A stretch of 64,000 bases of DNA from Acidobacteriota bacterium (GTDB taxonomy: Bacteria > Acidobacteriota > Terriglobia > Acidiferrales > UBA7541), in contig JABCZR010000001.1 of the NCBI GenBank assembly GCA_013289585.1, positions 124,001 through 188,000 on the forward strand, written 5' to 3'. Below the pieces are notes generated by a model, which was given only the letters and a program-made list of their open reading frames with translations, was not told where the DNA came from and searched no databases. Positions 1-64,000 of the stretch are shown here, piece after piece (the stretch's first letter is position 1; the number at the start of each line of letters is the position of its first letter). The translations under genes were made by a program, and so were the position numbers.

Positions 1-424
1 CGTCGCGCCGGACGACAGCGTTGAGAGCGTCGCGCACCATTTCTTCGGTGAGCTCGCTCATGCGCGGCAGATCAACGTAAGGCTTTACGCGGGGGTGGCG
101 CAGGATGCGCAGGGCGCCCTGGGCAATGTTCACGGCCTGATCGCCAATGCGCTCGAGATCGTTGTTGATGCGGGAAACGGCCAGCACGAAACGCAGATCG
201 ATGGCCATCAGCTGGTGCAAGGCGAGAAGTTGAACGACGCGGTCGTCGATTTCCAACTGCAGTTCGTTGATGGCATCTTCTTCCTCGAGGACGCGCTTGG
301 CGAGCTGCTCGTCGGATTCCAGGACGGCGTGGACGGCCTGGTGAACGGCGCGCTCCGCGAGGCTGCCCATCCAGAGCAGCCGCTCCTTTAATTCGTTCAA
401 GTCTTTTTCAAAGTGGCGTTCCAT
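1..424 (-). CDS. phoU: PhoU phosphate-uptake regulator, copy 1 (partial, runs off the left edge)
   Basis: The minus strand from an ATG at 424 reads MERHFEKDLNELKERLLWMG and stays open to base 1, so about 141 N-terminal residues are present and the C-terminus lies outside the window. Helical repeats with the PhoU signature NNDLERIGDQAVNIAQ are visible, the first of the two three-helix bundles of the family. PhoU couples the PstSCAB transporter to the PhoR kinase and represses the Pho regulon when phosphate is plentiful. It follows pstB by 113 bp on the same strand, the classical pstSCAB-phoU order. A second phoU lies at 13226-14017, so this is one of two paralogues in the locus. Confidence 0.93.
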   Translation of the reverse strand, partial: MERHFEKDLNELKERLLWMGSLAERAVHQAVHAVLESDEQLAKRVLEEEDAINELQLEIDDRVVQLLALHQLMAIDLRFVLAVSRINNDLERIGDQAVNIAQGALRILRHPRVKPYVDLPRMSELTEEMVRDALNAVVRRD

Positions 425-511
425 GAAGTCCTCAGCTCGGGGTAGTTGAAATCCAGTTTCGCGCCTGCTTTCCAAGGGCGTCTGCGGCGCTTGGCTAGGG
501 CAGACGGAAAA

Positions 512-529
512 GCGGGAGCAAGCTCCCGC
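512..529. repeat. Perfect 8-bp palindromic hairpin between pstB and phoU
   Basis: The arms GCGGGAGC (512-519) and GCTCCCGC (522-529) flank a 2-nt loop. On the minus strand the hairpin sits just after the pstB stop and is followed by TTTTCC, so it could act as a weak terminator or an mRNA stabiliser between pstB and phoU. Its form also fits the dispersed hairpins seen elsewhere in the window (29487, 30023, 33388, 34664), although it lacks their CTAC tail. Confidence 0.6.
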
Positions 530-537
530 ACTCCAAA

Positions 538-1365
538 CTAGCCGAAGCGGCCGGTAATGTACGCCTCCGTGCGCGGATCGGTGGGCGTGGTAAAGAGCTG
601 CGGCGTCGGGCTGAACTCGATGAGCTGTCCGAGAAGCAGGAAGGCGGTGAAATCGCTGACGCGCGCGGCCTGCTGCATATTGTGAGTGACGATAACGATG
701 GTGCAGAGATCTTTCAACTGCACAAGAAGCTCTTCAATTTTCGCGGTGCTGATGGGGTCGAGCGCGGAGCAAGGCTCATCGAGCAGCAGCACTTCCGGCT
801 CGACGGCGAGTGCGCGAGCGATGCACAAACGCTGTTGCTGGCCGCCGGAAAGCTCGTAGGCGGATTTGTGCAGATGGTCCTTTACTTCGTCCCAGAGTGC
901 CGCATGGCGCAGACTTTTCTCGACGGCTTCGGCGATGGGGAGCTTCGAACCGTTAATTCTGAGGCCGTAGGCGACGTTGTCGAAGATGGATTTCGGGAAG
1001 GGATTCGGCCGCTGGAAGACCATGCCGATGCGGCGGCGGAGCGCAGTAACGTCCTGCGCGATAATATCCTGGCCATCGAGAAGTATTTCGCCCTGGAGGC
1101 GCGAGTTGCGCACGGTTTCATGCATGCGATTGAAGGTGCGCAGCAAGGTGGATTTGCCGCAGCCGGAGGGCCCGATGAGGGCGGTGACCTTGTTGGTGGC
1201 AATGCCCATGCTGATGTCGAAAAGGGTCTGTTTGGCGCCGTAGAAAAAGTTGACCTTGGAGATGGTCATGCGCATGGAAAGCGCCGAGGTCGCCTCACGA
1301 GTCCCTGCGTTTGTGACGGTCGGTGGAATGTTTACGGACACAGCTGGCCTCACAGAAGCGTGCAT
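538..1365 (-). CDS. pstB: Phosphate ABC transporter ATP-binding protein PstB
   Basis: This is the ATPase of the high-affinity phosphate importer, acting at the cytoplasmic face of the PstCA channel. The 275-residue product has Walker [10 protein letters not shown] at 65-73, Q-loop FQRPNPFP, signature LSGGQQQR at 172-179, Walker B VLLLDEP at 192-198 and the H-loop histidine at about 228. The frame is open further upstream, but ATG 1365 is chosen because it lies 2 bp past the pstA stop and has GAGG 8 nt before it. Even so there is an N-terminal extension of about 30 residues relative to usual PstB; an internal ATG at residue 31 or 33 is the alternative start. Confidence 0.97.
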
Positions 1366-1367
1366 AG

Positions 1368-2219
1368 TCAAGACCTCGGGACCGCGATGCCGCGGGAAAG
1401 AATGGCCCGGGCAACGATATTGATAACCAGAATCAGACCGAGCAGGACGAGTCCCGCGGCCCACGCCTGCCGATGCCAATCTTCATACGGGGCGATAGCG
1501 TAAGTATAGATCATAGCCGGCAAAGAGGCCGTAGGTTGATTCCAGCCCGGGCTCCAAAAGCGATTGCCTAAGGCGGTAAAGAGAAGCGGAGCAGTTTCAC
1601 CAGCGACGCGGGCGAAGGCCAGCAGAATAGCGGTCAGAATGCCCCGGTAAGCAGCTGGAACGATGACCGTAGAGATGGTTTTCCACTTGCTGGCGCCGAG
1701 AGCCATGGCGCCTTCGCGGAGTGCCCGAGGCACAGCGCGGAGAAATTCCTCGGTGCTGCGCAGGGTGATGGGAATCATCATCAGGCCGAGAGCGAAACCG
1801 CCGGCGAGCGTGGAGAAATGCTTGAAAGGCTGGACAACCAGGGTGAAAGCAAAAATGCCGATGACGATCGAAGGGACGCCATTGAGCAAGTCCGCCGCAT
1901 AGCGAACCACGAATGCGATAGTGCCGCCACTGAACTCCGCGAGGTAGATGGCACCAAAGAATCCGATGGGGACGCCGATGAGCGTAGCGAGCAGAAGCAA
2001 CTTTGCGCTGCCAACGATGGCGTTGGCCATGCCGCCACCGGTCTCGCCGACGGGAGCGGGGAGCTTGGTGAAGAAATTCCAACTGATGGAGGTGCCGCCG
2101 TGGTAGACGAGATAACCGAGAATGAAAAAGAGAACGGCGACCGCGACGACGGCGCATACACCGGTCATCGTCAGCATGAAGCCGCTCACAAACTTGCGCC
2201 AGCGCAACCGCGGGCTCAT
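1368..2219 (-). CDS. pstA: Phosphate ABC transporter permease PstA
   Basis: One of the two inner-membrane subunits of the phosphate importer. The 283 residues contain about six hydrophobic segments, beginning with a helix at 15-37 ([19 protein letters not shown]). The binding-protein-dependent permease EAA-type loop is visible as [15 protein letters not shown], the contact for PstB. The ATG overlaps the stop of pstC by 4 bp and pstB starts 2 bp beyond the stop, so the three genes are translationally coupled. Length and motifs are normal for PstA. Confidence 0.97.
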
Positions 2220-3214
2220 GTGTGGCCCATCCCTGCACCTCTTTGTGAAGTGGCGACAATCAGCAGGCGGGCAAACCCGTTAAGGACGAAGGTGAGAATA
2301 AAGAGCACTAGGCCCAGCTCGATCAGCGATTGTGTGTACATCGCGCCTGTGGCTTCGGTGAACTCGTTGGCGATCACCGCGGCAATCGAATAGCCGGGCG
2401 AAAAAAGTGAAGCGCTGATTGTGGGAGTGTTGCCGATCACCATAGTGACGGCCATGGTTTCGCCCAGAGCGCGCGCAAGGGCCAGGAAAATCGAGCCCAT
2501 GATGCCGCCGCGAGCGAAGGGTACGACTACTTTCCAGGTCGATTCCCAGCGCGTGGAGCCGAGAGAGAGAGCGGCTTCGCGCTGGTCACGGGGGACGGAG
2601 AGCAACACTTCGCGCGAGACGGAAATAATGTAAGGAATAACCATGATGGCGAGCACGATACCGGCGGTAAGGAAACCTACGCCGTAGGCCGGACCCTGGA
2701 AGAGCGGAAGAAAACCGAGCGTGTTTTTCAGGCCGGGTTGAATATATTCGCGCATCAGTGGGACGACGATAAAGACGCCCAGAAGGCCGTAGATCACGCT
2801 GGGGACGGCAGCGAGTAGATCGATAAAGAATTCCAGCGTGTCAGAAATCCGTGCCGGGGCGAGTTCCGCGAGAAAGATGGCCGCACCGATGCCGAGAGGC
2901 ACCGCGATGATGAGTGCAACACCCGCGGTGACGAGCGTACCGTAAATAAAAGGCAGCGCGCCGAATTGATCGAAGATGGGGTCCCAGACGGAAGTTCGGA
3001 AGAAACTAAAGCCGAACTTATGGCGAGGAAGCACGGAGCCCTGCCACAGCTCAAACACCAGCAGTAGCGTAATCAGAACAACGGAAGCCGCAAAAAGAAA
3101 CGTAATCAGCCGGGCGATTTCATCGCCATCACGCAAGCGAGACAGAAACGAGCGCGAACCCGCGACAGGGCCCGCGCTCGGAACGGCTGTAGTTGACGTT
3201 GCCACTCTTTTCAA
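2216..3214 (-). CDS. pstC: Phosphate ABC transporter permease PstC
   Basis: Second inner-membrane channel subunit of the phosphate importer. The 332-residue protein has a first hydrophobic helix at about 36-57 (LITFLFAASVVLITLLLVF) and five more downstream. The permease loop REAALSLGSTRWEST matches the EAA motif that docks with the ATPase. It begins 6 bp after the pstS stop and overlaps pstA by 4 bp. The N-terminal 30 residues are hydrophilic, as usual for PstC. No anomalies were seen. Confidence 0.97.
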   Translation of the reverse strand: MKRVATSTTAVPSAGPVAGSRSFLSRLRDGDEIARLITFLFAASVVLITLLLVFELWQGSVLPRHKFGFSFFRTSVWDPIFDQFGALPFIYGTLVTAGVALIIAVPLGIGAAIFLAELAPARISDTLEFFIDLLAAVPSVIYGLLGVFIVVPLMREYIQPGLKNTLGFLPLFQGPAYGVGFLTAGIVLAIMVIPYIISVSREVLLSVPRDQREAALSLGSTRWESTWKVVVPFARGGIMGSIFLALARALGETMAVTMVIGNTPTISASLFSPGYSIAAVIANEFTEATGAMYTQSLIELGLVLFILTFVLNGFARLLIVATSQRGAGMGHT

Positions 3215-3220
3215 CCGGCC

Positions 3221-4249
3221 TTACTGGATTTTGTTGATGGCCTTCAACTCCTTGGCCACGACTTCCTTGGGCAGCTTCGCGTAAGACAAACTCTCGGCAT
3301 AGTTCTGCCCATCATCCAAAGCCCACTTGAGGAAGCCCTTGAGAGCGTCTCTCTTGGAAGCATCGGAAAATTTCTCAGGAATCAAGAGCCAGGTGAAGCT
3401 GGAGATGGGATAAGCGGCTTTGCCTGGCGCGTTGGTAATGGAGACGCGGAAGTCATCCGGCATTTCCTTCGCCGCGCCGGCGGCAGCCGCGCTGACGGCC
3501 GCAAGAGAAGGTTTCACGAAAGTGCCGGAGGAATTCTTCACAGATCCGTACGGAATCTTGTTCGATTGGGCATAAATCAGTTCCACATATCCGATGGAAT
3601 TAGGCGTATTTTTGACAGTGCCAGTTACTCCTTCGTTGCCTTTGCCGCCAAGCCCCACGGGCCACTTAGGCGAGGCGCCAGCACCGACGGTTTTCTTCCA
3701 CTCATCGCTGATCTTGGAGAGATAGTCGGTCCAAATAAAGGTCGTGCCGCTGCCGTCCGCGCGGTGCACTACTACAATGTCATTCGCCGGAAGAGTCACC
3801 CCACTGTTGGCGCTTGCAATAGCCGGGTCATTCCACTTGGTGATTTTGCCGAGGAAAATTCCCGCCAAGGCCTCAGGAGTGAAATTCAAATCCGCGCTGA
3901 CTCCGGGGATATTGTAGGTAGCAACGACGGCGCCCATAACGGTAGGAAAGTGCAGAATGCCCGATCCGTGCTTATCCTGATAGGTCTTCAGCTGCTCTTC
4001 ATTCATGGGGAGATCGGAGGCGCCGAAATCCACGGTACCTTCGGTCACCTGTTTGATGCCGCCGCCAGAGCCAATAGACTGATAATTAATCTGGAGATTA
4101 GCGTTTTTCTTGTGGTATTCGTCAAACCACTTGGAGTACATGGGATAGGGAAAAGTCGCACCGGCTCCGTTGATGGACAACGTGCTATCCGCCCAGACGA
4201 TGCTGGCGAGGCAAAGAACAACCAAGAACAATCCTGCAAGACGCTTCAT
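3221..4249 (-). CDS. pstS: Periplasmic phosphate-binding protein PstS
   Basis: Captures inorganic phosphate in the periplasm and delivers it to PstCA. A signal peptide ends near residue 20 (LASIVWA). The mature protein starts STLSINGAGATFPYPMY, the standard PstS opening. Ligand-loop motifs GSGGGIKQ (60-67), FGASD (75-79) and HRADGSGTTFIWTDYLS are present. The 342-residue length is normal. It is the first gene of pstSCAB-phoU, and a Pho-box-like direct repeat lies 61 bp upstream of the start, so phosphate-starvation control through the PhoB-like regulator at 15971-16666 is likely. Confidence 0.98.
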   Translation of the reverse strand: MKRLAGLFLVVLCLASIVWADSTLSINGAGATFPYPMYSKWFDEYHKKNANLQINYQSIGSGGGIKQVTEGTVDFGASDLPMNEEQLKTYQDKHGSGILHFPTVMGAVVATYNIPGVSADLNFTPEALAGIFLGKITKWNDPAIASANSGVTLPANDIVVVHRADGSGTTFIWTDYLSKISDEWKKTVGAGASPKWPVGLGGKGNEGVTGTVKNTPNSIGYVELIYAQSNKIPYGSVKNSSGTFVKPSLAAVSAAAAGAAKEMPDDFRVSITNAPGKAAYPISSFTWLLIPEKFSDASKRDALKGFLKWALDDGQNYAESLSYAKLPKEVVAKELKAINKIQ

Positions 4250-4309
4250 CGGTATTCTCCCTGCGTGAAAATTGGCCTTTGAGTGTGCGAGAAAGTGTCT
4301 CTCATCAGT

Positions 4310-4327
4310 GTTACAGGATTGTTACAA
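4310..4327 (-). promoter_or_regulatory. Pho box upstream of pstS
   Basis: The minus strand reads TTGTAAC-AATC-CTGTAAC: two 7-bp direct repeats separated by 4 bp (11-bp period), the architecture of the PhoB box (CTGTCAT-type heptamers in enterobacteria). It lies 61-78 bp before the pstS start. Similar 7-4-7 repeats occur before the porin and before phoB. The assignment rests on spacing and heptamer similarity. Confidence 0.75.
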
Positions 4328-4430
4328 TCGATAGGCAGTTCGTTAAATCGCGGAATTGCGACGGCGAGGAGTTTTAAGCCGTTCTGGGTGAATGATTTGG
4401 GCCGATTAGGAAGAAGGAAGTCCGCGTAAC

Positions 4431-4462
4431 AAAAAAAAGGGCAGCTCGTTTTCGGGCTGCCC
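4431..4462 (-). terminator. Rho-independent terminator after the porin gene
   Basis: The arms GGGCAGC (4439-4445) and GCTGCCC (4456-4462), extendable inward around a TTTT loop, are followed on the minus strand by eight T residues (A-tract 4431-4438). The hairpin begins about 40 bp after the porin stop and separates the porin transcript from the pstS promoter. Confidence 0.88.
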
Positions 4463-4502
4463 TTCTCTGCACCTGCGAAGCAGGCACGCTAAGTTCTCCC
4501 GT

Positions 4503-6551
4503 TTATGGGATGTAGTAGCGGAAAGAGGTCCAAATCATGTTGTCGTTGGCCTTCGGGGCGCCACCAATGCCCGACCAGGCAGTCTTCTGAAGGTAAGAGT
4601 ACGCAAGGCCCCACTGGAGGCGACCAAACGGCCCTTGGTAGAGCTTATTCCAGAAGCCAATCGTGGCTTCTGAAATCTGGCGGATGTCTCCGGCGCAGGT
4701 ACCGCCGCCGGAGGGGATTAACTGGGTGCTCGGCGGATTTTCCGTGCTGCAACCAGTGTTGTTGGCAAACCTGGAGCCGTACCCACCGATTTGATTCAAT
4801 TTAATCACGGTCGTGGTGGTAGCCGGAACCGGCGGGGTCGTCGTCGTCACCCCACCTACGGTCGTCGACGTCGGGGGAATCGCTGGTGTCTTTGTCACGG
4901 TGATGAGGTTATAGCCCTGATAACCACCGCGGCCGGCATATTCGAGGCCATAATAGCCATAAATATCCCACTTCTTGTTGGGGTGGAATTCCAGTATGGC
5001 CAAGCCTTGCGCCGAGCGAAGCAGAGCTTGCGTGCCGTCCGGACGAGCGGTCGCATCCACGAGCTGTGCGGCTCCGTAGCGGCCGATGCCACTGCCGCCG
5101 ACGGCTTTGACGCCCACCTCCAGCTTCTTATCCAGGAGCGGCACCCTGCCGCTGACGCCGAAACCGCCGCCCTCACGGGAATCGTTGAAGGAACCGAGCG
5201 AACTCGGAGTGGGCTTCGGGTTCGTCGGATCCGGAGCGCAATTCACGGTTGTGGTGACAGCCGGGGGGGCGGTATCGGTTGAGTTTGTGCCAACGACGCC
5301 GCAGGGATAGATCCTTGCGCGGAAGTCGCTGAGGACGCCGAATATCTCGTAGTGGCCGAATCCAGGATCGAATGCAGCCTTCACGACGAAGTCAGGCGCC
5401 TTGTTGACGGTGTAGCCAGTCGGGTCAAACGCGTTGTAAAGACCGCCGGCGGCTCCGGGAGCGTTGATGAAGAAGTTGGTGGTCGTTGCCACAGAGGCAG
5501 TACCTACCGTGGTGGTGGTAACGCTGGAGAATCCGCGGCCGCCGAGGGTCTCTTGCGGACCTTCGATAGATGCACCGATGGCAATCTTGTCGCCGATATT
5601 CTTGACGACGCGGAAAGCGTACTGCCGCGCCCATGTGAAGCCCACGACGTAGTTCGGGTCAATCATCATTGGCAAGGCTTCCTGACGGTTCTGGATGCCT
5701 TTTCTGTCTTCCGTCACCAGGCTCCACATCTGGCCGCCGGTCACTTGCCAGCCATTTTCAAAGGCGGCTTGTGCCCAGGCTTGCCGCTGGCGGAATACAT
5801 AGCTGTTGGTCTGGCGGTCGTTGGAAGTCGTGCCTACACCGAGGAAGTCCGCTTCGTAGTATCCCGAGAGCTTCGCGGTTCCAACTTTGCCGTCGATGAG
5901 CATACTCAGGCGGCTCTGCCGTCCAGAGAAGTTATTTTCGGAAACCTTGCTTAAAGAATTGCCCGGATATGGAATGCCGGTGAAAGGAGTCGAAATGTCG
6001 GCGCTAGTCGTGCGGGTGCGTGAAATCGTTTCGGCGGCGATGAATCCACCCGGCGTGATGTTGACGCCCTTGTATCGAATGGTGGCCGGACCCTCTTCCA
6101 TCGACTTATTGGCGTCAGCTTGCTGCGTGGCCACGGTCGTCTTGAGAGCGTCGTTGCTGACCTTCAAGTCGCTGACCCTGGAGTTGAGTGAGACCGCAGC
6201 GATCTTCGCTTCGGCGGTTGAGTTCACCGCTTCGCTAGCCTTGGTGCTCGCTTCGGTTGCGCGAGCGTTGGCTGTCGCCGCGGCTTCGCGCGCTTCGTCA
6301 ATCTGGCGGTCGCGCTTGGCGAGCTCTTCCTTGAGAAGTGTGAGTTGCTCCTGCTGCGACTGCAGAGTCTGGCGAAGTTCTTCGAGCTCGGCGGCAATCG
6401 CCGAATCCGTCTTGTCCGCCTTCTTGGCAGCCTTCGGCTTCGCCGGTGGAGCCGCCTTGGCGGGCTGAGGGTCTGCGTCCTTCGGTGTATCCGCAAGCGC
6501 TGTTCCGGTAACCAGGAACAGCGATAGTGTGAGTGCAGCTAGTTTTTTCAT
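4503..6551 (-). CDS. Coiled-coil outer-membrane porin, probably phosphate-starvation inducible
   Basis: A 682-residue secreted protein. The signal peptide is MKKLAALTLSLFLVTGTALA, followed by a Pro/Ala/Lys linker, a long coiled coil at about 50-125 (repeated ELRQ/EELAKRDRQIDEAREAA-type heptads) and then a beta-barrel rich in alternating aromatic strands with Gly/Thr/Pro loops, ending in an aromatic strand (TSFRYYIP). This resembles S-layer-like or phosphate-selective porins with periplasmic coiled-coil tethers. The frame opens 18 codons earlier, but ATG 6551 has GAGAGG in front and begins the signal peptide. A Pho-box-like repeat at 6652-6669 and position beside pstSCAB suggest a phosphate or polyphosphate diffusion role, like OprP/OprO. 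Substrate is inference. Confidence 0.82.
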   Translation of the reverse strand: MKKLAALTLSLFLVTGTALADTPKDADPQPAKAAPPAKPKAAKKADKTDSAIAAELEELRQTLQSQQEQLTLLKEELAKRDRQIDEAREAAATANARATEASTKASEAVNSTAEAKIAAVSLNSRVSDLKVSNDALKTTVATQQADANKSMEEGPATIRYKGVNITPGGFIAAETISRTRTTSADISTPFTGIPYPGNSLSKVSENNFSGRQSRLSMLIDGKVGTAKLSGYYEADFLGVGTTSNDRQTNSYVFRQRQAWAQAAFENGWQVTGGQMWSLVTEDRKGIQNRQEALPMMIDPNYVVGFTWARQYAFRVVKNIGDKIAIGASIEGPQETLGGRGFSSVTTTTVGTASVATTTNFFINAPGAAGGLYNAFDPTGYTVNKAPDFVVKAAFDPGFGHYEIFGVLSDFRARIYPCGVVGTNSTDTAPPAVTTTVNCAPDPTNPKPTPSSLGSFNDSREGGGFGVSGRVPLLDKKLEVGVKAVGGSGIGRYGAAQLVDATARPDGTQALLRSAQGLAILEFHPNKKWDIYGYYGLEYAGRGGYQGYNLITVTKTPAIPPTSTTVGGVTTTTPPVPATTTTVIKLNQIGGYGSRFANNTGCSTENPPSTQLIPSGGGTCAGDIRQISEATIGFWNKLYQGPFGRLQWGLAYSYLQKTAWSGIGGAPKANDNMIWTSFRYYIP

Positions 6552-6633
6552 TTCCTCTCTCTTTGGAGCAAAATTCGACGCAATTCCGAAAAGAATACGA
6601 ACCACCCCGGGGCAGAAGGTAAAGGGACCGTTT

Positions 6634-6709
6634 TACAGTTACGTCAATCGATTGTGAATATCCTGTAACAATTGAATTGACAACAGTGCAAATCATTGAC
6701 GTAATTGCA
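6634..6709. promoter_or_regulatory. Porin promoter region: Pho-box-like repeat framed by a 15-bp inverted repeat
   Basis: The plus strand has TTGTGAA-TATC-CTGTAAC at 6652-6669, a 7-4-7 direct repeat like the pstS box but in the opposite orientation relative to the gene. It is framed by two near-identical inverted copies of ATTGACGTAAYTGYA, one on the minus strand (6634-6648) and one on the plus strand (6695-6709), matching at 13 of 15 positions. The layout suggests PhoB binding plus a second dimeric regulator. No gene was found in the rest of 6552-6868. Confidence 0.6.
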
Positions 6710-6868
6710 GATAGAGGATTGCCGGAGCTTCAACAACAGCCAAGAATGAGAGAAAAATAATCGGCACCACACCCGCGGCGCGTGGGAAGTGTCGACTGTT
6801 GTTGGAGAGAATTGATTAGCATCCGAACCTCCAAGAAACGGCCATTTACCTTCTGCACCGGGAAGGAC

Positions 6869-8185
6869 TCATTTCGGTGCCGAAATGGTATAGGCGAGGA
6901 CGATTTGGGTCAAGCGATATTGGACTTTGGCGTCGGTGTCGGCGATGTCCGCTTCGGTTTTGCCGAGTTCCGCCTGGCTCAACTCCACGATGGAGCCGAG
7001 TCCTAGGTTATAACGCGCTTGCGCCAGCTCGAACGCTAGCCCGGCTTGTTCGCGGAATTGCTGGGTAACGGAAAGACGTTCGAAAGCGCGCTTGGTGTCC
7101 TGCCAGGAGTTTCGAACGTCACGCGAGATATTGTTTCGCAGGTCGGCGAGTTTTTGGCGATTCACTTCCGTTTGCAGATCGGCGGCCTTGGCCCGAGCGC
7201 TATAGTGAGAACCGTTGAAAACCGGAATGTTGATATTCACGCCGGCGCCGCCATACCAGTTTGGAATGTGGCTGTCGCGGATAGGCGCTTCACCGACTAC
7301 GCCGAGAGCACTGATGGTCGGCCGCCAGAGGTCGTGTTCGGCGCTGCCGAATTTTTGCGCGGCCTGGACTTCGTCCTGAAGGGCGGCAACTTCCGGACGC
7401 TGCTGGAGGGCTTGTTGAATAAGCGGGAGAACATCCAGTGCCGGCGGCGTTATCGGCGCGGGATCTTCAACGAGTTGGAAGTCTTGCTCGTCGGGAAAAC
7501 CTAAAATCGCTGAGAGCACCGCCAGCGAAGCTTCGTGGTTGTTTTTCGCTTCGAGCAGCAAGAGTTTTCCACGAGCGAGATCGACCAACGTAAAACTCAG
7601 GTCGAGGTCAGACTTCAACTTGGCGTCCGTAAGCGCTTTGATTTTGTCAACGAGCACCTGGCGGGCATCAACGGTCTTCTGCGCCACGGTGACCAGATCG
7701 TTCGTTTCAAGAACATTGTAGAAGGCCTGGTCGACGACCAGGATGATTTGGGCGGTCGTGGCCGCTGAATTTTGGTCTTCGGCTTCGGCTTGATATTTGG
7801 AACTGGAAAGAAGATTTGTGGAGCGGCCGAAATCGGTAACCAATTGGCTGACGGTCGCACCGGAGGCGACGCGCGGGAAGAGAATCGGATTGGTGAGACC
7901 ACCAGCGGAAATGCGGCTTCCGGGATTGGCGTCCACGGCGGTGACGCTGAGATAGGCATTCGGGAGCAGGGCGGAGCGAGCTTCCCGAACATATTGGCGT
8001 GCCTCCAGCGCGCGCAGCTTCCCAATCGTGATTTGCGGGTTGTTTTTGAGGGCGAGAGCTTCGGCCTGAGCCAATGTCAGGGTGCGGCCCTGCGGCGGCG
8101 ATGGGGGCGCAATCTGCGGCTGCGCGAAGAGTGGTGAACTAGCCAACGCGGAGAGAAGAAGCGTTCGGAATAAGTTTCGCATCAC
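6869..8185 (-). CDS. TolC-family outer-membrane efflux channel
   Basis: Outer-membrane channel component of the tripartite pump encoded with the next two genes. The 438-residue protein has a signal peptide (LLLSALASSPLFAQ), then the OEP-family opening LTLAQAEALALKNNPQI. Two long helical halves are visible, the second containing QARYNLGLGSIVELSQAEL, the family's repeated motif. It overlaps the RND transporter gene by 4 bp. Length is typical of bacterial OEP proteins. The pumped compound cannot be read from sequence. Confidence 0.93.
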   Translation of the reverse strand: MMRNLFRTLLLSALASSPLFAQPQIAPPSPPQGRTLTLAQAEALALKNNPQITIGKLRALEARQYVREARSALLPNAYLSVTAVDANPGSRISAGGLTNPILFPRVASGATVSQLVTDFGRSTNLLSSSKYQAEAEDQNSAATTAQIILVVDQAFYNVLETNDLVTVAQKTVDARQVLVDKIKALTDAKLKSDLDLSFTLVDLARGKLLLLEAKNNHEASLAVLSAILGFPDEQDFQLVEDPAPITPPALDVLPLIQQALQQRPEVAALQDEVQAAQKFGSAEHDLWRPTISALGVVGEAPIRDSHIPNWYGGAGVNINIPVFNGSHYSARAKAADLQTEVNRQKLADLRNNISRDVRNSWQDTKRAFERLSVTQQFREQAGLAFELAQARYNLGLGSIVELSQAELGKTEADIADTDAKVQYRLTQIVLAYTISAPK

Positions 8186-11100
8186 GCCTGAACCTCCTGA
8201 GGAATTTCATTCCCTTTCTGGTGGACGAGGAGGTACACGGCGGGCACCAGGAAAACCGTCACAACGACGGAGATTCCGAGTCCTCCGATAACCGCGCGCG
8301 CCAGTGGCGAATACTGTTCGCTGCCAGCCTCAAAACCTAAGGCCATGGGCAAGAGCCCCAGAAGTGTAGCGAGAGAAGTCATGAGAATCGGGCGCAGGCG
8401 CACTTTGCACGCCTCGACGACGGCGGCACGCAACTGCATGCCGCGTTCATGCAGGATGCCGGAGAACTCCACGATCAGAATGCTGTTGGAAACGACAATG
8501 CCGGTCATCATGATGACGCCCATGAGGGACATGATATTGAGCGTCGTGTGGGTCACGAACAAAGTAAGGACCACACCCGCGAGGCCGGGGGGGATGGCGA
8601 GAAGGATGATGAGCGGGTTCACGAAGGACCGAAACTGGGCCATCAGGATGAGATAGACGAGGATGATGGAAAGGATCAGCCCGATTGCAAAACGCTTGAA
8701 GGACTCATGCATGCCAACCACCGCGCCGCGCACGGTGACGCGGACATTTTTCCCGTTCTTAAGTCCGGCGAGGAGCCTATCGACTTCCTTGTTGACGGCG
8801 CCGAGGTCCTCGGTCGTAGGCATCACGTAGACGTCAATGACTCGGCGAATCTGATAGTGATCGACCTCGGTGGGCGTGCTGATCGGCACGATTCTGGCAA
8901 CGGATTGAAGAGGCGTGGACTTCGTGGAACTGTTTGCACGCAGAGGAATGTTCTTGAAATCCGACATGGTCATCGAACCAATTTTCTGATTGGAGTACTG
9001 AACCGTGACCATGTAGTTGTTGCCTGTCTTCGGATCGATCCAGTAGCTGGGGGCGATCATGCCGTCGGAGGTAAGCGCGGTGATGACGTTGTCCACGACA
9101 CCCTGCGGCGTTAAGCCCAACTGGCTGGTTTGTTCGCGATCGATGTTCAGTTCCAGGCCCGGATAGTCGATGTCCTGAGGAATCAGGATGTCGTTGACGT
9201 TTTTGGAATGCTTGAGCTCCAGCGCGATGTTGCGAGCAATGCCATACGCTTCGATCATGTCGTTATCGCTGATTTGAATGTCCAACGGAGCAGGCAGCCC
9301 TTGATTCACCACGGAGTCGACCAGGCCGCCGGCCTGCAGATAGACGCTGAGTTGTGGCAGATCCGTAGCCAGTTTTCGACGGACGCGATTCATGTACTCG
9401 TAGCTTCCGATCTTGTGCTCCTCCTTCAAGCTCACTTGAACGAAGGCGGTGTGCATCGCGGAATTGCTCGTGTACATTGCGGAAAGGTCGGGGGTAATGC
9501 CGATGTTGGAAACGATCATGTCGAGATCGCCGCGCGGTACGACCTGGCGGATGTCATCCTCGATCTTGGCGATGTAATTGTCCGTCAGCTCCAGGCGGGT
9601 TCCGGTAGGAGCCTTGACGTCGATAACAAATTGCCCCGGATCGGTGCGCGGGAAATAGGCCGTGCCCACGAAGGGAAACAGGCCTGCCAAGACGGCTAGA
9701 ACGCCGCCCAGGATGATCGCCACCGTGCGCTTCGGGCGATCAAGGGCTTTCTCCACAACGATGTCGTAATACAGCAAGAGCTTCAAGAAGAGCGCGTTGA
9801 AGCGCTGAACAATGCGGGCAAAAAGCGATTTCCTAATGCTTTCGCCATGGACCTGGTCGTGCTGTATTCGAACGAACGTCGCGCAATAAAGCGGTACAAC
9901 CGTCATGGCAAAGATGTAGGACGCAAAAATGGACAGAACCACTCCGAGGGCAAGATCAATGAACAAATAACGGCTGACTCCATAGAAAAGCGTGACCGGG
10001 AAAAAGACAATCGAGGTTGTCGAGGTCGCAGCCAGTACCGCAAGGGCCACTTCCATGCCGCCTTTTTCAGCCGCTTCACGCGGCGATGCCCCGTTTTCCA
10101 TGAAGCGGAAGATGTTCTCCAGCACCACAACCGAGTCGTCGATCAGCCTCGAAAAGGCCAGCGCCAGCCCGCCGAGAAGCATGGTGTTGATGGAGCCGCC
10201 CAGGCCGTTCATGATCAAGAAGCATGTCAGTGCGGAGAGAGGAATAGAGAGCAGGACTGCAAAAGTCGCACGTGGGCTGCCCAGGAAAAGGAGAATCATG
10301 AGGGCGGTGAGCACGAGGCCGATTCCACCCTCCTTCAACAAATTCTTGATGGCGACTTTAACAAAGATGGACTGATCGAAAACCACCGCGGCTTTGAGCA
10401 CCTCGGGAATGTCCACCAGATGTTTGATGGCCTCCTTGATGCCGTTGACGATCGAGATGGTATTGCTGTTGCCTCCCTGCTTCAGAATGGGAATGTAGAC
10501 GGAGTGCTGGCCGTCAATGCGCACGATGTTGGTCTGAATGGCGCCTGAGTCTTCCGCTTTGCCGATATCGGCCACGAGAACGGAGCCGAGGCCCACGGTC
10601 TTTAGAGGAAAGCGATTGATCTCGTCGGCGGCGGCCACCTGGCTGTTGGCGTAAATGTTGTAGTCACGGTTGCCAATACGGACGTCGCCGGCAGGCAGAA
10701 TCAAGTTCGATTCGTTAATGGCATGAACCACATCCATAAGGCTTAATTGATGGGCTTCAAGCTTCACCGGGTCAACGAAGACTTGAATCTGGCGATAGGT
10801 GCCGCCGAAGGGCTGAGGCACAGAGGCGCCCTGAACGTTGGCAATCTGATTTCGTACCTGGAACTGGGCTAAATCTTTCAGCCGCGTTTCGTCGAGCCCC
10901 TGCCCTTTCAAAGTCACGAGGCAGACGGGCAAGCTTGAGGCGTCAAACTTCAAGACCACCGGAGGCAAAGTGCCGGGCGGAAGACGCCGCAGGTCGGCCA
11001 TGGCCAGATTGGAAATGTTGCTCAGTGCCGCGTTCGAATCGGTCCCGGGTTTGAAATAGATCTTGATAAGGCTGACGCCCGTCAGGGAGCGCGACTCGAT

Positions 11101-11331
11101 GTGGTCAATATTGCTGCCCAGGGTAAAAAAACGCTCGAAGGTGTTGGTGATGTCCGCTTCGATCTGCTGAGGAGGCATCCCGGCGTAAAACGTGGCCACA
11201 ACAACGACGGGAATATTGATTTGTGGAAAGAGGTCCACCGGCATGCGCACAACAGTGGTGATCCCCACGACGGCGACGATTAGGCAGACCATGATGATGA
11301 AATAGGGATAAGCGAGCGCAAATTTCGGCAT
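8182..11331 (-). CDS. RND-family efflux transporter (AcrB/HAE1-like inner-membrane pump)
   Basis: Proton-driven inner-membrane pump. The 1049 residues have the RND plan: a first helix at about 11-28, a large periplasmic loop, six helices, a second loop and six more helices. The proton-relay pair is kept as RLIDDSVVVLENI in TM4. The N-terminus (MPKFALAYPYFIIMVCLIV) and AGMPPQQIEADITNTFER-like loop are standard for the HAE-1 or heavy-metal-unspecified group. The upstream adaptor's stop overlaps this start as TAATG, and the TolC-like gene overlaps the end, so all three are coupled. Insertion between phoBR-phoU and the porin-pst genes is unusual, but no Pho box was seen before it. Confidence 0.95.
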   Translation of the reverse strand: MPKFALAYPYFIIMVCLIVAVVGITTVVRMPVDLFPQINIPVVVVATFYAGMPPQQIEADITNTFERFFTLGSNIDHIESRSLTGVSLIKIYFKPGTDSNAALSNISNLAMADLRRLPPGTLPPVVLKFDASSLPVCLVTLKGQGLDETRLKDLAQFQVRNQIANVQGASVPQPFGGTYRQIQVFVDPVKLEAHQLSLMDVVHAINESNLILPAGDVRIGNRDYNIYANSQVAAADEINRFPLKTVGLGSVLVADIGKAEDSGAIQTNIVRIDGQHSVYIPILKQGGNSNTISIVNGIKEAIKHLVDIPEVLKAAVVFDQSIFVKVAIKNLLKEGGIGLVLTALMILLFLGSPRATFAVLLSIPLSALTCFLIMNGLGGSINTMLLGGLALAFSRLIDDSVVVLENIFRFMENGASPREAAEKGGMEVALAVLAATSTTSIVFFPVTLFYGVSRYLFIDLALGVVLSIFASYIFAMTVVPLYCATFVRIQHDQVHGESIRKSLFARIVQRFNALFLKLLLYYDIVVEKALDRPKRTVAIILGGVLAVLAGLFPFVGTAYFPRTDPGQFVIDVKAPTGTRLELTDNYIAKIEDDIRQVVPRGDLDMIVSNIGITPDLSAMYTSNSAMHTAFVQVSLKEEHKIGSYEYMNRVRRKLATDLPQLSVYLQAGGLVDSVVNQGLPAPLDIQISDNDMIEAYGIARNIALELKHSKNVNDILIPQDIDYPGLELNIDREQTSQLGLTPQGVVDNVITALTSDGMIAPSYWIDPKTGNNYMVTVQYSNQKIGSMTMSDFKNIPLRANSSTKSTPLQSVARIVPISTPTEVDHYQIRRVIDVYVMPTTEDLGAVNKEVDRLLAGLKNGKNVRVTVRGAVVGMHESFKRFAIGLILSIILVYLILMAQFRSFVNPLIILLAIPPGLAGVVLTLFVTHTTLNIMSLMGVIMMTGIVVSNSILIVEFSGILHERGMQLRAAVVEACKVRLRPILMTSLATLLGLLPMALGFEAGSEQYSPLARAVIGGLGISVVVTVFLVPAVYLLVHQKGNEIPQEVQA

Positions 11332-12575
11332 TAGCGGATTCCCGCCTGACTGGAGTTCCCTGCTTCAACGACTTTCGGCAAGACTGTTTGTCCCGGGACA
11401 AACTCGCCGAGATTGCCGTCGATGACGCGCTCTCCTTCGATCAAGCCCGACAACACCTCGATCTGTGTGGTGCTTTCCTGACCCAGCTTGACCGGGCGGG
11501 CCCGGACGACATTCTGCGAATCCACGACAAACACCGTAGTCTCGTCACCGACGCGATTGACCGCCTCAATCGGAATGGTGAGAGCGTTCTGTTTCCTGTC
11601 ATGGACAAAGAGAGTCTCGCAAAACATGCCCGGCATCAGCTTGCCGTCAGAGTTCTGAAAATCCAATTCTGTTTCCATGGTCCGAGTCTGCTGGTCCAGG
11701 GAGTCCGCGAAGCGTGAGACTTTCCCTTCGAAGTCTTTATTTAGCGCTTGCACATGTACTTTTATCGATCCGCCGACATGGATTTGCGGGGCAACGGACT
11801 CCGGTATCTGGAGTACGAGCCGCAATATGGAAATCTGGGCGAGGCGAACGACAGGCATGGATTGCGTGCTCGTCGCCGTGCCCGCCGCAATGAGAGACCC
11901 GGTGTCGGCATAGCGAACGGTTATCACCCCCGCGAAAGGCGCGGTGATGCGCGTGTAGTCCGATAAAGCGGTGTACTGTTTCTGAGTCGCTTGTGCCACT
12001 TGGAGCTGCTGCCTGGCCGCGGACAGCTCCGCTTCGGCACTGGCCACCTGAGCTTCTGCTCCCAGATCCTTGGCTTGCCAGTCATCCACTTCCTGTTGCG
12101 CAACAAGGCCCGGTTGCGTGTCGGAAGCCTGCTTAAGCCGGTGATAAGCGGAATGCGCGGCAGCGTGAGTCGATTGCGCGCGATCCAAATCGCCTTGAGC
12201 CCGGCGAATTTGTTCTTGTGCGCCGCGAACGGCCGCGTCCGTGCCGGCGAGTTGAGCAGCAAGTTCAGGGACTTCGAGGGTGGCCAGTGTCTGTCCCTCT
12301 TTGACGTGGTCGCCGACGTCCACGTATATTTTGCGGATGTAGCCGGCCACTTTAGCGTGTACATCAATATCCTGGAACGGCTTGAAGGCGCCGGAGACAG
12401 TAAGCGTATCGCCCAAGTCACGCCGCTTCACGAGTGACACGGCTGCGGTGGTAACGGTCGAGTGAGCGGGGCCCTCCGCTTCGCTTTGTGCTCGGGCCAT
12501 CCAGCGCCATACCAGCAGGACTGCCGCAACGACGAGCACCACGGCAATCCATATTCTTTTTGCAGTCATTCTCAA
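11331..12575 (-). CDS. RND efflux periplasmic adaptor (membrane fusion protein)
   Basis: Bridges the RND pump to the outer-membrane channel. The 414-residue protein has an N-terminal anchor helix (IWIAVVLVVAAVLLVW), a barrel-sandwich half motif DIDVHAKVAGYIRKIYVDVG-like, an alpha-hairpin at about 130-200 rich in Gln/Ala (AQEQIRRAQGDLDRAQ) and the second half RITAPFAGVITVRYADTG, then a beta-barrel and membrane-proximal domain. ATG 12575 is preceded by AGGAATTGAG; an ATG two codons in is an alternative. First gene of the efflux operon. Confidence 0.94.
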   Translation of the reverse strand: MRMTAKRIWIAVVLVVAAVLLVWRWMARAQSEAEGPAHSTVTTAAVSLVKRRDLGDTLTVSGAFKPFQDIDVHAKVAGYIRKIYVDVGDHVKEGQTLATLEVPELAAQLAGTDAAVRGAQEQIRRAQGDLDRAQSTHAAAHSAYHRLKQASDTQPGLVAQQEVDDWQAKDLGAEAQVASAEAELSAARQQLQVAQATQKQYTALSDYTRITAPFAGVITVRYADTGSLIAAGTATSTQSMPVVRLAQISILRLVLQIPESVAPQIHVGGSIKVHVQALNKDFEGKVSRFADSLDQQTRTMETELDFQNSDGKLMPGMFCETLFVHDRKQNALTIPIEAVNRVGDETTVFVVDSQNVVRARPVKLGQESTTQIEVLSGLIEGERVIDGNLGEFVPGQTVLPKVVEAGNSSQAGIR

Positions 12576-12718
12576 TTCCTATCCGAGTTGAATCGCCGGC
12601 CGAGTTGATTCGTATCGGCTTAAAACACCGGCGGGGTTTCAACTCGACGCGAAGGAAATTAGACCGGCCGATTCAGAGCGCCGGGAGATTCTTCTTCAGC
12701 AAGGGCAACTGCCATGGG

Positions 12719-13078
12719 TTAGGAGACGGGAGGCGGACGGAACCACAAATTTTCGGCAAAAATTTGCGGCTGAAAATCCAGGGGCTCTTGCAGAGGTAAT
12801 CCAGTGATTGACGGCGCCGCAGCAGGAGCGGCGGCTTCAAGGACGGCTTCTTCGGGAGTGTTAAGACTAGGCTGGACTTGCGTGAGCCGGCTCATTTGCA
12901 ATTCGGAGGACGCGACCGTTCCCCGGAAGCTGGGAGGGTGCTGCACCTTCAGAACGGACGACGAGCCGTAAATCGTAAGAAAGGGATTGTAGAAAAAGAG
13001 TGCGGCAAGAAACAGGCAAATCCCCATGTACAAGGGTGAGACCCGTCTTCGCGCGCTGGAATGTGTGGTGCAGGTCAT
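12719..13078 (-). CDS. Small single-pass membrane protein, unknown function
   Basis: Not recognised. The 119 residues have a basic N-terminus, one hydrophobic helix at about 17-36 (YMGICLFLAALFFYNPFLTIY) and a Pro/Ala-rich extracytoplasmic tail ending in RPPPVS. AGAAG lies about 6 nt before the ATG. It sits alone between phoU2 and the efflux adaptor on the same strand, about 140 bp from each. Codon use resembles its neighbours and no better frame covers the region, so a real gene is likely. A role as accessory to the pump is only a guess. Confidence 0.6.
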   Translation of the reverse strand: MTCTTHSSARRRVSPLYMGICLFLAALFFYNPFLTIYGSSSVLKVQHPPSFRGTVASSELQMSRLTQVQPSLNTPEEAVLEAAAPAAAPSITGLPLQEPLDFQPQIFAENLWFRPPPVS

Positions 13079-13225
13079 TGCGCTTCTTCTTTAACCATAG
13101 TTAAGAATACGGCTCGCGGTCAAGGGGATGCCTGGGGGATGTGCTGAGTCAGCAGAGATGAAGGGGGGAGAAGGGGACCGGAGCCAGGGGTGCACCGGTC
13201 CCCATGGTAGGACATGGATTGAAGA

Positions 13226-14017
13226 TCAAGCGCGTTCAGTCTCGCAGGCCGGAGTCACATTCGAATGAAGGGCATGTGAATTCTCCGTAACGTTCGAATC
13301 GTCCTCCCCGGGCAGCGCTGATTCGCTGAGCACGGCGAGGCCGCGCCCATGGCGAACATCCAGGCCGCGGACCCAGAAAATAATGTCCTCGGCAATATTT
13401 GTGGCGTGGTCGGCGATGCGCTCCAGATGGCGCGTGGCCAGGATGAATTGCAGGCCCGGGCTCACCAGGGCGGGCTCCTGCGTCATGCGCTGGAGGAGCT
13501 GTTCGAAAATGCGGTCGCGGTATTGATCGACGACATCGTCGCTTTCCAGAACCTGTGTGGCCATTTCGACGTTTCGAAAAATGAGCGCGCCGAGGCTCTT
13601 GCTTACCATGGCGCGCACAGCGCTGGCCATGGGCGCGAGTTCCTCGGGGATCTTTGTGTCGGGTATTTCGCGGAGGGAGATGACGCGCTCCGCGAGATTG
13701 ACCGCGAGGTCTCCGATGCGTTCGAGATCATTCGTGATTTTCAGGGCGGCGACGATCAGCCGCATTTCATCGTCGCTAAAGGAGCCGCGACGCAGGAGCC
13801 GGATGGCGTGCTCGTCAATAACGATTTCCATTTCATTGATGCGCGGTTCGAGAAGAAATACCTCGCCAGGCAGCGAAGAAGTCCGAGAGCTTTCGAGACT
13901 CACGATAGCGTCCAGCGCGCGGTTCATCGCGCCTTCGACGGTACGGGCCATCGAGACGAGATAGTTCACTAGCGTGTCGTAGAGCACGACTTCTGTCAGT
14001 CCGGAGGCGCTAGCCAT
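13226..14017 (-). CDS. phoU: PhoU phosphate-uptake regulator, copy 2
   Basis: A full-length PhoU of 263 residues with two three-helix bundles. The paired motifs KITNDLERIGDLAVNLAERV and TRHLERIADHATNIAEDI carry the conserved E-RI-D-A-N metal-binding signatures. It extends about 30 residues past the second bundle with a polar tail, longer than the usual 220-240. It follows phoR by 158 bp on the same strand, while another phoU ends the pst operon at the left edge. The ATG follows AAAGGGAACAA. Probable role: damping of the adjacent PhoR kinase. Confidence 0.95.
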   Translation of the reverse strand: MASASGLTEVVLYDTLVNYLVSMARTVEGAMNRALDAIVSLESSRTSSLPGEVFLLEPRINEMEIVIDEHAIRLLRRGSFSDDEMRLIVAALKITNDLERIGDLAVNLAERVISLREIPDTKIPEELAPMASAVRAMVSKSLGALIFRNVEMATQVLESDDVVDQYRDRIFEQLLQRMTQEPALVSPGLQFILATRHLERIADHATNIAEDIIFWVRGLDVRHGRGLAVLSESALPGEDDSNVTENSHALHSNVTPACETERA

Positions 14018-14048
14018 TTGTTCCCTTTCGGAGCGGCGAGAAGAAGGT

Positions 14049-14076
14049 CACACTCGCTCTCGTAAGCACGAGTGTG
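14049..14076. promoter_or_regulatory. Inverted repeat upstream of phoU2
   Basis: CACACTCG (14049-14056) and CGAGTGTG (14069-14076) form a perfect 8-bp stem with a 12-nt loop, 32 bp before the phoU start and 100 bp after the phoR stop. No T-tract follows on the minus strand, so an operator or leader hairpin is more likely than a terminator. Nearby minus-strand AACAATCTGTAAC (about 14089-14101) resembles half of the pstS Pho box but with broken spacing. Confidence 0.4.
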
Positions 14077-14175
14077 CAGCGGAAAAGGTTACAGATTGTT
14101 GAATCGAATGTGAAAACGCGGCAAAAGACTCAAATCGGAAAACTTGAGTCATTCTCCTTCGCGGACTGTACGGAA

Positions 14176-15990
14176 CTAACGGCCGCCGCGAGACGACGAA
14201 CGCTCAGGGTCAAAGATCGGAACGGTGAAATGAAACTGTGAGCCCTGGCCGATCTCGCTTTCCACCCAAATGCGGCCGCCATGCGCTTCCACGAGATGCT
14301 TGGCAATGGCCAGGCCAAGCCCCGTGCCGCCGACTTCCCGCGAGCGCGCTACATCCACGCGGTAGAAACGTTCGAAAATACGGGGCTGGTCGGTCTGAGG
14401 AATACCTATTCCGGTGTCGGAGACCGTAAAAGTTACTTCATTGCCGCTGGCCGATGCGCTCAGCATGATCTGGCCGCCGGGAGGAGTGTATTGGATGGCA
14501 TTGTCGAGCAGATTCTGCAGAACCTCGGCGAGACGCCGCCGGTCCGCGGCAATGTCAGGCAAACGCTTTGCTAGATTGACGGAGATGCGCAAATCTCTTT
14601 CTGCTGCCGGGCGCTGTGCCGTTTCGACGCAGCTTTCGACAAATTGGGATACGCCCACGCCGTGGATTTCCAGACCAAGCCGGTCGGCGTCCATTTGCGA
14701 TAACCGCAGAAGGTCGTCCGTGAGGCGGGCGAGACGCTGTGAGTGCTCCAAGATAATCTCCAGGAAGCGAACGCGATTCTGCGCATCGTCGATGGCGCCC
14801 GCGAGCAAAGTCTCCGCGAAGCCCTGAATGGCAGTGAGGGGCGTCTTGAATTCGTGAGATACATTCGCGACGAAATCCCTTCGGACGCGCTCGAGCTTGC
14901 GCAGGTCGCTGATGTCGTGCAGCACGATGACCGCTCCGGAAGTTTCAGCGGCGCTTACGGCCGCCACAGTGACGGCGAAAAAACGCTGGCGCAGCGTTCC
15001 GGTAACGATCTCCGTCTCGACCCGCGTATCTCCCTTCAGCACTTGACGCACTGCTTCGAGCAGCTCCGTTTGCCGGACGACCTCCACGAGGGCGCTTCCC
15101 GATTTTGGGGGCACGTCCAGATCCAGAATCTCCGCGAAACCAGGATTAGCAAAGAGCAGTCGTTCCGAGGCGTTCACGACTGCGACACCTTCCACCATGC
15201 TTCCGAGAATCGCAGAAGAAAGATTACGCTCTTCGGTGAGCGTGCGGATGGTGCGATCCAGTCGCCCAGCCGTCTGATTAAGCGAAACTGCAAGGGCTTC
15301 CATCACGTCACCCGAGCGATCCGCTTCAATGGGACGAAAATCGCCTTCCGCAACTCGGTCTGAAAACTGCTTGAGGCGGTCCACTCGACCCGAAAACGAG
15401 CGCGAGATCAACAAGGAGGCGGCTCCCGTCACAAGGAGCATCACCAAGGAGGCCAACCAGAGACGTTTGCGAAATTCCCAGAGCTCTTCATTGAGCGTCT
15501 GTAGCGGGGATGCAAAACGCAGGATCAGCGGAGGCCCGCCGGCCACGGGCAACCGCACGGCGTAATACAAAAGTTCACGATTGATGGTGACGCTGTGGCG
15601 AATGGATTGCCCAGCACCAACTGCCAGCGCATCGTGGATTTCCGGACGACCTGCATGGTTCTCCATTGTTGCCGGATCGGATTGGGAATCCGCCAGCACC
15701 TGGCCGTCGGAGGTAATCACGGTGACGCGGACGCCGCTTGCGGCCATCTGCGCAACCCAATCGTTTAAGGGAGCAGTACCTACCGGTGCGTAAGAGTTGG
15801 GAGCGATCGCCTGAGGCGGATGTGCCAGTGCGATGCGTGCAATGGCGGCGAGCTGTTCGAATCCGCTGCGCTCATAATCGCGGCGCAATGCACGCTCGGC
15901 GTAGAAATCCACCGGCAGCAGCACCGCAATCAACAGCGCGAAGAAAGCAAAGCCGAGTTTCCAGAAGAGATTAAGCCGCACGGGTTTCAA
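14176..15990 (-). CDS. phoR: Phosphate-regulon sensor histidine kinase PhoR
   Basis: Membrane sensor kinase of 604 residues. TM1 lies at about 11-28, a periplasmic sensor segment at 30-170, TM2 at 178-196, HAMP at about 197-250, PAS at about 255-365, then HisKA with the phospho-acceptor His379 in [16 protein letters not shown] and a HATPase domain with N, G1 (SDTGIGIP) and G2 (GGTGLGLAI) boxes. The PAS domain and location between phoB and phoU support PhoR. Unlike E. coli PhoR it has a substantial periplasmic loop, as in Gram-positive PhoR. Its start overlaps the 3' end of the response-regulator gene by 20 bp. Confidence 0.93.
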
Positions 15991-16666
15991 ACAAATAGCC
16001 CGCGCCCCGGACGGTCTTCAAGTGCAGGGGATTTTCAGGATCGGATTCGATCTTTTCACGCAGCCGGCGGACGTAAACATCCACGCTGCGCGGCGTGACA
16101 AACCGGTCCGTTCCCCAGACCGCGTCCAACAACTGATCCCGCGTAAAAACGCGGTTCGGGCGCGAAGCAAGATAGTAAAGCAGCCGGAATTCGAGCGTGC
16201 TGAGCGCTACCGGTTTTCCAGAGTGGCTAACCCGATAGGATGCCGGGTCGATCGCCAGTCTGCCAATTTCGATCACCCGTGGCGTATCCGTCGGGGGCTC
16301 GGCGCGGCGCAGCAATGCTTTGACGCGCGCCAGCAATTCGCGCGGACTGAACGGTTTGGTCACGTAGTCGTCGGCGCCCATTTCGAGACCAACGACGCGG
16401 TCGGCTTCTTCACCGCGCGCCGTGAGTATGAGGATGGGCAAACGATTCAGAGAGTCGTCCCGGCGAATCTCCCTGCAGATTTCCAAACCGGAGAGTTTCG
16501 GAAGCATCAGGTCGAGAAGCAGGAGATCGGGCGGTGTCTTTTTTAACGTGCTAAGCCCGGTGCTGCCGTCGTGCGCCGCGCTGACCTGAAAACCTTCATT
16601 CGCAAGATTGTAACGGACCAGCTCGACGATATCGCGATCGTCTTCGATGATAAGTACGCGTTTCAT
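15971..16666 (-). CDS. phoB: PhoB-like OmpR-family response regulator
   Basis: DNA-binding response regulator paired with the kinase downstream. In the 231 residues the receiver has the acidic pair ED at 8-9 followed by D10, phospho-acceptor Asp52 ([12 protein letters not shown]) and Lys104; the C-terminal winged helix has [31 protein letters not shown], split here as residues 150-180, and [13 protein letters not shown]. The frame is open 35 codons further upstream, but [16 protein letters not shown] is the family's standard start. A Pho-box-like repeat lies about 160 bp upstream, suggesting autoregulation. Expected targets are the porin and pstS promoters. Confidence 0.93.
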
Positions 16667-16823
16667 GCTGTGAGATCGCATCGCAGGGCGGCTTGGTAAA
16701 AGTCTACCGTAGGGCGGCGAATTGCGATAGGCGTTGGGAAGTTTTTGATCATTCGGGACTTGTCGTAACACGGCTGATTGTCGCAGGTATGCGGCGAGAA
16801 AAGGTAACGCGGTGTTTACATGA

Positions 16824-16841
16824 ATGTGAATGGCGTGTAAA
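16824..16841. promoter_or_regulatory. Pho-box-like direct repeat upstream of phoB
   Basis: The plus strand reads ATGTGAA-TGGC-GTGTAAA, a 7-4-7 repeat matching the porin box (TTGTGAA-TATC-CTGTAAC) at 11 of 14 heptamer bases. A third element, TGTTTAC at 16813-16819, lies one further 11-bp period upstream. It lies between the sucA stop and the phoB start, consistent with autoregulation. Confidence 0.55.
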
Positions 16842-16884
16842 CGCCTCTTCGAGCCTTTAGCCGTGTTTACCCGGTCGGGCGGGC

Positions 16885-19458
16885 TTAAGTAGTGCTCGCT
16901 GTTGTGAAGGCTAGTGCGAGGAGCGTCTTCTGTTCCAACTCATGCGCCTTGGAAGAGCCGGTGGCAGGGCTGGCGCTGCCGGAGCGCTTTACCGAACGGA
17001 CGCGAAGGCCGCTGGCTTTGGCAAGGCGCTCAAGGCGGGGCAAAACGTAGAAGAGAGCGCCCATGTTGGCCGGTTCTTCCTGTACCCAGACGATTTCGCG
17101 CGCGTTCGGATGCTCGGCGAGAGCAGCGGTGATTTCCGTACGTGGAAGCGGGTACAGTTGGTCGAGGAAGAAAATCGCTGTGCTGGTGTCTTTGCGGCGG
17201 CGGCGTTCTCCGCGCAATTCATGGCCAACTTTTCCGCTGGCGATGAGAATGCGCTTGGCATCCTGCACTTCGTGGTCAGGAACCAGCGGGAGGAACCGCG
17301 GCAGCGTGAATTCTTCGAGCTTCGAACTGGCGTCGGGATGACGCAGCATGCTTTTTGGCGTAAAGACGATCAGTGGTTTGCGCCACGGACGGCGCGCCTG
17401 CCGGCGCAGCATGTGGAAGTACTGCGCGGCAGTGGACGGCTGGCAGATTTGCATGTTGTCTTCGGCAGCGAGCTGCATGAAGCGTTCGAGGCGTGCGCTG
17501 GAATGCTCCGGCCCTTGGCCTTCATAGCCATGTGGAAGAAGCATGACGAGGCCTGCCGGCAGGTTCCACTTGTCCTCGCCCGCGCTGATGAACTGATCGA
17601 TGATGACCTGCGCGCCGTTGGCAAAATCGCCGAACTGCGCCTCCCAAAGTACGAGGGCTTCGGGATAGTCGCGGCTGAAGCCGTATTCGAATCCCAGGCA
17701 GCCTGCTTCGGATAGCGAAGAGTTGTGAATCTCGCAGAAGGCTTGCTCCTTCGAAAGATGCGAAAGCGTCAGGTAGTTGTGCTCGGTCTGCGTGTCGATG
17801 AGCACAGCGTGTCGTTGGTTGAAGGTGCCGCGTTGCGTGTCCTGTCCCGTAAGGCGCACTGGATTCCCATCCAGAAGCACGGAGGCAAATGCCAGCGCTT
17901 CGGCAAATCCGTAATCCACGGCGCGTTTGCCGTGGCCCATCTCCGCGCGCTGCTCAAGCAGTTTCGCGATTTTCGGGTGGATGTGAAATCCCTCGGGCAC
18001 GCGAACGAGGCCATCGGTAATTCCCGCGAGCTTCTCCGTCGTAAGGCCGGTATCGACTTCGTAGGAACTGTCATAGCGGCCGTGCTGGTAAGGCGCCCAG
18101 TAGTCGGGCAGTTTGCGCAGGTGCGGTATTTTTCTTAACGCGCGCGCTTTTGTCTGCTCTTCTTCGTATTCCTTGCGGACTGTTTCGGCCATCAGTGACG
18201 AATCGATGCCGGTACGCTCGGCATAAAGCTTCCAAAGTGCGGGATGATTCTTGATGCGCTCGTACATGAGCGGCTGAGTGATGGTGGGATCATCGACTTC
18301 GCTGTGGCCATGGCGGCGGTAACCGATGATGTCCACGACGACGTCGCTGCCGAACGTCGCGCGATATTCCGCGGCCAGTTTTCCGATGCGCACGACCGCG
18401 TCCGGATCTTCTCCGTTGACGTGGAAGATCGGCACAGACTGGCGTTTGGCGATATCGGAAGCAAAGCGCGAAGAGTGCTCCTGCGCGGGCCGGGTCGTGA
18501 ACCCGATCAGATTGTTCACAATGATATGAATGGTGCCGCCTACGGTGTAGGCCATCAGGTCCGCGAAATTCAGCGTTTCCGCCCAGATGCCCTGGCCCGC
18601 GAAGGCGGCATCGCCATGCATCACGATGGGGACGACTTTATTCAGCGTTTCCCGCGAACGGTCCACATAAGGGCCTCGTAGTCCATAGCGCGTTTGCTTC
18701 GCGCGCACGCGGCCGACGGCCACGGGATCGACTGCCTCAAGGTGGCTCGGATTCGAAACGAGATGGATGCCAATCGGCTTGCCGGCAGTCGTGACGTAAG
18801 TGCCGGTCGCGCCCACGTGATATTTTACGTCGCCCGCGCCAAGCACGCTGCGCGGATCGACGTCCTCAAAACCGGCAACCACTTCGTGAGGGGTCTTACA
18901 GGCGGCGTGAACCATCACGTTCAGGCGGCCACGATGGCTCATGGCCATGACGGATTCGACCGCGCCATGCTCGCCCGCGGTGTCCAGGATGGAGTCCAGC
19001 AGGGGAATCAGAGCCGTAACGCCTTCCAGAGAAAACCGTTTGGTGCCGAGGTAACGCGCTTGCAAGACCTGTTCGAATAAGTCAGCACGAATCAACCGCT
19101 CCAGGATTTTCTGCTGGTTGACTTCGCTCGCAGGGGCCTCGAGGCGCTCCGCGATCCAGCGCCGCCGCTCTGGTTCCGGCAAATGCATGAAATCGGCGCC
19201 AATGTTGCCGCAATAGACGCGGCGCGCTTCGGCGGCCGCATCGCCGGTCAGCCCTTCCAGATCGGGATATTTCAACGGCTCCAGCAAGCCAAGAGGGTCG
19301 AGCGTCGCTTCCAGATACCCCCAGCGCCGGAACGTGTCGAATATGCGTTCGCGCTCCTCGCTGCTGACACCTTGAGTCTGGCTACCCGCGGCGCTTTTCT
19401 TTGCCACTTTGGGCGTTCTTGCGGGACCTTCTTCTTCCAATGTCGTACGGTGTGCCAT
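16885..19458 (-). CDS. sucA: 2-oxoglutarate dehydrogenase E1 component
   Basis: Thiamine-diphosphate enzyme that decarboxylates 2-oxoglutarate and hands the succinyl group to the E2 lipoyl domain in the TCA cycle. The 857 residues include FDTFRRWGYLEATLDPLG near the start, the HRGRLNVMVH motif, the TPP/Mg segment (GYRRHGHSEVDDPTITQP), and the C-terminal LSEAGCLGFEYGFS and VWEAQFGDFANGAQVIIDQF blocks. The frame opens 54 codons earlier but ATG 19458 (MAHRTTLEEEG) gives a normal start. It lies alone; sucB and lpd are not in the window. It is somewhat shorter than the 930-residue proteobacterial enzyme. Confidence 0.96.
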   Translation of the reverse strand: MAHRTTLEEEGPARTPKVAKKSAAGSQTQGVSSEERERIFDTFRRWGYLEATLDPLGLLEPLKYPDLEGLTGDAAAEARRVYCGNIGADFMHLPEPERRRWIAERLEAPASEVNQQKILERLIRADLFEQVLQARYLGTKRFSLEGVTALIPLLDSILDTAGEHGAVESVMAMSHRGRLNVMVHAACKTPHEVVAGFEDVDPRSVLGAGDVKYHVGATGTYVTTAGKPIGIHLVSNPSHLEAVDPVAVGRVRAKQTRYGLRGPYVDRSRETLNKVVPIVMHGDAAFAGQGIWAETLNFADLMAYTVGGTIHIIVNNLIGFTTRPAQEHSSRFASDIAKRQSVPIFHVNGEDPDAVVRIGKLAAEYRATFGSDVVVDIIGYRRHGHSEVDDPTITQPLMYERIKNHPALWKLYAERTGIDSSLMAETVRKEYEEEQTKARALRKIPHLRKLPDYWAPYQHGRYDSSYEVDTGLTTEKLAGITDGLVRVPEGFHIHPKIAKLLEQRAEMGHGKRAVDYGFAEALAFASVLLDGNPVRLTGQDTQRGTFNQRHAVLIDTQTEHNYLTLSHLSKEQAFCEIHNSSLSEAGCLGFEYGFSRDYPEALVLWEAQFGDFANGAQVIIDQFISAGEDKWNLPAGLVMLLPHGYEGQGPEHSSARLERFMQLAAEDNMQICQPSTAAQYFHMLRRQARRPWRKPLIVFTPKSMLRHPDASSKLEEFTLPRFLPLVPDHEVQDAKRILIASGKVGHELRGERRRRKDTSTAIFFLDQLYPLPRTEITAALAEHPNAREIVWVQEEPANMGALFYVLPRLERLAKASGLRVRSVKRSGSASPATGSSKAHELEQKTLLALAFTTASTT

Positions 19459-19683
19459 AAATCTACTCTCTGAACTTTCTATTTTGCCACAGAACGCGCC
19501 GGGACGCTTGCGGCGCACCGGCTTCACCTTTTTGGAGCCAGCTACAAGGAGCGCACCAGGGCCTCGAGATGGCGGGAGATTTCTTTGGGGGCATGCTAGA
19601 CGGAAAGGTGATGGGTGCACGGACCCAACGGTGATTTCGCCGAGGCGGGCGAGGCAGCCGCGTTAACGCACGCCCCGTGCCAC

Positions 19684-19700
19684 CGAGGAACAAGTCCTCG
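19684..19700. repeat. Short hairpin in the 346-bp sucA-hpnH intergenic region
   Basis: CGAGGA (19684-19689) and TCCTCG (19695-19700) flank a 5-nt loop. The region 19459-19804 separates divergent genes and must hold both promoters; two TACAAT-like -10 boxes occur near 19732 and 19744 upstream of hpnH. No protein-coding gene is supported in it. Confidence 0.35.
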
Positions 19701-19804
19701 CATCTGAATAAAGGACTGTCAGCGAAGGGCTACAATGTCGGTTACAATAGAGGGGGCGGGGGCCTGTCAGTATTCCCCATCTTTTTTGAACTGAAGCGGA
19801 GACG

Positions 19805-20932
19805 ATGTCGGTACCTATCTCACAAGCGTGGACGGTTGCAACCTACGTGCTGAAGCAAAAGCTCGCAGGTCGAAAGCGCTACCCGTTCGTCCTGATGCTG
19901 GAGCCGCTCTTCCGCTGCAATCTCGCCTGCGCGGGCTGCGGCAAAATCCAGTATCCGGCGCACATTCTGAAAACGGAATTGACGCCCGAAGAATGCTTCA
20001 AGGCCGTGGACGAGTGCGGCACGCCGATGGTTTCGATTCCGGGCGGCGAGCCGCTGATGCATTCGCAGATCGACAAGATTGTCGAGGGGCTGGTGGCGCG
20101 GAAGAAGTACATTTATTTGTGCACCAACGCGCTCCTGCTAAAAGAGAAGCTCCATCTCTTCAAGCCCAGCAAATACCTGACATTTTCGGTGCACATGGAT
20201 GGGCAGAAAGAGCACCACGATTTTTCGGTGTGCCGCGTGGGCGGGTACGACCTGGCCGTCGACGGGATTAAGGAAGCTCTGAAGCAAGGCTTCCGGGTGA
20301 CCACTAATACGACTCTGTTCGATGGCGCCGACCCCAAGAGCGTCCGGGCGTTTTTCGATGAAATGATGGAGCTGGGCGTTGAGGGCATGATGCTCTCGCC
20401 CGGCTATTCCTACGATAAAGCTCCCGACCAGAAGCACTTCCTCGGACGCGCGCGTACGCGGCGGTTGTTCCGCGCGATCCTCTCCAATCGCAAGAAGAGC
20501 TGGCAGTTCAACCAGTCGAAGCTCTTCCTCGAATTCCTGATGGGCAAGGGCAATCATGCCTGCACGCCCTGGGGCATGCCGACGTACAACGTCTTCGGCT
20601 GGCAGAAGCCCTGCTACCTGTTGCAGGACGGCTATACCGATACGTTTCAGGAGCTGCTGGATACCACCGAGTGGGAGAATTACGGCACAGAGTCCGGCAA
20701 TCCCAAGTGCGCGAATTGCATGGTGCACAGCGGCTATGAAGCGACTGCAGTGGACTACACGTTCAGCGGTTTGCGCGGGCTGTGGGCTTCGATCAAAGCA
20801 GAGTTTTCAACGAAATACGCCGATCCCGACGCGCTGGCGATGCTCAACGAGCCGGTGACGCCCGTCCATTCCTACAATCCGCTGGTGCAAATCGACTCCG
20901 GCAAGAACCAACTCGAGGAAACACGCGCGTGA
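19805..20932 (+). CDS. hpnH: Adenosyl-hopene transferase HpnH (radical SAM)
   Basis: Adds the 5'-deoxyadenosyl group of SAM to diploptene, the first step of extended (C35) hopanoid synthesis. The 375-residue protein begins MSVPISQAWTVATYVLKQKL and carries the radical-SAM cluster motif CNLACAGC (Cys38, Cys42, Cys45), then IPGGEPLMH for SAM binding. The C-terminal cysteines (CTPWGMP, NPKCANCMVHSG) match HpnH. GGAG lies 8 nt before the ATG. It overlaps the next gene by GTGA. No squalene-hopene cyclase or other hpn genes are in the window, so the pathway is split over the genome. Confidence 0.96.
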   Translation: MSVPISQAWTVATYVLKQKLAGRKRYPFVLMLEPLFRCNLACAGCGKIQYPAHILKTELTPEECFKAVDECGTPMVSIPGGEPLMHSQIDKIVEGLVARKKYIYLCTNALLLKEKLHLFKPSKYLTFSVHMDGQKEHHDFSVCRVGGYDLAVDGIKEALKQGFRVTTNTTLFDGADPKSVRAFFDEMMELGVEGMMLSPGYSYDKAPDQKHFLGRARTRRLFRAILSNRKKSWQFNQSKLFLEFLMGKGNHACTPWGMPTYNVFGWQKPCYLLQDGYTDTFQELLDTTEWENYGTESGNPKCANCMVHSGYEATAVDYTFSGLRGLWASIKAEFSTKYADPDALAMLNEPVTPVHSYNPLVQIDSGKNQLEETRA

Positions 20933-21378
20933 CGGGTCCGCGGCACGCCGACCGTCCCAGCCATACCGAGGGCTCGCCCCTCGACCCCGATCTTCTGGAA
21001 GTAGCGCCTGGAACGAAACATGAAGGCATCCAGGGCTGGGTGCCGCAACTCGCCACCGAAGAAGAACTGCGTATCGCCCTGGAGAAAGCTTTTGATTATC
21101 GCGGCGACGTCACTCTAACCCTGAAAGACAATTCAAAAATCGAAGGTTACATATTTGACCGTGTCAGCGGCGCCACTCTTGCGGCGAGTTTTGTCCGCGT
21201 TCTGCCCAAAGATTCCAGCCAACGAGTAAAGATTGCCTATGCCGAGATTGCCGCCTTGGCTTTCACGGGCCGGGATACCGCCGCCGGTAAGAGCTGGGAG
21301 GCTTGGGTCCAAAAGTATTGGGAAAAGAAGGCCACTGGGGAGAGCAATCTGAGCCTGGAACCCGAATCCCTGGACTAG
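20929..21378 (+). CDS. Conserved HpnH-coupled protein, unknown function
   Basis: Not recognised by name. A GTG at 20929 overlaps the hpnH stop as GTGA and gives 149 residues; an ATG further upstream inside hpnH is open but unlikely. The N-terminal 40 residues are polar and probably disordered. The middle has a compact strand-rich segment with FDYRGDVTLTLKDNSKIEGYIFDR, reminiscent of Sm/LSM-like or SH3-like barrels, followed by AYAEIAALAFTGRDTAAGKSWEAW. Tight coupling to hpnH suggests a role linked to hopanoid modification, but no catalytic motif is visible. Confidence 0.78.
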   Translation: MTGPRHADRPSHTEGSPLDPDLLEVAPGTKHEGIQGWVPQLATEEELRIALEKAFDYRGDVTLTLKDNSKIEGYIFDRVSGATLAASFVRVLPKDSSQRVKIAYAEIAALAFTGRDTAAGKSWEAWVQKYWEKKATGESNLSLEPESLD

Positions 21379-21565
21379 GTACTTTTTGCTTTTAGCGCTT
21401 ACAGGCATGTCAGCGAATTTCAATTTAAGGTTATTGTTTACAACATCTTACAAAAGCCGCAGGCTTGGATTTCTCTCGTGTCGCCCCGTGGACAATCCCT
21501 CCGTTTTATGGTAGGCTTACCTTAGCGTTTGTTGCTCTTGTGTTACCTTTTGGCTCGTTGAATTG

Positions 21566-21597
21566 GGCTGCAAGGCGGGACTTTGCGGCCTTTTTTT
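21566..21597 (+). terminator. Rho-independent terminator between the hpnH operon and the cold-shock gene
   Basis: GGCTGCAA (21566-21573) pairs with TTGCGGCC (21583-21590) with one T-G wobble and a 9-nt loop, followed directly by seven T residues. It ends transcription from the hpnH side, or could act as an attenuator in a long cold-shock leader, since the csp start is 130 bp further on. The rest of the 348-bp gap 21379-21726 shows no gene. Confidence 0.85.
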
Positions 21598-21726
21598 ACG
21601 GCTTGAAGGCGTCCTGCCGCTGGGGGAAATAGCTTCGCGGTCATCCGGGAACGCACCAGGAGAGACAAAGCAATTCCAAGATCGTCGGTTTCGACTTTGT
21701 CGTGGCCGCGCATGTGAGGGTAGGCA

Positions 21727-21930
21727 GTGAAGGAACAAGGAACAGTGAAGTGGTTCAATGCTTCGAAGGGATATGGTTTCATCCAGCGCCAGACCGGTGA
21801 AGATGTTTTCGTGCACTTCTCCGCGATCCAGATGGACGGGTATAAATCCCTGAACGAAGGCCAGTCCGTGGAGTTCGAAGTCACGAAAGGCCCCAAGGGG
21901 CTGCAAGCGGAGAACGTTACCAGTCTCTAG
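21727..21930 (+). CDS. CspA-family cold-shock protein
   Basis: Single-stranded nucleic-acid chaperone. The 67 residues cover a full five-strand OB fold with RNP1 KGYGFIQR and RNP2 VFVHFSAI, opening [14 protein letters not shown]. The start is GTG. The long upstream region with a hairpin is in keeping with csp leaders, but cold induction cannot be shown here. It is followed after about 90 bp by a small basic-tailed protein on the same strand. Confidence 0.96.
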
Positions 21931-22023
21931 CCCCAAGCGAGGAGCCCCGGCCGCGCCGGGATGATCCTCACAAAGCGCGATTCGAATCAAGATTTTCAGC
22001 TGAGAGTGGCCAAGGAGGACGTT

Positions 22024-22278
22024 GTGCAAGTAATGCAGGAAGGTCAAACCATCAAGCACGAAGTGTACGGCCTGGGAATCGTGACCGCTTCCGACCAGGA
22101 ACGCACCGCAGTGGATTTTGACGATCACGGCGCCAAGCTTTTCGTAACGAGCATTATGACCGCCGAACTGATCGGTGAAGCCCCGGCCACGCCACCGAAA
22201 ACCAAGCGCCGCCGCAAAGCTTCGACGGTTGCCAAGGCCGCCAAGAAAGCTGCGGCTGCCGCGGCCGCTCGCTCGTAA
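22024..22278 (+). CDS. Small protein with histone H1-like Lys/Ala tail
   Basis: Not assigned to a named family. A GTG at 22024 is preceded by AAGGAGG with 5-nt spacing and gives 84 residues; an ATG at 21961 in the same frame would give 105 but has a poorer ribosome site. The first 50 residues form a strand-rich unit (IKHEVYGLGIVTASDQERTA-like then VDFDDHGAKLFV) resembling the small beta-barrel that reads over DNA- or RNA-bound proteins such as CarD/UvrD C-terminal (HEVYGLGIV). The tail is Lys/Arg/Ala rich (KTKRRRKASTVAKAAKKA), suggesting nucleic-acid binding. It shares an interval with csp. Confidence 0.75.
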   Translation: MQVMQEGQTIKHEVYGLGIVTASDQERTAVDFDDHGAKLFVTSIMTAELIGEAPATPPKTKRRRKASTVAKAAKKAAAAAAARS

Positions 22279-22499
22279 GTTTTCTGTGATCCAATTCGAA
22301 TACTCCTCCGCCAACCCGGCGCAGGAGTGTGCCTGGTTCGAATCCACCGCTGAATTCCAATCGTTGCCTCCCGTTCTACTCATCCTTAATCGCTTCGCCG
22401 CATCGCCCCATCAAGCGCGTTGACATCCGGCAAACACAAGTCTAGACAAGACTAATGGACATCCCTCCTCGTCGGGCCCTGAGTAAACTGGAGAGCGAA

Positions 22500-23696
22500 A
22501 TGAAAAAGGAAGCCCTGAAATACATCCTCGGGCTGCTTGTGGTTTTCCTTGGCCTGCTTGTTACCACTTCTGCTGCCCTGGGGCAGGGCACGCCGGGAGT
22601 CACCGACAAGGAAATTTTGATCGGATCCTGCTCCGCGTTGGAAGGGGCGTCGCATTTCCTCGGAACGGAAACCGTGGATGGGGCCAAAGCATATTTCGAC
22701 ATGATCAATGACGCCGGAGGGGTCGACGGACGCAAGCTGAGACTGCTTGCCTACGACGACAGCTACGATCCGGCGAAGACGCAGATCTGTTTCGACCGCT
22801 TGATGGAACAGAAAGTTTTTGCGCTCGGGTTTTTTGTCGGAACACCCACGGCCGTGAAGTACCTGCCGATGGCGGAGAACAGCAAAATTCCGCTCGTCGG
22901 ACTCTTCACCGGCGCGCAAACGCTGTACACACCCCTGCGCCACTGGGTGATCAACGTGCGCGCATCCTACTACGATGAAACGCGCGAACAGATCGAGGGG
23001 ATGTGGGGAACGCTGGGCTTCAAGAAAATTGGGGTAATTTATCCGGAGGATGCGTTTGGAACGGCAGTCCTCGAAGGCGTAAAGGCCGCCCTGAAAGCTC
23101 GCGGTGCCGAGCCGGTTGCCGTAGCCTCTTACCAGCGGCAGACCGCGCAGGTCGGCGGAGCGATTGACACGGTGCGCGCGGCAAAACCGGACGCGGTGGT
23201 GGTGGTGGGACCCTCGAATACCGTCGCTCCGATTCTCAAGCAGTCCCACGCGAAAGGATGGAAGCCCTTATTCCTGACGGTTTCGTTCGTTGGCACGGAC
23301 GAATTGATCCTGGAAGCCGGCGCTGATTCCGAAGGCATGGTCATTACCCAGGTGGTGCCGCCATATTACCTGACGGACTTGAAAACCGTCGCGCTCTATC
23401 GCCGCACGATGACAAAATATTTTCCGTCCGCACAACCGAATTTCGTAAGCCTGGAAGGCTTCGTGGATGCCATGGTGCTGGTGGAAGGGCTCAAGCGCGC
23501 GGGGAAAGAGCTCACGCGCGAAGGGCTGATTCGCGGTATTGAATCCATCCATGAATTCGATCTGGGCCTCGGCCCCCAACTGAAATTGAGTTACTCTTCG
23601 AAGGAACACAAGGGATTCGACCACGTCATTCCCACGGTCGTTCGCGGAGGCCGCGCCGTGCCTTTCACCGACTGGTCCACCGCCGCCCCCAAATAA
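22500..23696 (+). CDS. LivJ-type ABC transporter substrate-binding protein (orphan)
   Basis: Periplasmic binding protein of fold type I. The 398 residues start with MKKEALKYILGLLVVFLG, a signal peptide ending near ALG-QG, followed by GVTDKEILIGSCSALEGASHFLG, the usual opening of branched-chain amino acid, amide or aromatic-acid binding proteins. NDAGGVDGRKLRL and later RAAKPDAVVVVGPSN are diagnostic. The frame opens 15 codons earlier, but GGAGAGCG precedes ATG 22500. No permease or ATPase genes are adjacent, so it either serves a transporter elsewhere or acts as a sensor. Ligand unknown. Confidence 0.9.
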   Translation: MKKEALKYILGLLVVFLGLLVTTSAALGQGTPGVTDKEILIGSCSALEGASHFLGTETVDGAKAYFDMINDAGGVDGRKLRLLAYDDSYDPAKTQICFDRLMEQKVFALGFFVGTPTAVKYLPMAENSKIPLVGLFTGAQTLYTPLRHWVINVRASYYDETREQIEGMWGTLGFKKIGVIYPEDAFGTAVLEGVKAALKARGAEPVAVASYQRQTAQVGGAIDTVRAAKPDAVVVVGPSNTVAPILKQSHAKGWKPLFLTVSFVGTDELILEAGADSEGMVITQVVPPYYLTDLKTVALYRRTMTKYFPSAQPNFVSLEGFVDAMVLVEGLKRAGKELTREGLIRGIESIHEFDLGLGPQLKLSYSSKEHKGFDHVIPTVVRGGRAVPFTDWSTAAPK

Positions 23697-23763
23697 CCGG
23701 GCGAGGCGTCGCAGATCACTAATGGGAATGAAGGGTGCGAACGGGGTGTTGCAAAGGGCGTAG

Positions 23764-24684
23764 TTACTTGATAGCGGATTCGGCTTGGTCGAAGGCGTGG
23801 TAGGAAGAGCGCACGAGCGGGCCGGCCTCGACGTGCCTGAAGCCCATGGCTTCGCCAAGGATTTTGTATTCGGCGAATTCGTCGGGGTGGACATAGCGGA
23901 CGATGGGGAGATGTTCGCGCGTGGGCTGCAAGTATTGGCCAAGGGTGAGAATGTCCGTGCCCTGTGCGGCGAGGTCCTGCATGGTGGCGAGAACTTCGTC
24001 TTTTTCTTCGCCGAGGCCGAGCATGAGGCCGGTTTTAGTCGGCACTTCAGGGTGCGCTTGTTTCGAACGGCGGAGCAGCGCCAACGAGCGTTCGTAGACG
24101 GCCCCTTTGCGCACTTGCCGGTAGAGGCGCGGCACCGTTTCCGTGTTGTGATTCAGAATGTCCGGGCGTACGGCGAGGACAGCGTCCAGGGCATCCCAAT
24201 CGCCGCGAAAATCAGGGATCAGGACTTCCACTTTGCAGCCGGGGACGCGCCTGCGTATCTCTTCGATGGTGCGGGCAAAAATGTGCGCGCCGCCGTCGGG
24301 CTGATCGTCACGGTTCACCGACGTCACCACCGCGTAGCGCAAACCCATTTTGGCCACGGCCTCCGCGACGCGAAACGGCTCGTCCTCGTCCGGAGGGCCG
24401 ACGGGCTTGCCGGAAGGGACCGCGCAAAAGCCGCAGGCGCGCGTGCAGATATCGCCCAGGATCATGAACGTCGCTGTTCCATGCTCCCAGCACTCCCCCA
24501 TGTTGGGGCAGCGCGCGCTCTCGCACACGGTGTGCAGGTCCAGCGTGCGCATGATGCGCTTCAGATCCTGGTAGCGCTCGCCCCCGAAAAACTTGACGCG
24601 AAGCCAATCTGGCCGCGGGTGAGCACCCGGCGCCGGTATCGGCAGCGCCGGTGTATTCGAAATGATGTTGAAGGGTGAGGCCAT
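23764..24684 (-). CDS. lipA: Lipoyl synthase
   Basis: Radical-SAM enzyme that inserts two sulfur atoms into octanoyl-protein to make lipoyl groups, needed for example by the 2-oxoglutarate dehydrogenase whose E1 is encoded nearby. The 306 residues carry the auxiliary-cluster motif CESARCPNMGEC (Cys54, 59, 65), the radical-SAM motif CTRACGFC (Cys80, 84, 87), GGAHIFARTIEEIR and the C-terminal auxiliary-cluster motif RSSYHA. Length and motifs are canonical. It converges on the binding-protein gene. lipB is not in the window. Confidence 0.97.
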   Translation of the reverse strand: MASPFNIISNTPALPIPAPGAHPRPDWLRVKFFGGERYQDLKRIMRTLDLHTVCESARCPNMGECWEHGTATFMILGDICTRACGFCAVPSGKPVGPPDEDEPFRVAEAVAKMGLRYAVVTSVNRDDQPDGGAHIFARTIEEIRRRVPGCKVEVLIPDFRGDWDALDAVLAVRPDILNHNTETVPRLYRQVRKGAVYERSLALLRRSKQAHPEVPTKTGLMLGLGEEKDEVLATMQDLAAQGTDILTLGQYLQPTREHLPIVRYVHPDEFAEYKILGEAMGFRHVEAGPLVRSSYHAFDQAESAIK

Positions 24685-24800
24685 GGAGTCTGTGCGAAAC
24701 CCCTATTTTACCCGCATCTTCCCCAACCTACAAATGGAGTGCCTACATGGTTGAATATCCGATTCGCATGGACGGCTGGAATATTCACCAAGAGAGGTAC

Positions 24801-25625
24801 TTACTTAATTCTGGCGACGCGTCCTCCGGTCGGAAATTTCTGGAACTGCAGGGTGTCATGCCCCGGCACGACGCGGTCGGCCGAACCGGCAAGCTCAATC
24901 ATGCGCACCTGTGCGGCAATATTGGCCGCATGATCGGCCTCGCTAAAGGTCGCACTAGCCGCGTGTGCCGTCAGGTTCCGATACAAATAGCAATTATCCG
25001 AAGCCAGTACAAATGCCGGATTCCCTCCGACTCGCAAGTATTCCGACGCATAGGTATGCCGGGCACCGGTGTACACGCGAATCCCGGGCAGAATCTCGAC
25101 GTTGTCTCCGTCGATCAGGCGCAAACGCCCCTCGGTATTCAGCCGCAACAACTCCTTCACATCTTCGGGGTCAATCCCGCCGTGATTTCCTCCCGGCTGC
25201 CATGCTTCTCCCGTGTAGTAGCGATATTCATCCTTCTGAATCCACACCGTCGCTTTCGGAAAAAGATCGATTCCTCCCATGTGATCCCAATGCGCATGGC
25301 TGATGACGATGTCCGTCACCTCGTCGGGTTTCACCCCCGCCAGTTTCACCGCTTCATCCGGGCGCACGTAGTCGTTCATCGGAAAATACTTGAACCATTT
25401 TTCGCGATGAAATCCACTGTCGAACAGGATCGTCCGCCCTCCGCCACGAATCAGCCAGATCACCATGGCGATATCCACTTTCTCGTCTTTGGGCGCTCCC
25501 ATCACCAAGCCTGCGACAGGAAAACCGGGTGAGATGGCGTAACGAATCGCCTGGATCGAATACTCGGGAGTGGAATTCTCCGCGAGAAAAAAGGCCACGA
25601 TCGCAGCCAGCAGGAATCGCTTCAC
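24801..25625 (-). CDS. Secreted metallo-beta-lactamase-fold hydrolase, N-acyl-homoserine-lactonase-like
   Basis: A 274-residue MBL-fold protein. The zinc motif SHAHWDHMGG gives His110, His112, Asp114 and His115; further ligands are likely in TGARHTYASEY, LASDNCY and PGHD. The arrangement (ILFDSGFH, then VTDIVISHAHWDH, EYRYYTGEAWQPGGNHGG) resembles AttM/AiiA-type lactonases. A short hydrophobic start (FLLAAIVAFFLAENS) suggests export, unusual for AHL lactonases, which are normally cytosolic. No luxI/luxR genes are near, so quorum quenching is only one possibility; other lactones are equally plausible. Confidence 0.82.
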   Translation of the reverse strand: MKRFLLAAIVAFFLAENSTPEYSIQAIRYAISPGFPVAGLVMGAPKDEKVDIAMVIWLIRGGGRTILFDSGFHREKWFKYFPMNDYVRPDEAVKLAGVKPDEVTDIVISHAHWDHMGGIDLFPKATVWIQKDEYRYYTGEAWQPGGNHGGIDPEDVKELLRLNTEGRLRLIDGDNVEILPGIRVYTGARHTYASEYLRVGGNPAFVLASDNCYLYRNLTAHAASATFSEADHAANIAAQVRMIELAGSADRVVPGHDTLQFQKFPTGGRVARIK

Positions 25626-25746
25626 ATCGGCCTCGCATGAGCGGGTGAACGTGCGGAGAGCATTCTACTGCGGGTGAGAGTTCAAGCGAGAACAATCGCT
25701 CCGCCTGAATGGCGGCCATGGAACAGATCAATCCAGGAAGTCTTGC

Positions 25747-26022
25747 TTATACCGGCTGGCGGGAAGAACGGATGAAATCGCGCAGAACTGTAACATTGGG
25801 ACCGTAGGCCCCGATGCGGCCTGCATCCACAGGAAGTCCGAGGCGCTCAGCCAGATCGAGATCCACTCCGGCGTCGTCCAATTCGGACAAGCTGAATCCC
25901 TGCGCAGGCAGCACACGATTTATGCCCGTCGGATAAACCGGCCGCGGCGGACGATGGCGCTGCCAGGGGCGGCGCGCCAGTTCGTAAAATTGCTGCCAAT
26001 CGCGTTTGTGCCAGGTCGTCAT
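25747..26022 (-). CDS. Small L13e-like protein
   Basis: A 91-residue basic protein from ATG 26022 (a GTG 9 bp upstream is possible; neither has a strong ribosome site). The C-terminal half, with GFSLSELDDAG, AERLGLPVD, R and NVTVLRDFI in that order, follows the pattern of the eukaryotic/archaeal ribosomal protein L13e domain (GFSLEEL--AG, AR-IGI-VD-RR, NV--L). The N-terminal half is Arg/Trp/His rich (TTWHKRDWQQFYELARRPW) and unlike L13e. Bacterial ribosomes have no L13e, so it is probably a nucleic-acid-binding cousin. Function unknown. Confidence 0.68.
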   Translation of the reverse strand: MTTWHKRDWQQFYELARRPWQRHRPPRPVYPTGINRVLPAQGFSLSELDDAGVDLDLAERLGLPVDAGRIGAYGPNVTVLRDFIRSSRQPV

Positions 26023-26031
26023 TCTATTCAC

Positions 26032-26541
26032 TAATACGTCTCACTCAATCGCTTGGATGCGTGGCCCGACAAAAAGGTTCTTCCCGGCCTTATCGCGCAT
26101 CCTGTTCGCGGAATGCAACTTCAACTCCCCGCGCTATTCATATACTCCACAACCGTCCTAGCCAGACCATTTTCCTTGCCTGTTGTATCAAACACGTTAC
26201 GGGGCAAATTGTTTCGCGAACCGGGGCACAGAGGAGGGCGGGGAGCGCCTTCAGGACCGGCCGCAGCGCGGGCTTTTTTCCATTCACCACGCGCAACGAA
26301 CGTCAAAGCGCCGGGATATTACATACATTCATTCCTGGCAGCCAGTCCGTAGTTTTACTCTCACGCCATGCAGCAACTTGTGGTTTCCGTTCTTCAGCGG
26401 GATTAGACGGCCCGCGCAAACAAAGGTAAGAGGCCGCGAGACCCGGTCCCTCGGCACAGAACTACCGCTTCGAACTTCTTGGAGGGAGTGACGCGCCCCG
26501 AGTAGCTCGCGGCGCTGCGTTCTCAGGTTCCGATTCAGTGC
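26032..26541. other. 510-bp gene-free interval
   Basis: Between two minus-strand genes. Short open frames occur on the plus strand, but they overlap one another, lack ribosome sites and have no recognisable composition. No strong terminator or tRNA-like fold was seen. It should contain the promoter of the L13e-like gene and the 3' untranslated region of the RRM gene. Confidence 0.5.
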
Positions 26542-26940
26542 TTACCAGCGGTTGCCACGGTCGCCGCGATCTCCACCACGATCCCCGCCGCGTCCGCCGC
26601 CACCTCCGCCGCGTCCACCACCGCCACCACCATGGCCGCCGCGCCCGCCGCCGTATCCGCCACGTCCGCCGCCACCGCCGCCGCCGCGCTCTGCCTGGGG
26701 ACGCGCTTCATTCACAACGAGGTTTCGCCCGCCAAAATTCTGGCCGTTCAGGGAGTTGACGGCGCGGTCCGCGTCTTCGTCATTGGTAACTTCGACGAAG
26801 GCGAAACCGCGCGACTGCCCCGTGAAACGATCACGAATCAGATTGACGCCGGAGGGGGTGACACCGATCTGCGAAAACCACTCGTTGAGCTGATCTTCCG
26901 TCGCGGAAAACGGAAGATTACCGATATAGAGCTTCTTCAC
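26542..26940 (-). CDS. Glycine-rich RRM RNA-binding protein
   Basis: A 132-residue single-RRM protein: RNP2 LYIGNL at 4-9, RNP1 RGFAFVEV at 44-51, the remaining RRM to about residue 78, then a Gly/Arg/Asp-rich tail of about 50 residues built from GGGG, GGRGG and GDRG units. This matches the Rbp family of cyanobacteria and other bacteria, often cold-induced and active in RNA chaperoning. The tail is encoded by near-repetitive GC-rich triplets, which makes the opposite strand look like a proline-rich open frame. Monocistronic. Confidence 0.95.
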   Translation of the reverse strand: MKKLYIGNLPFSATEDQLNEWFSQIGVTPSGVNLIRDRFTGQSRGFAFVEVTNDEDADRAVNSLNGQNFGGRNLVVNEARPQAERGGGGGGGRGGYGGGRGGHGGGGGGRGGGGGGRGGDRGGDRGDRGNRW

Positions 26941-27218
26941 CTGCTGACTCCTTCTGCCCGGAACCCACTTGCGAGTCGCGGAGCGCGCTGAAGACGCAGC
27001 AATCGTTCACGGGCAGTCAGGGAAGCCGAACCACCGCGGGCGCGAGACCGGCACTTCAGCGGTCAGTGGCATGGTCTCGGAAATTAACCTCTTTTGCAAC
27101 CTGAAATTCTCCGCGAATCAGAAGCGAAATCGCAGCGGCCGGAACCCGCCCCAGCTTTCCTCTCTACTCGGAATTGATGGTACGATGCGGCCAAGTTGGT
27201 TCCCCGTCGAGAGGTCTT

Positions 27219-28832
27219 ATGCGCGGCACGATGATGGATTTTCCGCTGACGCTGCCCACCATCCTGGAGCGGGCCGGCAAAATCTTTCCGCGCGTCGAAA
27301 TCGTTTCCCGCAGGCCGGACAAATCCGTCGTTCGAACCAGTTACGGCGAATTCTACCGCCGCGCGCGGCGCCTCGCGAGCGCACTCACCAAACTCGGAAT
27401 GCAGCCCGGTGACCGCGTGGCCTCCATGATGTGGAATCACTCTGGCCATCTGGAAGCCTTTTTTGGTGTCCCTTGTGGCGGCGGCATCCTGCATACTTTG
27501 AATCTGCGTCTGCACCCTCACGAAATTGCCGCCATCGTCAAACACGCCCGTGACCGCTTCCTGCTAATCGACGATGTCCTTTTGCCGGCTTACGAAAAAT
27601 TCTGTGATGGCGCTTACTTCGAAAAAGTCATCGTCGTGCCCTATGGTTGCAATACCGTCTCCGAGGGCTTCCTCAACTACGAGCACCTGCTTGCCGATGC
27701 CGGCGATGATTTCCGATATCCGCCGATCGACGAGAACGATGGCGCTGCGATGTGCTTTACGTCCGGAACCACGGGGTTTTCGAAAGGGGTCATCTACTCC
27801 CACCGCGCGCTGGTACTGCACTCCTTCGCGTGCGGGCTTGCAGAAGTCTTCGGCATGGGCCTGTTCGACACCGTGTTACCCGTTGCCCCCATGTTCCATG
27901 CCAACGCCTGGGGATTGCCCTACGCCTGCACGATGCTCGGTTCACGCTTGATCCTTCCTGGACCGAATGTCGATCCGGAGAGCATCCTAGATTTGATGGC
28001 CAGTGAACGGGTGACCATCGCCTGCGGCGTCCCGACCGTATGGATCGGTGTTCTGGACGCACTGGAGAAGAATCCTGGCCGGTGGAAGTTCGATTCTCCC
28101 ATTCGGGTGGTGTGCGGTGGAACGGCCCCGCCTCTGGGGCTCATCCGGCAGCTCGATCCGTTTGGCTTGCAGATCAAGCATCTTTGGGGCATGACCGAGA
28201 CTACTCCCATCGGTACTTCCGGCGGGCTCCGTGAGCACATGCGCGACTGGCCCGACGAGAAAAAATACGAAGTCCGCGCGAAACAGGGATGGCCAGCGCC
28301 ATTTGTTGAGATTCGATTAATGCGCCCCGAAGGGGAAGCTCCGTGGGATGGTGTGACTTCCGGCGAGATTGAAATTCGCGGCCCGTGGGTCGTCGCAAGT
28401 TACCACGATTCGCCTGACCAGGCGCATCGCTGGAGCCCCGACGGCTGGTTCCGTACCGGGGACGTTGCCACGATGGACGAAGACGGCTACGTCAAGATCG
28501 TCGACCGCGCCAAGGACTTGGTGAAGTCTGGCGGCGAATGGATCAGTTCCGTGGATCTGGAAAATTCGCTGATGGGTCACCCGGCGGTGAAAGAAGCGTG
28601 CGTCGTCGGCATCCCTCACCCTAAGTGGCAGGAACGTCCGCTCGCCGCCATCGTCCTGAAGGACGGCACCAGCGCTACTGCCGAAGAGTTACGCACCTTT
28701 CTGGCAAAGACTTTCGCCAAATGGCAGCTCCCCGACGCCTTCGTGTTCATCGACGCGATCCCCCGTACTTCCGTGGGCAAATTCAAGAAGCTGGCTCTCC
28801 GCGAACAATTCGCCGATTGGAAGTGGGAGTAG
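27219..28832 (+). CDS. Long-chain fatty-acid CoA ligase (AMP-binding)
   Basis: Adenylate-forming enzyme of 537 residues that activates a carboxylic acid with ATP and CoA. Motif A3 CFTSGTTGFSKGVIYSHRA, A5 HLWGMTETTPIG, A7 DGWFRTGDVATMDEDGY and A8 VDRAKDLVKSGGEWISSVDLE are present, plus the C-terminal A10 lysine region (PRTSVGKFKKLALRE). ATG 27219 has GAGAGG 4 nt ahead. The sequence is closest in style to medium/long-chain acyl-CoA synthetases of the FadD13/AlkK group. Monocistronic, so substrate cannot be set by context. Confidence 0.92.
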   Translation: MRGTMMDFPLTLPTILERAGKIFPRVEIVSRRPDKSVVRTSYGEFYRRARRLASALTKLGMQPGDRVASMMWNHSGHLEAFFGVPCGGGILHTLNLRLHPHEIAAIVKHARDRFLLIDDVLLPAYEKFCDGAYFEKVIVVPYGCNTVSEGFLNYEHLLADAGDDFRYPPIDENDGAAMCFTSGTTGFSKGVIYSHRALVLHSFACGLAEVFGMGLFDTVLPVAPMFHANAWGLPYACTMLGSRLILPGPNVDPESILDLMASERVTIACGVPTVWIGVLDALEKNPGRWKFDSPIRVVCGGTAPPLGLIRQLDPFGLQIKHLWGMTETTPIGTSGGLREHMRDWPDEKKYEVRAKQGWPAPFVEIRLMRPEGEAPWDGVTSGEIEIRGPWVVASYHDSPDQAHRWSPDGWFRTGDVATMDEDGYVKIVDRAKDLVKSGGEWISSVDLENSLMGHPAVKEACVVGIPHPKWQERPLAAIVLKDGTSATAEELRTFLAKTFAKWQLPDAFVFIDAIPRTSVGKFKKLALREQFADWKWE

Positions 28833-28849
28833 TGAATGGTGGCGAGTGG

Positions 28850-28869
28850 CCCTTCGGCTTCGCTCAGGG
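28850..28869 (+). repeat. Dispersed repeat, copy 1 (CCCTTCGG...CTCAGGG)
   Basis: CCCTTCGGCTTCGCTCAGGG is an imperfect palindrome. A near copy lies at 29430-29450 in the same orientation, so the two bracket the unrecognised gene at 28909-29535. The same type of unit is common in acidobacterial genomes (recalled, not searched). Confidence 0.6.
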
Positions 28870-28908
28870 TAAACGAGCAGGTGGAGAGAGGCGGCGAGAA
28901 GCCGTGTT

Positions 28909-29535
28909 TTACGCGACGAGCTTCAGGGCCCTCGCGCGTTTGAGGCTCAGCCGAACGTTGAATATGGATGTACTGCCTTTTGTGGCGAGCTGAAAAAGAG
29001 CTTGGTCAATCAGATACGGTGCGATTCCGATGCGCTTCCCAAGAAAATCCCTAAGTTTTTGATCATTCTCTAGCCGCACCGAAGGTATGGGCCCGCCACT
29101 CCCTGAATAAGGTGCAAATACCGCCGCGTACTGTGGACGACCGTTGTTTGTGGCATCTCTAATAATGTGGACTGAGCCCTCACTGGTGGCCTTGATTTCC
29201 TGAACCAACCTTTTTGCAATGGGGTCCTCAGGGCTTTTCACGAATAGTCTTCGAATGGGCACACTTTGATAGATGCCGGCATCCGAAAGTGCAGTAATTA
29301 TGCGTGAGTATGTCTGGTGAGGCCCTTTGGTGTCGTGGTGAACGCGATGGAAGCGAAAAGCGGATCCCTCACCGCCGTTCGCGCCAATTCTTTGCAGCCC
29401 GCTTACCGCATGGCAATGCGCGACCGGGTTCTCTTCGGCTGCGCTCAGGGCAGGCGGAATGACACGCGTGGGTGGTTTGCCGAGATGGGGCGCAGCATGC
29501 TGCGCCCCTACATTGGGCCGGATGAGAGCCGGCAA
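28909..29535 (-). CDS. Unrecognised protein with repeat-derived N-terminus; start uncertain
   Basis: Up to 208 residues. The first 45 are translated from dispersed repeats (residues near 8-20 from the palindrome at 29487-29511, residues near 28-38 from the CTCTTCGGCTGCGCTCAGGG unit) and are probably not native protein. From about residue 60 the composition becomes normal: HRVHHDTKGPHQTYSRI, FVKSPEDPIAKRLVQEI, EGSVHIIRDATNNG, then a helical C-terminus. There is no ATG in the real-looking part, so the gene may begin at a non-standard codon or be the 3' part of a gene whose start was replaced by repeats. No family recognised. Confidence 0.45.
   Translation of the reverse strand: MPALIRPNVGAQHAAPHLGKPPTRVIPPALSAAEENPVAHCHAVSGLQRIGANGGEGSAFRFHRVHHDTKGPHQTYSRIITALSDAGIYQSVPIRRLFVKSPEDPIAKRLVQEIKATSEGSVHIIRDATNNGRPQYAAVFAPYSGSGGPIPSVRLENDQKLRDFLGKRIGIAPYLIDQALFQLATKGSTSIFNVRLSLKRARALKLVA
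29430..29450 (+). repeat. Dispersed repeat, copy 2
   Basis: TCTCTTCGGCTGCGCTCAGGG differs at only a few positions from the unit at 28850-28869 and has the same orientation. It lies inside the N-terminal part of the open frame at 28909-29535. Confidence 0.6.
29487..29511 (+). repeat. Dispersed palindrome with CTAC tail
   Basis: GGGGCGCAGCA (29487-29497) is followed immediately by its exact complement TGCTGCGCCCC (29498-29508), then TAC. Stem sequence and the CCCCTACA tail nearly match the element at 34664-34689. It falls in the extreme 5' part of the unrecognised minus-strand frame. Confidence 0.75.
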
Positions 29536-29555
29536 GATGCCAGCGCTACGAAATG

Positions 29556-30521
29556 TTAGGTGGCGGAGGTGGGCAAAGATTTGATCAGGGAGGAGAGTTC
29601 GAGGGTTTCGAGGTGGGGAGGGCAGTCGGGCCAGTTGTGGCGCCAGCAGACGATGACGTCGCAGCCGGTGAGCGGGTGGCCGTGGTCGCGGAAATTGCGG
29701 CTCTCAAATTCGAATTCGAGGTGGACGCGCTGCCAGCGATGCGGAGCGATCTGGCGCTTGGCTTCGCAGTCCGGGAAGCCGGACTGCACGGCTTCGACGG
29801 TGTAGCCGAGTTCCTTGGCGACCATGCCGAAGAGCAGCACGACGCCTTGTTCGTTGACGGGCTCGTGGCGGAGGCCACGGAAATCCATGGGCTGGCCATA
29901 GGTTGGCCGTCCGTCCAAAGGCGGGTAGCGAAGTTTGCCGAGCGGAGGCGTAGATGGTGATTGCCGGTTCGCGGCGGAGCTTGGTGGCGCACCTACGGTG
30001 CTCGTGATTTTCTTGCTCTTTACCCAGCCCTGACGGGCTGGGCTAGAGGGTGCCGCGCTTCCGGCGCTACTGGTTCGCGAGCCGGAGTCGCGGCATAAAG
30101 GAACAGGAAGGAGCGCTACGACATCGGCCCATTCCGGTTTGCTCTGTGCAAAATTGCGAAAAACCTCGGGAAGCTGCGACCAGGGGCCGAAGCGGCGCTC
30201 GAAGGTGCGGGTATCGAATTTTCCGAGATGACGGTAAACACGACGGGTAGGAATTTTGTGGTTTCTGCGAACGGCGTAGCCCCAATCTTCGAGTAGTTCG
30301 CGGTCCTCGAGGCGCAGGTTCAGGGTGTAAGGCTGAAGTCCGGCGGCGCGGAGGGCGGCGCTCCAGCTGGGAAAGAACTGCAGGCCGGAGTGCTCGGAGA
30401 TTCCGGAAAGAGAGAGGAATTCGGAGCGCGAGGGCGGGCGATCAGCGCCGCGGGCGATGGCGGCGAGGGAATCGAGAATGCGCTGTTTGTCGGGCACTTG
30501 TCGCAAGGGGCTATTCGTCAA
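29556..30521 (-). CDS. Predicted nuclease: homing-endonuclease-associated repeats plus PD-(D/E)XK-like domain
   Basis: A 321-residue protein. Residues 15-65 (RPPSRSEFLSLSG, FPSWSAALRAAGLQP) and 78-125 (NHKIPTRRVYRHLGKFDTRTF, FGPWSQLPEVF) are two helical units of the homing-endonuclease-associated repeat type. Residues 145-197 form a Ser/Ala/Pro linker. Residues 205-310 resemble a PD-(D/E)XK fold: GVVLLFGMVAKELGYTVEAV, then FPDCEAKR with Asp251, HLEFEFESRNF with Glu269/Glu271, HGH, CDVIVCWRHNWPDCP. The start is a TTG at 30521 with no clear ribosome site; GTG 30497 is an alternative. Part of the linker is encoded by a dispersed palindrome. Role in DNA repair, defence or mobility is open. Confidence 0.72.
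   Translation of the reverse strand: MTNSPLRQVPDKQRILDSLAAIARGADRPPSRSEFLSLSGISEHSGLQFFPSWSAALRAAGLQPYTLNLRLEDRELLEDWGYAVRRNHKIPTRRVYRHLGKFDTRTFERRFGPWSQLPEVFRNFAQSKPEWADVVALLPVPLCRDSGSRTSSAGSAAPSSPARQGWVKSKKITSTVGAPPSSAANRQSPSTPPLGKLRYPPLDGRPTYGQPMDFRGLRHEPVNEQGVVLLFGMVAKELGYTVEAVQSGFPDCEAKRQIAPHRWQRVHLEFEFESRNFRDHGHPLTGCDVIVCWRHNWPDCPPHLETLELSSLIKSLPTSAT
30023..30045 (+). repeat. Dispersed palindrome inserted in frame in the nuclease linker
   Basis: CCCAGCCC (30023-30030), loop TGAC, GGGCTGGG (30035-30042), then CTA. Same stem-loop-stem-CTA plan as the elements at 29487, 33388 and 34664. It encodes residues about 160-166 of the nuclease, inside the low-complexity linker, and keeps the frame open. 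Confidence 0.75.
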
Positions 30522-30582
30522 TGATAATTGCCTATCAACGTTATGATACTACACTCTTCGGCGGGCGTTAGTGGGCGCGTGG

Positions 30583-31800
30583 TCAGGTGCGGTAACTAGC
30601 GTTGATGCGAACGTACTCGGCGGTGAAGTCGCAGGTCCAATAGCGAGCCGTGGCTTTGCCGGCGTGCAGATCGACGATCAGGGGAACGTGTTCGGTGAGC
30701 AGGCGGTTGCTGGCGGCGCGCTCGTTGAAATCCAGGGGCTGGCCGCGCCGCAAAACCGGAATGCCCGCCATTTTGATATCCACGCGCGAAGTGTCGAAGA
30801 AAACTCCCGCGCGTCCAGCTGCCGCGAAGATGCGTCCCCAGTTGGGGTCGCCGCCCGCAAAGGCCGTCTTCACCAGGGGAGAAGTGGCAATCGTTTCGGC
30901 AATTCGCTTGGCGGCGGCCTCTGTCTTTGCGTGGCGCACTTCGATTTCGATGACGCGCTGCGCGCCTTCGCCGTCAGCGACGATCTGCAAGGCGAGAGAG
31001 CGGCAAACCTCTTCGAGCGCCGCGGTGAACGAGCGATGCGCCGAGGTGCCGGCTTTGATCGAAGGAGCGCCGGATTCGCCGTTCGCCAGGACGAGCAAAG
31101 TGTCGTTCGTTGAAGTGTCGCCGTCTACGCTGATGGCATTGAAGGTGCGCGAAGTCACGTCGCGCAGCGTTTTTTGCAGGAGCGAAGGCGCAATCGCCGC
31201 ATCCGTCGCGACGAACGCCAGCATCGTCGCCATGTTCGGATGGATCATCCCCGCGCCTTTGGCGCAGCCGACGAGATGGACTCGTTTACCGGCCATCTTG
31301 AAGGAACCCGCCGCAGTTTTCGGACGCGTGTCCGTGGTGCAGATTGCGAGCGACAATTCGGCGAACGAGCGCGCCGAGGGACGACGATGCCGGGCGATCA
31401 CCGGCAGCGCGCGGAGAATTTTTTCAAGCGGCAGTGGCACGCCGATGACGCCGGTGGAGCAGACAAACAATTCCTGCGGGGTGCAGCCGAGCCGCTTCGC
31501 GGTTTCCGCAACGGTGCGCTCGGCGGCGGCGTGGCCCGCCGCGCCGGTGGCGCAGTTGGCATTGCCGGCGTTTACCACCACCGCGCGCATCCGGCCTTTC
31601 GACGCGCGCAAATGTTCTTTGGAAATCAACACGGGGGCTGCAACTACCAGGTTTTGCGTGAAGACGGCGGCAGCCGACGCCGGGACATCGCTTGAGAGAA
31701 TCGCGAGGTCCAGCGCGCCGGTTTTCTTCAAGCCGCAAGCGGTGGCGGCGAAGCGAAATCCGCGCGGCAGGGATGCCTCCGAAAGTGCGTGCTTGATCAA
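30583..31800 (-). CDS. argJ: Glutamate N-acetyltransferase / ornithine acetyltransferase ArgJ
   Basis: Recycles the acetyl group from N-acetylornithine to glutamate, closing the cyclic arginine pathway. Self-cleaves into two chains before the Thr in GAGMIHPNMATMLAF; that Thr is the nucleophile. VVNAGNANCATG, CSTGVIGVPLP, DGDTSTNDTLL and the C-terminal DPNWGRIFAAAGRAG match ArgJ. The start is unclear: no ATG fits. TTG 31800 (405 residues) gives a normal N-terminus before LPRGFRFAATACGLKK; the frame is also open to TTG 31857. Last gene of the arg operon, 99 bp after argH. Presence of ArgJ makes a separate argA unnecessary apart from priming. Confidence 0.94.
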   Translation of the reverse strand: MIKHALSEASLPRGFRFAATACGLKKTGALDLAILSSDVPASAAAVFTQNLVVAAPVLISKEHLRASKGRMRAVVVNAGNANCATGAAGHAAAERTVAETAKRLGCTPQELFVCSTGVIGVPLPLEKILRALPVIARHRRPSARSFAELSLAICTTDTRPKTAAGSFKMAGKRVHLVGCAKGAGMIHPNMATMLAFVATDAAIAPSLLQKTLRDVTSRTFNAISVDGDTSTNDTLLVLANGESGAPSIKAGTSAHRSFTAALEEVCRSLALQIVADGEGAQRVIEIEVRHAKTEAAAKRIAETIATSPLVKTAFAGGDPNWGRIFAAAGRAGVFFDTSRVDIKMAGIPVLRRGQPLDFNERAASNRLLTEHVPLIVDLHAGKATARYWTCDFTAEYVRINASYRT

Positions 31801-31899
31801 CGGGACGTCCGTGTGACTAGCGCGACGTTCCCGGAAGGGACCTCCGATCCTCCGCAACGGCAGCGAGGGAGGATGGTTGTTTCATTGCCTGATTTGCAT

Positions 31900-33327
31900 T
31901 CATGGCTTGGCTCCTGTTTTTTTGGCTTTTTTGTTGAGACGCTCTTCCAAATCGGCGATGGCTCCGCGGACGCTTTCTGGGGCGGTGCCGCCGCGAACTT
32001 TTTTCGAAGCCAGCGCCGCATCGACACTCAGGCTGCCGGCAAAATCGGCTTCGAACGCCGGCGATATTTTTTTGAGAGTTTTGAGAGGCAGGGCAGTCCA
32101 CGCGACGTTTTGTTTCTCGGCTTCGCGCAACATTTTCCCGACGATATCGTGGGCCTGACGGAATGGAATTCCTTTATGCACGAGATAATCCGCCGCTTCG
32201 GTGGCCAGCAGAGCGGGATTCGCCGCAGCCGCCGCCAGGCGGCCAGCATTGAATTTTGTAGATGAAATGGCGCCCGCAGCAACGGCGATCATGCTCGCCA
32301 TCTGATCGTGTGCAGCAAAGAGCGCTTCTTTATCTTCCTGCAAATCGCGCTGATAGCTCGTCGGCAGGCCCTTCAGCGTCGTGAGCAATCCCAGCAGCGC
32401 TCCAGTGATGCGGCCCGTTTTTCCGCGAATCAGTTCCCAAGCGTCGGGATTTTTTTTCTGCGGCATCAGGCTGCTGCCGGTGGAATATTCGTCGGGAAGA
32501 ATCACGTAGGAAAATTCCTGCGACGAGAAAAGCACGAAGTCCTCGGCCAGCCGCGAAAGATGCGTGGCGATCCCAGCCAGCGCGAAAAGATAGTCCAGCG
32601 CGAAATCGCGGTCGCTGACGGCATCCAGGCTGTTCCCGGTGATGCGTGAAAAGCCGAGTTCGCGCGCAATGGCATTGCGATCGACCGCGAAGGAGTTCCC
32701 CGCGAGCGCGCCCGAGCCCATGGGACAAGCGTCCGCGCTCGCTGAAGCATGTTGCAGCCGCGTGATGTCGCGCGCGAAGGCTTCCGCGTGCGCCAGAAGA
32801 AAATGCGAGAGCAGGATGGGCTGGGCATGCTGCATGTGCGTCATGCCCGCCATCGGCACGTTGCGATTCGCTTTTGCCTGCTGGAGAAACGCATTCAGGA
32901 TCGCTTCCAGGGCTTGCTGGATTTGTGCCGCGGCATCGATGACAAAAAGTCGAAAATCGGTGGCCACGAGTTCGTTGCGGCTTCGGCCCGTATGCAGTTT
33001 CCAGCCCAGCGGGCCGAGCTCTTCGACCAGGGCTTTTTCGACGAAATGGTGGACATCTTCGGCAGTCGCACCGAATGATTCAAGCCACCCAGTATCCGTC
33101 CCGGCGCGCTTGGCAATTTTGTCGAGCGCGGCGAGCGTTTGTTTCACTTCCGCAGCGGTAAAAATCCCGATGGGTTCGAGAGCCTTGGCCCACGCACGAT
33201 CGACAGCGATTTCGTATGGCAGGAGACGGCGATCGAACGCAAACGAGCGCTGGAACGCGTCGAACTGCTCGTTCGGTGCGCGTTCGAATCGTCCGCCCCA
33301 CAGCCGGTCATCTTTGCGTTCGGTCAT
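31900..33327 (-). CDS. argH: Argininosuccinate lyase
   Basis: Final step of arginine synthesis: argininosuccinate to arginine and fumarate. The 475 residues start MTERKDDRLWGGRFE (the frame opens 12 codons earlier but this is the family start). The fumarase/aspartase signature GSSLMPQKKNPD is present, as are THMQHAQPILLSH and TGRSRNELVATD. It is separated from argG by 81 bp that hold two palindromes. The C-terminus ends in a Lys-rich tail (LNKKAKKTGAKP). Confidence 0.97.
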   Translation of the reverse strand: MTERKDDRLWGGRFERAPNEQFDAFQRSFAFDRRLLPYEIAVDRAWAKALEPIGIFTAAEVKQTLAALDKIAKRAGTDTGWLESFGATAEDVHHFVEKALVEELGPLGWKLHTGRSRNELVATDFRLFVIDAAAQIQQALEAILNAFLQQAKANRNVPMAGMTHMQHAQPILLSHFLLAHAEAFARDITRLQHASASADACPMGSGALAGNSFAVDRNAIARELGFSRITGNSLDAVSDRDFALDYLFALAGIATHLSRLAEDFVLFSSQEFSYVILPDEYSTGSSLMPQKKNPDAWELIRGKTGRITGALLGLLTTLKGLPTSYQRDLQEDKEALFAAHDQMASMIAVAAGAISSTKFNAGRLAAAAANPALLATEAADYLVHKGIPFRQAHDIVGKMLREAEKQNVAWTALPLKTLKKISPAFEADFAGSLSVDAALASKKVRGGTAPESVRGAIADLEERLNKKAKKTGAKP

Positions 33328-33338
33328 TTGATACTCGC

Positions 33339-33361
33339 GGGACAGGCATTCTTGCTGCCCC
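33339..33361 (-). repeat. Degenerate palindrome copy in the argG-argH gap
   Basis: The minus strand reads GGGGCAGC-AAGAAT-GCCTGTCCC. The loop AAGAAT and outer stem match the plus-strand element at 33388-33412, but the left arm has lost two bases. The two copies therefore face each other 26 bp apart, like a paired REP/BIME unit. Confidence 0.65.
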
Positions 33362-33387
33362 ATCCGTGTTAAGCGTCAGTAAGGACC

Positions 33388-33408
33388 GGACAGACAAGAA
33401 TGTCTGTC

Positions 33409-33412
<4 letters not shown>
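33388..33412 (+). repeat. Palindrome that supplies the argG stop codon
   Basis: GGACAGAC (33388-33395), loop AAGAAT, GTCTGTCC (33402-33409), then TAC. The last arm base and the tail (33409-33411, CTA on the plus strand) form the TAG stop of argG on the minus strand. Same stem-loop-stem-CTAC plan as 29487 and 34664. Confidence 0.78.
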
Positions 33413-34629
<1,217 letters not shown>

Positions 34630-34663
34630 AGAACCTCTCTTACGTTTTGGTGTTGCCGAAGCC

Positions 34664-34689
34664 GGGCGCAGGAATCCTGCGCCCCTACA
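34664..34689 (+). repeat. Palindrome with CTAC tail between argF and argG
   Basis: GGGCGCAGGA (34664-34673) and TCCTGCGCCC (34675-34684) form a 10-bp stem, followed by CTACA (34685-34689). It is nearly identical at the ends to the element at 29487-29511. In the argF-argG mRNA it would form a strong hairpin and could change expression of downstream genes. Confidence 0.75.
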
Positions 34690-34728
34690 AAAAATACCCG
34701 ACGCGATGCAACCAGACGCATCACTCGA

Positions 34729-35679
34729 CTAGAAAAGAGTATGCAGGATGGCTTTCTGCACGTACATGCGGTTTTCGGATTGATCGAGGACCACCGACTG
34801 CGGGCCGTCGAGAATTTCCGGGGTAACTTCCAGGCCGCGGTGCGCCGGAAGACAGTGCATGAAGACGGCGTCCGGGGCGGCCAGCGACATCAGTTCTGGA
34901 TTTACCTGGTAGGGCTGGAACACGGTGTTTCGCAATTGACCTTCGGATTCGAAACCCATGCTGGTCCAGGAATCGGTGTAGACCGCTTGCGCGCCACTGA
35001 CGGCTTCGTGCGGGTCGGTCATCAGTTCGATTTTAGCTTTCGTTTCGCGAGCGACACGTTTGCCATCGGCGACGACTTCCGGCGCTGGGGCATACTCCGC
35101 TGGAGTGGCGATGCGAAGATGGACACCGAGACGCGCCGCGAGATAGATGAGCGAATTGCAAACGTTGTTGCCGTCGCCGACGTAAGCGAGCTTGAAACCG
35201 CGCAAAGCGCCAAATTTTTCTTCAAGGGTGAAGAAATCGGCGAGCGCCTGGCAGGGATGGAATTTGTCGGAGAGCGCGTTGATGACGGGAATATTCGCGT
35301 TGGCGGCCATTTCTTCGAGGACGCGCTGCTGGTACACGCGAGCGACGATGCCCTGGACCCAGCGCTCGAGATTCCGCGCGACATCAGCAATGGATTCGCG
35401 CGCACCGAGAGACGCGGAAGCCTGCGTGTGGTCGAGAAAAACGACGGAACCGCCCATGCTCTGGATGCCGACTTCGAAGGTGACACGCGTGCGCAGAGAA
35501 GGCTTCTCGAAAATCAGAGCGATAAATTTGCCGCTCAGTGTCGAGGTATAGCGACCCGGGCGGGCCTTGATGTCCGTGGAAAGCTGGAGCAGCTCGCGCG
35601 TGTGCGAAGGACTCCATTCCGCTCCAGTGAGCAGATCATTCGATAACGAAACGGGTGCAACGAGAGTGGTAGTGGTCAT
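34729..35679 (-). CDS. argF: Ornithine carbamoyltransferase
   Basis: Makes citrulline from ornithine and carbamoyl phosphate. From ATG 35679 the product is 316 residues. Carbamoyl-phosphate motif EKPSLRTRVTFEVG, HPCQALADFFTLEE, and the ornithine-side FMHCLPAHRGLEV are all present; the last favours ornithine over N-acetylornithine as substrate. The frame is open 73 codons further, inside argD, but ATG 35679 lies 4 bp after the argD stop with AAGGTGAAAAA before it. Confidence 0.96.
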   Translation of the reverse strand: MTTTTLVAPVSLSNDLLTGAEWSPSHTRELLQLSTDIKARPGRYTSTLSGKFIALIFEKPSLRTRVTFEVGIQSMGGSVVFLDHTQASASLGARESIADVARNLERWVQGIVARVYQQRVLEEMAANANIPVINALSDKFHPCQALADFFTLEEKFGALRGFKLAYVGDGNNVCNSLIYLAARLGVHLRIATPAEYAPAPEVVADGKRVARETKAKIELMTDPHEAVSGAQAVYTDSWTSMGFESEGQLRNTVFQPYQVNPELMSLAAPDAVFMHCLPAHRGLEVTPEILDGPQSVVLDQSENRMYVQKAILHTLF

Positions 35680-35683
35680 TTTT

Positions 35684-37036
35684 TCACCTTGCCGCAGCGT
35701 GGGCGACGCGCTCCGGATATGCGGACTGACTGGAATCCGGGACGGAGGCTTGCCGTGGAGTTGTAGCAAGAACAAGTTCGAACAGCCGGAGAAATTCGCG
35801 CACCTGCGCGCTCGACAGGTTAAAGGGCGGAAGCAGGCGCAAAGTAAAGTCGTGGGTGCAATTGATGAGCAGGCCGCGCTGCATGGCCTCGGCGACAAAT
35901 GGGGCGCCTTCGATCGAGAGTTCGACGCCGATCATCAGGCCTTCCCCGCGAATTTCGCGAACGAAATCAAATTTGGCGGCGAGGTTTGTAAGTCCTGCGT
36001 GTAACTCCGCGCCGCGGGCCCGGATATTGTCGAGAAGCTTCTGTTGCTCGACGATAGCGAGGAATTCCAAGGCGACGGCGCACGCCAACGGGCCGCCGCC
36101 GAAAGTCGTTCCATGCATGCCGAGGGAAACCTTGGCGGCCACGGCTTCGGTGGTCAGGATGGCGCCGAGGGGCAGCCCGGCAGCCAGAGGTTTGGCGATT
36201 AAGACGATGTCCGGTTTGGATGAAAATTTCTGGTAAGCAAAATAGCGGCCGGAACGGCCTAGACCGCATTGAATTTCATCGGCGATCAATAGAGCGCCGT
36301 GCTGCGTGGCGAGAGAGCGGGCGCGATTCCAGAAAAGCTCGCTGACAGGATTGATCCCCCCTTCGCCCTGAATCGTTTCAAGAAGGACGCCGCAGACGGT
36401 ATCGTCGAATTTGGATTCAAGATCGGCGACGTCATTGAAGCGCACGAACTCCACGCCAGGAACAACAGGTGCGAAAGGCAGACGGTATTTTTCCGTTGCA
36501 GTGACGCTGATGGCGCCGAAAGTGCGCCCATGAAAGGAATTTTCCATGGCGAGAAAGCGATGTTTTTTCGAAGGCGCTGCCGTGGGCTCTTCGGTCCCGC
36601 GGCAGAAGAGCCTCGCGAGCTTGAGTGCACCATCGATAGCTTCCGTGCCGCTATTGGCGAAGAAGACGCGGTCGAGCCCGGACCAGGAAGCGAGCTTGCA
36701 AGCGAGCGGACCCTGGTGGGCATTGTGATAGAGGTTCGAAAGGTGAATGGCGCGCGCAGCTTCACGACGAATCACTTTAACGATGCGCGGATGGGCATGG
36801 CCGAGGGCGTTCACAGCGATGCCGCCGAGAAAATCGAGATATTTCTTGCCGGTGGCGTCAAAGAGGTACGGGCCGCGGCCGTGGGTCATCACGATGGGTG
36901 GCCGTTTGTAAGTTGGGAGAAGAAATTTTTCGGCATCGAGCAGGCGCGAGTCCGTTTTGATGGCGGGTGCCTTCCGATGCTTTGAGCTCAGCGTCGAGCG
37001 TGCTGCGGCCTTTTTCTTGAGCGAGGGGCGCATCAT
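35684..37036 (-). CDS. argD: Acetylornithine aminotransferase
   Basis: PLP-dependent class-III aminotransferase converting N-acetylglutamate semialdehyde to N-acetylornithine. ATG 37036 overlaps the argB stop and gives 450 residues; the first 35-40 are basic and probably an extension (KKKAAARSTLSSKHRK). Core motifs: YLDFLGGIAVNALGHAHP, NSGTEAIDGALKLAR, the Asp of IADEIQCGLGRSG and the PLP lysine in LIAKPLAAGLPLGA. The ending extends past the usual C-terminus with a Ser/Gln tail. A longer upstream frame overlaps argB and is rejected. Confidence 0.96.
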   Translation of the reverse strand: MMRPSLKKKAAARSTLSSKHRKAPAIKTDSRLLDAEKFLLPTYKRPPIVMTHGRGPYLFDATGKKYLDFLGGIAVNALGHAHPRIVKVIRREAARAIHLSNLYHNAHQGPLACKLASWSGLDRVFFANSGTEAIDGALKLARLFCRGTEEPTAAPSKKHRFLAMENSFHGRTFGAISVTATEKYRLPFAPVVPGVEFVRFNDVADLESKFDDTVCGVLLETIQGEGGINPVSELFWNRARSLATQHGALLIADEIQCGLGRSGRYFAYQKFSSKPDIVLIAKPLAAGLPLGAILTTEAVAAKVSLGMHGTTFGGGPLACAVALEFLAIVEQQKLLDNIRARGAELHAGLTNLAAKFDFVREIRGEGLMIGVELSIEGAPFVAEAMQRGLLINCTHDFTLRLLPPFNLSSAQVREFLRLFELVLATTPRQASVPDSSQSAYPERVAHAAAR

Positions 37037-37884
37037 GCCGCCGAGAGCGCCGCATGCGCGGTCGAGAGGGGCTCGCGCAGGACGCGAGTGCCGGGAATAG
37101 AGGATAAGCCGTCCTTTGCAACGCTCGCTGCCGCGTGCGAGGCAAGCAGCAAAGCTTCCGGCGATGTTCCGCCGACAATGCGGACTTCGCGAATGCCGCC
37201 TTCGATGGCGCGCTTGGCGGCTTCGAGCTTCAGAATCATGCCACCGGAAACAATACGGCTCTGGACGAGGCGCTCGATTTCTTCGCATGTGATGGCCGCG
37301 AGAACCTTGTCCCCATCGAGCACGCCGGCAACATCGGTGAGATAAATCAGCTGATCTGCGCCGAGATATTCGGCACAGGCCGCGGCCATGTGGTCAGCAT
37401 TGATGTTATACAGCTCATTATCCGCGCCGATGCCGAGGCACGGGGCAACCGGCAGGAGCCCTTCGCGCCAGAGCGATTCGATAAACTGCGCGTTCAAGCC
37501 TGTGAGGTAGCCGACGAACCCGAGGCTACCTTCGACTTCGTTGTGCACCATGGGCTCGGCGACGAAACATTGAGCATCCGCGGCGGAGATACCGATGGCA
37601 GGCTGACCTTCGGCGGAGATGGCTGCGGCCAGTTTCTTGTTCAGCAAACCAGCGAAGACCATGACGGCCACGTCGCGAGTTTCGCGGTCGGTGACGCGCA
37701 GCCCGGCGACGAATTTGCTCTCGATAGCCATGCGCTTGAGGGTGGCAGTAAACAACCGGCCGCCGCCATGGACGACGAGAATTTCATGGCCTTCGCGCGC
37801 GAGCGCCGCGACCTGGCCCGCGAGCCCATGCATAAGCGCGTCGTCTTCGAGTAATGCACCTGCGAACTTGATTACGATTCTCAT
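37033..37884 (-). CDS. argB: N-acetylglutamate kinase
   Basis: Phosphorylates N-acetylglutamate, the usual control point of the pathway. The 283 residues start MRIVIKFAGALLEDDALM, with the nucleotide-binding LVVHGGGRLFTATLKRM, INADHMAAACAEYLGADQLIYLTDVAGVL and the C-terminal GGMILKLEAAKRAIEGG. The usual KxGG near the N-terminus is KFAG here. It lacks the N-terminal helix of arginine-inhibited ArgB, which argues against direct feedback inhibition. Overlaps argC by ATGA and argD by 4 bp. Confidence 0.95.
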   Translation of the reverse strand: MRIVIKFAGALLEDDALMHGLAGQVAALAREGHEILVVHGGGRLFTATLKRMAIESKFVAGLRVTDRETRDVAVMVFAGLLNKKLAAAISAEGQPAIGISAADAQCFVAEPMVHNEVEGSLGFVGYLTGLNAQFIESLWREGLLPVAPCLGIGADNELYNINADHMAAACAEYLGADQLIYLTDVAGVLDGDKVLAAITCEEIERLVQSRIVSGGMILKLEAAKRAIEGGIREVRIVGGTSPEALLLASHAAASVAKDGLSSIPGTRVLREPLSTAHAALSAA

Positions 37885-38912
37885 TGAAGTGCGGTGTGCT
37901 CCTCTATCCCCAACATGTGGTTGAAATTCTGAACGGCCTGTCCCGCGGCGCCTTTGCCGAGATTGTCGAGGCAGGAGACGATAATCAGGCGGCGCCCGGA
38001 TTTATCGAGGGCAAAGCCGAGGTCACAGAAATTGGTGTGCGCGACATGCTGAAGCTCGGGCAGCGTGCCGGCGGGCCAGATACGAACCATGGTACGCCCG
38101 GCGTAGAACTTTCGGTAGAGTGCTTCGATATTTTGCGCGGATTGCGGCTCGTCGAGCGTGATGTAGATGGTGGAAAGAATGCCGCGCGAAAGCGGCAAAA
38201 GATGCGTCGAGAAAATCAGCTGCGATTCGCTCAAGCCGGTATGGTCCAGAATTTCCGGTGTGTGACGGTGGGTGAAAAGATTGTAAGCCTTGAAGTTTTC
38301 ATCCACCTCGACGAAGTGGAGATCGCGGCGAGGATCCTTGCCAGCACCGCTCGCGCCGGATTTGCAGTCGCAAACGACGCTGGAGCCCGGAGCGATCCAC
38401 CCCGGTTGGGTGAGAGGGCACAAGGCGAGGATGACACTGGTGGCATAACAGCCGGGATTCGCGACCAGCCGCGCGCCGGCGATCTCAGCGGAATAGAGCT
38501 CGGGAATCCCATAGACGGCTTCATTAAGCCAATCGGCGTGCGGCGCGGGAAGCTTGTACCAGGAGGTGAAGGTTTCCGCGGATTGAAAACGAAAAGCTCC
38601 GCTCAAATCCACCACACGCAGACCGGCGTCGAGCAGGGATGGCGCGAGCTCCGCAGAAGCTTCATGGGGAGTGGCGAGAAAGGCAGTCCCCGCGTTGCTG
38701 GAAATAATGGTCTCCGCCGAAAGAGTGCGGAGGGGAGCTTCACCCCAACCGCGGAATTGAGGAAAAAGTTCGGCAAGACACTTCGCGCCGTTGGTCTCGC
38801 GGACATAGAACACGGGGGGGCGAAGCTGAGGATGACGAAGAAGGATGCGCGCGAGCTCCAGACCGGTGTAACCGGTGACACCTACAACGGCGATTTGACG
38901 GGGATCTCTCAT
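37881..38912 (-). CDS. argC: N-acetyl-gamma-glutamyl-phosphate reductase
   Basis: NADPH-dependent reduction of N-acetylglutamyl phosphate. The 343 residues have the Rossmann opening VAVVGVTGYTGLELARIL-like (residues 8-25), the catalytic cysteine in VANPGCYATSVILALCPL, and HRHTPEI with the conserved histidine. It belongs to the type-1 ArgC group by length. It starts 2 bp after the argR stop and overlaps argB by 4 bp. No anomaly was seen. Confidence 0.96.
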   Translation of the reverse strand: MRDPRQIAVVGVTGYTGLELARILLRHPQLRPPVFYVRETNGAKCLAELFPQFRGWGEAPLRTLSAETIISSNAGTAFLATPHEASAELAPSLLDAGLRVVDLSGAFRFQSAETFTSWYKLPAPHADWLNEAVYGIPELYSAEIAGARLVANPGCYATSVILALCPLTQPGWIAPGSSVVCDCKSGASGAGKDPRRDLHFVEVDENFKAYNLFTHRHTPEILDHTGLSESQLIFSTHLLPLSRGILSTIYITLDEPQSAQNIEALYRKFYAGRTMVRIWPAGTLPELQHVAHTNFCDLGFALDKSGRRLIIVSCLDNLGKGAAGQAVQNFNHMLGIEEHTALQ

Positions 38913-38913
38913 T

Positions 38914-39384
38914 TTATGCCCGAGCGCGAGACGGGCGGCTCACGAACGCTTCAATCTTTTTTTGGAGGGATTCGCGCGATTTTTTATTGGGCGTGATGAT
39001 CAGGACGGTGTCGTCACCGGCGATGGTCCCGGCGATTTCCGGGAATTTGGCGCCATCGACAGCCGCCGCGAGAGGCTGTGCGCCACTGGGTGGAGTTTTC
39101 AGAACGAGCAAATTCTCCGCGGGGCGGATGTCGAGAAGAAATTCGCCTAGGGCTCGGGCGAGGGGAGGAAGCGGCGCGGGCTCTTCGGGGAGCGCGGCGA
39201 CGGACTTATAGCCGTCATGCGTTTTGATCAGGCGAAGTTCCTGCAGATCGCGAGAGAGCGTGGCCTGGGTAACGCGGAGCCTTTGCGCGGCCAGGCGACG
39301 GCGCAGCTCTTCCTGATTTCCGATGTGCTGATCGGAGACCAAGCGGAGAATCTGACCGTGGCGGAATGTTTTGCCGGTGCTCAT
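38914..39384 (-). CDS. argR: Arginine repressor ArgR
   Basis: Hexameric arginine-responsive repressor. From ATG 39384 the protein has 156 residues: an N-terminal winged helix (RVTQATLSRDLQELRLIKT, the SR recognition signature) and a C-terminal oligomerisation/arginine domain containing GTIAGDDTVLIITPN, where the GTIAGDDT motif holds the arginine contacts. An ATG 24 bp upstream is open but lies in the operator. Two ARG-box palindromes lie immediately before the start, so the regulator very likely represses its own operon argRCBDFGHJ. Confidence 0.96.
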   Translation of the reverse strand: MSTGKTFRHGQILRLVSDQHIGNQEELRRRLAAQRLRVTQATLSRDLQELRLIKTHDGYKSVAALPEEPAPLPPLARALGEFLLDIRPAENLLVLKTPPSGAQPLAAAVDGAKFPEIAGTIAGDDTVLIITPNKKSRESLQKKIEAFVSRPSRARA

Positions 39385-39386
39385 CG

Positions 39387-39421
39387 TGTATGAATAATAC
39401 AGCTCCATGTATTTTTATACA
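39387..39421 (-). promoter_or_regulatory. Tandem ARG boxes before argR
   Basis: Box 1 (39387-39401) is TGTAT-GAATA-ATACA and box 2 (39408-39421) is TGTAT-TTTT-ATACA, both AT-rich palindromes of ARG-box type. Their centres are about 20.5 bp apart, the two-turn spacing used by ArgR hexamers. Box 1 ends 2 bp before the argR ATG, so binding would block the ribosome-site region as well as the promoter. Confidence 0.8.
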
Positions 39422-39593
39422 GGGGCATGCATAGCACTGTCAACGGGTTTTTGAAAAGATTTTGCCGGTAACGAGTCGGCGACAGCGCGAGACAAAGAAG
39501 AAGCGAGTCATGTAAGATTCGCAGCACTTGCAGGAAGCGCGCTGGATTTTCCGCGCCGGGGATGTAACCTACTAATGCAGTACCGCGGAGCTT

Positions 39594-39944
39594 ATGGCAA
39601 CGGCTTGCCAGATATCCGGATGCAAGAACGAAGCGCCGCAAGCGCTTGCTGACCAGCGGCTGTGCGTGCTGCACTTCACGCTATCGCTGGAGGCGAGCTG
39701 CGCGGAGATGCGCCGGGAGACAGCGCTGGGGAACGCGCCGCAGGAACGGCAACGCGAGATCATGCGCTTCATTACGGAACACGGGGAGCGCCTAGCGCGA
39801 GTGGCAACCAGTGGCCTGCACCTGACAGATGACCTGAAAGCGCGGATTTTGAGCACGTTCCTCACGCTGATGAACTTGCGAGAAAACCTCGACCGTTCAA
39901 ACATGCGCAGCTCGTTTGGCCGCTCCGGCCACACAGTTCGATAG
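39594..39944 (+). CDS. Small Cys-containing protein, unknown function
   Basis: Not recognised. The 116 residues start MATACQISGCKNEAPQAL; Cys5, Cys10, Cys24 and the nearby His (CVLHF) could form a zinc site. The rest is helical (EMRRETALGNAPQERQREIMRFI, split about 38-60, and LKARILSTFLTLMNLRENLDR near the end). It is transcribed away from argR and stands alone. Coding character is good and no other frame competes. A DNA- or protein-binding role is possible but not shown. The 285 bp after it hold no visible gene. Confidence 0.7.
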   Translation: MATACQISGCKNEAPQALADQRLCVLHFTLSLEASCAEMRRETALGNAPQERQREIMRFITEHGERLARVATSGLHLTDDLKARILSTFLTLMNLRENLDRSNMRSSFGRSGHTVR

Positions 39945-40229
39945 ATTCGCTAACTGCTGGAAGTGACTTTTGTGTGCAATTGGAGTTGCGACCTGCCGAT
40001 CGAGGGTCTTCCGTACTCCGTGATGGGTTTTCAGTAAGTCAAAAGGACAGGAAGCTCATTTCAGCTTTACTGGTTCTCCCGCGCTTGGTTCGAATCCCTA
40101 GTTCACTTGTGAGCCCGGCAGAAGAGATGTGTCAGGAGGCGGGATTTCGTTTTCGGCTTCCCAGTGTTGGCTAACATGCTTCGGCCCGACAGACGTGCAA
40201 CGATTTGGCGGCTCGAGGGTTCAACAGAG

Positions 40230-41258
<1,029 letters not shown>

Positions 41259-41263
41259 GAGCG

Positions 41264-41285
41264 GCGCGGCCCTGGCAGGCCGCGC
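41264..41285. repeat. GC-rich palindrome in the thiF-bamA divergent gap
   Basis: GCGCGGCC (41264-41271) and GGCCGCGC (41278-41285) flank CTGGCA. It lies 6 bp upstream of the ThiF-like GTG, in a 115-bp region shared by two divergent promoters. It may be another member of the dispersed hairpins, or a leader structure; no CTAC tail. Confidence 0.5.
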
Positions 41286-41373
41286 GGACGCGCCTGCTTG
41301 GATACATGATAGCGCCAAAGTGCACCGGGCGGGCAACGCCGCTGTGCTACCCTTCGTCTGAGCGAATGGACGC

Positions 41374-44300
41374 ATGAAATTGAGCTGGCTCAATGGGATG
41401 CGAGGGCTTGTCGTACTCGCGCTCCTGACGGGAGCTGCGCCGACGCACGCGCAAACGCCGCAGGGAACTGCAGTGCCGAATGTCGCGACGGAAGCTACGG
41501 TCGTGGCGGTCCGCATCGTTAAAGAAAATGGGCAGGTGCTGTCCGAAGCACCTAGCGGAATCGCCGTGGAAGCCGGGAAACCGATCGACCGGGCAAAAAT
41601 AGCGGAAAGTTTGCACACACTATATCGAACTGGGACCTACGCAGATCTGCGCGCGGTATTGACGCCGGTTGACGGCGGAATGCGGCTGGATTTCGTTGTG
41701 CGGGAAAACCTTTTTTTCAATCAGGTGCTGATCGAGGGGCTGGTAGCCCCACCCAGCGACGCCTCGGCGGCCGCGGCAATGCAGCTCGGACTCGGTCAAA
41801 CCTACCGCAAGGCAGCAGTGAGCGAAGCACTGGTGCGGCTCAAAGAGACGCTGCGGGAGGAAGGCCTGTACGAGGCGGAGGTTTCCGCGGAAGAGGTGCC
41901 GCATGCGGACAAGCACGAAATGGACATCGTGGTCCACGTGAAACCGGGCCCGCGCGCGCTTCTTGGAGTAGTGCACCTGAAGAATGATACGGAGTTTCCC
42001 GACGCAGAAATTCTCTCGAAGTTGAAGATGAAGGTGGGAAAGGCGGTGACGTCCGAGCGCCTTCAGCGCGGAACCGACCGCATCCGGAAATTCATGGCGA
42101 AGAAAGGGTACTTGAGCGCGCGAGCGATTGTGAAGCGAGGCGAATACGATATCGCGAAGAATACCATTCCGCTGGATCTGGATGTGACGGAAGGACCGCG
42201 TGTTCAAGTGACGGTCACGGGGGCGAAATTCTCCAAGGGCGACCTGAAAAAATTGATACCGGTTTATCAAGAAGGCGCGGTCGACGCGGACCTGTTGGAA
42301 GAAGGAAAGCGCAACCTGCTCGAGCGGCTGGAGCGGGAAGGATATTTTGATGCCACGGTGAACTACAAAACGGACGTGCATGAAGTGAAGGGCAAAGGAA
42401 AAACAGCGAAAGGCACGGAAGAGGCCATCACCTACGCAGTGAAACGCGGCGGGCGTCACAAACTGATGGGCATCGAGATCAGTGGGAACAAGTACTTCGA
42501 TAAAGAATTGTTGCGGAGCCGGTTGCAGATCTTTGGCGGGGCGTTTGGCTCGCCGGGGAGGTTCAGCCGGCGCCTGGTGGAATCTGATACGCAATCGATG
42601 CTCAGCCTGTACCAGGCGAACGGATTCCTGGAGGCCAAGGTCGAGTACCAGATCGAAGACGACTACAAGGGCAAAGCAGATGATTTGCTGATCGTGTTCA
42701 AGATTCAGGAAGGAAAGCAGACGCGGGTGGCGTCTCTTTCCATCGAAGGAGCGCATGCATTCACGAAAGAGGAGCTGCTGGATGTAATTGGTTCCACTCC
42801 GGGGCAGCCGTATTCGGATTTCGGAGTAACAACGGACCGCGACAATATTCTGGCGCTGTATTTCAACGAAGGATTTCCGGAGGCCAGCTTTACGGCGAAC
42901 GCGGAACCTGTGACGGCGGACACGGCCACAAACTCAGGGAACAGTTCGAATGGCACGGCCGGCAAGGAAAATGGGGAAAAAGCCGAGAAAGAAATAAAGG
43001 CCGCAATCGAACAAGCAGCGCCCGTGAGGCTGGTTTACCACATCCTGGAAGGGCCGCAAATCCGCGTGCGGCGAATTCTCCTGAGTGGCTACGTGCATAC
43101 GCGATTGGGCGTGATACGACGGGAGATTCGAATCAAGCCGAATGAACCGCTGCGCGAAGGGGACGTGGTGGAATCGCAGCGGCATTTGTACAACCTGGGG
43201 GTCTTCAACCGTGTAACGATTGAACCGCAAAACCCGAATGGCACAGCCCCGGATAAGAACATCGCGGTGCTCGTCGAAGAAGCCAAACGCTACACCATCG
43301 CGTACGGCGGCGGCTTCGAAGTGCAGAGGCTGGCCAGCACAACAAATCCAACCGGTGGGCAGATTCAAGCGGCTCCCCGCGGGATCATCGAGATCAGCAA
43401 GCTGAACTTGACGGGACGGGCGGACTCGCTCTCGCTCAAAGTACGAGGGAGCACGTTACAAGGCCGCGCGCTGCTGGGGTATTTCGCCCCGAACACCTTC
43501 GGAAATTCGCACTACAGTTTCCAGGCGACGGCCTTTGCGGAAAAAACGCGCGACATCAATACGTTTACGGAAGAGCGGTACGAGGGCTCGCTGCAGCTGA
43601 CGGATCAGATCACGCCGCTCACGACGGTGCTTTATCACTATGCCTTCCGCAAAGTGCTGGTCTCCAATCTGAATATTCCGCCGCAGGAAATCCCGCTGTT
43701 CCAGCAACCCACGCTCGTCTCGCAATTTGGAGTGACGTGGGTAAGAGACTCGCGCGACAGTCCCGCGGACGCCTCCAAAGGCAGCTTCAATAGCGCCGAC
43801 TTCAGCGACGCCAGCACAGCGATTGGTTCCAGCGCGAACTTCCTGCGCTTTTTCTTTCAGAATTCGACTTACTATCCGATCAAACGGCGGTTCAGTTTTG
43901 CGCGTTCCGCCCGTTTTGGGATTCTCGTTCCATACGGGGGTACGGTTTCGCTGACATTCCCGGCACCGACTTGCCCTGTGGGTTCGCCCACTTGCGTACT
44001 TCCGACCGTCATACCGCTCCCAGAGCGATTCTTTGCGGGCGGCGGCACTTCACTGCGAGGTTTCGCGTTGAACCAGGCGGGACCGCGCGATTCGGGCACC
44101 GGGTTTCCCGTGGGAGGCCAGGCGTTGCTGGTGCTAAACCAGGAATTTCGTTTTCCGATGCGTTTGCCGTTCCTTGGCACGGCCCTGGGCGGCGCGATTT
44201 TCTATGATGGCGGAAATGTCTATAGCCGCCTTTCGCGAATTTCCTTCCGGGCGACACTGCCGAATCCGACATTCGGACTGCAAAACCCGGCGCTGCCCGC

Positions 44301-44565
44301 CGGACCGACGAACTTGCCGGTGTGCCTCACCAATTGCACCAACGAGCTGAATTATTTTTCGCATTCCATCGGAATCGGCGTCCGCTACAAGACTCCCGTA
44401 GGTCCGATCCGCATTGACCTCGGGTACATGATCAATCGTCCGTCCTTTGTAATACCAATACCTTGCCCGAATAACACGCCGACATGCGTTACCGGTTCGC
44501 TGGGCTATGAAGGCACGCGACTCGGGGGCTTTCAAATCTTTTTCAATTTGGGGTCATCGTTCTAA
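41374..44565 (+). CDS. Omp85-family outer-membrane assembly protein (BamA/TamA-like)
   Basis: Inserts beta-barrels or large autotransported proteins into the outer membrane. The 1063 residues have a signal peptide (LVVLALLTGAAPTHAQ), at least five POTRA-like units between about 40 and 640 (each with a G-PI-----L--LY-TG-Y or G----ELL---R pattern), and a C-terminal D15 barrel (VTWVRDSRDSPADASKG, FFAGGGTSLRGFALNQAGPRD, GGAIFYDGGNVY) ending in a phenylalanine (FFNLGSSF). It is followed by SurA-like and TamB genes in one overlapping operon, so TamA is as apt a name as BamA. An Asn/Gly/Lys-rich insert lies between POTRA units at about 510-550. Confidence 0.93.
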   Translation: MKLSWLNGMRGLVVLALLTGAAPTHAQTPQGTAVPNVATEATVVAVRIVKENGQVLSEAPSGIAVEAGKPIDRAKIAESLHTLYRTGTYADLRAVLTPVDGGMRLDFVVRENLFFNQVLIEGLVAPPSDASAAAAMQLGLGQTYRKAAVSEALVRLKETLREEGLYEAEVSAEEVPHADKHEMDIVVHVKPGPRALLGVVHLKNDTEFPDAEILSKLKMKVGKAVTSERLQRGTDRIRKFMAKKGYLSARAIVKRGEYDIAKNTIPLDLDVTEGPRVQVTVTGAKFSKGDLKKLIPVYQEGAVDADLLEEGKRNLLERLEREGYFDATVNYKTDVHEVKGKGKTAKGTEEAITYAVKRGGRHKLMGIEISGNKYFDKELLRSRLQIFGGAFGSPGRFSRRLVESDTQSMLSLYQANGFLEAKVEYQIEDDYKGKADDLLIVFKIQEGKQTRVASLSIEGAHAFTKEELLDVIGSTPGQPYSDFGVTTDRDNILALYFNEGFPEASFTANAEPVTADTATNSGNSSNGTAGKENGEKAEKEIKAAIEQAAPVRLVYHILEGPQIRVRRILLSGYVHTRLGVIRREIRIKPNEPLREGDVVESQRHLYNLGVFNRVTIEPQNPNGTAPDKNIAVLVEEAKRYTIAYGGGFEVQRLASTTNPTGGQIQAAPRGIIEISKLNLTGRADSLSLKVRGSTLQGRALLGYFAPNTFGNSHYSFQATAFAEKTRDINTFTEERYEGSLQLTDQITPLTTVLYHYAFRKVLVSNLNIPPQEIPLFQQPTLVSQFGVTWVRDSRDSPADASKGSFNSADFSDASTAIGSSANFLRFFFQNSTYYPIKRRFSFARSARFGILVPYGGTVSLTFPAPTCPVGSPTCVLPTVIPLPERFFAGGGTSLRGFALNQAGPRDSGTGFPVGGQALLVLNQEFRFPMRLPFLGTALGGAIFYDGGNVYSRLSRISFRATLPNPTFGLQNPALPAGPTNLPVCLTNCTNELNYFSHSIGIGVRYKTPVGPIRIDLGYMINRPSFVIPIPCPNNTPTCVTGSLGYEGTRLGGFQIFFNLGSSF

Positions 44566-45215
44566 TGCGCGGAGCACGGCATGGCGCACTGGTAGCCGCG
44601 TTGCTTGTGGCGGCCAGCGCGGGATGGCTCGGGGCGCAGGAAATCGCCGACCGAATCGTCGCGCGCGTGGAAAACGACGTCATCTTGTTGAGCGACATCC
44701 AACTGCTCAGCCGCTATCAGCAGCTCGTGGACGGAAAATCGGAAACGGAAGGGCAGATTCTGGACCGGCTGATCGATCAATGGATCGTGCGGACGGAAGC
44801 AGACGTTGCTCATTTTCCGCACCCCTCAGAGGCTGATATTGACCGCGGTGTACAGCGACTGCAGAAGTCGTTCGTGTCACAGGAGGAGTACGAGGCTCGA
44901 AAAAAACAGAGTGGCCTGAGTGATTCGGAAATTCGCGCGATCGTGGCCTCGCAGCTTTATTTGAGCAACTATCTCGATTCGCGTTTTCGACCCGGGCTGC
45001 AGATTGACCCCAAGGCAATTGAGGAATTTTACCGGACAGGGGTCGTGCCGGTGGCCAAGAGGCGAGGGCAGGAACCTCCCTCTTTGGAAGCCGCGCGCGA
45101 TGCGATCGAGGAAGCCCTGGTGCAGAGTGGGATCAACGAGCAAGCCGATCGATGGCTCAAAGAGAGCAGGGTGCGCTTGCACATCGAAAAGCTTCTTGAT
45201 GAGGGGGCGAAGTGA
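44565..45215 (+). CDS. SurA-N-like periplasmic chaperone lacking a PPIase domain
   Basis: A 216-residue exported protein with a signal peptide (ALVAALLVAASAGWLGAQ), then EIADRIVARVENDVILLSDI, the opening of SurA/PrsA-type N-terminal domains. It ends with a helix (DRWLKESRVRLHIEKLLDEG) like the returning C-terminal segment of the chaperone core. No parvulin domain is present. The start overlaps the Omp85 stop as TAATG and the end overlaps tamB by 4 bp, so it is likely a dedicated chaperone of this barrel-assembly unit. Confidence 0.85.
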   Translation: MRGARHGALVAALLVAASAGWLGAQEIADRIVARVENDVILLSDIQLLSRYQQLVDGKSETEGQILDRLIDQWIVRTEADVAHFPHPSEADIDRGVQRLQKSFVSQEEYEARKKQSGLSDSEIRAIVASQLYLSNYLDSRFRPGLQIDPKAIEEFYRTGVVPVAKRRGQEPPSLEAARDAIEEALVQSGINEQADRWLKESRVRLHIEKLLDEGAK

Positions 45216-48200
45216 ACCGCAAGACACGCCACCCAATCTGGAATTGGATCATTCACACACCTTGGGTGCTGGCAGTCCTCGCGATTTTGTCCGTGATCGC
45301 GTTCTTCGGGAGCGGCGCGGGCAATCCGCTTCTGAGCCGCCTCATCGTCCACCGCCTGGAATCGATGACTGGGGGAAAGGTGGAGTTGAAATCGCTTTCG
45401 GTGCGGTGGTTGGCGATGCACGCGACATTGAAGGGACTGGTGATTCACGGCAAGGAGCCTAAGGGCGAGGAGCCCCTGTTCTCCGCGGGAGAGGTCGATG
45501 CCGGCATCCGAATCGATTCCTTCTGGGGCCGCAGAGTTTCAGTGAATGAACTTCTCATCCAGAGACCGCACGTGCACGTGCGCATCGACAAGGAGGGAAC
45601 AAGCAACTTGCCGACGCCCACCCGTCCTGCAAAGCCCAATCAAGCGGTGCGCGACACGCTTTTCGAACTGCATATCCAGCGTCTGCAGCTAGAGGACGGA
45701 TGGTTCCTTTACAACGATGTGCTGACGCCGGTTGCGGTGAAGGGCGGTGAGCTACAACTTACACTCACGGGCGGCGGAACGCTGGAAAATCCCTTGTATC
45801 TGGGGAATCTGGAATGGCACACGGTGCAGTTCACTTCGAAGCGATACGCGCCCCTTCCGATAGGTGTCTCGGCAAAATTCACGCTGTGGCGCGAAGGATT
45901 CACGCTCGAACAAGGTGTGCTCGATGTCGGACGCTCGCACCTTGATGCGCAAGCAGAGATGAACAGCTTTGTGAAGCCGCAATGGAGCTTTCGCTACCGC
46001 GGTTCAGTGGAGCTGCTCGACTTTCGTGAAACTTTTCGCGAACCGATGGTGCCCACGGGGCGGGTTGACCTGCGCGGAGAAGGGCGCTTCGCCGGCGGCC
46101 AGTACCAAGGAAGCGGAAATTATTCTGGGGAGAAGATTGCGCTGCCATACAACGATTTTCATACCAAGGGACTTACCAGCCGCGGGAGCTATCGAATCGA
46201 CAATCGCGGCCTCGAAGTACCAGACTTTTTTGCCGGGGCGTTCGGCGGCAGCGTGACGGGAAAAATCACGATGCGGTTCGACGGGCTGAAATTCCGCGCG
46301 GACACACACGTGCAAAACGTCAGTCTGGCCGGTGTGTTGCCGGCCATCGAGCACCGCGATTTCCCGATCGATGAACTGCACTGGGACGCGTTGATGACGG
46401 CTGACACTGTGGAGACGTGGAGCGGCCCATTCCGGCATTTTGAAATTTTCGTGAAGACGGTCTGGGACGCACCCGAGCATGTCGCGGAGCACCATCAGCC
46501 GGTGACCGCGGAATGGAAATTCAGTTATCGATACGATCTCAGCTTACTGACGATCGAGTCGGGGGAATTCGGGACTCCTTCGTCACGCGGAAGTCTCGAT
46601 GGAGTGCTGGCCCCGCGAAATACCGCCATCAATCTGAAGTTTGAAACGGGCGCGCTGGAAACATACAAGGATTTCATTGACGCCCTGGCCGGCGCGAAGC
46701 CCGGTTCACCCGATGCCGCGGAACCGATATCGGGCAGCGTGCGCTGGGATGGCAAGATTCTCGGCCCCTCCGGTGGCCCGACGTTCCAAGGCCATGTGCG
46801 CGGTGAGCACGTGCGCTACGACGGGGTGTTTCTGGATGCACTAGACGGCGATCTTTCCTATTCTCCGACGCAGTTAACGCTGGCGCGTGGTCATGCCCGC
46901 CGCGGCGAGATGGCGACGGACATCGAAGGAACTCTTGCGTTAACGGCTTGGAGTTTTCTCCCCGAGAACGAGTGGTCGGCGGACGTCAATTTTGAAAAGG
47001 TTCCCGTCGAGGGGATGCAACAACTCGTCGGCTGGAAGTACCCGGTGAGCGGCTTATTGACAGGACAGTTTCACGGGCGCGGCACACGCGAGGCGCCGAG
47101 CATGGCGGGGCAGTTCGACTTTGCCGATGCAAAAATCTACGGGCTGGCCTTCAATCGTCTTCGCGGACACCTGAATGTTTCGCCTGACGAAGTGCGCATT
47201 GCCAATGCGGAGCTACGATTTTTTCCGGTTGGAAAAGAAAACGGGCGGGGCGCTGGAATCATCACAGGCTCGGCGAGCTACCGTTACGCCGATCAGACGA
47301 TAACCGCGGACCTTGTCGGAGCAGCACTACCGCTGGAGAATATCGAAAAACTTCAGTCCACGCGCTTCCCGGTGGGAGGGCAAGTCACGTTCAAATTGAA
47401 GGCCAGTGGCCCGGTGAAGGCACCCCTCGGAGAGGGAACCTTTCGAGTCGTGGATCTCCGCGTGGGGCAGGAGGTCATCGGGAGTTTCGACGGTGGCTTG
47501 ACCTCCGACGGGCATACAGCTCATCTCGAGCTGGGTTCGGCGATGAGTACGGGAGAGATTTCCGGCGGCCTCACGCTCGGATTGGCCGATCCCTACGCGT
47601 TAAAGGGAAAGATTTCGATTAAGAACATCGATCTCGATCCATTCCTGCTCACGGCGTTGCACCTAGGAAAGTTTGGAGGCCACGCCGATGCGGACGGGGA
47701 TATCACGCTGGATGGCTCATTGAAACAGCCGGAAGCCATTGTTGTGGATGCCAGTTTCTCGCGCCTGGAGCTGATGTACGCAAACGTAAAGCTGGAAAAT
47801 GTCGGGCCGGTGCATTTTCGATCGTCGAAAGAGAGCCTGGAGATTGATCCAGCCACCCTGCGAGGAGTGGACACGAATCTACAAATCGCCGGCGCCGTGC
47901 AATTCGCTGGGCGCCGCACAGTGGGCCTGCGCCTGAACGGGGCATTGGATCTGCGACTGATTAGTGGATTTGTGCCAGGAATCGATGCGCGCGGCCCGGC
48001 CCAAATCAATGCTTCCGTTGAGGGAACGCTGGACCGGCCACGCATTACCGGCCGGGTACACATCGAAAATGCCTCCGCTCGCGCGGCGGACTTTCCAACG
48101 GGGCTCAGCGCGGTAAACGGTGATTTGATCTTCGATGCGACACGCCTGTTTTTTGAGAATGTGAGCGCGGAAGCAGGCGGTGGCACGCTGCATCTTTCGG

Positions 48201-49213
48201 GAAGCGTGAACTACGCGGAGAGTCCCTTGCGTTACGACGTTAGCCTGCGTTCCGATCGCGTGCGCATACGCTATCCGGTGGGAATGAGCTGGCTGGTAGG
48301 AGGTTCACTCCGCTTAAGCGGCACTCCTGCAGGTGGAGTTCTTTCCGGCCGCGTCATGATCGAACGAGTCACTCTCACGCAAGGGCTGGAAGTGGCGGGA
48401 ATGCTGGTCTCTGCGAAGGAAGGAATCATTGGGCCGTCCACCAGTTCCCCGTTCCTGCGCAATCTGCAATTCGACGTCGAGGCTCTTTCGGCACCTGATG
48501 CGCGTATGGAGTGGCCGGGCGCGGAACTGCAGGCCGAGGCCAGTCTGCGCGTGCGAGGAACCTGGGAACATCCCATTCTGCTTGGCCACATCCACATTCT
48601 GTCGGGTGAATTGTATTTCGCAGGAAATCGTTACCGAGTTTCGCGAGGCGACTTGAACTTCGCGAATCCCTTCCGGCTGGATCCGGTCCTGAACGTGGAG
48701 GCCACGACAACGATCCAGCAGTATGAAATCACGCTGAATTTCAATGGGCCTGCGAGCAAGCTCACGCTGGCGTACCGCTCCGATCCGCCGCTGCCGGCGA
48801 ATGACATCATCACGCTGCTGGCGCTGGGCCAAACCAGCTCCGAGTCCATGGCGCGCAGCGGTGGCACAACGCAAAGTGGAACCGCGGGCGCCTCCGCGAT
48901 TCTATCCGAAGCAATATCCAGCCAATTGGGCGGGCGTCTTGAGCGGTTGTTTGGGATTACGCGTCTGCGGGTTGACCCCGGTCTCGCAACAGTGGCCACG
49001 GCGGGTGCGGAACAGAACGCCGGGCCACGAGTCACTGTTGAGCAACAGATTGCCCGCAACCTCACGATCACTTATGTTTCGAATGTGAGTTCGTCGCAGG
49101 AGCAAGTCATTCAAGTGGAGTACAACGTCAACCGGAACGTCTCGATTGTAGGATTACGCGATCAAAACGGAACGTTTGGCATCGACATCAAGATCAAGAA
49201 GCGCTTCCAGTAG
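45212..49213 (+). CDS. tamB: TamB-like translocation and assembly module protein (DUF490)
   Basis: A 1333-residue inner-membrane-anchored protein spanning the periplasm. The N-terminal anchor (TPWVLAVLAILSVIAFFGS) is followed by an AsmA-like segment and long beta-rich taco-shaped repeats, and a C-terminal DUF490 domain of about 350 residues with GELYFAGNRYRVSRGDLNFANP and PPLPANDIITLLALGQTS, ending KIKKRF. AsmA/TamB-like proteins move phospholipids or help TamA. The GTG start overlaps the SurA-like stop as GTGA. The pairing with an Omp85 gene upstream is the usual tamAB order. Confidence 0.93.
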   Translation: MNRKTRHPIWNWIIHTPWVLAVLAILSVIAFFGSGAGNPLLSRLIVHRLESMTGGKVELKSLSVRWLAMHATLKGLVIHGKEPKGEEPLFSAGEVDAGIRIDSFWGRRVSVNELLIQRPHVHVRIDKEGTSNLPTPTRPAKPNQAVRDTLFELHIQRLQLEDGWFLYNDVLTPVAVKGGELQLTLTGGGTLENPLYLGNLEWHTVQFTSKRYAPLPIGVSAKFTLWREGFTLEQGVLDVGRSHLDAQAEMNSFVKPQWSFRYRGSVELLDFRETFREPMVPTGRVDLRGEGRFAGGQYQGSGNYSGEKIALPYNDFHTKGLTSRGSYRIDNRGLEVPDFFAGAFGGSVTGKITMRFDGLKFRADTHVQNVSLAGVLPAIEHRDFPIDELHWDALMTADTVETWSGPFRHFEIFVKTVWDAPEHVAEHHQPVTAEWKFSYRYDLSLLTIESGEFGTPSSRGSLDGVLAPRNTAINLKFETGALETYKDFIDALAGAKPGSPDAAEPISGSVRWDGKILGPSGGPTFQGHVRGEHVRYDGVFLDALDGDLSYSPTQLTLARGHARRGEMATDIEGTLALTAWSFLPENEWSADVNFEKVPVEGMQQLVGWKYPVSGLLTGQFHGRGTREAPSMAGQFDFADAKIYGLAFNRLRGHLNVSPDEVRIANAELRFFPVGKENGRGAGIITGSASYRYADQTITADLVGAALPLENIEKLQSTRFPVGGQVTFKLKASGPVKAPLGEGTFRVVDLRVGQEVIGSFDGGLTSDGHTAHLELGSAMSTGEISGGLTLGLADPYALKGKISIKNIDLDPFLLTALHLGKFGGHADADGDITLDGSLKQPEAIVVDASFSRLELMYANVKLENVGPVHFRSSKESLEIDPATLRGVDTNLQIAGAVQFAGRRTVGLRLNGALDLRLISGFVPGIDARGPAQINASVEGTLDRPRITGRVHIENASARAADFPTGLSAVNGDLIFDATRLFFENVSAEAGGGTLHLSGSVNYAESPLRYDVSLRSDRVRIRYPVGMSWLVGGSLRLSGTPAGGVLSGRVMIERVTLTQGLEVAGMLVSAKEGIIGPSTSSPFLRNLQFDVEALSAPDARMEWPGAELQAEASLRVRGTWEHPILLGHIHILSGELYFAGNRYRVSRGDLNFANPFRLDPVLNVEATTTIQQYEITLNFNGPASKLTLAYRSDPPLPANDIITLLALGQTSSESMARSGGTTQSGTAGASAILSEAISSQLGGRLERLFGITRLRVDPGLATVATAGAEQNAGPRVTVEQQIARNLTITYVSNVSSSQEQVIQVEYNVNRNVSIVGLRDQNGTFGIDIKIKKRFQ

Positions 49214-49243
49214 TACCGAAGCACAACTTCGTGCGCGCTCAGT

Positions 49244-49894
49244 TTATTGCGGGTCCTGCTGTTGTGCGGATTGTTGCGCAGGCTGCTGGGCTCGGCGCTG
49301 CTGCCAACGCGGCTGGCCCGTGCCCAACCGCGCCGACTGCCCGACCTCCGGATTCTGTTGTTTCATCTCTGCCAGCGCTTCCTTGGCAGCCTTGGTGCCT
49401 GTGGAGCGGATCGCCGCCTGAATTTCACGGTTGATCTTGGGCATTTCCGCGGCGACTTTCTGTCCCAGGGGCGAACCGTAAAACTGGAGCAGGCCCTTGA
49501 TTTCATCGTCCGTGTAGTGTTTGTCGTAAACCGCGACGAGCTGATCGGCCACCTGATCGACATCGAATTTTTTCTGGTAGCTTGCGGCAAAGGCGTTCAC
49601 AAAAGCCTGTCCTTTGTCATTATTCGGCACCGTGGTGAGAAGCTTTTCCCGGGATTGTTCGATCGCCGTGCTGGCGCCATCCTGCACGAGGTCGCGCGCG
49701 CCGACAAGCTCCATCAGCGAGCGGATGTCCGCCTCCTTCGCGGGATCAATGGAACTTGCCTGAGCGGACGCCGCGCTGTCCTGCGCGGTCTTCGCGTTCT
49801 GCGCCGCAGCTTGCACGGGATTGGGCGATGTTCCCTGAATGACGATGAAAAATGTGCCGACGTAAACGACGATCAACGCCAGGATCGCTTTCAT
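49244..49894 (-). CDS. DUF2059-containing secreted protein
   Basis: From ATG 49894 (GAGGAAGTT ahead) the product is 216 residues: a hydrophobic N-terminal segment (ILALIVVYVGTFFIVIQG), a Gln/Ala-rich spacer, then a DUF2059 domain at about 55-165 with YDKHYTDDEIKGLLQFYGSPLGQKV, the family hallmark, and a Gln-rich C-terminus. The family is widespread, envelope-associated and of unknown function. It converges with tamB across 30 bp. A longer frame upstream runs through the divergent permease gene and is not used. Confidence 0.85.
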   Translation of the reverse strand: MKAILALIVVYVGTFFIVIQGTSPNPVQAAAQNAKTAQDSAASAQASSIDPAKEADIRSLMELVGARDLVQDGASTAIEQSREKLLTTVPNNDKGQAFVNAFAASYQKKFDVDQVADQLVAVYDKHYTDDEIKGLLQFYGSPLGQKVAAEMPKINREIQAAIRSTGTKAAKEALAEMKQQNPEVGQSARLGTGQPRWQQRRAQQPAQQSAQQQDPQ

Positions 49895-50057
49895 AACTTC
49901 CTCCGCGGCGGAATCACATGGAGATGCGCCACTGCCGTGAGTGTAAATTGCGCTGTGGATTGAGGGGATAGGACTCCAGGACAGTGGTGCTGCGTTGTTC
50001 ACTGTCCTTCCGTTCAGGTTAAGGCGACGCGATGACTTTCTGTTACCATGCCTCGCC

Positions 50058-51494
50058 ATGAACGAACCGTCCACTGGAGTTCCACTTGGAAGCAGCAGCG
50101 CGGTAACCACGAAAATCGTCGCGCGGGAGGAAGGCCTCCACCGCAACTTGACGCCGGGCCAGCTGGCAATGATCGGCCTTGGCAGCACGATCGGAACGGG
50201 GCTTTTTCTCGGGAGCGCCATTTCCGTGAAGCTGGCGGGGCCGGCGGTGATTCTGAGCTTTGCCGGCGCGGCGTGCATCGCGCTGACGATGATGTGGGCG
50301 CTGGCGGAGATGGCCGCGGCTCACCCCGCCGCGGGATCTTTTGGGCTGTATGCGGAGATCTATTTGCATCCATGGGCGGGATTTGCGATTCGTCTGACCT
50401 ATTGGCTGTGCATGATGGTGGTGATTGGCAGCGAAGTTGTAGCGGCGTCCATTTACTGCAAATTCTGGTTCCCGGCGATGCCGTCGTGGGTTTGGATCGG
50501 GCTGTTCTCGCTGGTAATTCTGTACGTCAACACTATCAGTATCGGAAACCTTGGAACTTTTGAGTACATCCTCTCGATGATCAAGGTTGTGACGATCGTT
50601 GCATTTTTGATTTTCGGCACGGCGCTTCTGGCCGGCGTGGGATTTCCGAAACTCGGTCTTGCTAACTACACGGCGCACGGCGGTTTTCTCCCGAATGGGT
50701 GGAAGGGCGTCGGCCTAGGCGTGATTATGGGCCTCTTCAGTTTTTTTGGCATTGAAGTGGTTGGGAGCGCGGCCGGTGAAGCGGCAGATCCGAAAGTTGC
50801 TGTTCCCAAGGCTCTGCGGAAGACACTCCTGTTTCTGGTGCTTTTTTATGTCGCAGGATTGGCGCTGGTGGTGGGAATCGTCCCGTGGACACAAATCGGA
50901 CTGGGGGAGAGTCCGTTCGTGCGCGTCTTTCAGAGCGTGGGCATTCCTGCGACCAGCCACGTTATGAATTTTGTGGTATTGACGGCCGCACTCTCCAGCG
51001 CGGTCGCCAATCTGTATTTCGGGGCGCGGTTGGCCTTCTCTCTTGCGCGCGGCGGTTATGTTCCGGCCGTGCTGGGGCGACTAAGCAAGAAGGGAATGCC
51101 GGTGATTGCGGTGCTCGCTTCGGCAGGGGGCATGGCTGCGGCTCTGGTCCTGTCGGAATACTTTAAGGATTCACTCTTCATTTTTATGATTGGGCTGAGT
51201 ACTTTTGGTGCGATGTTCGCGTGGCTGATGACTTTGCTGACCCATCTGGCGTTCCGCCGCTTTCATGAACGGCAGGCAAAACCGTATCTTCGATTGGGGC
51301 CCCGGGGCCCGTGGGCGTCTCTTATTGGGTTGGCAGGGGTTTTGGCGGTGCTGGTTTCCACGTGGTGGGTTCCGGGATTCCGGATTACGTTGATGGCTGG
51401 AGTACCCTGGCTGGGATTCCTAACGGTGTGCTACTTTGTTTGGAGAAGAACGCAATCCCGCACGCTGGTCCGTGGAGAGCTTCACGATGGATGA
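50058..51494 (+). CDS. APC-family amino-acid permease
   Basis: Twelve-helix amino-acid/proton symporter of 478 residues. After a polar tail, LTPGQLAMIGLGSTIGTGLFLGS gives the TM1 unwound GxIGTGLF motif; FFGIEVVGSAAGEAADP in TM6 and NPK-like neighbours match the AAT subgroup (GabP, AnsP, LysP). Placement directly before a kynureninase-like gene suggests tryptophan, kynurenine or another aromatic substrate, but this is inference. ATG 50058 is chosen; the frame opens 21 codons earlier without a good start. Overlaps the next gene by 8 bp. Confidence 0.93.
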   Translation: MNEPSTGVPLGSSSAVTTKIVAREEGLHRNLTPGQLAMIGLGSTIGTGLFLGSAISVKLAGPAVILSFAGAACIALTMMWALAEMAAAHPAAGSFGLYAEIYLHPWAGFAIRLTYWLCMMVVIGSEVVAASIYCKFWFPAMPSWVWIGLFSLVILYVNTISIGNLGTFEYILSMIKVVTIVAFLIFGTALLAGVGFPKLGLANYTAHGGFLPNGWKGVGLGVIMGLFSFFGIEVVGSAAGEAADPKVAVPKALRKTLLFLVLFYVAGLALVVGIVPWTQIGLGESPFVRVFQSVGIPATSHVMNFVVLTAALSSAVANLYFGARLAFSLARGGYVPAVLGRLSKKGMPVIAVLASAGGMAAALVLSEYFKDSLFIFMIGLSTFGAMFAWLMTLLTHLAFRRFHERQAKPYLRLGPRGPWASLIGLAGVLAVLVSTWWVPGFRITLMAGVPWLGFLTVCYFVWRRTQSRTLVRGELHDG

Positions 51495-52671
51495 ACTTCT
51501 AAAGTGGCGCGGCGAATTTCCGATTCTCGAGCGCGCCACCTACATGATCAGCAATTCGCTGGGGGCGATGCCGCGCGGCGTCTATGAGGAGATGCGCGCG
51601 TACGCGGACGCTTGGGCGGAACGCGGCGTGCGCGCGTGGGAAGAGGGCTGGTGGGAAATGGCGGTGGGCGTAGGCGACAAGATCGCGCCGCTAATCGGCG
51701 CAGCCCCGGGTGAGATTTCACTGCACCAAAACGTCACGCTCACACAAGCAGTGATTTCGTCTTGCTTCGATTTCCGCGGGCCACGCAACAAAGTCGTGAT
51801 GGTGGAACTTGAATTCCCCTCAATACAATATTTCTATCAGGAACAGCGCCGCCGTGGGGCGCGTGTCGAAGTAGTGCCAACACCGGATGACATTCGAATC
51901 GATATGGAAAAGCTGCTCGCGGCCATCGACGAAACCACTCTTCTCGTGCCCATTTCGCAGGTGCTGTTTCGCAGCTCGTTTATAGTGGATGTGCGCGCCA
52001 TTATCGAGCGCGCACACCGGGTCGGAGCGCACGTCATTCTCGATGCTTTTCAGGCCACGGGAACGATTGCGCTGGATGTGAAAAGCCTCGGCGTTGATTT
52101 TGCCGTGGGCGGCGTTCTCAAATGGTTGTGCGGCGGCCCGGGCGTCGCTTATCTTTACGTCCGTGAAGATCTGCGCGCCAAGCTGAGTCCTGCGCTGACG
52201 GGGTGGATCGCGCATCGGCGTCCTTTTGCGTTCGAAACAGGCGCGATTGACCAACGCGAGGACTCGTTCCGCTATCTGAACGGCACGCCGCATATCCCCG
52301 CGCTGTATGCCTGCCGGCCGGGACTCGACATTCTGAACAAGGTTGGCATCGGTGCGATTCGGGAGAAATCGATGCGCATGACGGCGCAGCTGGTCGAAGG
52401 AGCAAAATCGCGCGGCTGGTTTGTGAACACGCCGGACAATCCCGCAGAGCGTGCGGGAACTGTTTCCATCGTCTGCCCGCATGCCCATGAAGTCTGCCGC
52501 GAACTTCTCGCGCGTGAGATCCTCGTTGACTACCGGCCCAAAGCGGGCGTGCGTGTTTCTCCGCATTTCTACAATCGCGAAGAAGAGTGTGACTTCACTC
52601 TGGCACAGATGGAAGAGATTCTCCGAACAGGAGCCTGGGAAAAACATGCGCCGGCGGCCACACATGCTTGA
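51487..52671 (+). CDS. Kynureninase-like class-V aminotransferase-fold enzyme
   Basis: PLP enzyme of 394 residues. YMISNSLGAMPRGVYEEM matches the kynureninase NSLG motif, with ILDAFQATGTIALDV (the PLP Asp) and GGVLKWLCGGPGVAYLYV, where the Lys is the PLP anchor. Kynureninase cleaves kynurenine to anthranilate and alanine. Substrate assignment is not firm because cysteine-desulfurase-like relatives share these motifs. ATG 51487 lies inside the last codons of the permease, and pcm starts before this stop, so four genes are chained. Confidence 0.82.
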   Translation: MDELLKWRGEFPILERATYMISNSLGAMPRGVYEEMRAYADAWAERGVRAWEEGWWEMAVGVGDKIAPLIGAAPGEISLHQNVTLTQAVISSCFDFRGPRNKVVMVELEFPSIQYFYQEQRRRGARVEVVPTPDDIRIDMEKLLAAIDETTLLVPISQVLFRSSFIVDVRAIIERAHRVGAHVILDAFQATGTIALDVKSLGVDFAVGGVLKWLCGGPGVAYLYVREDLRAKLSPALTGWIAHRRPFAFETGAIDQREDSFRYLNGTPHIPALYACRPGLDILNKVGIGAIREKSMRMTAQLVEGAKSRGWFVNTPDNPAERAGTVSIVCPHAHEVCRELLAREILVDYRPKAGVRVSPHFYNREEECDFTLAQMEEILRTGAWEKHAPAATHA

Positions 52672-53329
52672 TAGCGGAGAATTCGTTCCGGAACTTGCGA
52701 GGATGATTGAAACGCAGTTGCGGCGGCGCGGCATCTCGGATGCTGCCGTGCTTGCCGCAATAGAGTCCGTGCCACGACACGAATTTGTGCCGAAGGAATC
52801 GCGAGATCGCGCTTACGATGACGTGCCGTTGCCGATCGGCGGCGGCCAGACAATTTCGCAGCCGTATATTGTGGCGGCGATGACTGCTGCGATCCATTTG
52901 CTTCCCGGCGAGCGCGTGCTGGAGATTGGAACAGGATGCGGGTACCAGGCAGCGGTCCTTTCGCGGCTCGCTAAGGAAGTATTCAGCGTCGAGCGGCGGC
53001 CGGAGCTGGCGTTGTCCGCATCGGAGCGACTGGCTCGGCTGGGTTTTAGTAACGTGCATGTTCATTGCGGAGACGGCACACTGGGTATGCCGGAATTTGC
53101 GCCGTTCGACGCGATTCTCGTTGCGGCGGCGGCTCCCGCGGTCCCCGAGCCACTCCTTGCGCAACTCGGTGAAGGCGGCCGCATGATCCTTCCTGTCGGT
53201 GACACGGAACACCAGGAATTGCAGCTGATCGAAAAGCGCGGTGATGCATTACGCAAAAGTACGCTCGAAGGATGCAGATTTGTTCCCCTGGTCGGTTACC
53301 ATGGCTGGCAGGAACCTCCTTCACGATGA
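52646..53329 (+). CDS. pcm: Protein-L-isoaspartate O-methyltransferase
   Basis: Repairs isoaspartyl residues in aged proteins using SAM. From ATG 52646 it has 227 residues: VPRHEFVPKESRDRAYDDVPLPIGGGQTISQP (residues about 42-73) is the PCMT substrate region and VLEIGTGCGYQAAVL is SAM motif I. HCGDGTLGMPEFAPFDAILVAAAAP is motif II/III. ATG 52664 is an alternative. It overlaps the kynureninase-like gene by 26 bp and the glycosyltransferase by 4 bp. Confidence 0.95.
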   Translation: MRRRPHMLDSGEFVPELARMIETQLRRRGISDAAVLAAIESVPRHEFVPKESRDRAYDDVPLPIGGGQTISQPYIVAAMTAAIHLLPGERVLEIGTGCGYQAAVLSRLAKEVFSVERRPELALSASERLARLGFSNVHVHCGDGTLGMPEFAPFDAILVAAAAPAVPEPLLAQLGEGGRMILPVGDTEHQELQLIEKRGDALRKSTLEGCRFVPLVGYHGWQEPPSR

Positions 53330-54066
53330 GCGCAGCCAGCCCCGACCTCTCCATCATCATTCCGTCCTACAACGAGGAATCGCGCCTGCCGGCAACGCTG
53401 GAGCGGATAGCAACGTACTTGCAAACACTCCCCGGCGCAGCGGAAGTGCTGGTCGTAGATGACGGTTCGAAAGATCGCACGGTTGCGGTAACAGAGTCTT
53501 TCCGGGATAGGATTCCGTCGCTGCGCGTGATTTCGAACGGCGAAAACCGGGGCAAAGGCTACAGCGTGCGTCACGGCATGCAGGAGGCGCATGGGAGGAT
53601 CGCGCTGTTCACGGATGCGGATCTCTCGGCGCCAATCGAGGAAGCTGGGAAGCTTATCGACGCGCTGGAAACCCATGACGTGGCCATCGGCTCCCGCGCC
53701 CTGGACCGCAGCAAAATCAGCGTCCACGAATCTCCGTTCCGCGAATTCGCCGGCATCATTTTCAACAAGATCGTGCGTATCATTCTATGGCTGCCGTTTG
53801 TAGACACGCAGTGTGGCTTCAAGGCGTTTCGGACTGAAAACTGCAGGATTATTTTCGAGCAGCAAACCATCGAGCGGTTTGGCTTCGATCCGGAGCTGTT
53901 GTTTCTCGCGCGACGCCAGGGATTACGGAGCGTCGAGATTTCCGTGCGCTGGGGGCACTCGCCGGCTACAAAGGTGAGCATGTTGCGCGACAGCATACGG
54001 ATGTTCATCGATGTATTCACCATCCGGTGGAACGCGCTGACGGGACGCTACCCGCGCAGGAGATAA
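53326..54066 (+). CDS. Family-2 glycosyltransferase, polyprenyl-phosphate glucosyltransferase-like
   Basis: A 246-residue cytosolic GT-A enzyme. LSIIIPSYNEESRLPATL, EVLVVDDGSKDRT and LFTDADLSAPIEE give the nucleotide-sugar and metal (DXD-like DAD) sites; QCGFKAFR and ERFGFDPELLFLARR match dolichyl-phosphate glucosyltransferase (ALG5-like). It lacks the C-terminal membrane helices of GtrB-type enzymes. The ATG overlaps the pcm stop as ATGA. Interestingly a cis-prenyltransferase that could make its lipid acceptor is encoded 1.2 kb downstream. Confidence 0.9.
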   Translation: MSAASPDLSIIIPSYNEESRLPATLERIATYLQTLPGAAEVLVVDDGSKDRTVAVTESFRDRIPSLRVISNGENRGKGYSVRHGMQEAHGRIALFTDADLSAPIEEAGKLIDALETHDVAIGSRALDRSKISVHESPFREFAGIIFNKIVRIILWLPFVDTQCGFKAFRTENCRIIFEQQTIERFGFDPELLFLARRQGLRSVEISVRWGHSPATKVSMLRDSIRMFIDVFTIRWNALTGRYPRRR

Positions 54067-54078
54067 TTCCCAGCGGCC

Positions 54079-54127
54079 TACTTTACAATACAAAGTACTT
54101 GACAAACGCAGGGCTCATACGTAGGCT
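54079..54127 (+). promoter_or_regulatory. Promoter with palindromic operator, copy 1
   Basis: TACTTT (54079-54084) and AAAGTA (54092-54097) form an inverted repeat directly before -35 TTGACA (54099-54104); 17 bp later lies a -10-like TAGGCT (54122-54127), 7 bp before the ATG at 54135. A near copy with identical spacing is at 55176-55201. The winged-helix protein encoded next is the obvious candidate binder. Confidence 0.7.
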
Positions 54128-54134
54128 ATTCTCC

Positions 54135-54749
54135 ATGGCGACACCAGGCCCACTTCGTTCTCCCAAACGCGAGCCCATTCCCATCGATGCCCGGGCCGCC
54201 GACCATCTCCGCTACATCCGCGAAACCATGGAGAGCGCTGCGGAATTCACGGCAGTGCCAGGCTGGGGAGGCGTAGCCATGGGGGTCACGGCACTGGTTG
54301 CAGCGTTCGTTGCCTCTCGTCAGACCACGCCGATCGCCTGGCTCAACGTTTGGCTAGTTGAAGCTTTCGTTGCCGTGGCCATCGCGGCTCCAGCTGCCGC
54401 CACCAAGGCACACCGCGCCAACTCCGCGCTCTTTTCCGGCCCAGGCCGCAAGTTCGTCCTCAGCTTTGCACCACCGATCGTCGTGGGCGGGCTTTTGACC
54501 TTCGCGTTGTATCATGCGGGGCTGCTAGCCGTGTTGCCGGGTGTGTGGCTGTTGTTGTATGGGACGGCTATCGTAACGGGTGGAGCGTTTTCAGTACGTG
54601 TTGTGCCGGTGATGGGATTGTGCCTGATGGTGCTCGGGGCTGCTGCACTTTTCGCACCTTCGAGCTGGGGGGACGCGCTGATGGCCGGCGGGTTCGGCCT
54701 GGTACAAATTGGATTTGGCTGGTGGATTGCCCGGCACTATGGAGGCTAG
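54135..54749 (+). CDS. Multi-pass membrane protein paired with a winged-helix regulator
   Basis: Not a named enzyme. The 204 residues have a polar start ([20 protein letters not shown]) and about six hydrophobic segments, beginning [16 protein letters not shown]. The soluble [24 protein letters not shown] block followed by short helices is a recurring acidobacterial arrangement next to a small winged-helix regulator (recalled, not searched). It starts 8 bp after the -10-like element. It may be a membrane sensor or modulator for the regulator encoded 11 bp downstream. Confidence 0.8.
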
Positions 54750-54760
54750 CAGAAGACCGT

Positions 54761-55153
54761 ATGGGTAAGCTGTCCACAGCACGCCAAGAGCGCGCTCAGA
54801 AGTCACGAGAGCGGGAGGCTTCGCTTGAGACGATCCGAAACCCGTCTCGGGAAGCCGTGCCCGCAAACCTCGACCGCCTGATCCACGAGCGCATCCGGCT
54901 GGGAATTGTCAGCGCACTGGCGGTCAATCGTTCGCTCACGTTTAATGAACTCAAGGCCCTGCTGAAGACGACCGACGGCAACCTGAGCGTTCATGCGCGC
55001 AAGCTGGAAGAAGCCGATTACATCGTTTGCTCGAAGTCTTTTGACGGGCGCCTGCCGAAGACGGAGTACCGTCTGGCAACTGCAGGGCGCAAAGCGCTCG
55101 AACGCTATCTGAATCATATGGAGGCTTTGATCCGCGCAACACGAGAAGGTTGA
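54761..55153 (+). CDS. Winged-helix transcriptional regulator
   Basis: A 130-residue DNA-binding protein. After a basic N-terminus, residues about 38-120 form a winged helix of the MarR/ArsR-like HTH_34 type: LDRLIHERIRLGIVSALAV, LTFNELKALLKTTDGNLSVHARKLEEADYI and RLPKTEYRLATAGRKALERYL. No metal-binding Cys cluster is seen. It lies between two near-identical operator-like sites (54079 and 55176) and likely represses the membrane protein with itself, and the prenyltransferase after it. The longer frame upstream lies inside the membrane-protein gene. Confidence 0.9.
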   Translation: MGKLSTARQERAQKSREREASLETIRNPSREAVPANLDRLIHERIRLGIVSALAVNRSLTFNELKALLKTTDGNLSVHARKLEEADYIVCSKSFDGRLPKTEYRLATAGRKALERYLNHMEALIRATREG

Positions 55154-55175
55154 GCGGCAAATTTTTTTGTGTTTG

Positions 55176-55201
55176 TACTTTGTACTGCAGAGTAGTTTAC
55201 A
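55176..55201 (+). promoter_or_regulatory. Palindromic operator, copy 2, before the prenyltransferase
   Basis: TACTTT (55176-55181), AGAGTA (55189-55194) and TTTACA (55196-55201) match the first copy in order and spacing (offsets 0, 13 and 20), with about 19 of 26 positions identical. A clear -10 is not visible downstream, so the exact promoter is unsettled. Confidence 0.65.
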
Positions 55202-55228
55202 GTGCTTTCCCGGCGGCGGAGAAAGAAC

Positions 55229-55987
55229 ATGCTCATGCATCATCTGACCATTCAGCAGATTTCCACGGCGCAGCCTGCGATTGCGCAGGCCCCGGGCCTC
55301 CACGTGGCCATTATCTCGGACGGGAACGGAAGGTGGGCCACTTCGAGAGGCTTGCCGCGCTCGGCGGGCCATCGCGCGGGCGCCGAATCGGCGCGCCGAG
55401 TTATTCAGGCTGCGCCGCGTCTCGGAATTCATACGCTGACACTCTTTGCGCTTTCCTCGGCGAACTGGAAACGTCCGGCTGCCGAGGTCAACGCAATCCT
55501 ACGGCTCCTCCACGAATACCTCTTCACCGAAACGACCCATTGCATCGACGAAGGAGTCCGCCTAAGCCTCATTGGGCGACGCGACCGGTTGCCCGCAACG
55601 CTGCGACAGGCCATCGCCGATTCAGAAGCGGCGACGGCAAAGGGAACACGTCTGCACCTCCGGCTCGCGGTCGACTATTCCGCGCGGGAGGCCATCTACC
55701 ACGCTGCCTGCCGTTTTTACAAAGTTACTGAGCTTTCGCCGGAGTCTTTCAGCAATGTCCTCGCGGAAGTGCACCGCGGTGGCTCGACGGAAGTTGACTT
55801 ACTGATCCGCACGGGCGGCGAACAGCGCCTTTCCGACTTTCTGCTGTGGGAGTGCGCGTTTGCGGAATTCGTGTTTCTGCAAAAACGCTGGCCGGATTTT
55901 ACCGCCGCCGATCTGGAAGCGGCCGTACGCGAATTCGGGCAGCGCGAACGCACGCGTGGAGCATTGCCGGATGCCATCGCAGGCTAG
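55229..55987 (+). CDS. uppS: Isoprenyl transferase (undecaprenyl-diphosphate synthase family)
   Basis: Cis-prenyltransferase that elongates farnesyl diphosphate to a polyprenyl diphosphate lipid carrier. The 252 residues contain HVAIISDGNGRWATSRGLPR with catalytic Asp31, SAGHRAG, TLFALSSANWKRP and the C-terminal RTGGEQRLSDFLLWECAFAE. The usual MDGNGRWA has Ser for Met, and RTSGEQR is RTGGEQR, small departures from housekeeping UppS. Start ATG 55229 follows GGAGAAAGAAC. The operator upstream suggests it is an inducible, specialised copy, not the main cell-wall enzyme; this is inference. Confidence 0.92.
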   Translation: MLMHHLTIQQISTAQPAIAQAPGLHVAIISDGNGRWATSRGLPRSAGHRAGAESARRVIQAAPRLGIHTLTLFALSSANWKRPAAEVNAILRLLHEYLFTETTHCIDEGVRLSLIGRRDRLPATLRQAIADSEAATAKGTRLHLRLAVDYSAREAIYHAACRFYKVTELSPESFSNVLAEVHRGGSTEVDLLIRTGGEQRLSDFLLWECAFAEFVFLQKRWPDFTAADLEAAVREFGQRERTRGALPDAIAG

Positions 55988-56017
55988 CCGAAATCACAGA
56001 GGACAGGACAAGAAACG

Positions 56018-56737
56018 ATGGCGGAATTCACACCACACTTTGCTCCTGTCGTAGTGCTGCTTTTCCTGGGCACCGGCTTGGTGCTCAGCGCCTGCTTTCT
56101 CCTGTTGTTTTACGGCGCCGCGCGGCGATCTTCTTTTATTGCCATGCTCGCTGGGGGCTCGGCACTTACGATCGCCATCGGGTATCTGCTGCTTCTGGCA
56201 GGCGTTTCCTTTGCCAGTAGCGAAAAAATCCTGCCAACGGGAAGTTGGAAGTACTTTTGCGAGATTGATTGCCACATTGCCTATTCGCTCATCGGGGCAG
56301 AGACAGCCTCAGCGCTAGGCCCGGAGATGCAGCAGATCTCCCCACACGGAAAATTCATCATCGTTCGCGTGAAGACCTGGTTTGACGGGAGCACTATTTC
56401 CGCGCGACGCGGCAATGGGCCGCTAACTCCGAATCCCCGAAAGGTCGTCCTTGTCGACGATATAGGGCGCAGTTTTTCATTGTCTGTCGAGAGCCAGGCA
56501 GTGTTGGTGTGCTATGGAAGCATCTCGACTCCACTCACTCAGGCATTGCGGCCCGGAGAGAGTTATACCAGTGATTTCCTCTTCGATGTTCCCAAGGACG
56601 CTCGCGGACTTCGACTACTCATAGCCGAAGACGACCCCGAATCGCGGCTGGTGATTGGGCACGAAAACAGCCTGCTGCACAAGAAAATCTACTTTGCGGT
56701 CGATTCGGCCCCACCCCTGAGCAAACCTGCCCACTAA
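56018..56737 (+). CDS. Membrane-anchored protein, unknown function
   Basis: A 239-residue protein with two hydrophobic helices near the N-terminus (VVLLFLGTGLVLSACFLLLF and IAMLAGGSALTIAIGYLLLL) and a strand-rich extracytoplasmic domain at about 75-230. The soluble part resembles DUF4352/Ig-like folds (GKFIIVRVKTWFD, SVESQAVLVCYGS, SYTSDFLFDVPKDARGLRLLI). Two Cys in FCEIDCHIAY could form a disulfide. It follows uppS by 30 bp on the same strand. Function not recognised. Confidence 0.78.
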   Translation: MAEFTPHFAPVVVLLFLGTGLVLSACFLLLFYGAARRSSFIAMLAGGSALTIAIGYLLLLAGVSFASSEKILPTGSWKYFCEIDCHIAYSLIGAETASALGPEMQQISPHGKFIIVRVKTWFDGSTISARRGNGPLTPNPRKVVLVDDIGRSFSLSVESQAVLVCYGSISTPLTQALRPGESYTSDFLFDVPKDARGLRLLIAEDDPESRLVIGHENSLLHKKIYFAVDSAPPLSKPAH

Positions 56738-56830
56738 ACAATTCTGAATGAGCAAATTGCGGGCGCCCTTTCACACCGCCCCGCCCTGACGTTTCGCCTT
56801 GCTCCGCCGTCTATACCCCAGGAGCCAGGA

Positions 56831-57511
56831 ATGGGAACTATGGGACTTGCGCTGCCCTGGGAGGCTAGAATCCCTTCTGCGGCGCGCGAACGGGGGACGC
56901 GAGTGGAACCTTCCGAGCACCTGGCCGGCGGCCCCAACCCGGCCGCCATGGATCCGACGACGGAAGACGCCGCGCTGGCAGCGGGCTGTTTGTCCGGAGA
57001 TCTCCGCGCCTACGAGCGGCTGTACGGAATGCATGGCGCGCGGATGAAAAATCTCGCCCGCAATCTGCTCGGCAATCCAATGGATGCAGAGGACGCTGTG
57101 CAGGAGACTTTCCTGAAAGTGCAGCGAAGTATCGCCGGCTTCCGTGGCCAATCCAGTTTTGTGACCTGGACCTACCGGATTCTGATCAACACTTGCTATG
57201 ACGCACGCCGCAGCCGCCTGCGCAAGAAAGAAATCGCCAACGATGACAGCAGTGAATCACCACGGCCAGAGCCGCGAGCATCCGTGGCACATCCCTCGCT
57301 GCGCATGGCTCTTGAACGCGCACTGGCTTCCTTAACGAGGCACCAGCGGGACGTTTTTCTCTTGTACGAGGTGCAAGGATTCCGGCATGCGGAGATCGCC
57401 GGAATGCTGGAGATTACTGAGACCGCTTCGAAAAACACTCTTTTTCAAGCGAAGAAAAATCTTCGCCAGCTGCTTGAGCCACCGCGGAGCAGCAGCGCGG
57501 AAGCACGGTGA
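56831..57511 (+). CDS. ECF-type RNA polymerase sigma factor
   Basis: Group-4 sigma factor of 226 residues. Region 2 is GDLRAYERLYGMHGARMKNLA through DAEDAVQETFLKVQRSI and FVTWTYRILINTCYDARR; region 4 is ALASLTRHQRDVFLLYEVQG with FRHAEIAGMLEITETASKNTLFQAKKNLRQLL. AGGAG lies 7 nt before ATG 56831; an internal ATG at 56948 would drop a 39-residue extension. The gene is followed 3 bp later by a zinc-type anti-sigma factor and then a DUF4097 protein, so the three form a regulon module. Confidence 0.95.
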   Translation: MGTMGLALPWEARIPSAARERGTRVEPSEHLAGGPNPAAMDPTTEDAALAAGCLSGDLRAYERLYGMHGARMKNLARNLLGNPMDAEDAVQETFLKVQRSIAGFRGQSSFVTWTYRILINTCYDARRSRLRKKEIANDDSSESPRPEPRASVAHPSLRMALERALASLTRHQRDVFLLYEVQGFRHAEIAGMLEITETASKNTLFQAKKNLRQLLEPPRSSSAEAR

Positions 57512-57514
57512 ACG

Positions 57515-58183
57515 ATGATGAATCTGACCTGTAGCGATCGCGAGCGCATTTTCGAAGATGGGACGCCCGCTGAATGGGCCGCGCTGGAAGCTCACGCGTC
57601 CGGGTGTCCGGCGTGCGCAGAAGAGTTGCGCGCATGGAAATCGTTGAGCGTCGTAGCGCAGGAGCTTCGCGAGCACACCGAAAGCCCCGCATTGTGGGGG
57701 CGGATCGAGAGCGCGCTCGCCGAAGAAGATGCACGCAATGCGGGACGTGCCCAACGTCGTCGATGGTTTTCGTTCCTGCAGAATATTCCGCTTGGATGGC
57801 AAACCATTGCTGCAGGTGCCCTTGTTTTGGTCCTGACGATTTCCGCAGGCTGGATTTATATCCATCCGCTTGATCGCGGTTCTGATGGTGATAAATCGCT
57901 CCTGAGGAGCGCGGCCCTCAAGAACGTGGAGAGTGCCGAAGCCGCGTATATACAGGCGATTGACAAGCTCGCCTCCGAAGCCAGTTCGCAACTCGACAAT
58001 CCCGCGACGCCGTTGCTCGCCAACTATCACGAAAAGCTGATGCTGCTGGACAGCGCAATCGCCGAGCTGCGCGCGCAGGCCGGATTGAACCCCTCAAACG
58101 CCCAACTGCGCTACCAATTGCTGGCGATGTACCAGGAGAAGCAGCGCGCCCTTGAAGAGGTCTTGGAGGTTAAACAGCGATGA
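57515..58183 (+). CDS. Zinc-finger anti-sigma factor
   Basis: Membrane anti-sigma factor of 222 residues. His27, Cys31 and Cys34 (HASGCPAC) with Cys6 form the ZAS-type motif that holds the sigma factor. A transmembrane helix lies at about 96-115 (WQTIAAGALVLVLTISAGWI), followed by a periplasmic helical domain rich in Gln/Ala/Leu (QLRYQLLAMYQEKQRALEEV). It sits between the ECF sigma gene and the DUF4097 gene, whose ATG overlaps its stop. The signal sensed is unknown. Confidence 0.92.
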   Translation: MMNLTCSDRERIFEDGTPAEWAALEAHASGCPACAEELRAWKSLSVVAQELREHTESPALWGRIESALAEEDARNAGRAQRRRWFSFLQNIPLGWQTIAAGALVLVLTISAGWIYIHPLDRGSDGDKSLLRSAALKNVESAEAAYIQAIDKLASEASSQLDNPATPLLANYHEKLMLLDSAIAELRAQAGLNPSNAQLRYQLLAMYQEKQRALEEVLEVKQR

Positions 58184-59829
58184 ATTGCACTCTACCCAGC
58201 TTCTGGAGAGAACGGCCGCGTCACGCCGCGGCTGCGGGACTGCTGTCCGTGATGTTTCTTTTTACGGCAACGCCTATGCCCGCCGCAAATTCATCGCAGG
58301 AACAGGTGTCGAGGGATTTTCAACAGACAGTGGCGCTGGGCACCGGCCAGTCCGTGCGCGTGGAGCACAAGTTCGGCAGCATCAAGCTCCATGGCGAAGC
58401 TGGCCGCAATGTGAGGATTTCCGCGACGATTCGCGCGCAGGCCAGTTCACGCGAGGAAGCGGAATCCTTCGCGCAAAAGATCAAGATCGAGGTACAGCAG
58501 ACGGGAGATGGTGTGCGCATCAAGACCATCTATCCCGAGGAAGAGAAGAAATGGTTCCACTCCAGCAAGAACTCTTCGTGGTCCGTCAATTATGAAATTG
58601 GGATGCCGTCCGACGCTCCCATTGTCGTGCGAAACAGCTTTGGGAGTGTCGAGGTGACAGGAATTCGCGGGACTGCAGATGTCGAGAACAGCTACGGCAC
58701 GCTCACTGCGCGTGACGCCGGCGCGGGCCGGTGGAACAATGCCTTTGGGAGCATTGAGCTTACCGGAGCCGCGGGAAATACTTTCGTGAACGATAACAAC
58801 GGTTCGGTGCAGGTTTCCGATGTCAAGGGCACGCTGGAAGTGCGCAACCGCTTTGGCAGTATCACCGGCCGCGACATTCAGGGAGCGGCGACGATTACGG
58901 GAGGCAATGGTGGAGTGACTCTAAGCAACGCCGCCTCCGCGAACGTTACGACCTCTTTCGGGAGCGTTGACGCACGCAATATCCGTGGCGATCTTGCGAT
59001 CCACGACAACAACGGAAATGTGGAAATTGCCGCGATCGGCGGCGCAGCGGACATCAACAACAGCTTCGGCAACGTGACGTTTTCCGATATAAAGGGACGC
59101 GTCAATTGCAGCACGAACAATGGCCGAGTCAAGGGCGGCTCCCTGGCGGGGAGCAACGTGACCGTCCGGGATTCCTTCGGCAACATCGAACTGGACACAG
59201 TCAGTGGGGCCCTGGACGCCGAAACTTCGAATGGAAAAATCGTGGTCCACGACGCTCGGAGCAGCGTCACGCTCAAAACATCTTTTGGCGCCATCGAAGC
59301 CTCGAACATCCCTAAGGGCATCCGAGCAGTTACGGGAAACGGCGGGATCATCCTCGCGGACATCGGTGGGGACACCTTCGCCAAAACGAGTTTCGGCAGC
59401 GTCCTGGCAGAACGCATCGGCGGCAATCTAACAGTGGAGAATAGCAATGGCTCCATCACCGCGCGGACCGTGAAGGGCGATGCGTCGGTGAACACTTCCT
59501 TCGCCGGCGTCACGCTGGAATCGGTCGGCGGACGCATCACAGTGGACAATCAGAACGGGGCAATATCTGTGACGGTTCTGCGTCCTTCCAGTGGTTGCCG
59601 GGATATTTCGCTGAAAACGTCTTTTTCGTCCATCCGGGTGCGCGTCCCGGACGGCGTGGGCTACAACCTTACGGCGCGCACTTCCTTCGGAAGGATTTCC
59701 TCGGAGCTTCCGGTTACTTCAACGGGCAGCATCGGAGGCGATTCACTGAACGGCACGATTGGTGCAGGCGGCTGCCAGCTTCAACTCACCAATTCGAACG
59801 GAAGCATCGAAATCGCCAAGGCTCCCTGA
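58180..59829 (+). CDS. Secreted DUF4097 beta-strand repeat protein
   Basis: A 549-residue exported protein. After a signal segment (AAGLLSVMFLFTATPMPA), residues 55-545 consist of about 20 tandem beta-helix turns with the pattern N-FGS/N-I/V-----I-G---V--NG-I, for example NSFGSVEVTGIRG, NNAFGSIELTGAAG, NRFGSITGRDIQG. Alternate turns carry NNG or FGS. This is the DUF4097 adhesin-like fold, common behind ECF/anti-sigma pairs in Acidobacteriota. It ends GSIEIAKAP. Function probably envelope or stress related; not experimentally fixed. Confidence 0.9.
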   Translation: MNCTLPSFWRERPRHAAAAGLLSVMFLFTATPMPAANSSQEQVSRDFQQTVALGTGQSVRVEHKFGSIKLHGEAGRNVRISATIRAQASSREEAESFAQKIKIEVQQTGDGVRIKTIYPEEEKKWFHSSKNSSWSVNYEIGMPSDAPIVVRNSFGSVEVTGIRGTADVENSYGTLTARDAGAGRWNNAFGSIELTGAAGNTFVNDNNGSVQVSDVKGTLEVRNRFGSITGRDIQGAATITGGNGGVTLSNAASANVTTSFGSVDARNIRGDLAIHDNNGNVEIAAIGGAADINNSFGNVTFSDIKGRVNCSTNNGRVKGGSLAGSNVTVRDSFGNIELDTVSGALDAETSNGKIVVHDARSSVTLKTSFGAIEASNIPKGIRAVTGNGGIILADIGGDTFAKTSFGSVLAERIGGNLTVENSNGSITARTVKGDASVNTSFAGVTLESVGGRITVDNQNGAISVTVLRPSSGCRDISLKTSFSSIRVRVPDGVGYNLTARTSFGRISSELPVTSTGSIGGDSLNGTIGAGGCQLQLTNSNGSIEIAKAP

Positions 59830-59841
59830 ACAGGGAAAGCG

Positions 59842-60315
59842 TCAGTGCGACGCACGCCGCGCGCGATCCATCGCGAACGCTTTTTGCAGGATGCGTGTCG
59901 CAGTTTCGGTTAAATGATAATTGGCCAGTTCTTCTTCCCGCGCGAAAGCCACAGCCGTGACGTCGCTTCCCGCACGCGGTTCGCCTCTGATGCGCTCGCA
60001 GAGATAGTCCACGATGACATAGTGAAAACGCGGTTTTTTCTGCAGCTGAATGGCGATGGTTCCATCCTCTGCATAAATTCGGTCAAACACTTCGATGAGA
60101 TCGAGGACGCGAACGGTGATGCCCGTTTCTTCGAGCAATTCGCGAGCGACTCCCTCCTGCAGCGACTCACCGAGTTCCAGCGTGCCCCCGGGGATGGACC
60201 ACTCTCCGCGCAGAGGCTCGCTGCCGCGGCGGATCAGCAGCGTGCGGCCTTGCTCGATGATCACACCACCGATACCAACCACTGGCCTTTCGGGGTACTC
60301 TCTTGGAGAAGTCAT
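59842..60315 (-). CDS. NUDIX hydrolase
   Basis: From ATG 60315 the product is 157 residues, a full NUDIX domain. The NUDIX box GGTLELGE (43-50) to RELLEETGI (58-66) keeps Gx5Ex7REUXEEXGU exactly. VGIGGVIIEQGRTLLIRRG and FHYVIVDYLCERI fit an ADP-ribose, 8-oxo-dGTP or similar nucleoside-diphosphate hydrolase; substrate is not clear. It converges on the DUF4097 gene. A longer frame antisense to the LysW-like gene is rejected. Confidence 0.93.
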   Translation of the reverse strand: MTSPREYPERPVVGIGGVIIEQGRTLLIRRGSEPLRGEWSIPGGTLELGESLQEGVARELLEETGITVRVLDLIEVFDRIYAEDGTIAIQLQKKPRFHYVIVDYLCERIRGEPRAGSDVTAVAFAREEELANYHLTETATRILQKAFAMDRARRASH

Positions 60316-60376
60316 GGGTAAGGTCCTCGAGGATAGGGCGCGGTGGCGTTCAAAGCAGCCGCACCGCGCGCGGGAG

Positions 60377-60403
60377 TTGACTTCGTATATCGCGGTATAT
60401 AAT
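60377..60403 (+). promoter_or_regulatory. Candidate promoter for the LysW-like gene
   Basis: -35 TTGACT (60377-60382) and a perfect -10 TATAAT (60398-60403) are 15 bp apart. A GTG-started gene with GGAGG ahead begins 69 bp downstream. The spacing is short, so the promoter is tentative. Confidence 0.55.
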
Positions 60404-60471
60404 ACGCTGCAAGGTGGTGGAGACGTTCCTGGCGCCGCCACTTTGCGAACAACTCTACGGAGGATGGTGCC

Positions 60472-60726
60472 GTGATCCGTTGCCCTGAATGTTCCGCCGA
60501 AATCGATGTGGACGAAGACGAAGTCGAAGAAGGCGAAATCCTGAGTTGTCCCGAATGCGAGTCTGAACTCGAGGTCTCGCAAACGCATCCGGTCCATCTC
60601 AACCTCATCGCGGATGATGCGGACGAGGAGGACGATGAGGAAGAAGAAGGCAAGCCTGGAGAAAATGGCGACCTCATCGACGATGATGATGAAGAGGAAG
60701 AAGACGAAGAAGACGACGAGGAGTAA
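60472..60726 (+). CDS. LysW-like amino-group carrier protein with extended acidic tail
   Basis: An 84-residue protein. MIRCPECSAEIDVDEDEVEE and GEILSCPECESELEVSQ give a four-Cys zinc ribbon (Cys4, 7, 26, 29) and the acidic face of LysW, the carrier that holds glutamate or aminoadipate during lysine or arginine synthesis. Normal LysW is about 54 residues and ends in EDWGE. Here the tail is expanded to about 40 residues of nearly pure Asp/Glu, ending in EE. No lysX/argX ligase is near, and a standard arg operon is present at 30.6-39.4 kb. Start is GTG with GGAGG 8 nt ahead. Confidence 0.85.
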   Translation: MIRCPECSAEIDVDEDEVEEGEILSCPECESELEVSQTHPVHLNLIADDADEEDDEEEEGKPGENGDLIDDDDEEEEDEEDDEE

Positions 60727-60797
60727 CCGGCGCACCGTACCTCGCCTGGCATCCTGCAACGCCGGGCACCGCATCTCAATTGATTAGGAGCAGTAAG

Positions 60798-61244
60798 ATG
60801 CATCGCCCACGGCGGGTTGCTGTTCTTTGCACGGCGATGTTCGTCGTTGCTGTGGCCGCAAAATCGAGCTTGACCCAGGAACCACCGCCCCCAGTTGCAC
60901 CCGCCCCGCCGGCCCAGGGAACGTCTTCGAGCAAACCTGGTAAGACAACATACAGCCACAAAAATGATTTCGTGATCCGCGGAACTGTTTTTAACGACAA
61001 GGCTCTTTCGGCCCCAGGGGCTCAGCTTCGGATTCGCAGGGTTCAAGAGAAGAAATTCCGCTGGGAAACCTATACCAACTCTCGCGGCGAATTTGCAGTG
61101 CGTGTGCCGCAGGGCTCAGACTATGAGATGGTTGTGCGTGCCAAGGGGTTCGTGGAACAGACCCGCAACATCGATGCGAAAAGCGGCGCGAACGAGGAAC
61201 GCATGGTCTTTAGGCTGGAGCTCGCTGCGGGAGAGAAGAAATGA
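60798..61244 (+). CDS. Secreted CarboxypepD_reg-like protein 1
   Basis: From ATG 60798 (TTAGGAG ahead) 148 residues: a signal peptide (AVLCTAMFVVAVAAKSS), a Pro/Ala linker (PPPPVAPAPPAQG), then a beta-sandwich at about 55-145 with RGTVFNDKALSAPGAQLRIRR, YTNSRGEFAVRVPQGSDYEM and GFVEQTRNIDA. This is the carboxypeptidase regulatory-like fold, a transthyretin-type seven-strand unit. It overlaps the next, related gene by 4 bp. No catalytic motif; probably a small envelope or polysaccharide-binding module. Confidence 0.87.
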   Translation: MHRPRRVAVLCTAMFVVAVAAKSSLTQEPPPPVAPAPPAQGTSSSKPGKTTYSHKNDFVIRGTVFNDKALSAPGAQLRIRRVQEKKFRWETYTNSRGEFAVRVPQGSDYEMVVRAKGFVEQTRNIDAKSGANEERMVFRLELAAGEKK

Positions 61245-61603
61245 AGGCGCCACACCGCATGTTCTGCCTGATGTTGACGCTCTCACTGTTCTCGGCATGG
61301 GGTGTCGCGCAGGACAAGAAACGCGAAGCACAGCTCCGCACGGTCCGCGGTATCGTGGTGGACAAGTCCGACAATCCGCTCTCCGGCAGCGTGGTCTTTC
61401 TGAAAAACACGCGCACCAATTCCGTCCGTAGCAGTTATACGGATGACACCGGCAGCTATCGGTTCAGCGGGCTCGACCCCAACGCGGATTACGAACTGCA
61501 CGCGGAAAAAGATGGCGCAAAGTCAACGACGCGCACAGTTTCGAGTTTTGACAGTCGCAAGCAAATAGACCTTAACCTCAAGATCGACCGGAAGAAGGGC
61601 TGA
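61241..61603 (+). CDS. Secreted CarboxypepD_reg-like protein 2
   Basis: A 120-residue paralogue of the preceding protein: signal peptide (LMLTLSLFSAWGVAQ), then RGIVVDKSDNPLSGSVVFLKN, YTDDTGSYRFSGLDPNADYEL and the final strand QIDLNLKID. The start overlaps the previous stop as ATGA. The pair differs mainly in the N-terminal linker, which is absent here, suggesting local duplication. Confidence 0.89.
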   Translation: MKAPHRMFCLMLTLSLFSAWGVAQDKKREAQLRTVRGIVVDKSDNPLSGSVVFLKNTRTNSVRSSYTDDTGSYRFSGLDPNADYELHAEKDGAKSTTRTVSSFDSRKQIDLNLKIDRKKG

Positions 61604-61655
61604 CCGCGGCAGAAGAACACGCCACAGCGTGGCCGCTCCGCGATGGATAGACCCG

Positions 61656-62600
61656 CTAACCGATTGTTGGCGCGAGTACTCGCACGGCCTTGGGAACAAC
61701 TTCGATCTCCACGGGAGTGGGTCCCAGAATTTCACCATCGCCATGAAACATGCATGGCTGTTGCGTTGTGAAGCGCACGCATCGTGCGCGCCACCTCTTC
61801 ACCCGTGAAGTTCGAAGATCGCCGCTACCCATCAAGCGTGGAAGCAAGGTCAGAACTTCGAATTTGGTGAGCTTTTCCATCATCACAACTTCGAGTGATC
61901 CGTCGTCAACCTTTGCATCAGGAGCAAGCCGCAATCCGGCGCCGTAGGTCGGCGAATTCAACGCGGCCGCGAGTAAAGCCTGCGTTTCGAACGAAGGGAG
62001 ATTGCTTCCGGGAAAATCGACTCGGACATCAACGGAATCGAATCTAGCCAGCGCAGTGATCGCCGAGGCGATATACCGGATCCGGCCAGGCAGCTGGCGA
62101 TACGCTCCGCTCGCGTAACGCACTGCCTCGGCGTCCAGTCCGACCCCGCCTCCGCCGGCGTACAATCGAGTCCGACCATCGCCGGTGCAGACTCTAACCA
62201 GATCCACGAGCCTCTCTTGACCAGCTAGAAGCGCTTCTGTTGCTTTGACGGGATCACCCGGCATCCCGAGTGCAGTGGCGAAATCGTTTCCCCCTCCGAC
62301 GGGAATAATCCCTAGCAGGACATCGGCTCCGAACGCCGCATTGGCCAATGCTTGAAATGTACCGTCCCCGCCCGCTGTGACGAGCAAGTTCTTTCCTCGC
62401 AAAATGGCCTTTTGCACGCACGATTCGAGTTCTTCCACACTGCGTGTCACCACAAACTCTGCGAGGATACTGGATGATTCGAACACTTTCTGAATGCGCG
62501 GCAGATATTTGCGAGCACGGCCTGCCCCAGCAGTAGGATTACTGAACACGACAATATTCGAAGCGCGCACAATGACGGATGGTTCCGTGTGATTGCTCAT
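61656..62600 (-). CDS. YegS/DagK-type lipid kinase
   Basis: Diacylglycerol-kinase-like enzyme of 314 residues. NIVVFSNPTAGAGRARKYLP forms the first strand and P-loop-like turn, VTAGGDGTFQALANAAFG has the GGDGT signature, IIPVGGGNDFATALGM binds nucleotide, and the C-terminal half carries APDAKVDDGSLEVVMMEKL. Usually phosphorylates diacylglycerol or a related lipid at the inner membrane. It converges with the CarboxypepD_reg genes. No unusual features. Confidence 0.94.
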   Translation of the reverse strand: MSNHTEPSVIVRASNIVVFSNPTAGAGRARKYLPRIQKVFESSSILAEFVVTRSVEELESCVQKAILRGKNLLVTAGGDGTFQALANAAFGADVLLGIIPVGGGNDFATALGMPGDPVKATEALLAGQERLVDLVRVCTGDGRTRLYAGGGGVGLDAEAVRYASGAYRQLPGRIRYIASAITALARFDSVDVRVDFPGSNLPSFETQALLAAALNSPTYGAGLRLAPDAKVDDGSLEVVMMEKLTKFEVLTLLPRLMGSGDLRTSRVKRWRARCVRFTTQQPCMFHGDGEILGPTPVEIEVVPKAVRVLAPTIG

Positions 62601-62828
62601 GCCTCGACGCTACAACTTGGTTCGACCAACTCACACGGAAGATTTTTCAACATCCGCTCCCCACCTTGGTTTTCGACTCTTAAACTGTCACGCCAGTTGG
62701 ACGGAATCTCATACCCTACCGTTCTGGCCAGGGATCGATAGGCCATGCAAATCGAACGACACAGAGTTTCTTCTGGGTTGACGTGGGAGCTTCATAAGTC
62801 TATTTTGTCAACACTGGCGGGGGTAATC

Positions 62829-63284
62829 ATGAGTAGTTTTTCTTGCAGGGTTATTCACAGGCAGCCTCATTGGAGTGGTTGTTACACTCCTGATTCTACT
62901 GATCGTCGCTGGCTTTAAGGGCTCCGAACCCAGCCAGAAAAATAAGCTTTCGAATCCAAAAGTTTACCTGGCGGCTATTGTTCTGCTGGCAATTTGCGCG
63001 GTTTGCTATACGTTTGATCTGGAGAAGAGCGCCCTGCTCGCACTTTTGCTCTCCGTTCTGTTAATCGCAAAACTTGGCGGCTCGAAGCAAGGCATAGCGG
63101 CTGCCGCCCTCGCGGCAGTCATACTCGCCTGGTTCTTACCCCCAGTGGTTCACTTTCGGTCATCGGCCTGGATAACCGCCTGGCCTTGGCTCTATTCGTC
63201 TTAGGGACGGTCGTGGGTAGCATTATTGTCGAAGGAAATGTGTGGCTGAAACGGTGGATTGCCAGCTCGGATCCGGATCGCTAG
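62829..63284 (+). pseudogene. Small membrane-protein gene with two apparent frameshifts
   Basis: ATG 62829 reads M-S-S-F, then hits a stop unless one T is removed from the run of five at 62837-62841; after that correction the frame continues LAGLFTGSLIGVVVTLLILLI. Near 63150-63165, after WFLPPVV, the frame must shift again to read LSVIGLDNRLALALFVLGTVVG and end at TAG 63284 as SDPDR. The joined product of about 150 residues would have four or five helices. Without correction only a 109-residue stretch (62875-63204) is open. Either a decayed gene or two sequencing indels at homopolymers. Confidence 0.6.
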
Positions 63285-63302
63285 CGAAGTAAATTGAACT
63301 CT

Positions 63303-63377
63303 TGGTGCCGGCGGGGGGAATCGAACCCACGGCCTAGGGATTATGAGACCCTCGCTCTACCACTGAGCTACGCCGGC
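63303..63377 (-). tRNA. tRNA-Met (anticodon CAT), CCA encoded
   Basis: The acceptor arm GCCGGCG pairs with CGCCGGC, followed by discriminator A and genomic CCA (63303-63305). D arm GCTC/GAGC, anticodon loop CTCATAA with CAT at the centre, and T loop TTCGATT are all in place; the last anticodon-stem pair is T-T and one T-stem pair is mismatched. The 5' base is G and there is no initiator-type G-C triplet stack, so elongator Met is favoured; tRNA-Ile2 (lysidine-modified CAT) is not excluded. Confidence 0.9.
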
Positions 63378-63378
63378 A

Positions 63379-63741
63379 TAACGCAATTCTTTATGCTACG
63401 GACTCGACTGCGAATGTGTCAAGGCGTTGAACGATGAGCGGAGTCCCAGCTAGCTCCCCGAACCTCTGAGAAGCGGTCAACAATAGGGGATTTTGCCGGC
63501 CAACTAGCCTTCTGTGGCTTTCACCCCGAAATCTGAGCAAAGCTTAAGGAATCGTGCCAATAGCTGGGCTCAAGCGGGTACCAGATTTATTAGTACTACT
63601 GTACCGTTGACCACGAATCAGGCAATCCCTATTCTACACGGGATCGAGGGCTGTCCCACTCATCAGGGTAGGCGAAAGCTTATCGAAAGGATGGGACAGG
63701 TCGAGTGTATCGATTAGGAACAGGCTTATAGCCTGAGCTGC
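63379..63741. other. Gene-free stretch between tRNA-Met and the repeat-peptide gene
   Basis: No convincing coding frame. A 67-codon plus-strand frame at 63514-63717 lacks a ribosome site and composition of a real protein. A short hairpin CAGGC-TTATA-GCCTG lies at 63721-63735, just before the promoter of the next gene. Confidence 0.5.
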
Positions 63742-63769
63742 TTGACATTGGTGTGCCAATCTATAGAAT
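63742..63769 (+). promoter_or_regulatory. Strong promoter with a palindrome in the spacer
   Basis: -35 TTGACA (63742-63747), 16-bp spacer, -10 TAGAAT (63764-63769). The spacer contains TTGG-TGTG-CCAA (63748-63759), a dyad that could be an operator. The gene start is 34 bp downstream with GGAGG ahead. Confidence 0.7.
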
Positions 63770-63802
63770 GCCCCCGGGGTATCGTCTTCCCTCGGAGGCA
63801 CA

Positions 63803-64000
63803 ATGTCACGCAGACTCACAGTACTCTTACTGGTCATGCTAGTTCTGGCCGGGGCAATGAGCCTAAAAACGGTAGTCGTCACGCATGGTGATGGCTCCGT
63901 AATCATGGCGAACGGTGGGGCTCCTCTACCGCCGAACCCATGGAAGAATGGTGGCGCTCCTCTACCGCCGAATCCTTGGAAGAATGGTGGCGCTCCCCTA
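63803..64000 (+). CDS. Secreted protein with tandem NGGAPLPPNPWK repeats (partial, right edge)
   Basis: ATG 63803 with GGAGG 4 nt ahead opens a signal peptide (RRLTVLLLVMLVLAGAMS) followed by a short spacer (TVVVTHGDGSVIMA) and then NGGAPLPPNPWK twice and NGGAPL at the window edge. 66 codons are visible; no stop is reached. The mature part is Pro/Gly/Trp rich with no other domain. Not recognised; it could be a small surface peptide, a cell-wall ligand or a repeat-containing bioactive precursor. It is driven by a good sigma-70-like promoter. Confidence 0.75.
   Translation, partial: MSRRLTVLLLVMLVLAGAMSLKTVVVTHGDGSVIMANGGAPLPPNPWKNGGAPLPPNPWKNGGAPL
63911..64000 (+). repeat. 36-bp in-frame tandem repeat
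   Basis: Two complete 36-bp units (63911-63946, 63947-63982) and half of a third (63983-64000). Units 1 and 2 differ at four positions, mostly silent or keeping NGGAPLPPNPWK, so selection acts on the peptide. It is not a CRISPR array: there are no spacers. Confidence 0.9.

Follow-up and report, generated by a model that had tools for sequence, protein, structure and literature searches.

A tandem-repeat precursor gene adjoining a seven-helix membrane protein gene in Acidobacteriota

A peptide gene lying beside the gene of a membrane receptor is an arrangement of a known kind. In systems of the Agr/ComD type, the peptide gene adjoins that of a multi-helix sensor kinase, in which the kinase domain is joined to the membrane sensor, and RRNPPA receptors are cytoplasmic helical-repeat proteins. 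Among fungi, Kex2-processed repeat proteins are secreted and cut into peptides. Tandemly duplicated Phr/RRNPPA propeptides of Bacillota are described as exported and encoded beside their receptor gene, sometimes with one to four identical or slightly different copies of the pheromone (PMC11343458). For fungal pairs such as the P-factor and Mam2 of S. pombe, a precursor of tandem pheromones, a seven-helix receptor and lineage-specific diversification have been described (PMC6342294).

The locus described here shares features with each of these. Among the bacterial systems compared, the tandem Phr/RRNPPA propeptide beside its cytoplasmic receptor comes nearest: here, too, a small propeptide gene, with predicted export of its product, adjoins a partner gene in all 35 loci with downstream sequence. 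However, Phr receptors are cytoplasmic and belong to a named family, whereas the partner here, judged by its model and charge pattern, spans the membrane with seven helices and has no convincing Pfam match, and none of 33 partner members carries an RRNPPA-type helical-repeat Pfam domain. In layout, the fungal repeat pheromone with its seven-helix receptor is nearest: it combines a tandem-copy precursor, a seven-helix partner and lineage-specific diversification. It differs in its eukaryotic G-protein signalling and in the placing of precursor and receptor in opposite mating types. A search of PDB chains with the partner profile returned no match at an E-value of 1 or below, so that no sequence relation was found. 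The Agr/ComD type shares the peptide gene adjoining a membrane receptor gene, but the partner of about 232 residues and the third protein found here have no kinase match. The Kex2-processed proteins share secreted repeats cut into peptides, but they are fungal and are not known to imply a seven-helix neighbour. What appears new is the pairing together with the three protein families, which did not turn up in searches of open-access papers without preprints; the same searches gave no comparable system in Acidobacteriota, an abundant soil phylum.

The precursor gene and its upstream region

The window, i.e. the whole stretch of 64,000 nucleotides that was analysed, ends inside an open reading frame on the + strand (63803..64000, the first 66 codons), whose stop codon ends at window-relative position 64021, 21 bases past the edge. 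The extended reading gives a complete precursor of 72 amino acids, consisting of MSRRLTVLLLVMLVLAGAMSLKTVVVTHGDGSVIMA and three exact copies of NGGAPLPPNPWK, the last of which runs to the stop. Residues 1-36 (63803..63910) comprise a hydrophobic leader and a spacer and were aligned in 30 members; they are followed by unit 1 (63911..63946), unit 2 (63947..63982) and unit 3, whose first half (63983..64000) lies in the window and whose end lies at 64018. Tandem Repeats Finder reported a 36-bp unit in 3.0 copies with a score of 174. The tandem repeat in a small protein, which the preliminary description had reported, is thus real, and the extension past the edge that it had proposed for counting repeats and viewing neighbours revealed the three units and, as the next gene, that of a seven-helix protein. 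It had also reckoned with a frame that stops early and relatives that lack the repeats; the frame does close soon, but in a search of 61 genomes 33 of the 36 genus genomes carried the gene at E ≤ 1e-6, 25 of them with two to four units and eight with one.

The units differ between species, with variants such as GGAPAPPVPWKN, GSAPVPPVPWKN, GSAPAPPTPYKA, GSSPAPITPYRN and GTAPPPAPWN and a rough common form across the genus of N-G-x-x-P-x-P-x-x-P-W/Y. Within one protein, the copies are equal or nearly so, G033 and G002 being the least regular. Pfam held no convincing family for the precursor. As a chance check, 4,245 reading frames of 45-130 amino acids from 570 kb (the window and 32 loci) were screened, a strong leader being defined by at least 10 hydrophobic residues among 14. 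All tandem-repeat frames with a strongly hydrophobic leader belonged to this family, bar one antisense reading of a member, and none of the 4,245 outside the family combined leader and repeats. A repetitive, glycine/arginine-rich short reading without a hydrophobic leader lies at window position 37286 on the - strand (antisense reading at 26552, +). The window's genome was also screened for a paralogue at another site, and this was rejected, the three other matches being weak (E 0.19-0.73).

Upstream, beyond a promoter of the sigma-70 type, the opposite strand carries a tRNA-Met gene (63303-63377). The promoter, TTGACA-16-TAGAAT (63742..63769, +), agrees with the consensus at 11 of 12 bases and is well kept across 26 aligned upstream regions. 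The preliminary description had paired a strong promoter with a palindrome in its spacer; the promoter holds, and the palindrome TTGGTGTGCCAA (63748..63759, +) is present but species-specific, since by eye the exact 12-mer occurs in the window's own sequence only and in none of the other 25 aligned regions. It was rejected as a conserved operator on this ground; a looser TTGSTGYRC pattern occurs in several of the 26. Between promoter and start codon lies a possible 5' leader hairpin (63771..63798, +; arms 63771-63779 and 63790-63798), in which 83.2% of the cells were paired in 26 sequences, as opposed to 37-59% when the arms were slid, and both-sided changes occurred in four of the nine pairs (six such cells). 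The Shine-Dalgarno sequence GGAGG (63794..63798, +), four bases before the ATG and invariant in the alignment, would lie in the 3' arm. This hairpin has moderate support from the aligned sequences and might tune the translation of the precursor.

Selection on the repeat units

Adjacent units of the window gene differ by seven synonymous and no nonsynonymous changes. When the units of each gene were compared over 55 repeat genes, drawn from the genus as well as from other families, pS was 0.554 (590.9 of 1066.0 synonymous sites) and pN 0.025 (73.1 of 2894.0 nonsynonymous sites), the latter being somewhat low because the period finder favours identical residues. This set omits L130 and L145 (non-ATG start), L132 (broken frame), L152, L153 and L157 (truncated or found only afterwards) and L142 (which lacks a peptide gene), and the period finder missed the two distant copies of L156.

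For comparison between species, 13 genus genes with three protein-identical 12-residue units were chosen, so that the within-gene pN is 0 by construction and the informative values are pS and those between species. Their synonymous difference was 0.669 within a gene, 0.593 at the same position between species and 0.708 at different positions, with a between-species pN of 0.118. Among 71 species pairs with different units, same-position pS was below both within-gene values in 33 and not in 38. When the order of units was shuffled within species for these 71 pairs, the same-position advantage was never matched in 2000 trials (p = 0.0005), a test that counts species as independent though some, such as G013 and G027, are close; the synonymous-codon mismatch was 0.549 at the same position, 0.628 at other positions and 0.576 within a gene.

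The high pS with low pN, together with these position-specific markers, indicates that the units hold partly separate synonymous histories and that a new residue comes to every copy. Low pS values were found in G132 (0.00), G043 (0.13), G299 (0.20), G280 (0.29) and G225 (0.30), and the nearly identical DNA units of the first three indicate that fresh duplication also occurs. Gene conversion as the source of unit identity is disfavoured by the pooled pS and pN and by the synonymous markers kept at their positions across differing peptides. Judged from the sequences, selection best explains why the units are identical, and the simplest reading would be that every copy must give the same product. 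The proposal that the peptide is under selection, which had been based on third-position changes between the units, is strongly supported by the substitutions between units and between species.

The three-gene cassette and its membrane partner

The next gene after the peptide gene encodes the seven-helix protein in each of the 35 loci, at a distance of 44-115 bp as called. A third gene for a membrane-anchored protein of about 133 amino acids was present in 30 of the 35 (E < 1e-5; 29 were aligned) and mostly begins at the stop of the seven-helix gene. In the window genome, both lie past the edge on the + strand, at window-relative positions 64093-64788 and 64788-65186. Precursor and seven-helix genes occur together in the same 33 of the 36 genus genomes and are both absent from the same three. 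A second module in G007 (L058, G007:C58) has a divergent one-unit peptide frame near 2650 and a partner frame, open from about 2891, whose product is homologous to the seven-helix protein (E 2.8e-14). L064 (G003:C2) and L065 (G001:C60) likewise hold second modules, divergent and with one unit but complete in their three genes, in genomes that carry the main module as well. Five further weak matches (L053, L054, L055, L059 and L060; E 0.0025-0.013) were dropped, the leader being absent in the reading and the partner absent in the fetched stretch.

Since the 35 loci had been found through the peptide, the reverse test started from 40 seven-helix loci of other genera and families, picked by hand for spread from the 106 genomes outside the genus in which the seven-helix search gave a match. 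In 39 of the 40, a short frame that is a candidate for the peptide gene lay upstream; by eye, 35 had two or more tandem units, whose sequence is lineage-specific, and four a single or unclear unit (L154, L155, L160, L162). Among the 39 candidates, L152 meets the end of its contig before a leader is reached, and in L132 leader and repeats lie in different frames. The remaining locus, L142 (G036:C24), has homologues of the second and third genes without an obvious peptide gene and is possibly an orphan partner. The distant units are wholly different, for example AHIAPPPDIWEL in five copies (L161), AAGPWPFPDDSAGGNI in three (L159), SHGPVAPPDGDGDGGNII in three (L158), DGTTTAPEMR-like units in three (L143) and SGTGLPIPGSGLR-like units in about seven (L157). 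Eleven further loci within the class gave repeats in three (L165, L170, L182), a single candidate in seven and none in L178. The seven-helix match recurs across many families; a phylum-wide search found matches in 17 of 396 genomes, the eight outside the class being weak, and an obvious peptide gene was present in none of nine weak loci fetched from outside the class. Several f6 loci carry a frame of 158-163 amino acids downstream of the seven-helix gene. Broken frames were observed in the peptide gene of L132 (G155) and in the seven-helix gene of L084 (G030), which is split over two frames; either assembly error or decay may be the cause.

The structural model of the partner consists of seven helices that fill it (pLDDT 85.4, pTM 0.81). 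Lysines and arginines together averaged 3.30 in loop 1, 1.76 in loop 3, 3.55 in loop 5 and 3.52 in the tail, as opposed to 0.00 at the N-terminus and 0.64, 1.00 and 1.15 in loops 2, 4 and 6. This pattern predicts an N-out/C-in topology, mainly through loops 1 and 5, though negative charge is also high in the tail (2.52) and in loop 3 (2.21), where it exceeds the positive charge. Given this topology, the conserved residues S61, Y64, Y66, Y68, D72, E133, Q136 and N137 would place polar positions in, or beside, the outward-facing half of helix 3 and of helix 5. The top structural matches were bundles of the GPCR type (Z as high as 14.8, with an rmsd of 4.3 across 207 residues), although unrelated helical models can give a Z of up to about 14; the best Foldseek E-value was a weak 0.044, and the PDB contains a disproportionate number of GPCRs. 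No GPCR Pfam model matched the partner at E up to 0.1, and the likeness of the models is a weak lead rather than proof.

Pfam, NCBIfam and PADLOC gave nothing convincing for the partner, the best being DUF6790 (4e-4) in one of 23 members, and no signalling domain or known relative was found in the searches. Ceramidase (0.039) and Per1 (0.089) each appeared in one of 23 members. These CREST seven-helix hydrolases have conserved metal-binding histidines, unlike the partner, which has no histidine among its invariant or near-invariant columns in 33 sequences. The third protein gave a model with pLDDT 82.5 and a best Foldseek E-value of 1.2, with no convincing Pfam family, and no kinase domain was matched in 33 partner members or 29 third-protein members. 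Among 21 genus members, unit distance tracked partner distance when third-protein distance was removed (partial r 0.31, permutation p 0.002), as opposed to 0.12 the other way round, relatedness being controlled in part.

A possible peptide signal and alternative readings

We see an even chance that the gene specifies a precursor with several copies of an exported peptide, and that the seven-helix protein senses this peptide. The precursor part of this reading, for which selection and anatomy of the gene argue, is well supported as a reading of the sequences. The multi-copy precursor suggested in the preliminary description likewise finds strong support in the substitutions between units and between species, whereas the cutting into peptides proposed with it belongs, like export, binding and a signalling role of a receptor, to what we infer. 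The hydrophobic leader would send the precursor through the inner membrane, where proteases outside the cytoplasm would free equivalent short proline-rich peptides from the tail, and a message with extra copies would yield more of them. The neighbouring seven-helix protein, oriented N-out/C-in with polar residues towards the outer face, would be the cognate partner and likeliest receptor, as suggested by linkage, topology and a weak covariation, and the small membrane-anchored third protein may relay or assist on the inner side. Against a signal speak the one-unit forms in eight of the 33 genus members, by which repetition is not required, the loci without a peptide gene, L142 (one of 40) and L178 (one of 11), and the partner's lack of a matched signalling domain. 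So does the frequent positive residue at the end of the leader in aligned members (LKT, LRR), which is not typical of signal peptides that are cleaved. A surface peptide, also suggested at the outset, is possible.

Alternatively, the leader may hold an uncut precursor in the membrane, with the proline-rich tail forming one complex with the seven-helix protein, as its multivalent subunit or regulator. The conserved gene pairing and the one-unit forms are compatible with such an anchored product, as is a conserved, partly charged region directly after the hydrophobic stretch. However, classic A-x-A sites end several distant leaders just before the repeats (e.g. L159 and L162, by eye), and anchoring offers no clear reason why all copies in a protein must agree although they vary from one species to the next, so that we consider this reading unlikely.

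Some bacteriocin-immunity pairs also consist of a small peptide gene followed by that of a multi-helix membrane protein, and the lineage-specific peptides would suit an antimicrobial whose dose is raised by the copies and whose sequence diversifies in an arms race, the seven-helix and third proteins conferring self-immunity. Presence in nearly the whole genus and recurrence in many families are, however, unlike the patchy distribution of bacteriocin genes, plasmid records held no match for the partner, and no conserved transporter or modifying-enzyme neighbour was noticed in the gene-order table. For the window genome, PADLOC matched none of the three cassette proteins to a family at an E-value of 0.01 or below, so that no known anti-phage defence model fits them; antagonism is thus quite improbable. 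That the units are alike merely through recent duplication or gene conversion, as a copy number of one to four in the genus and the five genes with few synonymous differences might suggest, is very improbable in view of the pooled substitution values and the position-specific markers.

Returning to the exported, sensed peptide, a bolder version would make the cassette a bacterial counterpart of fungal pheromones, with identical proline-rich peptides cut from the exported precursor, a kinase-less GPCR-like receptor that senses them on the cell surface, relay to the small anchored partner and, through joint diversification of ligand and receptor, lineage-specific private channels across one class of Acidobacteriota; we regard this as a tentative possibility. 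Even without signalling, it is unusual, and amenable to testing, that copies shift together in protein but retain distinct synonymous histories. If the signal reading is true, it would mean a peptide system with a kinase-less seven-helix partner, in which the way such a protein signals in bacteria could be put to the test, and it would provide dozens of natural ligand-partner pairs for studying the evolution of specificity.
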